Source: Bacteroidota bacterium
GTDB lineage: Bacteria > Bacteroidota > Ignavibacteria > UBA10030 > BY39
Direction of reading: 5' to 3'
Length of the DNA stretch: 32,375 bases
Assembly (NCBI GenBank): GCA_030682385.1
Contig: JAUXOG010000131.1
Coordinates: 1-32,375 of the forward strand
Made by a program: the position numbers and the translations under genes. The notes beneath the pieces are model-generated. The model was given only the letters and a program-made list of their open reading frames with translations. It searched no databases and had not been told where the DNA came from. Below, piece by piece: positions 1 to 32,375 of the stretch (position 1 is its first letter; every line of letters starts with the position of its first letter).

Positions 1-202
1 GGAGAACAGTTGGACAAATAAAGTATGAACCAACATAGTAGTATATAACTTATTAGAAACTAAAATTTTATAAAGAGATAATTGTTAACAATATGTTTTA
101 CAGAATTATAACACAACCTCTTAAGCGTGGGGTTACAAAAACATACTAATCTCTGCGGACTTTAGTCCTTAATTCAAGTTTTTAGAGATGCCCTTAAAAA
201 TC

Positions 203-1030
203 TTAAACTATCGAATAATATTTCTTTCTGTAATAATTAATCGTGTGAGAATAATATTCTGCCGCTTCTCTTACTTTATTATCGAATATTCTCTGCATCG
301 AAACGTAAATAATACTTCTACCGATATTGATTAACGCTAAGTCGCCCTCGTTTGTGCATCCGTATTTTACAGATTGTTCTAAGTCGCCTTTTTGCGCACC
401 GACACCCGGAATCAGGAACGGCATTTCGGGTGCAATGTGTCGAATTTTTTTTAACTCCGATATTCGCGTTGCCCCGACTACAAGACCTATGTTCTGGTTA
501 GTGTTCCATTTTTTAGATTTTATGGCGACATGCTCGTAAAGCGGTTTGCCCGAAATTTTCAAATGTTGAAAATCCTTTGCACCTGAATTTGATGTTACAC
601 AAAGCACGAACGCACCTTTTTGCTGCGATGCGGTGAACGGTTCGATTGCATCGAAACCCATATACGGGCTGATTGTTGCTGATGTAAAATTCAGTTTATG
701 CAACAGGGCTGACGCTTGTTTCTCGGCTGTGTTTCCAATGTCGCCGCGCTTACCGTCGGCAATTGTGATAATGCCTTCTGGAATTAACTCAAGTGTCTTT
801 TCAATTGTGTCCCAACCTTTGACTCCATACTCCTCATAAAAAGCCAGGTTAAGTTTGTAGGCACAGACCAAATCTTTCGTAGCTTCAATTACAATTTTGT
901 TGAACTCAAGCTGAGGGTTTTCAGCTTTTAAAAGATGTTTCGGAATTTTCTTGATGTCGGTATCAAGACCGATACACAACAACGAGTTTTGTGTGTGCTG
1001 AGTTTTTCTAAGTTTTTCTGTAAAGTTCAT
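203..1030 (-). CDS. pyrF: Orotidine 5'-phosphate decarboxylase
   Basis: Cytoplasmic enzyme that decarboxylates OMP to UMP, the last step of de novo pyrimidine synthesis. The 275-residue length fits the longer type 2 PyrF subfamily rather than the shorter E. coli type. Visible signatures of the TIM-barrel fold are GLD (D23), the lysine K59 in AYKLN, the catalytic ADGKRGDIGNT block (D92, K94, D97), the strand GLVVGAT, the phosphate-binding IPGVGAQ, and NIGRSI near the C-terminus. It starts with ATG at 1030. No other pyr gene is adjacent. The gap upstream of its start holds an 18-base palindrome and two hairpins, so it is probably transcribed separately from the peptidase gene above it. Identification is secure. 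Confidence 0.96.
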   Translation of the reverse strand: MNFTEKLRKTQHTQNSLLCIGLDTDIKKIPKHLLKAENPQLEFNKIVIEATKDLVCAYKLNLAFYEEYGVKGWDTIEKTLELIPEGIITIADGKRGDIGNTAEKQASALLHKLNFTSATISPYMGFDAIEPFTASQQKGAFVLCVTSNSGAKDFQHLKISGKPLYEHVAIKSKKWNTNQNIGLVVGATRISELKKIRHIAPEMPFLIPGVGAQKGDLEQSVKYGCTNEGDLALINIGRSIIYVSMQRIFDNKVREAAEYYSHTINYYRKKYYSIV

Positions 1031-1092
1031 TTTACTATTTAAATTAAAAATTTTTATAAGACTTCTGAAACGCTTTTATACAGCAGATTTTG

Positions 1093-1110
1093 AAACTGTT
1101 GAAACAGTTT
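1093..1110. promoter_or_regulatory. 18-base palindrome upstream of pyrF
   Basis: AAACTGTT-GA-AACAGTTT is a perfect inverted repeat about 63 bases upstream of the pyrF start. Its size and symmetry suit a dimeric repressor site. No regulator can be named from sequence alone, and chance or a transcript hairpin remains possible. Confidence 0.35.
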
Positions 1111-1121
1111 ATACTCTTCTC

Positions 1122-1197
1122 TTTTGATTAGTATCCCACGACTTACCTGCCCGCCGAAGTCCTCAGGACGCAGGCGGGAGTCGTGGGATAATCAAAA
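1122..1197. repeat. Nested palindromic intergenic repeat
   Basis: The outer arms TATCCCACGACT / AGTCGTGGGATA are perfect complements and extend into TTTTGATTA / TAATCAAAA with one mismatched base. Inside lie a second pair (CCCGCC at 1150-1155 with GGCGGG at 1173-1178) and a third (GTCCT at 1159-1163 with AGGAC at 1165-1169). It is far more GC-rich than its surroundings. There is no terminal T-run in either direction, so it is not a classic terminator. It looks like a dispersed repeat element. The rest of the 322-base gap 1031-1352 holds the palindrome at 1093, the hairpin at 1213, and no gene that I can support. Confidence 0.75.
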
Positions 1198-1212
1198 ACC
1201 TTTTTACTATGT

Positions 1213-1247
1213 AACCGTTTCATTTATCCGCCTTTGGCGGAACGGTT
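1213..1247. repeat. Small GC-rich hairpin (CCGCC-TTT-GGCGG)
   Basis: AACCGTT at 1213-1219 pairs imperfectly with AACGGTT at 1241-1247, enclosing a perfect CCGCC-TTT-GGCGG stem-loop at 1228-1240. The same stem core in its reverse-complement form (CCGCC-AAA-GGCGG) occurs at 25884-25896, so this is probably a dispersed element. Confidence 0.55.
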
Positions 1248-1352
1248 TATAACAATTTTTCAGAAGTTTCTATATATATGTCACAATCAATACAATATTT
1301 TATTATCCAATAACTCATTCATCCAATACTCCAACACTCCAAATTCTCCTTT

Positions 1353-3401
1353 TCACTTTCCCCACTTGTTCAACCAATCTATCATCGTTTTGTACCACAA
1401 CTCATTATTTTGCGGTTTCATTATCCAATGTCCTTCGTCGGGGAACCAGAGAAATTTTGATGGAACGCCTTTTCGCTGAAGCGCCGTGAACATCTCCATT
1501 CCTTGTTGAATCGGCACGCGGAAATCTAACTCGCCATGAGTTATGAGAGTTGGTGTTTTAAAATTCTTCACTAAAAAGTGTGGCGACCATTTCAAATACA
1601 ATTCAGGATTATCCCAAGGTGTGCCGCCCATTTCCCATTCTGGGAACCAAAGCTCTTCGGTTGTTCCGTGCATTGCCTCTAAATTGTAAACACCCGCGTG
1701 CGAGATGAGAGATGCGAACCTGTCGGTTTTACCTAAAATCCAGTTCACCATATAACCGCCGAAGCTCCCGCCGTAAGCCGAGATTTTCTTGTCATCAATG
1801 TAGCCGAGTGAAACAGCATAATCAAATGCATTCATTATGCTTGTGTAGCAATTGCCGCCCCAATCCTTGCTGATTGCTTCGACAAATTTTTGTCCATAGC
1901 CCGGACTTCCTTCAGGATTTGTGAACATCACAACGAAGCCCGCGCCGGGAAATGCCTGCCAATCGTTGCGGTACGCATTGCCGAACATTTGCTGCGGTCC
2001 TCCGTGTATGATGAGAAGCAGCGGATATTTTTTTGTCGGGTTAAAGTCTGGCGGCTTTACTAGCCAGCCCTGAACTTTTCCGGCAGCGCCATCGAACCAA
2101 ACTTCTTCCCCCTTAGCAAGTTTAACTTCGCCCAAGAATTTGTTGTTCACATCTGTAACCCGTATAACTTTTTTTTCTTTCATCGAAAATGTATAAACTT
2201 CATTCGGATACGAGATTTCGCGGCGAGTGAAAGCTAAAAATTTTCCATCTTTCGATAGTCGAACATTCTCGTGCCAGTACGGTCCGCCCGTTAATTCTTT
2301 AACTTCTCTTTTTAGATTCACCGAATAAATCGGAATGTTGCCTTTCACTTCAGCAGTGAAATAAATTGTTTTACTATCGGGCGACCAGATTAAATCATCC
2401 GCCCAGTTATCGAAGTTTACCTCATCCGTCAGTATTGAAGTTGCGCCGGTTTTTCTATTGTATATCAATATCCGCCATAAATCGGCTTCGAACATCGGAG
2501 TTTTTTGAGACCGGTAAGCGATGTAATTTCCGTCGGGTGAGTAACGCGGCGATACATCGGCACCCAAACCCGTGCTAATCTTTTTGGGTTCTCCGCCTGT
2601 TATCGGGATTATAAAAATATCGTTGTTAGTACTCCAAGCTATATCTTTATCCGTATTTGTTGCAAAGGCAATCTCTTTGCCGTCGGGAGATACCTGAACA
2701 TCTTCGCTGCCGTTTAGGGCGATAGGCGGGACTGTAAATTTTCCGTTCGTTAATTGCCTTACTTCTTTTCCATCTGCTGACGTGATGAAGATGTGGCTGC
2801 GGGTTTCTTCGATCCAGGTGTTCCAATGCTTATACATCAATTCGTCGATGATACGGGCTTTAACTTTGTTCTTTGCTTTTTCTTCATCTTTCTTTTCGTT
2901 GCAAGCTTTATCTTTCGTCCAATCGCCTGTGAAGCAATCAGGGTAAACACTCGTTTGAAAAATCAGCGACTTTCCCTCGGGTGTCCAAATGTGGTTAGCT
3001 GTTCCGGTTGGAATTGATGTAACTTTGCGAGCCTCACCGCCGGTAACATCAATGAGATAAATTTGTGGATTCCCATCGCGCGTTGAATTGAATGCAATAA
3101 TTTTTCCATCGTGCGACCAGCGCGGACGGTCGTCAGCTTTATCGCTTGCTGTAAGCTGGCGTGGCGTTCCACCTGTTGATGGGATTAGCCAGATGTCGCT
3201 GTTGCTTCGGTTCTTTTCTTTATCAACCACTGTCGCCACGTAAGCAATCCATTTCCCATCGGGAGAAATTTGCGGATCGGCAACACGTGTGAATTTGAAC
3301 ATATCATCAATAGTGAACGTCCGTTTCTCCTGTGAGATAGAAATTGATGAAACAATTCCGATTATAATAATTATGATTGCCGATAATTTCATTTTATTCA
3401 T
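1353..3401 (-). CDS. Secreted S9-family serine peptidase (acylaminoacyl-peptidase / DPP-like), copy 1
   Basis: Predicted exported exopeptidase of the prolyl oligopeptidase clan, releasing short or blocked N-terminal units from peptides. Residues 1-23 form a signal peptide (MNKMKLSAIIIIIIGIVSSI, then SISQ). Residues 30-400 are a beta-propeller with repeated SPDGK / SHDGK / SKDGK blades of the PD40/TolB type. Residues 440-682 are the alpha/beta hydrolase domain. The triad is visible: nucleophile S546 in GGSFGGY, D626 in GELDFRVP and H658 in DEGHW, with an HGGP oxyanion motif near 466. The 682-residue length is normal for the family. A related copy lies upstream at 3888-5969, with a decayed GIY-YIG gene between them. 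The exact substrate cannot be read from sequence. Confidence 0.93.
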   Translation of the reverse strand: MNKMKLSAIIIIIIGIVSSISISQEKRTFTIDDMFKFTRVADPQISPDGKWIAYVATVVDKEKNRSNSDIWLIPSTGGTPRQLTASDKADDRPRWSHDGKIIAFNSTRDGNPQIYLIDVTGGEARKVTSIPTGTANHIWTPEGKSLIFQTSVYPDCFTGDWTKDKACNEKKDEEKAKNKVKARIIDELMYKHWNTWIEETRSHIFITSADGKEVRQLTNGKFTVPPIALNGSEDVQVSPDGKEIAFATNTDKDIAWSTNNDIFIIPITGGEPKKISTGLGADVSPRYSPDGNYIAYRSQKTPMFEADLWRILIYNRKTGATSILTDEVNFDNWADDLIWSPDSKTIYFTAEVKGNIPIYSVNLKREVKELTGGPYWHENVRLSKDGKFLAFTRREISYPNEVYTFSMKEKKVIRVTDVNNKFLGEVKLAKGEEVWFDGAAGKVQGWLVKPPDFNPTKKYPLLLIIHGGPQQMFGNAYRNDWQAFPGAGFVVMFTNPEGSPGYGQKFVEAISKDWGGNCYTSIMNAFDYAVSLGYIDDKKISAYGGSFGGYMVNWILGKTDRFASLISHAGVYNLEAMHGTTEELWFPEWEMGGTPWDNPELYLKWSPHFLVKNFKTPTLITHGELDFRVPIQQGMEMFTALQRKGVPSKFLWFPDEGHWIMKPQNNELWYKTMIDWLNKWGK

Positions 3402-3435
3402 TTTAAATATCCTATTTTTTTATTTTTGATTTAAC

Positions 3436-3481
3436 CGTCATCCTGAGCGGCTCCGCTTTAGCGGAGGAGACGAAGGATGAT
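3436..3481. repeat. GTCATCCTGAGC-type palindromic repeat
   Basis: TCATCCT at 3438-3444 pairs with AGGATGA at 3474-3480 around an inner CTCCGC-TTTA-GCGGAG stem (3451-3466). It belongs to the general GTCATTCTGAGC...GAAGAATCT class of dispersed repeats, a diverged member of which also makes up the core of the element at 18852. The repeat supplies the last codons and the stop of the broken GIY-YIG reading frame. Confidence 0.65.
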
Positions 3482-3773
3482 TTTTCTTTTTCGTTTTAGT
3501 TGATTTTGATAACTCGTGTAAAGTTTCAAAATCACCGCGCATAAGTGCTTCCTTCTTTGCACGTGTCCATTTTTTGATTTTTCTCTCGGCTTCGATTGCA
3601 TATCGAATTTCACTAAATTCTTGAGACCACAGCAACTTCACGGGTCTCCGTAATGTGGTATAACCACCGAAAATTGCAGCGTTATGTTGTGCAATCCTCT
3701 GTTCTAAATTTGAAGTACTCCCAACAATATGTAAACACAGCCAGTTTTCATTCTTGCAATCTGACATCTTCAC
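3438..3773 (-). pseudogene. GIY-YIG nuclease-like gene with damaged N-terminus
   Basis: The reading frame from 3773 (GTG) encodes 111 residues. The middle, VGSTSNLEQRIAQHN followed by RPVKLLWSQEF, AERKIKKW and KKEALMRGD, matches small single-domain GIY-YIG proteins (UvrC-N-like, YhbQ/YazA family). The first residues do not look like the family: the conserved first tyrosine strand is missing in this frame. It is present one frame over, where an ATG at 3749-3751 begins MKTGCVYIL and then runs out of frame just before VGSTSN. The simplest reading is a small out-of-frame deletion that removed the turn between VYIL and the YIG strand. The last 15 or so residues come from the palindromic repeat 3436-3481, so the C-terminus is also not native. 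The hairpin 3771-3814 flanks the other end. Probably non-functional. Confidence 0.7.
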
Positions 3774-3814
3774 TCTTCGACTCCACCGACTTTCGTCGGT
3801 GTCGCTCAGAGTGA
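3771..3814. repeat. Palindromic repeat with CACCGAC-GTCGGTG stem
   Basis: CACCGAC at 3784-3790 pairs with GTCGGTG at 3795-3801, and the flanks CACTCT / AGAGTG extend the imperfect hairpin. The right arm ends in GTCGCTCAGAGTGACA, resembling the GTCATTCTGAGCGA repeat class. A further half copy (CACTGAGCGACCGAAGG) follows at about 3831-3847. The element sits at the 5' end of the damaged GIY-YIG gene. Confidence 0.6.
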
Positions 3815-3887
3815 CATTTTTATTTTTCTACACTGAGCGACCGAAGGGAACCTTAAAGATTGTTATGCGATTTCTTTGCGTGAACAT

Positions 3888-5969
3888 TTATTTGTTTAAA
3901 TACTTCGCTAACCACTCAAACACTGTCTTATGCCACAACTCGCTGTTCTGCGGTTTCAATACTCCGTGCCCTTCGTCGGGGAAGTAAAGAAACTTTGATT
4001 CAATTCCCATTCGCTGCAAAGTTGTGAACAACTGCATTCCCTCTGTAACGGGAACGCGATAATCAAGCTCGTTGTGAACAATGAGCATTGGAGTTTTATA
4101 CTTTAACAAATTCTTTGCGTGCTTATGCGGCGAAAATTTATCGTATGCTTCGGGTGCATCCCAAGGTGTTCCGCCGTGTTCCCATTCGTCGAACCAAACT
4201 TCTTCGGTCGTTCCGTACATCGAGTAAAAATTCCAAATACTCGCATGAGTAATTAGAGTTTTAAATTTTCCGGTTTGTGTAGCGAACCAGTTCATCATGT
4301 AACCGCCGTACGAGGCACCCGCCGATGCCATCTTGTTAGCATCTACATAAGGAAGTTTTTCGGCATATTCAACGCCCTTCATTAAATCTTCATAAACTTT
4401 ACCACCCCAGTCGTTCGATATTTCATTCAAGAATTGCTGTCCGAATCCCGTAGAGCCACGCGGATTCGGCGACATCACGACATATCCTTGTGCAGCCCAA
4501 ATTTGTGGATTCCAGCGATAATGCCATCCATTTTCCCAAGCACCTTGCGGTCCACCGTGAACAAGATAAACAAGCGGATACTTTTTATTCGGTCCGCCTT
4601 CAGCGGAGAACATCGGGGGCTTGATTAACCAAGATTGTATTGTTGTTCCGCCGGCGCCGGTGTATGTGATGCTCTCTGCTTTGTTGAATAATATTTTTGA
4701 AAACAATTCGTCGTTTGTGGTTGTGAGTTTTTGAGGATTTTTTCCATCGCTTGTTGCTGAATAAAGTTCAATCGGCCGTTCTAATGTGTGCTTGGTAAAA
4801 TAAATCAGCTTCCCGTCTGCCGATATGTTCACATTGCTGTTCACGCCTTCCTCGATAATTCTCGTGATCTTTTTGTCTTTGAGTGAGAGGCAAAAAATTT
4901 TCTGATTTGCATTTTCTTCTGATGGGAAATAAATCTTCTTGCTGTCGTCAGTCCATTCAAAATCTAAAACCCAAGCATCAAAATTTTCTGTCATTCTTTC
5001 GTGCTTGCTTTTCGCTCGATCGAACAACATCAGTTCCCATTTATCGGCTTCGAATCCCGGTGTTAGTTGCCGACGATAAGCAATATATTTTCCGTCTTTT
5101 GAATAACGCGGGTAACCATCGGCTGCGGGATTCGTTGTAATCTGTTTGCGGTTCGTTCCATCAATCAAAACTGTGTAAATGTCGTGATTCATATTCCATG
5201 CTTCGTTTTCTGTTGGAGTTGCAGTGTAGGCAATTTCTTTTCCGTCGGGTGAAAAGGCAAACTCATCACCGGCTGCAAATGTGGACGAGGTTGGCACACC
5301 GTCGCGGTCGCCGGGAGTTAAGTTCTTCGGCTCACCTCCATCAACCGGCATTACGAAAACATGCTGACGTTTGTCGTCAACCCACGCATTCCAATGGCGA
5401 TACAATAGCTTTGTGATGAGGCGTGCTTTTACTTTGCTTTTTTCTTTCTCTTCATTTTTCTTTTTGTTCAGCGCATCGGCTTCTTTAAATGGTTTATCGG
5501 AAAATTCAGGATAGACTGTCGAGACGAATGCAATCATTTTGCCGTCGGGCGACCAAACGGGCTGAGAGGCGCCGGTTGAAATTGTAGTGAATTGCCGGGC
5601 TTCGCCGCCTGTTACATCAATCAGCCAGATATGCGTATCGCCGGAGCGCGTAGAAACGAATGCGATTGTTTTTCCATCGGGCGACCATCGTGGATTGTTA
5701 TCGGCAGCAGGACTCGATGTAAGTTTGCGAACTTCACCACCCGAAGATTGCATCAAATAAATATCGCTGTTCGATTTGTTTGCGGCTTTGTCAACTTCGG
5801 TGATTACGTAAGCGAGCCATTTTCCATCGGGTGATAGTTGCGGGTCGGTTACACGTTTAATTTTAAAGATGTCATCAATTTCCATTGGCCGCATATCTTG
5901 CGAAAAGCTGACCGAAAAAATCAGTGCAAATATTAAAATCGTAAAACTAAAAAATCTTATAAGTTTCAT
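3888..5969 (-). CDS. Secreted S9-family serine peptidase (acylaminoacyl-peptidase / DPP-like), copy 2
   Basis: Paralogue of the gene at 1353-3401 with the same architecture. The signal peptide spans about residues 1-24 (hydrophobic core FSFTILIFALIFSVSFS), then comes a propeller of SPDGK/SADGK blades, then a C-terminal alpha/beta hydrolase. Catalytic residues are S553 in GASYGGY, D636 in NELDYRVP and H668 in DEGHG, with the HGGP oxyanion motif near 471-474. It is 693 residues long, a normal full length. The two copies share the opening block (DPQ-SPDGKW), the RHW/KHW-W segment near 191-196, and the C-terminal half, but differ clearly throughout, so the duplication is old. A purine-rich stretch (AAAGGG) precedes the ATG at 5969. 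It follows the NTase gene by 34 bases and may be co-transcribed with it. Confidence 0.93.
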   Translation of the reverse strand: MKLIRFFSFTILIFALIFSVSFSQDMRPMEIDDIFKIKRVTDPQLSPDGKWLAYVITEVDKAANKSNSDIYLMQSSGGEVRKLTSSPAADNNPRWSPDGKTIAFVSTRSGDTHIWLIDVTGGEARQFTTISTGASQPVWSPDGKMIAFVSTVYPEFSDKPFKEADALNKKKNEEKEKSKVKARLITKLLYRHWNAWVDDKRQHVFVMPVDGGEPKNLTPGDRDGVPTSSTFAAGDEFAFSPDGKEIAYTATPTENEAWNMNHDIYTVLIDGTNRKQITTNPAADGYPRYSKDGKYIAYRRQLTPGFEADKWELMLFDRAKSKHERMTENFDAWVLDFEWTDDSKKIYFPSEENANQKIFCLSLKDKKITRIIEEGVNSNVNISADGKLIYFTKHTLERPIELYSATSDGKNPQKLTTTNDELFSKILFNKAESITYTGAGGTTIQSWLIKPPMFSAEGGPNKKYPLVYLVHGGPQGAWENGWHYRWNPQIWAAQGYVVMSPNPRGSTGFGQQFLNEISNDWGGKVYEDLMKGVEYAEKLPYVDANKMASAGASYGGYMMNWFATQTGKFKTLITHASIWNFYSMYGTTEEVWFDEWEHGGTPWDAPEAYDKFSPHKHAKNLLKYKTPMLIVHNELDYRVPVTEGMQLFTTLQRMGIESKFLYFPDEGHGVLKPQNSELWHKTVFEWLAKYLNK

Positions 5970-6003
5970 TTGAATACCCTTTGTTATTGTGAGTGTTAAT
6001 AGA

Positions 6004-6441
6004 CTAAAGATTTTCTAAATCTGCAAGGTCTTGATATCTTCCGGCAGCTTTTTTATTTTTCTTCAAATTTTCTAGACTGATAAATTTAATTTTTATACCA
6101 TCGGTTTCTATTTCTACTTTGGAAGAATAACATCGATCGAAATTAACACCATCGAGTTCTGTAATTAAATCAATCCGATTAGGTAGGTTTCCGAGTTGGA
6201 TTACGACATCACGATTAAGAAAATCTTCGACTTTAATTTCAAGAGAGCCAAAGCCAAAATCTTTTAAAACCTTCATTATTTTTTCAGCATTTTTTTTATC
6301 TGGCTTAATACAAATATCCAAATCTTTTGTATAACGTGGATGTCCATGGAATGCAACAGCATACCCACCGACAACCAGATATTTAACTTTGTGTTCGTTT
6401 AATAATTCTAAAAACTCTTTGAAGTCTTTGCTTATTACCAT
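6004..6441 (-). CDS. Nucleotidyltransferase-fold protein (AbiEii/DUF6036-like), possible toxin
   Basis: The 145-residue protein begins with a short helix and then VVGGYAVAFHGHPRYTKDLDI (residues 22-42). This combines the GG turn, the R-T contact and the DLD metal-binding acidic pair of minimal nucleotidyltransferases of the AbiEii/DUF1814/DUF6036 kind. A third acidic residue is offered by RIDLIT near residue 90. Such proteins are often the second gene of a two-gene cassette, and some relatives are toxins that modify tRNA. Here the start lies inside the preceding small gene (59 shared bases), which implies coupled translation. No Met occurs between the first codon and the motif that could give a shorter functional start. 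Fold confidence is high; toxin role is inference. Confidence 0.8.
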   Translation of the reverse strand: MVISKDFKEFLELLNEHKVKYLVVGGYAVAFHGHPRYTKDLDICIKPDKKNAEKIMKVLKDFGFGSLEIKVEDFLNRDVVIQLGNLPNRIDLITELDGVNFDRCYSSKVEIETDGIKIKFISLENLKKNKKAAGRYQDLADLENL

Positions 6442-6580
6442 TGTGATACTCGTTTCTTATTTCTTCTACTATCGCCAGCCGTTTTTCGTAAGGCTGAGAT
6501 TGCCAGTATTTGAAATCTGTTTGTGGTTTTTTCTTCGATACGATTCGTATAACATTATCTATTTTTCTTGATTTGCTCAT
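6383..6580 (-). CDS. Small basic protein, upstream partner of the NTase gene
   Basis: This 65-residue protein is rich in Lys and Arg, with the central segment TDFKYWQSQPYEKRLAIVEEIRNEYH and a C-terminal RLQRVFRIIKR. The DFKYWQS-xx-YEKRL-xx-EEIR pattern resembles a small conserved protein that I recall sitting directly before nucleotidyltransferase genes in many Bacteroidota-like genomes; it has no established function that I can name. Its 3' end overlaps the NTase start by 59 bases in another frame. An antitoxin-like or adaptor role is inferred from position only. Confidence 0.7.
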   Translation of the reverse strand: MSKSRKIDNVIRIVSKKKPQTDFKYWQSQPYEKRLAIVEEIRNEYHNGNKQRLQRVFRIIKRTQS

Positions 6581-6776
6581 CTCGTATTAGGAATTTAGAG
6601 TATAGGATTTTGAATTGAATTTACCAAAATATAGATAAAAAACAAAGTTGATACTTCGTTTACAGGTCTTGAAGGTGCACTAAATGCCGGTAGATTTGCG
6701 TTTGGTAGCACTATATGCTGTATTGCTTTGCATATGGTACACAGAGTATTTTGGATAAATAGGAGGGAAAACCATT
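6581..6776. other. Gap with no supported gene
   Basis: About 200 bases between the small ORF and the vapC remnant. Both strands carry short open stretches: a plus-strand run with the segment TGLEGALNAGRFAFGST and a minus-strand run with NANLPAFSAPSRPVNEVST. Neither has a convincing start signal or a family that I recognise. It may be decayed coding sequence or inserted DNA that displaced the rest of vapC. Confidence 0.4.
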
Positions 6777-6896
6777 TTAAAAGAAATCTTTCCACGCTGA
6801 ACATATTTTTTTTATAACCACAATAACGATTTTACACGCACTTTCGCCTTCGCAATATGCGATTAAGGCGAAGCTGTCTAAAACAAATTTCTTCAT
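6777..6896 (-). pseudogene. Truncated PIN-domain toxin (vapC remnant)
   Basis: An ATG at 6894-6896 overlaps the antitoxin stop codon in the ATGA arrangement usual for vapBC pairs. The first codons read MKKFVLDSFALIAYCEGES, the classic N-terminal strand and helix of a VapC PIN domain with the first catalytic aspartate at D7. The frame continues for only 39 codons and stops at 6777. A PIN toxin is normally about 130 residues and needs three further acidic residues, none of which follows. The downstream 200 bases do not resume a PIN-like frame. The toxin is therefore almost certainly dead. Confidence 0.75.
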
Positions 6897-7123
6897 AATT
6901 CCCGTTCTCTTTTTTTCTCTTCCATCAGAGCTTTTAAAAGTTTTCCATTAGTTTTTAAAAATCCAAAATTTGCCTCGATGACTTCGGAAGTAACAGGAAT
7001 TATTTTAATAATTCCTTCTTGGCCTAAAAAATAAACCTTTGTTCCGCTTTTTATTCCATATTTTTTACGAATCCCTGAGGGGATTACCACTTGACCTTTA
7101 ATGGTTACTGTCGATCGTTCCAT
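6893..7123 (-). CDS. AbrB/SpoVT-AbrB (VapB/MazE-like) antitoxin
   Basis: The 76-residue protein opens with a swapped-hairpin AbrB domain: STVTIKGQVVIPSGIRKKYGIKSGTKVYF (residues 4-32), which includes the hallmark KGQVVIP-xx-IRKKYGI. The C-terminal 35 residues (LKTNGKLLKALMEEKKREREL) would be the toxin-binding tail. It is expected to bind its own promoter DNA and neutralise a PIN toxin. The purine-rich AAAGGA sits just before the ATG. The partner gene immediately downstream starts in the overlapping ATGA but is cut off after 39 codons, so this antitoxin is an orphan at this locus. Confidence 0.88.
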   Translation of the reverse strand: MERSTVTIKGQVVIPSGIRKKYGIKSGTKVYFLGQEGIIKIIPVTSEVIEANFGFLKTNGKLLKALMEEKKREREL

Positions 7124-7182
7124 ATATACGTTCCTTTGTTATAATACATTCATTAAAAATATATATAATTAGAACACGTAAG

Positions 7183-9195
<2,013 letters not shown>

Positions 9196-9978
9196 CTATC
9201 GCTGTGTTTGTTCGAGAAACTGCCGTGTTAAAACAAAGTCGCGTATAACAGCCCCTCGTTTGCCTAATGAGGGAACCTCCTTATTATTGAGTTTAATTTT
9301 TATACCTCCGGCATTTCCGACTGTAAGTTTGAAATCGTGTGCAGCTTTCCACTGCATACTTTTATCTGCCAATAAAAGAATTTCGCTTTTTACTTTTTCA
9401 TCAATTATTAAACTTATCCAGGCGCTCTCGGAAGCTGAAATAAAAAGGAGTAAACTATCTCCCGACACTGAAGCGGAAGGGAGTAAACCTTGAGGTGAGT
9501 GTTTGCTTAAATTAGAAATCGAAGAATCGGGTGTAGGTTTCTTTTCAGTTTCTTCTACTGCTTGCTGGAACGGGATTTCCTCAACAGTTTTTTCAGTATC
9601 ATCTCTGAAAAAAGTTAACGAGCCAATCAATCCTACAACCACGATGATTGCGAGTATAGCCAGAACGGTAGTTTGGGAGGCACCTTTTTGTTTTGAGAGA
9701 CGGACTTTCGTAGCAGGAACAGAAATTACGGTATCATTTGTTAGTTGAGGTTGATTTGGCTGTTCATATTTTTTTATGCAATCGTCGGGATTCATGCCAA
9801 CCTGAGCCGCATACTCACGGATAAAAGCCCGCACATAGGCCTGTGGCAAAATGGAAAATTGCCCCTCCTCAATAGCTTGAAGAAATTTAACATTAATGCG
9901 TGTTGCGGCTGAAATATCTTCCAAAGAAATTTCTTGACTTATCCGTGCATTCTTTAATTCTTCGCTGCAGATATTCAT
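9196..9978 (-). CDS. rodZ: RodZ-like cytoskeletal/HTH membrane protein
   Basis: Residues 5-70 are a Cro/C1-type helix-turn-helix of the RodZ kind (ARISQEISLEDISAATRI, then FLQAIEEGQF and PQAYVRAFIREYA). A basic and linker segment is followed by one transmembrane helix at about 102-124 (VLAILAIIVVVGLIGSLTFF). The outer part ends in a DUF4115-like beta domain (about 176-255, with SAWISLIIDEK and GNAGGIKIKLNNKEV). RodZ links MreB filaments to the cell-wall elongation machinery. The protein has 260 residues, within the family range. It lies 6 bases after the hybrid kinase gene and 3 bases before ligA. The symbol follows domain layout; MreB partners are outside this window. Confidence 0.85.
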   Translation of the reverse strand: MNICSEELKNARISQEISLEDISAATRINVKFLQAIEEGQFSILPQAYVRAFIREYAAQVGMNPDDCIKKYEQPNQPQLTNDTVISVPATKVRLSKQKGASQTTVLAILAIIVVVGLIGSLTFFRDDTEKTVEEIPFQQAVEETEKKPTPDSSISNLSKHSPQGLLPSASVSGDSLLLFISASESAWISLIIDEKVKSEILLLADKSMQWKAAHDFKLTVGNAGGIKIKLNNKEVPSLGKRGAVIRDFVLTRQFLEQTQR

Positions 9979-9984
9979 AATATT

Positions 9985-12222
9985 TTAATTTGGTATTGTA
10001 TTTTTATCAATAGCTTCACGAACCGCTTTGGCAAGCTCTTCGTACATATACGGTTTATGTAAATATCCATCTATAGATTTAATAAAATTGTCGTCGTTCA
10101 AAATAGTATCGCTGTACCCGCTGCAAATTAAAATTTTAATAGAAGGTTTTAGCTTCTTCAATCTATAAAAAACTTCTTTACCACTGATGCCGGGCATATT
10201 GAGGTCAAGTATCACCAAGTCGTAGATATTGTTGTTCTGAAATTTTTCGATGGCTTGAAAACCATCTTGAGCAATGTCAACTTTATATCCAAGTTCACGT
10301 AGGATATCGCCACCTACAACGCTGGCGCCTGCATCGTCGTCGACTATCAGCACGCGTTCACTTCCACCGACAAGATTTTCGGCAGTTTTATCTATTTCGA
10401 AGTCGTCTATTTTTTCAACTCGCGGAAGATATATCGTAAAAGCAGTTCCAACACCGACTTCACTATCTACTGAAATATAACCATCGTGGTTTCTGACAAC
10501 GCCGAAGACCACCGATAAGCCAAGTCCGGTTCCTTTCGATTGGTCTTTAGTTGTAAAAAACGGTTCGAAAATTTTTAAGATGATATCATTCGGGATACCT
10601 GTTCCGTTATCAATTATTTTTATCATAACATATTTGCCTGGAGGAACATCATTAAAAGCTGCTGGGAGATGTTCCTTTGTAGTGATCGACTTGCATAGCA
10701 CAGTAATTATTCCACCGTCTGGCAGAGCAGCCTGTGAGTTAATGAACAAATTTAAGATAGCTTGTTCTAATTGTCCTTCGTCGCCGTGAACGACTAAAAT
10801 TTCTTTCGAAGGTGTCCATTTAACTTGAGTCGATTTAGGAATGCTCCTTTCGAAAAGATGAAAGGTTTCACTTATAATTTTATTAATATCGGTATTGCGG
10901 AAATAAACATTCGATTTTCTTGAGAATGTTAATAACTGTCGTGTAACTGAAGCTCCCCTGCGAGCCGAATCTTCGATTAGAGTTATGTATTTATAAAATT
11001 TATCGCCCTCGGAAAGTTTTCGTTTCATCATCGAAGCAGGTCCGAGTATTGAGTTGAGTATATTGTTGAAATCGTGTGCAACGCCGCCAGCCAAATTTCC
11101 GATGCTGTCGATTTTTTGTGCTTGGATTATCTTCTCTTCCATCAGTTTTTGTTTGGTTATGTCGCGTGCAACCATACGGACTAATACCGGCTTTCTTTCG
11201 GAGTTGTAAACAATGGAGGTATTTACACTCACGTTTATTCGAGTGCCGTTTTTGGGTTGCATTATTTCTTCGATACCTTTTAAATCGACTCCGGTATTAA
11301 AAATTTCTTTAATGCGATGCAAGATTAAATCGTGGTATTCGGAGGGATATAATTTTGTAATATTTTTTCCGATTATTTCTTCTTTTGTAAAACCCAAATG
11401 GTCAAGTTCAGTTTTATTGCAGCTCACTATTATCCCGTCGAAGTTAACGCTATGGTACATATCGGGAAGGTTTTCGTATAAATCGGCATACAACCGCTCG
11501 GATTGTTTCATTTGCTCGAACAGGTATGCATTATTTAGAGCAACACTTATTTGGTTTCTGAAAGCTTGTAGTAATTCGAGCTGCTTTGGTCTGAGTGCAT
11601 TTGAATCTTTGCTTGCTATTATAATTGTTCCGACAAATTGTGTGTTTAATTCGAGTGGAAGCGATGCCCATGTTGGAATGTTATACCGGAAAAATCGCTC
11701 GCTGATTAATTGTTCTTCCTCGAATGTAAATTGCGACGGTTCGTTGTTTAATTTAAGAGCTTCAGCCAATGTTGAGTCCAAATAAATCTGGTCGGGTAAA
11801 ATTTTGGTTTGAATTTTGTAACTATGCTTTAACTCCATTTTCTCTTTTTCGACAAGATAGATCCAGCCGCCATCAGCATTCAGAAGGTCAACTACTTTTT
11901 CAAGAGAATTTTGCAGAACTGTTTTCAATTCTACTGAGTGGCTAACAGCTTGTGCGATGGTGTTGAGGGCAAGCAACTGACGATGTTGTTCGTTTATCTG
12001 CAGTCCATATTTTGAAATAAAAAAAACAATCAGAAATCCAAATATACCGACGGTAATTAATGTAATAAAATCTACCCATCTTAAATCCTGTCCGGTCGCA
12101 ATGTTGATACTTAGGATTGTCATCATCAACACGATAACTGCTGTTGAGGCAACAACTTGCGATTGTTCAACCAAGCCCAACGAAGCGGTAAAATTTTTGA
12201 TATGTTTTAAGGGGTTTATCAT
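9985..12222 (-). CDS. Membrane hybrid sensor histidine kinase (GAF-PAS-HisKA-HATPase-REC)
   Basis: A 745-residue signalling protein. Two transmembrane helices lie at about 24-43 and 51-70. A GAF-like sensor domain follows (about 85-235), then a PAS domain (about 243-360, with SVNFDGIIVSCN and ARDITKQK). The dimerisation/phosphoacceptor helix has H383 in GGVAHDFNNIL. The ATPase domain has N-box NLFINSQAAL, DNGTGIP and GTGLGLS. A C-terminal receiver domain has acidic pocket DDD 628-630, phosphoacceptor D673 in ILDLNMPG and K723 in HKP. The AHDFNN form marks the NtrB-like HisKA subclass. No separate output regulator is adjacent. Its place between a PAP2 gene and rodZ suggests envelope-related signalling, which is inference. 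Confidence 0.95.
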   Translation of the reverse strand: MINPLKHIKNFTASLGLVEQSQVVASTAVIVLMMTILSINIATGQDLRWVDFITLITVGIFGFLIVFFISKYGLQINEQHRQLLALNTIAQAVSHSVELKTVLQNSLEKVVDLLNADGGWIYLVEKEKMELKHSYKIQTKILPDQIYLDSTLAEALKLNNEPSQFTFEEEQLISERFFRYNIPTWASLPLELNTQFVGTIIIASKDSNALRPKQLELLQAFRNQISVALNNAYLFEQMKQSERLYADLYENLPDMYHSVNFDGIIVSCNKTELDHLGFTKEEIIGKNITKLYPSEYHDLILHRIKEIFNTGVDLKGIEEIMQPKNGTRINVSVNTSIVYNSERKPVLVRMVARDITKQKLMEEKIIQAQKIDSIGNLAGGVAHDFNNILNSILGPASMMKRKLSEGDKFYKYITLIEDSARRGASVTRQLLTFSRKSNVYFRNTDINKIISETFHLFERSIPKSTQVKWTPSKEILVVHGDEGQLEQAILNLFINSQAALPDGGIITVLCKSITTKEHLPAAFNDVPPGKYVMIKIIDNGTGIPNDIILKIFEPFFTTKDQSKGTGLGLSVVFGVVRNHDGYISVDSEVGVGTAFTIYLPRVEKIDDFEIDKTAENLVGGSERVLIVDDDAGASVVGGDILRELGYKVDIAQDGFQAIEKFQNNNIYDLVILDLNMPGISGKEVFYRLKKLKPSIKILICSGYSDTILNDDNFIKSIDGYLHKPYMYEELAKAVREAIDKNTIPN

Positions 12223-12255
12223 TTTCGGTGAAAATTTATAAAGAAATTAAATGAG

Positions 12256-13089
12256 TTACAAATTCAAACGGAAAACTATGTTAGCCTGCAAAGCAGATGA
12301 CCTCGAATCGAAAAAGAAAAAAGTGTTTAACATCGGCGCATCGTTTTTATTTTGATGATGAATAGAGGAGAACCCCTGTCCGACAAGTGTTCCGATTAGG
12401 GCGCCGCTCAAAACATCGGATAAGTAATGAGCATTCGAGTTGATTCGTTGTAACCCGACAATTGAAGCGAGAACGTATGCCGGGATACCTGCTTGCCAGC
12501 CATATATCCCGTTTAAACTTGCAGCCATTGCAAATGTAGATGAAGTATGTCCCGAAGGAAACGAGTGGTCGTCTGAAAAATTTGGTCGCATCCGCTGTGT
12601 CGATAATTTTAAAGTTTGTGTTATTATTTGAGTAACAGCGATCGACTCTAACAACAATTCTAACTTCGTAAAATATTCTGTAGAAGAGTTTCGCGATATT
12701 AAGCTTTCGAAAGTAATCAACCCCGCTCCGGCAAAGTAGCCCCAACCGAAAGTTTCGCCAAAGTTGTCGGCTGCTTTAGATAACGATTGCGACATAACCG
12801 GCTTTCGATAAAACTCCTTGCTGATATCTGTATCGAATTGACTTAAAGCGATGATCGCAGCCGCACTCCCGATGAAGGCATACGGAGTATTTTTTTTTAA
12901 AAAAGCTGCTTCGACTCCTTCAACTAAATGATTTGGGTATGTTTGTAAAAATGATGAAATATTTTTATACCGATAGCTAACAAGTTGAGAGCTATCGGTT
13001 TGCGAGTGGGTATAACTGTAAAAAAAAATTGTACTGCTGATTATTAATACTAAAAACCACTTATTTTTAGTTGCTCTCGCTGGTTTCAG
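12256..13089 (-). CDS. Exported PAP2-family phosphatase, probable CTG start inside clpC
   Basis: The catalytic motifs are complete: K-x6-RP (KLSTQRMRP), PSGH, and R-x5-H-x3-D (RINSNAHYLSD), which define PAP2 acid phosphatases acting on lipid or small phosphate esters. The first ATG, at 12795, would give 179 residues lacking the usual N-terminal part. The same frame stays open upstream for 98 more codons and encodes a fitting N-terminus: basic residues, then WFLVLIISSTIFFYS, then THSQ, a signal peptide. No ATG, GTG or TTG occurs in that stretch. The best candidate is CTG at 13087-13089, with AAAAGGA 8 bases upstream, giving 277 residues and a 23-base overlap with clpC. A lost start codon or sequence error is the alternative. 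PAP2 identity is firm; the start is not. Confidence 0.82.
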   Translation of the reverse strand: MKPARATKNKWFLVLIISSTIFFYSYTHSQTDSSQLVSYRYKNISSFLQTYPNHLVEGVEAAFLKKNTPYAFIGSAAAIIALSQFDTDISKEFYRKPVMSQSLSKAADNFGETFGWGYFAGAGLITFESLISRNSSTEYFTKLELLLESIAVTQIITQTLKLSTQRMRPNFSDDHSFPSGHTSSTFAMAASLNGIYGWQAGIPAYVLASIVGLQRINSNAHYLSDVLSGALIGTLVGQGFSSIHHQNKNDAPMLNTFFFFDSRSSALQANIVFRLNL

Positions 13090-15571
13090 CTTGGGGTTCC
13101 TTTTCGGGTTTCGCTTTTTTCGATTTATTCACGTCAACGAATTTGAGCGTATTGGTTTTAGGATTAAGCTTGATATTTATTATGCTACCCTCGGAAAATT
13201 TATTTCTAAGAATTTCTTCTGCAATAGCATCTTCAACATATTTTTGAAGTACACGTTTTAACGGACGGGCTCCAAAAGCAGGGTCAAAACCTTTGTCGAT
13301 TAAAAACTCACGGGCTGGTTTTGTAAGCCGCAGCTTGATATCCAGCGATTCCATACGTTTTACAAGTTCTTCCAATTGGATATCGATGATTTCATTTATG
13401 TGCTGGCGCTCTAAGCTATGAAATATTATAGTATCATCAACGCGATTGAGGAATTCAGGATTGAACACCCTCTTCAACGCATCTTCCACAGTCTGTTTCA
13501 TTGCCGTGTATTTGTCTTTTGGTGTTTCGGTCCCGAAACCAAAACCTCCTGTAGTTTTAATATCTCTTGTTCCGACATTCGAAGTCATTATCAGGATAGT
13601 ATTTTTGAAATCAACACGTCTTCCGAGACTGTCGGTCAAGATACCGTCGTCCAATACTTGCAAAAGAATATTAAAGACATCAGGATGTGCTTTTTCGATT
13701 TCATCCAACAGGACAACCGAGTATGGTTTGCGCCGGACTTTTTCTGTAAGTTGTCCGCCTTCTTCGTATCCGACATATCCGGGAGGTGCACCAACGAGGC
13801 GCGATATTGAGAACTTTTCCATATATTCACTCATATCAATCCGGATTAGTGCTTCTTCGGTGTCGAACAAATATTTTGTAAGCACTTTTGCCAATTCGGT
13901 TTTCCCAACGCCGGTTGGTCCGAGAAATATAAACGAACCAATCGGACGTTTCGGGTCTTTCAAGCCGGATCGTGTTCGCCGGATCGCTTTGCTAAGCTTA
14001 ACAATAGCTTCGGACTGACCGATAATTTGTTTTTGTAATACTTCTTCCATTTTCAGAAGTTTAAGCGATTCTGATTCGGCAATCTTGTTCACAGGAATAC
14101 CGGTCATCATAGCTACGACATCGGCGATGTGATTCTCTGTAACCTCGTAAACAAGCGATTCCGATTTTTGTTCCCATTCTAACTTTGCTGTTTCGAGGCT
14201 GCTGAGTAGTTTTTTCTCGAGGTCACGAAGTCGAGCTGCCTCTTCATAATTCTGACTTTTTACGACATGGCTTTTGGATTGTTTTACTTTTTCGACTTCA
14301 GCTTCTAAATCCAAAACGTCTTGTGGTACATGAATGTTAGAAAGATGTACACGGGCACCGGCTTCGTCGAGGACATCGATTGCCTTGTCCGGAAGATAGC
14401 GATCTGTGATGTAGCGGTCGCTAAGTTTAACGGCTCCTTCAATTGCTTTGTCGGCGTATTTTACACCATGATGTTGTTCGTATTTGTGTTTTATGTACTT
14501 CAATATCTGTATAGTTTCATCGACCGATGTCGGGTCGATCATTATTTTTTGAAACCGTCTATCAAGTGCGCCATCTTTTTCTATGTATTGTCGATATTCG
14601 TCGAGTGTAGTTGCACCGATGCATTGTAATTCGCCTCGCGAGAGAGCGGGTTTAAACATATTTGATGCATCAAGAGAGCCGGAAGCTCCACCGGCGCCTA
14701 CTATTGTGTGAAGTTCGTCGATGAATAAAATTACATCTTTAGCTTTTTCAAGTTCGTTCATTACCGCTTTCATTCTTTCTTCAAACTGTCCGCGGTATTT
14801 GGTTCCGGCTACTAAAGCTCCGAGGTCAAGTGTTACAACGCGCTTATCGTGCAGTACTCGGGAAATTTTTTTCTGTACGATCCGCAGCGCAAGTCCTTCG
14901 GCGATTGCAGTTTTCCCGACACCTGGTTCGCCTATGAGTACCGGGTTGTTTTTTTTGCGACGACTAAGCACTTGGGCTACCCGTTCGATTTCTTTTTCAC
15001 GACCTACGATAGGGTCAAGCTTATCTTCCATAGCTAAGCGGGTTAAGTCCCTGCCGAAGTTATCGAGCACAGGAGTTTTCGATTTATCGGTTTTTTTCTC
15101 GGCTTGTGGAGAGGCGGGATGTGAACTGGGAGTTTTACCGCTTATTATATTATCGAGTTCAAAGCGAACTGCTTCGTATGTAATATTTAGCTGATGTAAT
15201 ATTTGAGCCGCAATATTATCGTCGTCCCTCATTAATGAGAGGAGTAAATGCTCGGTGCCAATCACATCGGCTTTGAAGAGTTTGGCTTCTAGGTAAGTTA
15301 TCTTTAAAACTTTTTCGGCTTGCTTGGTGAGTGGGATATTTCCCATAGTCATCGTTCCGCCGGTTGAACGGACTGCTTCCTCAATTGATTTTTTAAGTTT
15401 TTGCAGATCAACGCCTAAGTTACGGAGTATTTTAACGGCAATGCCCTGTCCTTCGCGTATAATTCCTAAAAGCAGGTGCTCGGTTCCGATATAATCGTGT
15501 CCGAGACGCAAAGCTTCTTCGCGGCTAAGCCGGATAACATCTTGTACTCTATTTGAAAAATTACCTTCCAT
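13067..15571 (-). CDS. clpC: ATP-dependent Clp protease ATPase subunit ClpC
   Basis: Hsp100 unfoldase that feeds substrates to ClpP. The 834 residues show two N-domain repeats (about 5-75 and 80-145, each with GTEHLLL), a first AAA+ module with Walker A GEPGVGKT at 214-221 and Walker B ILFIDE at 281-286, a UVR-type coiled middle segment (about 427-460, [14 protein letters not shown]), and a second AAA+ module with Walker A GPTGVGKT at 551-558. The UVR segment distinguishes ClpC from ClpA and ClpB. The C-terminal tail is charged ([19 protein letters not shown]). AAAGGA precedes the ATG. It heads the minus-strand run clpC-pap2-kinase-rodZ-ligA. No CIRCE element was seen upstream. Confidence 0.97.
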
Positions 15572-15813
15572 TTTCGTCCTTTATTAGCAATAGCATATAA
15601 AAAAATAAATTTATTTTCGTGTTACTTAATCATCTATCAATATCTAATTTTAATATAACGAAATAGATAAGATTAATCAAATAAGAAAAAATTTTATTAA
15701 CAGGCATAATTTTTCTCTGAAATGATAAAAGAAAAATAAAAAAAAGCTATTCAATCTGCTGAAAAAAATATCGTAATTGAAATATATAGAAAAAAAGTAT
15801 GAAGTTAGTAATT
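15572..15813. other. AT-rich divergent intergenic region
   Basis: First 242 bases of the 331-base gap between the divergently transcribed clpC and tetR. Very AT-rich, with no open frame, RNA-like fold or repeat that I can support. It must hold the clpC promoter, but no convincing -35/-10 pair could be chosen. The tetR-side promoter and operator are listed separately. Confidence 0.5.
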
Positions 15814-15842
15814 TTGCATTTCAAAATATTTTTCGTTATACT
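15814..15842 (+). promoter_or_regulatory. Candidate sigma70-like promoter of tetR
   Basis: TTGCAT (15814-15819) and TATACT (15837-15842) are separated by 17 bases. The expected start of transcription, around 15849, falls at the left arm of the palindromic operator. Confidence 0.5.
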
Positions 15843-15848
15843 TAAGCC

Positions 15849-15875
15849 AATTAAATGACTGTTAGTCATTTAATT
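15849..15875. promoter_or_regulatory. Perfect 27-base palindrome, probable TetR operator
   Basis: The left arm AATTAAATGACT and right arm AGTCATTTAATT are exact reverse complements around GTT. The core TGACT-GTT-AGTCA is like operators of TetR-family repressors. It lies 27 bases before the tetR start and overlaps the predicted transcription start, so binding would block the promoter: autorepression. Confidence 0.7.
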
Positions 15876-15902
15876 ATCAGAATATCCCTAAATTGATTAA
15901 TA

Positions 15903-16571
15903 ATGAGTAAAATAGAAAGAAAAGAAAGAGAAAAACAGCTTCGCCGGGAATCGATATTAGATGCAGCGGAATCTGTTTTCTTTGAAAAAGGCTTGATAGC
16001 CTCGACGATGGATGAGATTGCCGAGAAAGCGGAGCTTAGCAAAGGCACATTGTATTTGTATTACCGAAGCAAAGACGATTTGTATCTTGGAGTAATTTGC
16101 CGAGGGTTTGATATTCTAATCGGAAAACTTTCCGAAGCAGCTTCACCCGATGTTTCAACGATACAAAAGTTACTGAACATCGGCTCGGCGTATTACAATT
16201 TTTCGCAAAAGCATACACATTATTTCAGAATGTTTTCTTTTCTCGAAAGTCCGCAATTCCATACAATGGCATCGGAAGAATTGTTAAACGAAAGTCACAA
16301 CCAAAGTAAAAGAGCTTGGGATGTTATCATAGATGTTATTTCAAATGGAATAAAAGATGGAACCTTCAGGGAGAACATTGACCCCGTACAAATGGCAATA
16401 ATACTCTGGTCGAATGCTACAGCAATAATGAAATTGAAAGACCGAAAAGATCAATTTTGGATAGAAAATTTAAACGTCGATATAGATACGGTTTTGCAAA
16501 AATCAAATGCGATGCTCGTATCAACGATGCTTACAGAAAATGCAAAAAGATATTATCAACCGAAATTATAA
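15903..16571 (+). CDS. TetR/AcrR-family transcriptional regulator
   Basis: A 222-residue repressor with a standard TetR N-terminal DNA-binding domain: RRESILDAAESVFFEKG, then the helix-turn-helix at about 35-54 (TMDEIAEKAELSKGTLYLYY) and the following RSKDDLYLGV. The C-terminal ligand and dimer domain (about 75-215) is alpha-helical without a recognisable ligand signature. A perfect palindrome directly upstream supports autoregulation. A small membrane protein gene follows after 25 bases and may share the transcript. No efflux pump or obvious target operon is next to it; the divergent clpC is the only other gene within reach of the operator. Confidence 0.94.
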   Translation: MSKIERKEREKQLRRESILDAAESVFFEKGLIASTMDEIAEKAELSKGTLYLYYRSKDDLYLGVICRGFDILIGKLSEAASPDVSTIQKLLNIGSAYYNFSQKHTHYFRMFSFLESPQFHTMASEELLNESHNQSKRAWDVIIDVISNGIKDGTFRENIDPVQMAIILWSNATAIMKLKDRKDQFWIENLNVDIDTVLQKSNAMLVSTMLTENAKRYYQPKL

Positions 16572-16596
16572 AATAAAAAAAAATACAGGATGAGTT

Positions 16597-16782
16597 ATGA
16601 AAGGTTTGTTTTGGACAGTAGTCGGAATAGGAATAGGAGCAGTTGCAGCTTATTTGATTTTAAAACAAGGAGAAGAAAGTCAGGCATCGTTTCCGATGTT
16701 TGTGATGAAAAAAGCAAAAGGTTCGATCAACGACGAAGTTTTTGCCGGAGTAGAAGCCAACGAAAACGAGAAATGGATTTAG
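16597..16782 (+). CDS. Small single-pass membrane protein, unknown
   Basis: A 61-residue protein beginning MKGLFWTVVGIGIGAVAAYLI, one glycine-rich transmembrane helix (about 4-22). A polar tail follows with KKAKGSINDEVFAGVEANENEKW. AGGATGA lies just before the ATG, a reasonable ribosome binding site. The 25-base gap to tetR suggests co-transcription and thus control by the same operator. I do not recognise a family. It resembles the small helper proteins seen near membrane stress regulators only in a general way. Confidence 0.6.
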   Translation: MKGLFWTVVGIGIGAVAAYLILKQGEESQASFPMFVMKKAKGSINDEVFAGVEANENEKWI

Positions 16783-16916
16783 ACTAAAACTGACTTGCGA
16801 TAGTTCTAAACGTGCTGGTAAAAAGGAAGACGGTTATTCCAATTGATACGCACCACCAAAGCCATGCATGCACTCTTGCTCTTAATGTAGGAAACATATT
16901 TTATATCCAATAATGT

Positions 16917-16944
16917 TGATTGAATATAAATATCTTTTATACTA
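16917..16944 (+). promoter_or_regulatory. Candidate promoter of rplU-rpmA
   Basis: TTGATT (16917-16922) and TATACT (16939-16944) are spaced by 16 bases. The predicted leader is about 84 bases long before the rplU ATG. The stretch 16783-16916 holds no gene that I can support. Confidence 0.4.
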
Positions 16945-17034
16945 GATGCAAGCACTATATTGACTTTGGTATATTTAATTTGTAGATTTAAGCACAATTT
17001 ATCGTTTTTTAAACAAATTTGGAGATTTTTAAAC

Positions 17035-17343
17035 ATGTTTGCAATTGTTGAAATAGCAGGACAGCAATTTAAGGTAAGTTCCTCTGCGAAACTGTTTGTC
17101 CCTAAAATAGCAAACCAAGTTGGCAATAAGCTGAAATTTGATAAAGTTCTGCTATACAGCGATGATAAAGGTATCAAAGTCGGGAAACCAATCGTTAAAG
17201 GTATTGAAGTCGAAGCACAAATTTTAAATCATTTAAAAGATAATACCGTGATTGTGTTTAAGAAGAAGAAGCGAAAAGGTTATCGAGTCCGTAAGGGCCA
17301 TCGGCAACAATATACACAGATAGAAATTACAAAAATTGGATAA
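17035..17343 (+). CDS. rplU: 50S ribosomal protein L21
   Basis: Large-subunit protein that binds 23S rRNA. The start was set at ATG 17035 (MFAIVEIAGQQFKVS), which gives 102 residues, the normal length; the frame is open further upstream, but those 25 codons are not L21-like. GGAG sits 10 bases before this ATG. Visible family features are the N-terminal AIVEIAGQQFKV, KVLLYSDD, GKPIVKG, and the basic C-terminal KKKKRKGYRVRKGHRQQYTQIEI. It is followed after 12 bases by rpmA, the usual gene order. Confidence 0.98.
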   Translation: MFAIVEIAGQQFKVSSSAKLFVPKIANQVGNKLKFDKVLLYSDDKGIKVGKPIVKGIEVEAQILNHLKDNTVIVFKKKKRKGYRVRKGHRQQYTQIEITKIG

Positions 17344-17355
17344 GGAAAATTAAGT

Positions 17356-17607
17356 ATGGCACATAAAAAAGGTGGCGGAAGTTCACGGAACGGACGCGAT
17401 AGTAATGCACAGCGATTAGGTGTAAAGCGGTTTGGCGGCGAAAAAGTTTCAGCAGGAAGCATCATCATACGCCAGCGCGGAACAAAAGTATTACCAGGCG
17501 AAAACGTCGGAGTCGGCTCTGACGATACAATCTTTGCGCTTGTTGATGGTGTTGTTAAGTTCGAGAACTCCGGTAAATCTCGAAAAATGGTAAGCATCGT
17601 TCAATAG
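17356..17607 (+). CDS. rpmA: 50S ribosomal protein L27
   Basis: An 83-residue protein with the characteristic start [20 protein letters not shown], whose N-terminus reaches the peptidyl transferase centre. [22 protein letters not shown] and DGVVKFE follow. There is no extra N-terminal propeptide of the type cleaved in Firmicutes. It lies 12 bases after rplU and before a strong terminator, so rplU-rpmA forms a two-gene operon. Confidence 0.98.
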
Positions 17608-17639
17608 TAATCAATTTTATATAGTACAGTTCTTTGCAT

Positions 17640-17695
17640 AGCCCGTAAGAATTAGATTCATCACATAATCTGGTTTCGACCGGGCTTCTTTTTTT
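17640..17695 (+). terminator. Rho-independent terminator after rpmA
   Basis: Stem AGCCCG (17640-17645) with CGGGCT (17681-17686), strengthened by inner AGATT/AATCT pairing, followed by a T-rich tail (TCTTTTTTTT). It closes the rplU-rpmA operon. Confidence 0.8.
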
Positions 17696-17749
17696 CAATC
17701 TTTTTAGTTCTTAATTAACATATCAAATAACTTCTATAAGGAGGATACA

Positions 17750-18700
17750 ATGAAAATTGCAGTAGTCGGTGGTGGTAACATCGGTGGTGTGCTAGTACAG
17801 GAAATCGTGCGACGTCGGCTGGCGCGCTATGTTGGCTTGGTGGATGTAAAAGGACCTGATCTATCCAAAGGTAAATGTTTGGACATCGCAGAAGGTTTAC
17901 CAATCATTTCATCGGATGTGGTGGTCGAAGGATCGAAAGAATACGACGTTATCGAAGGTGCGGATTTGGTGATTAACACGGCTGGCGTGCCGCGTGCTGC
18001 CCGTCCGGACGGCACTATTCCCACACGGGAAGAATTATTGGCTACCAATTTAAAGATTACCGACGCGGTGAGTGAAGGTATATCAAAATTTTGCCCGAAG
18101 GCAACTATCATTTCGATTGCCAATCCATTGGACGCTATTGTTTATCGTCTATTCATGAATTTAAAACCAGCGCGTGAAAAAATTATGGGTATGGCGGGGG
18201 TTTTAGATTCTGCACGTTACAGATATTTCATAGCAAATGAAGCCGGCGTAAGCGTTGAGAACGTAGAAGCTATGGTTCTTGGCGGCCACGGCGACGATAT
18301 GCTGCCGATCCGTTCGGCTTGCCGTATTGCCGGAATGCCGGTGGAAAAATTTATTGCTCCGGAAAAACTTGATGCTATCGAAGCTCGCACAAGACAGGCG
18401 GGCGGCGAGGTAGTAAAGTTATTGGGCAGCGGCTCGGCATTTGTTTCTCCGGCATGGGCGGCGTTGGAAATGGCAGAGGCGATTATTTTTGATAAGAAAA
18501 AGATTCTACCGGTTTGCACACTACTCAAGGGTGAGTACGGCGTAGATGGTTTATTTATCGGCGTGCCGGTCGTTTTAGGCGCGAAGGGTATTGAAAAAAT
18601 CATTGTTATGGATTTGACTGACAAGGAAAAAGAGGCTTTCGCAAAGTCCGTCACATCGGTAAAGAAATCGAGCGATGAAGTTCTGACCCTGTCGAAGTAA
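17750..18700 (+). CDS. mdh: Malate dehydrogenase (LDH-like), extended active-site loop
   Basis: TCA-cycle enzyme interconverting malate and oxaloacetate with NAD(H). The 316 residues show the Rossmann GGGNIGG at 7-13, D32 for NAD selectivity (VDVKG), NTAGVPR at 76-82, N125 in IANPLD, the D153/R156 pair in LDSARYRYF and the catalytic H180 in GGHGDDM. These assign it to the LDH-like MDH class. A very strong Shine-Dalgarno AAGGAGG (17738-17744) precedes the ATG by 5 bases. The mobile loop reads GVPRAARPDGTIPTREELL: 11 positions separate the two substrate-side arginines R82 and R93, against 6 in the usual GVPRKPGMSRDDLL form. It is monocistronic, between terminators at 17640 and 18766. Confidence 0.95.
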   Translation: MKIAVVGGGNIGGVLVQEIVRRRLARYVGLVDVKGPDLSKGKCLDIAEGLPIISSDVVVEGSKEYDVIEGADLVINTAGVPRAARPDGTIPTREELLATNLKITDAVSEGISKFCPKATIISIANPLDAIVYRLFMNLKPAREKIMGMAGVLDSARYRYFIANEAGVSVENVEAMVLGGHGDDMLPIRSACRIAGMPVEKFIAPEKLDAIEARTRQAGGEVVKLLGSGSAFVSPAWAALEMAEAIIFDKKKILPVCTLLKGEYGVDGLFIGVPVVLGAKGIEKIIVMDLTDKEKEAFAKSVTSVKKSSDEVLTLSK

Positions 18701-18765
18701 ATAAATCAGCAGCAGTTGCGGCTGCAAAAGAGAATTCTACTTTGTGCAGTATTTCTAATTTATGC

Positions 18766-18809
18766 AAGAGCCATTTCTACCGTTTATAGGTGTTATGGCT
18801 CTTTTTTTT
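18766..18809 (+). terminator. Rho-independent terminator after mdh
   Basis: AAGAGCCAT (18766-18774) pairs perfectly with ATGGCTCTT (18795-18803) and is followed by a run of eight T (18802-18809). Confidence 0.88.
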
Positions 18810-18851
18810 AACTTGGTTGATGTCACATTTTTTTTAATAGAAACTGATAAA

Positions 18852-18978
18852 TTACTGAAGTTACGCAAAAGAGTCATTCTGAACGAAGTGAAGAATCTTA
18901 AACCTCAAATTCGAGCTATTTTTAGATGTTTCGCTTCGCTCAACATGACAAAAAGTCAATTCTGCGTAACTTCAGTAA
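18852..18978. mobile_element. 127-base MITE-like element with 16-base terminal inverted repeats
   Basis: TTACTGAAGTTACGCA (18852-18867) is repeated exactly in inverted form at 18963-18978. Inside lies a second, imperfect inverted pair, GTCATTCTGAACGAAG... at 18873 and ...CTTCGCTCAACATGAC ending at 18949, which matches the dispersed GTCATTCTGAGCGAAGCGAAGAATCT repeat class. No transposase is encoded. It sits between the mdh terminator and the start of the S15-like gene, 29 bases from its ATG, and so may affect that gene's promoter. No clear target duplication could be assigned. Confidence 0.72.
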
Positions 18979-19007
18979 ATTATAAAAAAACAGAAGGCTT
19001 GCTCGGA

Positions 19008-20891
19008 ATGAAATTTATCTACTGTATAGTGTTATTTAGCTTAATCTTTTCTTCTTTCAGTTTTGCACAAACAAGGCACGATGTTTTTGTTCCGGTGGGA
19101 AACAACGACAGCCTGGATGCTACATACTTTGTTCCGAGTAGTGCGCCGCCAGCGTCGGGTTATCCTGTGCTGTTATATGTTCACGGGTTCGGAGGAAGTA
19201 AAAATTCTACAATCCCATCCGTTGAGGGCTATGCAAAAAGTAGTTATCTCACCCTCTGTTATACCGTCCGTGGTCACGGATATTCCTCTGGTAATTCCAC
19301 TATTATGTCAACACGCGAGCGATTGGATTTAACCGAGGTTGTTAATTTTGTCCGCTCACTTCCAAACGTTGATACTAACTCAATCGGCATTATTGGCGGC
19401 TCGCAAGGCGGGCTTCACGGGCTTTGGGCTATAGTTGATAATTTGCCGGTTAAAGCAGTATCGGCTGATGTGATCGTTCCGCGCTGGGCGTCTGATATGT
19501 TTGCTAATGGCGCTGTCAGAAGAACAGTTGCGGTTCTTTTGAAAACCGCGACTGTTAGATACGACCCAATACGAGATACATTGTGGAATTTACTCAGTCG
19601 CGACTCTTTCGATTCCATTTATTCCATTTTCACGCCGCCGCGTGATGTTGATACCACTGTTCTGCAATCTTCACAAAAGCCGCTGATGACTTTTATTAAA
19701 TATCAGGACTATTATTTTGAAGCAAGCGATGGAATCGCCAACATAGTAAGTTATCCTGGTTTGAAGAAAATGTATTTGGGAACCGGTGGACATTTTTCGG
19801 ACGATAATTACGACCAGTGGCAGTATCAATTTTCATGGATAACACGATGGTTCAAACATTTTCTGAGAAATATTAATACTGGATTCTTTGATGAACCTAA
19901 ATACACGTACGCTTACAGCAGTCTTCCGATGGATTCTTTGGGATATTTCAAGTGGAAACAACACGAGATTAATGAACTACCGTTTCAGAATATTGTCCCT
20001 CACCGGTTTTACTTGCATTCCGGGGGCAGTCTAAAATATTCGCTACCGGCTTCAGCAAACGATGTTGCAGAGCTGATAAACGACTACCGTGACACTACTT
20101 ATAATCTCAACAGAGCCTGGAGCGAGGGATTTAAAGGGCTTTGGTTCGACTCTGCTTTCATTAAGCGAACAGTGACATTCGAAACAACTCCGTTAAACAC
20201 AAGCGCACTTATGTTTGGCTCTCCACGGATCAATTTCTATCTAAAATCTTCTTCCGAAAAATTCCCGATTAACGTTCAGATATACGAGGTTGACAGTTTA
20301 GATAATAAATATTTTGTCAATCGGATAAATTACGTATCGCGCGGTAATCAAATCAACCAAATATTTCCTGTTGACGTTCGCGGTTTCTTTCATTCACACG
20401 AATTCCAGGCTAACAACAGAATCAGAATTGAAATCACAAATATTGATAAAACAAACAGGAAATTGTTAGGCAGCTTGCCGTACGTTCTGCCTGTTTTTAA
20501 ATACAGCCGCAATGAAATATTTTTAAACGAAAATTATGCTTCATATATCGAGCTACCTTTATTGACAAACGAATACGTATTAAAAGTTTCAGAACAAACA
20601 CCAAGCACTTTCTATCTCTCTCAAAATTATCCGAATCCGTTTAATTCGACAACAGCGTTCGAATATTCTCTTCCTCAAAATGCTCATGTAACTTTGAAAG
20701 TTTACGACATATTAGGCAGGGAAGTCAGAACATTGTTCGAGGGGAAACAATTTGCCGGCACTTACAAAGCAACCTTTAATGCCGATCAGCTTGCGAGTGG
20801 TGTATATTTCTATAGATTAATAACAGCCGTAAACGATAATAATGTAAACAATTTATCGGGATATACGCGAAAAATGATTTTAATAAAATAA
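19008..20891 (+). CDS. Secreted S15/X-Pro dipeptidyl-peptidase-like hydrolase with T9SS sorting domain
   Basis: The start at ATG 19008 was chosen because it begins a clean signal peptide (MKFIYCIVLFSLIFSSFSFA, cleavage near AQT). The open frame further upstream only reads through the terminator and the MITE. The mature part has an alpha/beta hydrolase with VHGFGGSK, nucleophile S132 in GGSQGGLHG, probable D234 and H262 in GTGGHFSDD. A beta-sandwich like the PepX C-terminal domain follows (about 390-520). Residues about 545-627 are a T9SS type A sorting domain: YLSQNYPNPFN, LKVYDILGREV, SGVYFYRL and a basic end. The 627-residue enzyme is predicted to be exported across the outer membrane by T9SS. 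The preferred substrate (peptide or ester) is unclear. Confidence 0.87.
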   Translation: MKFIYCIVLFSLIFSSFSFAQTRHDVFVPVGNNDSLDATYFVPSSAPPASGYPVLLYVHGFGGSKNSTIPSVEGYAKSSYLTLCYTVRGHGYSSGNSTIMSTRERLDLTEVVNFVRSLPNVDTNSIGIIGGSQGGLHGLWAIVDNLPVKAVSADVIVPRWASDMFANGAVRRTVAVLLKTATVRYDPIRDTLWNLLSRDSFDSIYSIFTPPRDVDTTVLQSSQKPLMTFIKYQDYYFEASDGIANIVSYPGLKKMYLGTGGHFSDDNYDQWQYQFSWITRWFKHFLRNINTGFFDEPKYTYAYSSLPMDSLGYFKWKQHEINELPFQNIVPHRFYLHSGGSLKYSLPASANDVAELINDYRDTTYNLNRAWSEGFKGLWFDSAFIKRTVTFETTPLNTSALMFGSPRINFYLKSSSEKFPINVQIYEVDSLDNKYFVNRINYVSRGNQINQIFPVDVRGFFHSHEFQANNRIRIEITNIDKTNRKLLGSLPYVLPVFKYSRNEIFLNENYASYIELPLLTNEYVLKVSEQTPSTFYLSQNYPNPFNSTTAFEYSLPQNAHVTLKVYDILGREVRTLFEGKQFAGTYKATFNADQLASGVYFYRLITAVNDNNVNNLSGYTRKMILIK

Positions 20892-20902
20892 AAATTACTT
20901 GA

Positions 20903-20930
20903 TTGTTTGGAATTATTTTACGTATATTAT
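20903..20930 (+). promoter_or_regulatory. Candidate promoter of the TPR-larE gene group
   Basis: TTGTTT (20903-20908) and TATTAT (20925-20930) are separated by 16 bases in an AT-rich gap, about 50 bases before the TPR gene start, which has GGAG close to its ATG. Confidence 0.4.
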
Positions 20931-20981
20931 GTTAGTATATGAAACGATGCAAAATAAAAATATTAATAGATCGGAGAAACT

Positions 20982-22388
20982 ATGGACACATACAATTTCG
21001 ACGAATCTGATGATATAGATCAGCCAAGGAACCAATATAACGAAACAAAGGATCTTCGGGATAAAATAAAGAATACAAATGGAAAACTCAGCGCTGAAAC
21101 TTTAGAAGATGTAGTGAACCTCTTCATCGAAGAAGGAGACTACGCAAACGCGCTGTTTTATATAGATATGCTGATTGAGCAGAATTCATACAGCTCTGAA
21201 TTCTGGCAAATGAAAGGGAACATACTGAGTTTGTTAGAGAAGTATGAAGAAGCGCTCGAAGCATTCCAAAAATCATTGATGTTAAATCCTTCAGACAATG
21301 AAGTTATTTTATATAAGGGGATAGTTCTCGAACATTTGAACAGGTTTGAGGAAGCGAATGAATGTTTTAATAAAGCCATTGAAGATGAGCCAGATAACGA
21401 AGACGCTCTCTTCTCGAAGGCGATTATGCTTGAAAAAATGGGAAAATACCACGAAGCCCTCCCAATTTTAAAACATCTCCTTCAAATAAAGCCGGATGAC
21501 AAATTATTAATATATGAAGTCGGCTTTTGTTACGATATGATGAACAAGTTCGATGACGCTCTCCGATATTACAAAAAAAATTTAGAACTCTATCCGTTCA
21601 ATTATAACGCTTGGTACAACTGCGGTATCATTTATAACCGGTTAACGTTTTACATGAAAGCTATCGATCATTATGATATGGCGATCACAATAAACGAGAA
21701 CTTTACGTCGGCTTGGTACAACAAGGGAAACACTTTTGCCAACTTGGGAAAATTGTACGATGCGGTCGAATGCTACCAACATGCTATCCGGATCGATTCT
21801 GATGACTCGCATGCCTGGCATAATATGGGCAACGCTTATCAGGAATTAGGGGAATACGACCAAGCGATCAAATGTTTTACTCAGGCGATAAAGATCGATT
21901 CGGCTCACTACGAATCATACTACGCGCGAGGTGTTTCCTACGACTATCTAAAAAAATACCGGAAAGCTTTAGAAGATTACAACCGTGCTTTGATGTTATT
22001 CAAAAACGATTCCGACTTATGGTATGCAAAAGCTGATACTTCCTATAGTTTAGGATATTGGCGCGATGCACTGATCAGTTATAAGATGGCTTTGAAAATT
22101 AATCCGGAAAATTTATATGCTTTGTTCGATTTGGCTGAAACACTCCTCGAGTACGGTTACTATAAACAATCATTAAAATCTTATAACAAATGTATTGATC
22201 TAAAATCCGACTGGGCAGATGCCTACTATGGAAAAGCAAAAGTTCTTTTCCTTCTGCAAAAACATCACGAAGCAATTGAATCGTTGAGAAAATCTTTCAC
22301 GATAGATGAAACCAAGAAAGAGCTTTTCGAAACGGAATTTCCGGGCGTCCGTTCAATCAAAGAATTTGTGCAGTTGTTAAAAAAATAA
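20982..22388 (+). CDS. Tetratricopeptide-repeat protein
   Basis: A 468-residue cytoplasmic protein with no signal peptide and no membrane segment. After an acidic N-terminus (MDTYNFDESDDID), nearly the whole length is made of about eleven 34-residue TPR units with the usual W/Y...G/A...Y/F...A...P spacing, for example AWYNKGNTFANLGKLYDAVE and AWHNMGNAYQELGEYDQAIK. TPR arrays are protein-binding scaffolds. Partner and pathway cannot be read from sequence. It is followed by larE after 24 bases and then two genes for exported proteins at 11- and 8-base gaps, so it probably leads a four-gene transcript. Confidence 0.92.
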   Translation: MDTYNFDESDDIDQPRNQYNETKDLRDKIKNTNGKLSAETLEDVVNLFIEEGDYANALFYIDMLIEQNSYSSEFWQMKGNILSLLEKYEEALEAFQKSLMLNPSDNEVILYKGIVLEHLNRFEEANECFNKAIEDEPDNEDALFSKAIMLEKMGKYHEALPILKHLLQIKPDDKLLIYEVGFCYDMMNKFDDALRYYKKNLELYPFNYNAWYNCGIIYNRLTFYMKAIDHYDMAITINENFTSAWYNKGNTFANLGKLYDAVECYQHAIRIDSDDSHAWHNMGNAYQELGEYDQAIKCFTQAIKIDSAHYESYYARGVSYDYLKKYRKALEDYNRALMLFKNDSDLWYAKADTSYSLGYWRDALISYKMALKINPENLYALFDLAETLLEYGYYKQSLKSYNKCIDLKSDWADAYYGKAKVLFLLQKHHEAIESLRKSFTIDETKKELFETEFPGVRSIKEFVQLLKK

Positions 22389-22412
22389 TTCTTTCCATAC
22401 ATTCTTCCACAC

Positions 22413-23270
22413 ATGACTTTACAATCGAGCATTAAATATAACCGTCTCAGGCAAATTTTGTCTGAGATGGGAAACGTTGTTATTGGTTTTTCGGGAGGCG
22501 TTGACAGTACGCTTCTTTTAAAAGTTGCAACCGATGTGTTAGGCGATAAAGCTTTAGCCGTAATCGGAAAATCTGAAACTTATCCCGCCCGCGAATACGA
22601 AGAAGCCGAAACCTTTGCGAAAAGCATCGGAGCGAATTACTTCGTCGTTTACACAGAAGAAACCGATAACTTAAAATTCAAAGAGAACCCGCCCGACAGG
22701 TGTTACTACTGCAAAACCGAATTGTTTTCAAAGCTTTCTGCAATTGCTGCTGAAAAAAAAATCAAATGGATTGCAGACGGAACCAATAAAGATGACTTGC
22801 AGGATTTCAGACCGGGATTGAAAGCAGTTCACGAGAAAAATGTCCGCTCACCTCTGCTCGAAGCCGGATTGACCAAACAAGATATACGAGAAATCTCGAA
22901 GGAGCTTTCGCTTACGACATGGGACAAGCAATCGTTTGCTTGTTTGTCGTCCCGTTTCCCGTACGGTTTTGGAATCGATAAGGAAAAATTAAAAAAAATT
23001 GATGATGCCGAAACTTTGTTACGCGATAATGGTTTCAAATATTTCCGCGTCCGGCATCACGACGACAAAACAATACGCATCGAGGTCGGTAAAAACGAAA
23101 TCGAAAAATTTTTAGATAAAAATTTACGCGAGTTGTTAGTTCAAAAAATTAAAGAAATCGGTTTTACTTATATCACACTTGATTTAGAAGGATACCGCAC
23201 CGGCTCGATGAACGAAGTATTGACCCAAACCGAAACCGAAAATTATTTAACCAATCACAAACAAATATAA
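22413..23270 (+). CDS. larE: ATP-dependent sulfur transferase LarE (nickel-pincer cofactor synthesis)
   Basis: A PP-loop enzyme that adenylates the carboxylates of the LarB product and inserts sulfur to make the nickel-pincer nucleotide used by lactate racemase LarA and relatives. The PP-loop SGGVDS is at 27-32; FRPGLKA, SSRFPYG and YITLDLEGYRTGSMNE are typical. Three cysteines stand out: C97 and C100 in DRCYYCK, and C177 in FACLSS, the site of the sacrificial cysteine in the Lactobacillus enzyme. The Lactobacillus protein lacks the CxxC pair, whereas homologues with all three cysteines can carry an iron-sulfur cluster and act catalytically, so that type is likely here. No larA, larB or larC lies in the window. 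Length 285 residues, normal. Confidence 0.92.
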   Translation: MTLQSSIKYNRLRQILSEMGNVVIGFSGGVDSTLLLKVATDVLGDKALAVIGKSETYPAREYEEAETFAKSIGANYFVVYTEETDNLKFKENPPDRCYYCKTELFSKLSAIAAEKKIKWIADGTNKDDLQDFRPGLKAVHEKNVRSPLLEAGLTKQDIREISKELSLTTWDKQSFACLSSRFPYGFGIDKEKLKKIDDAETLLRDNGFKYFRVRHHDDKTIRIEVGKNEIEKFLDKNLRELLVQKIKEIGFTYITLDLEGYRTGSMNEVLTQTETENYLTNHKQI

Positions 23271-23281
23271 CCGACTTAACC

Positions 23282-23878
23282 ATGTTAAAACAAAATTTTA
23301 AAATATTAAACAGCATATTGATATTCTGTTTTTTGAGTGCTTTACCGGCATTTGCACAGCGTTCAAAACCAATGAATATCGAAGACCTTGTAAAAAAATC
23401 TGAAGTAATTATTCACGGGGTCGTAGAAAAAGTTGAAAGCGGAAAGGATGCTCAATCCGGACTGCTGGTTACTTACATAACAATCAATGTTTATGAAAAT
23501 TTCAGCGGTGCCCAAACAGGCAAATACACATTCAAACAATACGGCGGAAAAGCAGACGGTCTTGCTTATTTTCCTGCCGGCAGTCCCCGATATACCGAAA
23601 ACGAAGAAGTTGTCCTGATGCTATATCCTCAAAGCACAAAAGGAATGCAGAGCCCGGTAGGTATGGAACAAGGGAAATTTTCGGTCGTAACTGACAATCG
23701 TTCAGGAAAAAAGTTTGTCCAAAATAAAACACCTAATCCGAATTTGTTCAAACATTTGAAATACCCGAAAACAGTTTCCGACAAAAAGTGGCTTAAACCC
23801 GTTCGTATCGAAAAATACGACTATGCTGAATTCGCTGAAACCGTTCGTAAACTTGTAACAACATTAAAAACTAAATAG
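23282..23878 (+). CDS. Exported protein of unknown function, paired with the metalloprotease gene
   Basis: A 198-residue protein with a signal peptide (FKILNSILIFCFLSALPAFA, cleavage near AQR). The mature part starts NIEDLVKKSEVIIHGVVEKVES and continues with ITINVYENFSG, FKQYGGKADG and YTENEEVVLML, a beta-rich pattern. Small exported proteins with this plan (a DLV-xxSE-II-G-V opening, then a YGG-x-G strand and an E-x-V-LML strand) are often found next to matrixin-like proteases in this bacterial group, as far as I recall, but I know no named function. It has no sorting domain, so it is probably periplasmic. The metalloprotease gene follows after 8 bases. Confidence 0.8.
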   Translation: MLKQNFKILNSILIFCFLSALPAFAQRSKPMNIEDLVKKSEVIIHGVVEKVESGKDAQSGLLVTYITINVYENFSGAQTGKYTFKQYGGKADGLAYFPAGSPRYTENEEVVLMLYPQSTKGMQSPVGMEQGKFSVVTDNRSGKKFVQNKTPNPNLFKHLKYPKTVSDKKWLKPVRIEKYDYAEFAETVRKLVTTLKTK

Positions 23879-23886
23879 GAAACGAG

Positions 23887-25866
23887 ATGCAGAAACTTCT
23901 AATACTAATTGCCTGTTTGTTAATTTACATTCAATTCTCTTTAATTACTTTTGCAGGTGGGCCTCTAACAACTTACCAAAGTCGGTCGATAGTATATAAA
24001 ACTATGCCGATAACTTACCGGACTGATAAAGGAAATTTAGGCGCCTTCTCAAATCTGACGGCAAAAAATCTGACAATCGAAAGTTTCCAAGTTTGGCAGG
24101 ATGTTGCATCGTCGAATGTTGCGTTCACAAATCAAGGCGAGCTGCCTGTTGATGTTGATGGAACAAATTTTACAAACTACCTGGATAATTTTTCTGACGG
24201 AATTAATCCCGTTGTTTTCGATAATAACGGAGCGATAATTGATGCGATCTTTGGCATTGGTGCAAGCGACGATATTTTAGGATATGCAGGATCAGCTTAT
24301 TATGATGCAGGTCCCGACGCGGGTTACTACGCTGAGGGCGAGGCTGTGTTAAACGGAAAATTTTCGCAACCGCCTTACAGTCTTACCGAAATCCAATATA
24401 AAGCCACTATAGTTCACGAGCTTGGGCATTTTATCGGACTTGACCATACGCAAATCAACGATGACTTTGCCGGCGATGGAAATCCTGCAAATGATATTTA
24501 TATTCCAACAATGTATCCTACTGCGACTGATGATGACGTGTCGTTAGCAAGTTTGAATCCGGACGATATAGCTGCTGTAAGCTTTTTGTATCCCGAACCT
24601 TCCTTCGCAGCTTCCACAGGAAAAATTAGTGGCACGGCAGTTCGTTTTGATAATTCTGTTGTGCGAGGGGCCAACGTTGTTGCAATTAGTACAACCGATT
24701 CGTTGATGAATCAAATTTCTACTGTTACCGATTATTTTGTTCAAAATACAGGCGCCTATACTATACATGGTTTGTCGGCAGGAAATTATTTTATTAAAAT
24801 TGAACCTGTAATTCCATCCTTCACAGGTGGTTCAAGTGTGGGTCCGTATGCCGAAGATGGAAGCGGCATCTCATTTATTAATCCGGTTTTAGCTGAGTAT
24901 TATAACGGACAGAACGAGTCGCACGACCCGTTAATTGATTCCGTGAATGCGCGAGTATCTGTATCGGTGAATGTGGGTTTGACAACGAGTGGAATAAATA
25001 TTCTTGCCAACAAAGTGCCCGACCAGCCGTTAACAAATATTTTGGAATACCACGGAACTCCCACATACATCATTGAATTGCCATCGGAATTTGAAGATAT
25101 CGCTTATGCGGTACGGTTTACACCGGGTGCGGATGCCAAGTTAAAACGAACAGAGTTTTTAATAAACGGTGGAACAAATGGAATTAAAGGCAACGGAACA
25201 TTGAAAGTAACAGTTCATAATGACACAACTGGAAGTTTAGGCGGTATTCCCGGAACTCAAATCGGGTCTGCCATCAATATTCCTTTTTCGAGTTTAACAA
25301 AAGGTGTTTTTAATACTGTCGATTTGAGTCCGCTTAATATTACTATCCCGAAAGATGTAAATTTTCATGTTGTGTTTCAGGTTATCGGAGTTGCGGGGGA
25401 TACACTTCAATTTATCGCCGATGGCGGCGCGAACCCAACAAACCGTAGTTCGTCTCTTTTTGATGCAGGTAGCGGTTTACAATGGTATAATTTTCTGGAT
25501 GCAAAAAATTTCGGAAGCGGTGAAAATTTAGTTATCCGAACAGTTGTAGATTTGCTAACATCGGCACGAGAGGAAGAAACTTTATTGCAGGATAATTATG
25601 CATTGATGCAGAATTATCCAAACCCGTTTAATCCTGTTACACGAATAAACTATGCATTGCCTGATGCAGGATATGTAACGTTTAAAGTTTACGATGTTCT
25701 CGGTCGTGAAGTAGCAACACTTGTAAATGAATTTAAAGAAGCAGGATATTATTCGGTTGATTTTGATGCGTCATCTACCTCAGGTGGATTGTCGAGCGGT
25801 ATTTATTTCTACAAACTTAATGCAGGCTCGTACACATCGGTGAAGAAGATGATATTGGCAAGGTAA
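23887..25866 (+). CDS. T9SS-exported matrixin-like zinc metalloprotease
   Basis: A 659-residue secreted protein. The signal peptide is about 1-23. The protease domain (about 30-240) carries the extended zinc motif HELGHFIGLDH, with zinc ligands H177, H181 and H187 and catalytic E178; a later PTMYP supplies the Met-turn of metzincins. A carboxypeptidase-regulatory-like beta domain follows (about 243-310, GKISGTAVRFDNSVVRGANV), then a further beta-sandwich (about 385-560). The last 85 residues are a T9SS type A sorting domain (LMQNYPNPFNPVTRINYALP, FKVYDVLGREVATL, SGIYFYKL). It degrades extracellular protein, substrate unknown. It ends the plus-strand run and is convergent with the kinase gene at 26149. 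Confidence 0.93.
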   Translation: MQKLLILIACLLIYIQFSLITFAGGPLTTYQSRSIVYKTMPITYRTDKGNLGAFSNLTAKNLTIESFQVWQDVASSNVAFTNQGELPVDVDGTNFTNYLDNFSDGINPVVFDNNGAIIDAIFGIGASDDILGYAGSAYYDAGPDAGYYAEGEAVLNGKFSQPPYSLTEIQYKATIVHELGHFIGLDHTQINDDFAGDGNPANDIYIPTMYPTATDDDVSLASLNPDDIAAVSFLYPEPSFAASTGKISGTAVRFDNSVVRGANVVAISTTDSLMNQISTVTDYFVQNTGAYTIHGLSAGNYFIKIEPVIPSFTGGSSVGPYAEDGSGISFINPVLAEYYNGQNESHDPLIDSVNARVSVSVNVGLTTSGINILANKVPDQPLTNILEYHGTPTYIIELPSEFEDIAYAVRFTPGADAKLKRTEFLINGGTNGIKGNGTLKVTVHNDTTGSLGGIPGTQIGSAINIPFSSLTKGVFNTVDLSPLNITIPKDVNFHVVFQVIGVAGDTLQFIADGGANPTNRSSSLFDAGSGLQWYNFLDAKNFGSGENLVIRTVVDLLTSAREEETLLQDNYALMQNYPNPFNPVTRINYALPDAGYVTFKVYDVLGREVATLVNEFKEAGYYSVDFDASSTSGGLSSGIYFYKLNAGSYTSVKKMILAR

Positions 25867-25994
25867 TGGTTAATCCTCCTACTCCGCCAAAGGCGGATTC
25901 GGCGGACAAGTGGTCAATCCTCCTACGCCACTTTGTGGCTTCGGCGGACAAGTGGTTAATCCTCCTACGCCACTTTGTGGCTTCGGCGGACAAG
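25867..25994. repeat. Three tandem hairpin repeats (44, 42, 42 bases)
   Basis: Unit boundaries are 25867-25910, 25911-25952 and 25953-25994, each running from TGGTTAATCCTCCTAC (unit 2 has TGGTC) to TTCGGCGGACAAG. The first unit has the stem CCGCC-AAA-GGCGG; units 2 and 3 have GCCAC-TTT-GTGGC. The pairing is kept while the bases change. The array lies between the 3' ends of two convergent genes. The rest of the gap to 26148 holds two weaker hairpins (CGTGA/TCACG near 26038-26066 and GCGGAG/CTCCGC near 26081-26109) and no gene. Confidence 0.85.
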
Positions 25995-26148
25995 TGGCTA
26001 ATAGTCAATGATTCAATGGATAAATGAAGTGGTGAATCGTGAAAGTTAATTTTTTTATTTCTCACGACTGAATCGGTTAAATGCGGAGTGTTTAATTCTC
26101 CCGTTCTCCGCTTCACCCCATCACCGTTTCGCCGATTCTCAATGAGAA

Positions 26149-28578
26149 CTATCTCATTTTTTCTATCGAACTTATTTCACGCAGCAAGTCCTTCCTTGTA
26201 AACTTCTGCTTGCTCATTACGGTGGTAACTATGTTTTCCATTTTTTCGCGTGTGTCCGGATCGACTTCCATCGAGGTTAAAATTATTATCGGAATATCCT
26301 TCGTTTCATCGTGGTGCCTCATCTGATGTGCAAGCTGAAAACCGGAAATCTCCGGCATTATTAAGTCGAGTATCATTAAATCGGGTTGCTCAGTTATGGC
26401 ACACTGTAATCCTTCCTTGCCGTTGTAGGTTTTTACAACGTCATAACCTTCCGACTCTAAAATTACTTCAATTAACTCCACCGCAGTCGGGTCGTCATCA
26501 ATCACTAAAATTTTTGGTCGGGCATTGGATGAAGATTTTTTTAGTGGAATTCTTTTTAATGTTGCAAGCAGCTCTTCCTTGTTAACCGGTTTCACAAAAT
26601 AATCTGCTGCGCCGAGTGTAAAACCTAACTTCTTTTCGTCGGTAATTGAAATAATGACTATCGGGATATCTTTACAAATCGGATGGTTTTTTAAATCCTT
26701 TAATACTTGCCAGCCGTCTCTCAAAGGCAGCATCAAATCGAGTGTGATGATGTTTGGTCTGAGTGTTTTAGCTTTCTCAATTCCTTGCAGTCCATCGCGC
26801 GCAGTTTCGGTTCTGTAGCCGGCATCGTGAAGGTACATCTCGAGTAATTGCACAGCTTGTTGATTATCTTCAATTATCAAAACAAGTGGTTTTTCTGTTT
26901 TCGGTTTGGTTTCGATAATCAGCCCTTCCAGTTCCGATAACTGGTCGTCTGGTTTTTGAGCCAAGAAAGCATTTTCAATTCCGATGACCATTGGGATATT
27001 TATGGTAAAAGTTGTTCCGACTCCCCATCGGCTATCCACTCTGATTTGTCCTCCGTGCAATTCAACCAATCGTTTAGTGATGGCTAAGCCTAAGCCTGTT
27101 CCTTCTTTTAATGCCGATGTATTTTTTGTCTGCTGGAAAGGTCTGAAAAGTTTTGGAATTTCTTCAGGTTTGATACCGATGCCTTCGTCTTTCACGTAGA
27201 TTTCGATTTCATTTTCGACTCGTTGAAAACCGACTTCGATAGTACCGTTGGGTTTGCTGTATTTGATGGCATTGGAAACTAAGTTCACTAAAATTTGCTT
27301 AAACCGTGTTTGGTCAACGAAAAGCATATCTACTTGCGGCGTAGTTTTAAACGCAAGGTTAATATTTTTCTTTTCAAGGTCTTGTTTTAAAACTCGCGTA
27401 ATAGCGTCGGTAAAGTAATCGATAGGAAAGCCCTCGATGTGCAAGTCCATTTTTCCGGCTTCAATTTTCGAGAGGTCTAAAATATCGCCGATTAGGTGCT
27501 GCAAGTGTTGTCCGCTGATTTGTATATTTTTCATAAAATCCCGGATTCTGTCGGGAGGTAAAGTCTGAAAATCCGACGCAATCAAATCCGAAAATCCGAC
27601 GATATTATTCAGAGGTGCTCGCAATTCGTGACTGAATGTTGCGAGGAATTTTTTTATAGCATTGTTGGCTTCTTCTGTTTTTAATTTTTCGTTCTCGAGT
27701 TCAAGGTTCTTCACAGTTATTTCATCGAGCAAACGTTTTCGGCTCAAACCGATTGAGAGCTCGTTTGCAATTACCCGGAGTAAATCTAATTCGGTATTAA
27801 TAAACTCTTCTTCCTTGCGCGACATTACTTCCAACACACCTTGCAAGTCGCCTTGAACTAACAAGGGAATCGAGATCAAAGTTTGAAGCCGGTTTTCATC
27901 TATCTCTTTCAGGAAATATGCAGCTAACGTACTGCGTGCTAACTCATCGGTTACAATAGTTTTGCAACTTAATGCTGTACGAACTGCGATCGAGGTTGCT
28001 TTCTCGTCAACAATTTGGTGCTCGATATCCGGCGGGATAGGAATGTTGGAAAACGTGGGAGCCATCAAGTGTAGAAGCGATGTGCGTGAGTCGTAACGAT
28101 AGATGCATATAAATTTTATAGGTATATCTAAAAACTTTGCTATCCGGTCGGCGGCTTCTGTGCACATATCGTCGGCGTGTTGGGCTGTGTTAATCACTTG
28201 CGATATTTCCAAAAGCATTTCTTTTTGTTTTTGTTGCTGCTTTTGTTCGGTTATGTCCTGAAAGAAAACTGATATACCGCTTTCAGTCGGATAAATCCGG
28301 ATATCATACCACGCTTCAAAGCGGTCGTCCTTGTATGAAGATTGAATGGACTGAAAGGTATTCGTTTCCATCGCAAGTTTATATTTTTCGCCAATCTCAG
28401 CATCTTTTGCGTTTTGGAAAATTTCAAAAACATTCTTTCCTAAAACTTCTTCGCGTTTAAAACCGGTACCTTCCTCGGCGGCTTTATTCCAATACGTGAA
28501 TCTGTAAAGTTTATCCAACGCAAAAAAACCGCCTGTTATACTTTCTAAAATTTGAATTAACTCTTTAGATGTTTCCAT
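26149..28578 (-). CDS. Soluble hybrid histidine kinase (PAS-GAF-HisKA-HATPase-REC-REC)
   Basis: An 809-residue cytoplasmic kinase with no membrane segment. Domains in order: PAS (about 5-112, ending FQDITEQK), GAF (about 125-285), HisKA with H317 in FSHELRAPLNN, HATPase with N-box VNLVSNAIKY, DEGIGI and GTGLGLAI, then two receiver domains. REC1 has phosphoacceptor D614 (ITLDLMLP) and K663 in VKP. REC2 has DDD at 694-696 and D738 (ILDLIMP), but its conserved KP switch site reads SKQK (K790). The multi-receiver layout suggests a phosphorelay. The gene stands alone between convergent neighbours and the glycosidase gene, with no regulator beside it. Confidence 0.95.
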   Translation of the reverse strand: METSKELIQILESITGGFFALDKLYRFTYWNKAAEEGTGFKREEVLGKNVFEIFQNAKDAEIGEKYKLAMETNTFQSIQSSYKDDRFEAWYDIRIYPTESGISVFFQDITEQKQQQKQKEMLLEISQVINTAQHADDMCTEAADRIAKFLDIPIKFICIYRYDSRTSLLHLMAPTFSNIPIPPDIEHQIVDEKATSIAVRTALSCKTIVTDELARSTLAAYFLKEIDENRLQTLISIPLLVQGDLQGVLEVMSRKEEEFINTELDLLRVIANELSIGLSRKRLLDEITVKNLELENEKLKTEEANNAIKKFLATFSHELRAPLNNIVGFSDLIASDFQTLPPDRIRDFMKNIQISGQHLQHLIGDILDLSKIEAGKMDLHIEGFPIDYFTDAITRVLKQDLEKKNINLAFKTTPQVDMLFVDQTRFKQILVNLVSNAIKYSKPNGTIEVGFQRVENEIEIYVKDEGIGIKPEEIPKLFRPFQQTKNTSALKEGTGLGLAITKRLVELHGGQIRVDSRWGVGTTFTINIPMVIGIENAFLAQKPDDQLSELEGLIIETKPKTEKPLVLIIEDNQQAVQLLEMYLHDAGYRTETARDGLQGIEKAKTLRPNIITLDLMLPLRDGWQVLKDLKNHPICKDIPIVIISITDEKKLGFTLGAADYFVKPVNKEELLATLKRIPLKKSSSNARPKILVIDDDPTAVELIEVILESEGYDVVKTYNGKEGLQCAITEQPDLMILDLIMPEISGFQLAHQMRHHDETKDIPIIILTSMEVDPDTREKMENIVTTVMSKQKFTRKDLLREISSIEKMR

Positions 28579-28653
28579 AGTCCTAATATTTTTATGAGAT
28601 GTAAAAATTCAGGTATTAGATAAGCAATTTTTAAATAAGATGCAAAGGGAAAA

Positions 28654-30140
28654 TCATCTCAACAAAATCAATTTCTTGGTTTCTACAAATTTTCCTGTTC
28701 CCATTTGATAAAAGTAAACGCCACTTGGATAATTTCCAGAATTCCACACTACTTTATATGATCCGGCTTCTCTGTGTTCTTCTATTAATGTTTCAACCTC
28801 TTCTCCAAGAATGTTCATAATTTTAAGTGTAATGAATTCCGACGTCAGAAGGTTAAATGAAATCGTTGTTGTCGGATTAAATGGATTAGGATAGTTTTGA
28901 TAAAGGTGAAAATTTTTAGGTAGAGTAATAGTATTTTCATCAACATTTAATAATTCATCTCTAATTGCAGTCATCGCCTGTTTATAGGTTGAATCGTTAT
29001 GAAATAATCCATACGAACCCAATACTTCGCTTATTGAATGTTGAGCAATCTGATAATCTGGATAGAAATAAAAGATGCCGTAAATGTTCGTATCGGGTTT
29101 ACATATTCGAATAAAATCTCTTACATATAAAGCCTGTCCCTGTTCTGTAAAAGGATAACCGGGATAGATTGGTCCCATATCCGATACAAATGAGCTTGGA
29201 TATGAGAACTCTGAAATGATAATTTTTTTGCCGGTCTGGCTTGTTAATAATGAACATAATTGAAAAAAATTTCCAAAAGTTACTTGTGCTGGCGGAGGCG
29301 AACCCGGGGGAAAACATGTTGTATAATAACTTAATCCAATAAAATCGAATGGAACACCGTTGTCGATCATATATTGGTAGAATGCTTGATGAATACCATC
29401 GAACCAGCCAACCGAACTAATATGAAGTTTAATCTGTGCAGTTGAGTCGGCTCTTTTTGTTCCTCTAATTGCTGCTTTTAATAAAACTACTTCTTTACTC
29501 CAAACACTGTCTCTTAAATAATCCAAATATGTTCCCTGACCATTCCATTGAGTTATTTTACCTCCGGGATAGTAACTGCACATTCCATACTCTATCTCAT
29601 TACCCATTTCATAAATTTTTACATTCAGCCCCTTCGTTTTAAAATAGGACGCAGTTTCATAACAATGATTTTCTATTGCGGAAGCTGTTTGTTCAAGATT
29701 AAAGGGTAACCATTCAGCCGGACCGTCTTGTTGACCGGCATGCGTAGCCCTGTCGCTGAAGTAAAAGAAAACACTTTGGTTTAAATTGTTTTGCGCTGCT
29801 TCGTGTAAAACTCGCTCGGCAAATTCACGACTGCACCAAAATTCGTTGTTCCAGCCAAGTGAGGGCCAGTTCTGGTATGGAGTTGTGGCAAGTAATTGGC
29901 TCGATGGTGTTAGAACTCCAACGCGGACCCAACTAAAACCGTTGTTTTTCATCACTTGTAATGGATTTTGATATTTCCAATAAGTACTCCATTCTCGATA
30001 TGCCATATAATCGTATGCAGTTCCACCGAATTGAAGCGTTGTATTATTTTTTTTTTATCGATGTTACCCTGAGCTGATACGGGAGTATTGATGATAAATA
30101 ATATAATAAAGGCACTTAAAAAATAAAATAAAAATCTCAT
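28654..30140 (-). CDS. Secreted GH53-like glycoside hydrolase with T9SS domain, split by a frameshift at A10
   Basis: The main frame (28654-30006) gives 450 residues. It has the GH clan A features of endo-beta-1,4-galactanase-like enzymes: YEMGNEIEYG with acid/base E137, DFIGLSYY, and IIISEFSYP with nucleophile E266. It ends in a T9SS sorting domain (YQNYPNPFNPTTTISFN, LKIMNILGEEV, SGVYFYQM). The signal peptide is in another frame: ATG at 30140, MRFLFYFLSA... to VSAQGNIDKKK, with AAGGA 7 bases upstream. The two frames meet at ten A (30047-30056). One more A would join them as KKKNNTTLQFGGTAYDYMAYREW, giving a 495-residue protein. Sequence error, true mutation, phase variation or transcriptional slippage are all possible. 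It follows the ABC-F gene by 11 bases. Coordinates cover both parts. Confidence 0.8.
30047..30056. repeat. Homopolymer A10/T10 at the frame break
   Basis: Ten consecutive T on the plus strand, read as A10 in the glycosidase gene, sit exactly where the signal-peptide frame must change to the catalytic frame. Eleven A would restore one frame; nine A would give an immediate TAA. Confidence 0.9.
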
Positions 30141-30151
30141 ACTAATTTCCT

Positions 30152-32134
30152 TCATTTATTTGCACTGTTTGAATTAATAATATGCTCAAGTTTTTCGCTG
30201 TATTCAGTCCACTTCTTATATAGCTCGTCCAACTCGCCCGTTATCTTTTTATACTCGCTGTTGGTTGATTTCACTTTATGAGTGTCGGAATAAAAATCGG
30301 GTTCAGCCATTGCAGCTTGGTATTCGATTTTTAGTTTTTCCTTTTTCTTAATTTCTTTTTCAACCGCAGCCAATTTTTCTTTTAATGGCTTTGTAATTTT
30401 GTAAAGCCGCTGCCGCTCTTCGGCTTCAAGTCGTTTGCGTTCCTTTTCTGATATTTCTGTATTATTAGTTTTTGCACTAAGCTCTACGTTCTGTTTGAAT
30501 GACTGTGTTTCCTTTTCTTTTGCAGCAATATAATCGGAGATGTTTCCAAGATAAATTTTAATCGACTTGTTTCGAACTTCGATGACTTTATTCACAACGG
30601 GGTCGAGAAAATGTCTGTCGTGCGAAACAATTAAATATGTTCCCTCAAAATTAATTAATGCTTCCTGCAAAACTTTTTTCGATCGCATATCGAGATGGTT
30701 TGTCGGCTCGTCCATTACTAAAAAGTTTGCCGGCTGAAGTAACATCTTTGCTAACGCTAACCTGCTTTTCTCGCCTCCCGAAAGAACACGAACTTTTTTA
30801 AACACATCATCGCCTTCAAACAGAAAACAGCCGAGAAGTGTTCTGATTTGAGTGCGTGTTTCACCTTCTGCAACCGATTCTACAACTTGCAGTACTTCCA
30901 TATCGCTCTCAAGCTCGTCCACTTGTGTTTGGGCAAAATAGGCAGTCGTTACGTTGTAACCGAATTTCACTTCTCCCGATGTCGGCAACTCGCTGTTGCT
31001 GATTATTCTGCTTAACGTCGATTTTCCGGCGCCGTTCACACCAACAAGCGCAAATTTATCGCCTCGTTCGATAGTTAAGTTAAGGTGATCTAATACCGTC
31101 AGATTACCGTGTTGTGTACGATACTGTTTTGTCAAATCTTTGATTTCCAACACGACTGCCCCTGACTGCTTTGGCTGGGGAAAGCTAAAACTAATTTCCT
31201 TCCCTACTCCCTCGACTTCAATCAAATCGACCTTCTCTAAAAGCTTTATCCGGCTCTGAACCTGTCGTGCCTTTGTAGCTTTATATCTAAAGCGGTCAAT
31301 AAATTGTTGAGTTTGTTTTAACTGCTGCTTCTGATTTTTTGCTGCGTTTACCAAAAGCTCGCGACGGTTTTCACTTTCGGTTTCATAAAATGTATAGTTA
31401 CCCGAATATATTGCTAACTTGCTGTTTGCCAAAGCAAGAGTTTTGTTAGTCATATTATCAAGAAAAGCTCTGTCGTGTGAGACGATAACGATTGAGCCGT
31501 TGTACGATTTTAAATAAGCTTCTAACCAGCGAAGCGAATCAAGATCGAGATGATTCGTTGGTTCGTCGAGCAGCAACAGCGAAGGATTGCTTAACAATAA
31601 CTTTGCAAGAGCAATACGCATTTGCCATCCGCCGCTGAACTCGTCAGTTTGCCTGTTGAAATCTTCTTCCGAGAAACCAAGTCCCATCAACACTTTTTCG
31701 ACTTGCGATTGCATTCGGTAAGCGTCTAAGCTTTCGAGTTTAAGCTGAAGTTCACCTTGAAGCTCTATCAATTCACTGTAGTCCTGATTGGAATTTGTTG
31801 AGCTTACGAAATTCTGGATTTGCGAGTTGATTTCGTCTAACTGCCGATCGATAGTGTTGATATCCTCGAATGCCGTTTTAGTTTCCTCGTAAAGTGTTTT
31901 ATTCGAGGATGTTACAGCTTCCTGAGGCAAATAACCGACTGAAACATAATTAGCTTTTTGAACAGAGCCGGAATCGGTTTGAGTTAAACCGACTAAAATT
32001 TTGAGCAGCGTTGTTTTGCCGGTGCCGTTAGCACCAACAAGACCGATGCGGTCGTGAGCTCCGATTTGCAGAGTAACATTTTTGAAAAGATACTCGCCGC
32101 CGAATTGGATTGATATGTTTTGTAGTAGTAGCAT
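30152..32134 (-). CDS. ABC-F family ATPase (ribosome-associated, Uup/YheS-like)
   Basis: A 660-residue soluble protein with two ABC domains and no membrane segment, the ABC-F layout of translation factors that act at the ribosomal E site. Domain 1 has Walker A GANGTGKT at 34-41, signature FSGGWQ at 166-171 and LLLLDEPTNHLD near 186-197. A linker of about 60 charged residues (250-305) follows, the tRNA-contacting arm. Domain 2 has GVNGAGKST at 365-373, LSGGEKSRLA at 451-460 and DEPTNHLD at 475-482. A lysine/glutamate-rich coiled coil (about 555-655) closes the protein. The catalytic EQ2 glutamates are intact. Its stop overlaps an ATG (ATGA) before the glycosidase gene. The CRISPR array begins 44 bases upstream of its start. 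Confidence 0.95.
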   Translation of the reverse strand: MLLLQNISIQFGGEYLFKNVTLQIGAHDRIGLVGANGTGKTTLLKILVGLTQTDSGSVQKANYVSVGYLPQEAVTSSNKTLYEETKTAFEDINTIDRQLDEINSQIQNFVSSTNSNQDYSELIELQGELQLKLESLDAYRMQSQVEKVLMGLGFSEEDFNRQTDEFSGGWQMRIALAKLLLSNPSLLLLDEPTNHLDLDSLRWLEAYLKSYNGSIVIVSHDRAFLDNMTNKTLALANSKLAIYSGNYTFYETESENRRELLVNAAKNQKQQLKQTQQFIDRFRYKATKARQVQSRIKLLEKVDLIEVEGVGKEISFSFPQPKQSGAVVLEIKDLTKQYRTQHGNLTVLDHLNLTIERGDKFALVGVNGAGKSTLSRIISNSELPTSGEVKFGYNVTTAYFAQTQVDELESDMEVLQVVESVAEGETRTQIRTLLGCFLFEGDDVFKKVRVLSGGEKSRLALAKMLLQPANFLVMDEPTNHLDMRSKKVLQEALINFEGTYLIVSHDRHFLDPVVNKVIEVRNKSIKIYLGNISDYIAAKEKETQSFKQNVELSAKTNNTEISEKERKRLEAEERQRLYKITKPLKEKLAAVEKEIKKKEKLKIEYQAAMAEPDFYSDTHKVKSTNSEYKKITGELDELYKKWTEYSEKLEHIINSNSANK

Positions 32135-32177
32135 TTGGTTAAATATACGAAAATTGGAGTTGTGGGAGAAATAAGCC

Positions 32178-32375
32178 GTTGTAGTTTGCTTTCAAGGTTT
32201 TTATAATTACATTGTATTATGAAATGCTTCGACTTTGTTGGACGTTGTAGTTTGCTTTCAAGGTTTTTATAATTACATTTATAACTGTTGGTAACTGGTT
32301 AGCTGGTTAGTTGTAGTTTGCTTTCAAGGTTTTTATAATTACATTATTTCCGAAATTGGCTCGTTACGTTTGACA
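32178..32375 (+). CRISPR. CRISPR array, left end (3 repeats of 36, spacers of 30)
   Basis: Three identical 36-base repeats lie at 32178-32213, 32244-32279 and 32310-32345, beginning GTTGTAGTTTGC and ending TATAATTACATT. Two complete spacers of exactly 30 bases lie between them. The final 30 bases of the window fit a third spacer of the same length, so the array very probably continues past 32375. The 36/30 geometry, the GTTGTAG opening, ends that are partly complementary (TGTA-TT), and no strong internal stem all resemble type II-C repeats, which rely on a tracrRNA. No cas gene or tracrRNA is in the window, so the type is inference. By analogy with type II-C the crRNA direction would be plus. 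Only 43 bases separate the first repeat from the ABC-F start codon, too little for a normal leader. Confidence 0.96.

Follow-up and report, generated by a model that had tools for sequence, protein, structure and literature searches.

Host-spaced promoter matches within the repeats of a type II-C CRISPR system from Bacteroidota

The array, its cas genes and the tracrRNA

The window, that is, the whole stretch of DNA analysed here (32,375 bp), makes up the whole of contig C99 in a draft assembly of 3.38 Mb. Its last 198 bases are made up of three identical 36-nt repeats (GTTGTAGTTTGCTTTCAAGGTTTTTATAATTACATT) and three 30-nt spacers, with a gene outside the CRISPR system as their neighbour:

30152-32134, - strand: ABC-F ATPase gene, 660 aa
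32135-32177: 43-bp gap before the first repeat, holding a predicted divergent ABC-F promoter (- strand, start 32135, score 11.5)
32178-32213, + strand: CRISPR repeat 1, 36 nt, crRNA orientation
32214-32243, + strand: spacer 1, 30 nt
32244-32279, + strand: CRISPR repeat 2, 36 nt
32280-32309, + strand: spacer 2, 30 nt
32310-32345, + strand: CRISPR repeat 3, 36 nt
32346-32375, + strand: spacer 3, 30 nt, reaching the contig end

The predicted ABC-F start lies one base ahead of the ATG, so that the mRNA, transcribed away from the array, would be almost leaderless.

Six further identical repeats were found on the other strand of a second contig (C128), beside cas9-cas1-cas2, and a genome-wide search allowing up to three mismatches returned no copies beyond C99 and C128. 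The C128 array gives way to the opening bases of an IS3-like element, and the two contigs are separate in the assembly. The two pieces probably form one array, or two arrays of one system, with the window array probably being the cas-distal part of a type II-C array. Protein models identified Cas9 (TIGR01865, 608.7 bits), a type II Cas1 (TIGR03639, 287.3) and Cas2 (TIGR01573, 71.9) as adjacent on C128, the type II-C set without csn2 or cas4, and the stretch from cas9 to the array on this contig holds no additional gene.

The IS3-like element (L002 12474-12602, G000:C128 end) begins TGATCTTnCCCC, with a transposase MEATQVKRRRFDKQF; similar IS3-like elements split cas9 near residue 1009 in a relative, G407 (ends of L102 and L103). 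In G462, a second, different array occurs near the II-C array (L105 2174), with nine copies of a 33-nt repeat and spacers of about 36 nt.

An anti-repeat (GAAAGC..ACUACAAU) lies upstream of cas9 on the + strand of L002, the tracrRNA being on the opposite strand. The tracrRNA promoter scores 17.7 with the host matrix described below, and its predicted start (L002 7442, -) falls exactly at the anti-repeat. The RNA would begin 5'-GAAAGCUUACUACAAU... and end GCCCCUG-UUCUU-CAGGGGC-UUUUUU, with the terminator at 7399-7381, which provides the anti-repeat and terminator of a type II-C tracrRNA; its co-folding with the repeat as written gives -39.3 kcal/mol. Together, the tail and terminator fix the + strand of the window as the crRNA strand. 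Transcription of crRNA from the opposite strand, named by the sequence-only reading as evidence that would count against its proposal of a promoter in each repeat, is contradicted by the orientation of the tracrRNA; that orientation and the matrix scores, which do not exceed 1.9 on the opposite strand of the nine repeat copies, rule it out.

Transcription of the array would thus run toward cas2, a polarity that agrees with the one reported for the II-C system of F. columnare (PMC8092290). Hairpins followed by U runs were found on the crRNA strand between the array and cas2 in this genome, and strong hairpins occupy the same place in four relatives. At its cas2 end, the array is also bordered by a long palindrome (L002 12028-12067; directly after the last repeat in L103, L104 and L106); its sequence differs, and in several relatives a second terminator-like hairpin follows. 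R. anatipestifer leaders likewise contain a palindrome (PMC5006608). The palindrome may end repeat-driven transcripts.

Host promoters and the boxes in the repeat

The genome encodes a single sigma factor with region 1.2; at 285 aa it is too short for region 1.1, and from its residues we take it to resemble the Bacteroidota type. Scanning the locus with the sigma-70 consensus returned as many promoter matches as shuffles did (17 vs 16.6) and was therefore uninformative for this host. The host promoter rule was derived de novo from 631 kb with 222 upstream regions, CRISPR repeats being excluded from training; a smaller set of 111 such regions had given statistics of insufficient strength. In the 631 kb, TTG-n20-TAnnTTT was observed 36 times (3.7 expected), no other spacing being comparably enriched. 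TTG-n20-TATATT occurred 26 times in the host (0.55 expected), TTG-n20-TATAAT seven times (0.4-0.8 expected) and TTG-n19-TAnATT 12 times (3.0 expected), the enrichment of TAnATT being 4-fold at n19 versus 18-fold at n20. Counting from the first T of the TA box, host upstream regions favour a purine 12 bases on, which marks the likely transcription start. The same n20 peak, with TAnnTTTG, appeared in the relative G255 and in pooled Bacteroidales; in G331, where the repeat spacing is n21, the spacing peak of the host promoters is not sharp.

The host consensus, TTG-n20-TATATT/TAnnTTT, differs from that of the E. coli-type sigma-70 class (TTGACA/TATAAT). Of the "sigma70-like" promoter first read into each repeat, the match on the crRNA strand and the -35/-10 spacing of the host held up. 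The E. coli-type assignment did not, and has to be replaced by a Bacteroidota-type sigma that favours TTG-n20-TATATT and also uses TATAAT at n20.

Two overlapping sets of boxes, referred to as registers A and B, were located in the window repeats:

32179-32181, 32245-32247 and 32311-32313, + strand: register A -35 TTG (repeat positions 2-4), host-matrix match
32202-32207, 32268-32273 and 32334-32339, + strand: register A -10 TATAAT (repeat 25-30), host-matrix match
32214, 32280 and 32346, + strand: predicted register A starts
32186-32188, 32252-32254 and 32318-32320, + strand: register B -35 TTG (repeat 9-11), from comparison of repeats
32208-32213, 32274-32279 and 32340-32345, + strand: register B -10 TACATT (repeat 31-36), n19 from TTG 9-11
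32220, 32286 and 32352, + strand: predicted register B starts

Register A is the one originally described: all three window repeats carry TTGTAG (2-7), exactly 17 bases and then TATAAT (25-30), and a start 7 bases past TATAAT falls, by repeat positions, on spacer base 1. Counted from TTG 2-4, the distance to TATAAT is n20, equal to the host spacing, on the crRNA strand only. Host-matrix scores range from 6.4 to 11.3 over the nine repeat copies, placing them among the best 0.01-0.06% of positions in the genome, so that a promoter sequence is predicted on the crRNA strand of every repeat. The -35 hexamer alone proves nothing, because the GTTGTAG start of the repeat is fixed by tracrRNA pairing and TTGTAG matches TTGACA poorly, at three positions only. 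When the 3' half of the repeat was shuffled, TATAAT at exactly n20 from TTG gave P = 0.003, a post hoc figure; with the class widened to any host-type box at n20 (TAnnTT or TATAAT) it was P = 0.05; the best matrix score of this single repeat was equalled in 8% of shuffles (P 0.08) and is not exceptional. The repeat is AT-rich, a caveat on any box match, and the preference of the host for TATATT over TATAAT counts against register A. What places register A above chance is its match to an independently derived host spacing rule and the pattern across relatives.

In register B, TACATT occupies the last six bases of the repeat, the classic II-C position of the -10 box, and the predicted start is spacer base 7. 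Its matrix scores (3.6-8.5) were read through TTT 8-10 at n20, because the matrix permits n20 only. The repeat would therefore offer two overlapping registers: initiation at spacer base 1 would leave a 30-nt guide and initiation at base 7 one of 24 nt, and both starts may be in use.

An alternative is that the array is transcribed from a promoter outside it, in a leader or by read-through, with processed 5' ends. On this view the boxes are accidents of AT-rich sequence, in a repeat with a 5' end held constant by pairing to the tracrRNA. The weakness of the single-repeat shuffle test speaks for it, as does the R. anatipestifer study, in which the repeats yielded no promoter and one in the leader was put forward (PMC5006608). 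Against this, no other host-type + strand promoter scoring above 6.5 reads into the array from window positions 29500-32178, the 43-bp gap included, and none above 6.5 does so from the cas2 side on C128, so a leader promoter of that strength was rejected for either flank. A leader on the cas2 side would in addition drive the strand opposite to the one that the tracrRNA calls for. The same matrix detects the tracrRNA promoter and a cas9 promoter; ordinary upstream regions reach a median best score of only 6.0, however, and a weak leader promoter could escape the matrix. Box enrichment across repeats, described below, is strand-specific and tracks the box of the host lineage. We consider transcription from outside the array unlikely.

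Repeats of relatives and of II-C arrays at large

Relatives of the same order, whose Cas9 is 64-85% identical, have 46-47-nt repeats with the first 17 bases identical to the window repeat (in G407 one repeat is left, and its length was estimated by alignment). In G255, G401 and G407, TAGATTT(G/T) begins at position 32, exactly n20 from TTG 9-11, and this TTG-n20-TAGATTT forms a conserved island amid diverged stretches; G462 has TATTTTG at the same position. The bases of the window repeat aligned to this box are TACATT, one base nearer to TTG 9-11 (n19), and the T, A, T and T of TACATT are invariant in the four nearest relatives. Conservation of TATAAT was rejected, as it is absent from the related repeats. 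Thus, the -35/-10 spacing that had been suggested for checking in relatives is kept at n20 in G255, G401 and G407, but with other boxes and not as the TATAAT pair. Since the relatives are without the TATAAT pair, comparison supports register B no less than register A. The window repeat holds a shortened version of the shared register, plus an extra TATAAT at exactly n20 from the first TTG.

We surveyed 44 distinct Bacteroidota II-C repeats and 20 from other phyla, oriented by their conserved 5' block. TTG-n19-21-TAnnTT was present on the crRNA strand of 22 of the 44 Bacteroidota repeats and on the opposite strand of one, with 4.1 expected. The Bacteroidota -7 box TAnnTTTG was present in 14 of the 44 (1.0 expected) and in none on the opposite strand; it occurred in 0 of the 20 other-phyla repeats, all of which end TAnAnT at 31-36. 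The Bacteroidota excess survives thinning of similar repeats (e.g. 7/17 vs 1.6), which corrects for descent only partly, and the other-phyla repeats are shorter, with a higher G+C content.

Several Bacteroidales repeats of 46-47 nt (L225, L227, L245, L257, L260) carry TATCTTTG or TACCTTTG at about positions 23-31; unlike in 36-nt repeats, this inner box predicts a start within the repeat, about 11 bases before the spacer. Outside Bacteroidota, the repeat of a Deltaproteobacteria MAG (L207, GTTGTGGTTTGCAGACAGGCATTTGTTTGGTATAAT) also contains a complete -35/-10 pair, with TTG 9-11 lying n19 from a perfect extended -10 (TGGTATAAT) that closes the repeat.

The TAnnnT box at the repeat end could instead be kept for Cas1-Cas2, as one of two partly inverted ends (GTTGTA...TACAAt), and not for transcription; TACA does mirror the GTTGTA of the opposite end in many repeats. 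An exact inverted end would finish in C, whereas the last base is T in 20 of 20 other-phyla repeats. In the 46-nt relatives the box is internal, 8 bases from the end, and still n20 from TTG, and in Bacteroidota repeats with the inner TATCTTTG it is far from both ends. A role confined to Cas1-Cas2 appears decidedly improbable.

It is a real possibility, somewhat short of an even chance in our estimation, that the working promoter is register B only (TTG 9-11, n19, TACATT 31-36), with TATAAT as a by-product of the AT-rich stretch. This is a Neisseria/Campylobacter-like sub-case of a promoter in the repeat and does not exclude the latter. It is favoured by the invariance of TA..TT, not shared by TATAAT, in the four nearest relatives, by TTG(9)-n19-TAnATT being common to six Bacteroidota 36-nt repeats, by the TAnAnT ends of all 20 other-phyla repeats and by the start at spacer base 5 in C. 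jejuni (below). A start at base 7 would also give a 24-nt guide, a usual length in II-C systems. Conversely, the host uses n19 less than n20 (TAnATT 4-fold vs 18-fold), and the matrix scores of register B are lower (3.6-8.5 vs 6.4-11.3).

Known systems and a proposed route to crRNAs

The N. meningitidis repeat begins GTTGTAG and ends TACAAT at 31-36, where TACATT sits here. Its -10 box lacks a suitably spaced TTG, and the repeat scores low with the matrix of this host. A promoter within each repeat is described for N. meningitidis (Zhang et al. 2013, as cited in PMC7038990 and PMC5006608). In C. jejuni, the repeat ahead of each spacer supplies a separate promoter for that crRNA, with initiation at spacer base 5 (Dugar et al. 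2013, PMC3656092); the -10 box lies in the last six repeat bases, and only an extended -10 (GGTAAAAT) was described (PMC3656092). That system shares cas9-cas1-cas2, a tracrRNA and a -10 box at the repeat end with the present one, which differs in its TTG/-10 pair in host spacing and in the extra inner TATAAT with a predicted start at spacer base 1.

F. columnare and F. psychrophilum are also Bacteroidota hosts, in which transcription runs toward the leader and a TTG near the repeat start was proposed as the upstream promoter box (PMC8092290, PMC10309648), in F. columnare as a -33 box (PMC8092290), but in which the -7 box was left unidentified in the repeats (PMC8092290, PMC10309648). Here and in the relatives of the order, both boxes are present and host-spaced. 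The II-C array of Clostridium cellulolyticum is transcribed opposite to the cas genes and its repeat has an extended -10-like end; it differs from this system in that a -35 was not reported and the sigma class is another (PMC7038990). In a limited search of literature naming CRISPR and TAnnTTTG together, the motif was not found assigned to repeats. Self-promoting repeats were thus already known; the full host-spaced -35/-10 pair, and a box matching the lineage and sigma factor of the host, appear to be new within the literature covered.

We regard it as likely that each repeat carries a promoter for the Bacteroidota-type primary sigma factor of the host. From the promoter match, the strand, the tracrRNA, the terminator-like hairpins and the lack of other promoter matches, all read from the sequence, we infer the course of initiation and cleavage in the array. 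RNA polymerase would bind each repeat at TTG, about 20 bases and a TA box, and initiate where the repeat meets the spacer, or slightly inside the latter, producing short spacer-repeat transcripts that would run toward cas2 and end at the hairpins with U runs. The tracrRNA, made from its own promoter next to cas9 on the opposite strand, would base-pair with the repeat-derived half of each transcript, and cutting at this duplex would create the crRNA 3' end. It is plausible that the spacers are expressed singly, with 5' ends set by initiation. The original suggestion of initiation in place of processing would hold for the 5' end only; by analogy with other type II systems, 3' ends would still need tracrRNA-dependent cutting.

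We lean towards the broader view that II-C repeats have a variable 3' half adapted to the primary sigma factor of the host. The fixed GTTGTrrTTTGC would offer two TTG -35/-33 boxes, and the remainder would evolve a host-spaced -10/-7 box, TAnnTTTG or TATATT-like in Bacteroidota and TAnAnT elsewhere. Start and guide length would slide with the register, and transfer of arrays across phyla may be limited by promoter fit.

Repeat-borne crRNA promoters are known from experiment in a few Proteobacteria and Campylobacter; our data suggest that they extend, in sigma-adapted form, through Bacteroidota. E. coli-type consensus searches can miss such promoters, and one Riemerella study reported none. The rule of TTG, about 20 bases and the -10 box of the host would predict, for many II-C arrays, which strand yields the crRNA and where its 5' end lies, and offers a testable reason for the differences in 3' half and length (36 vs 46-47 nt) among their repeats.
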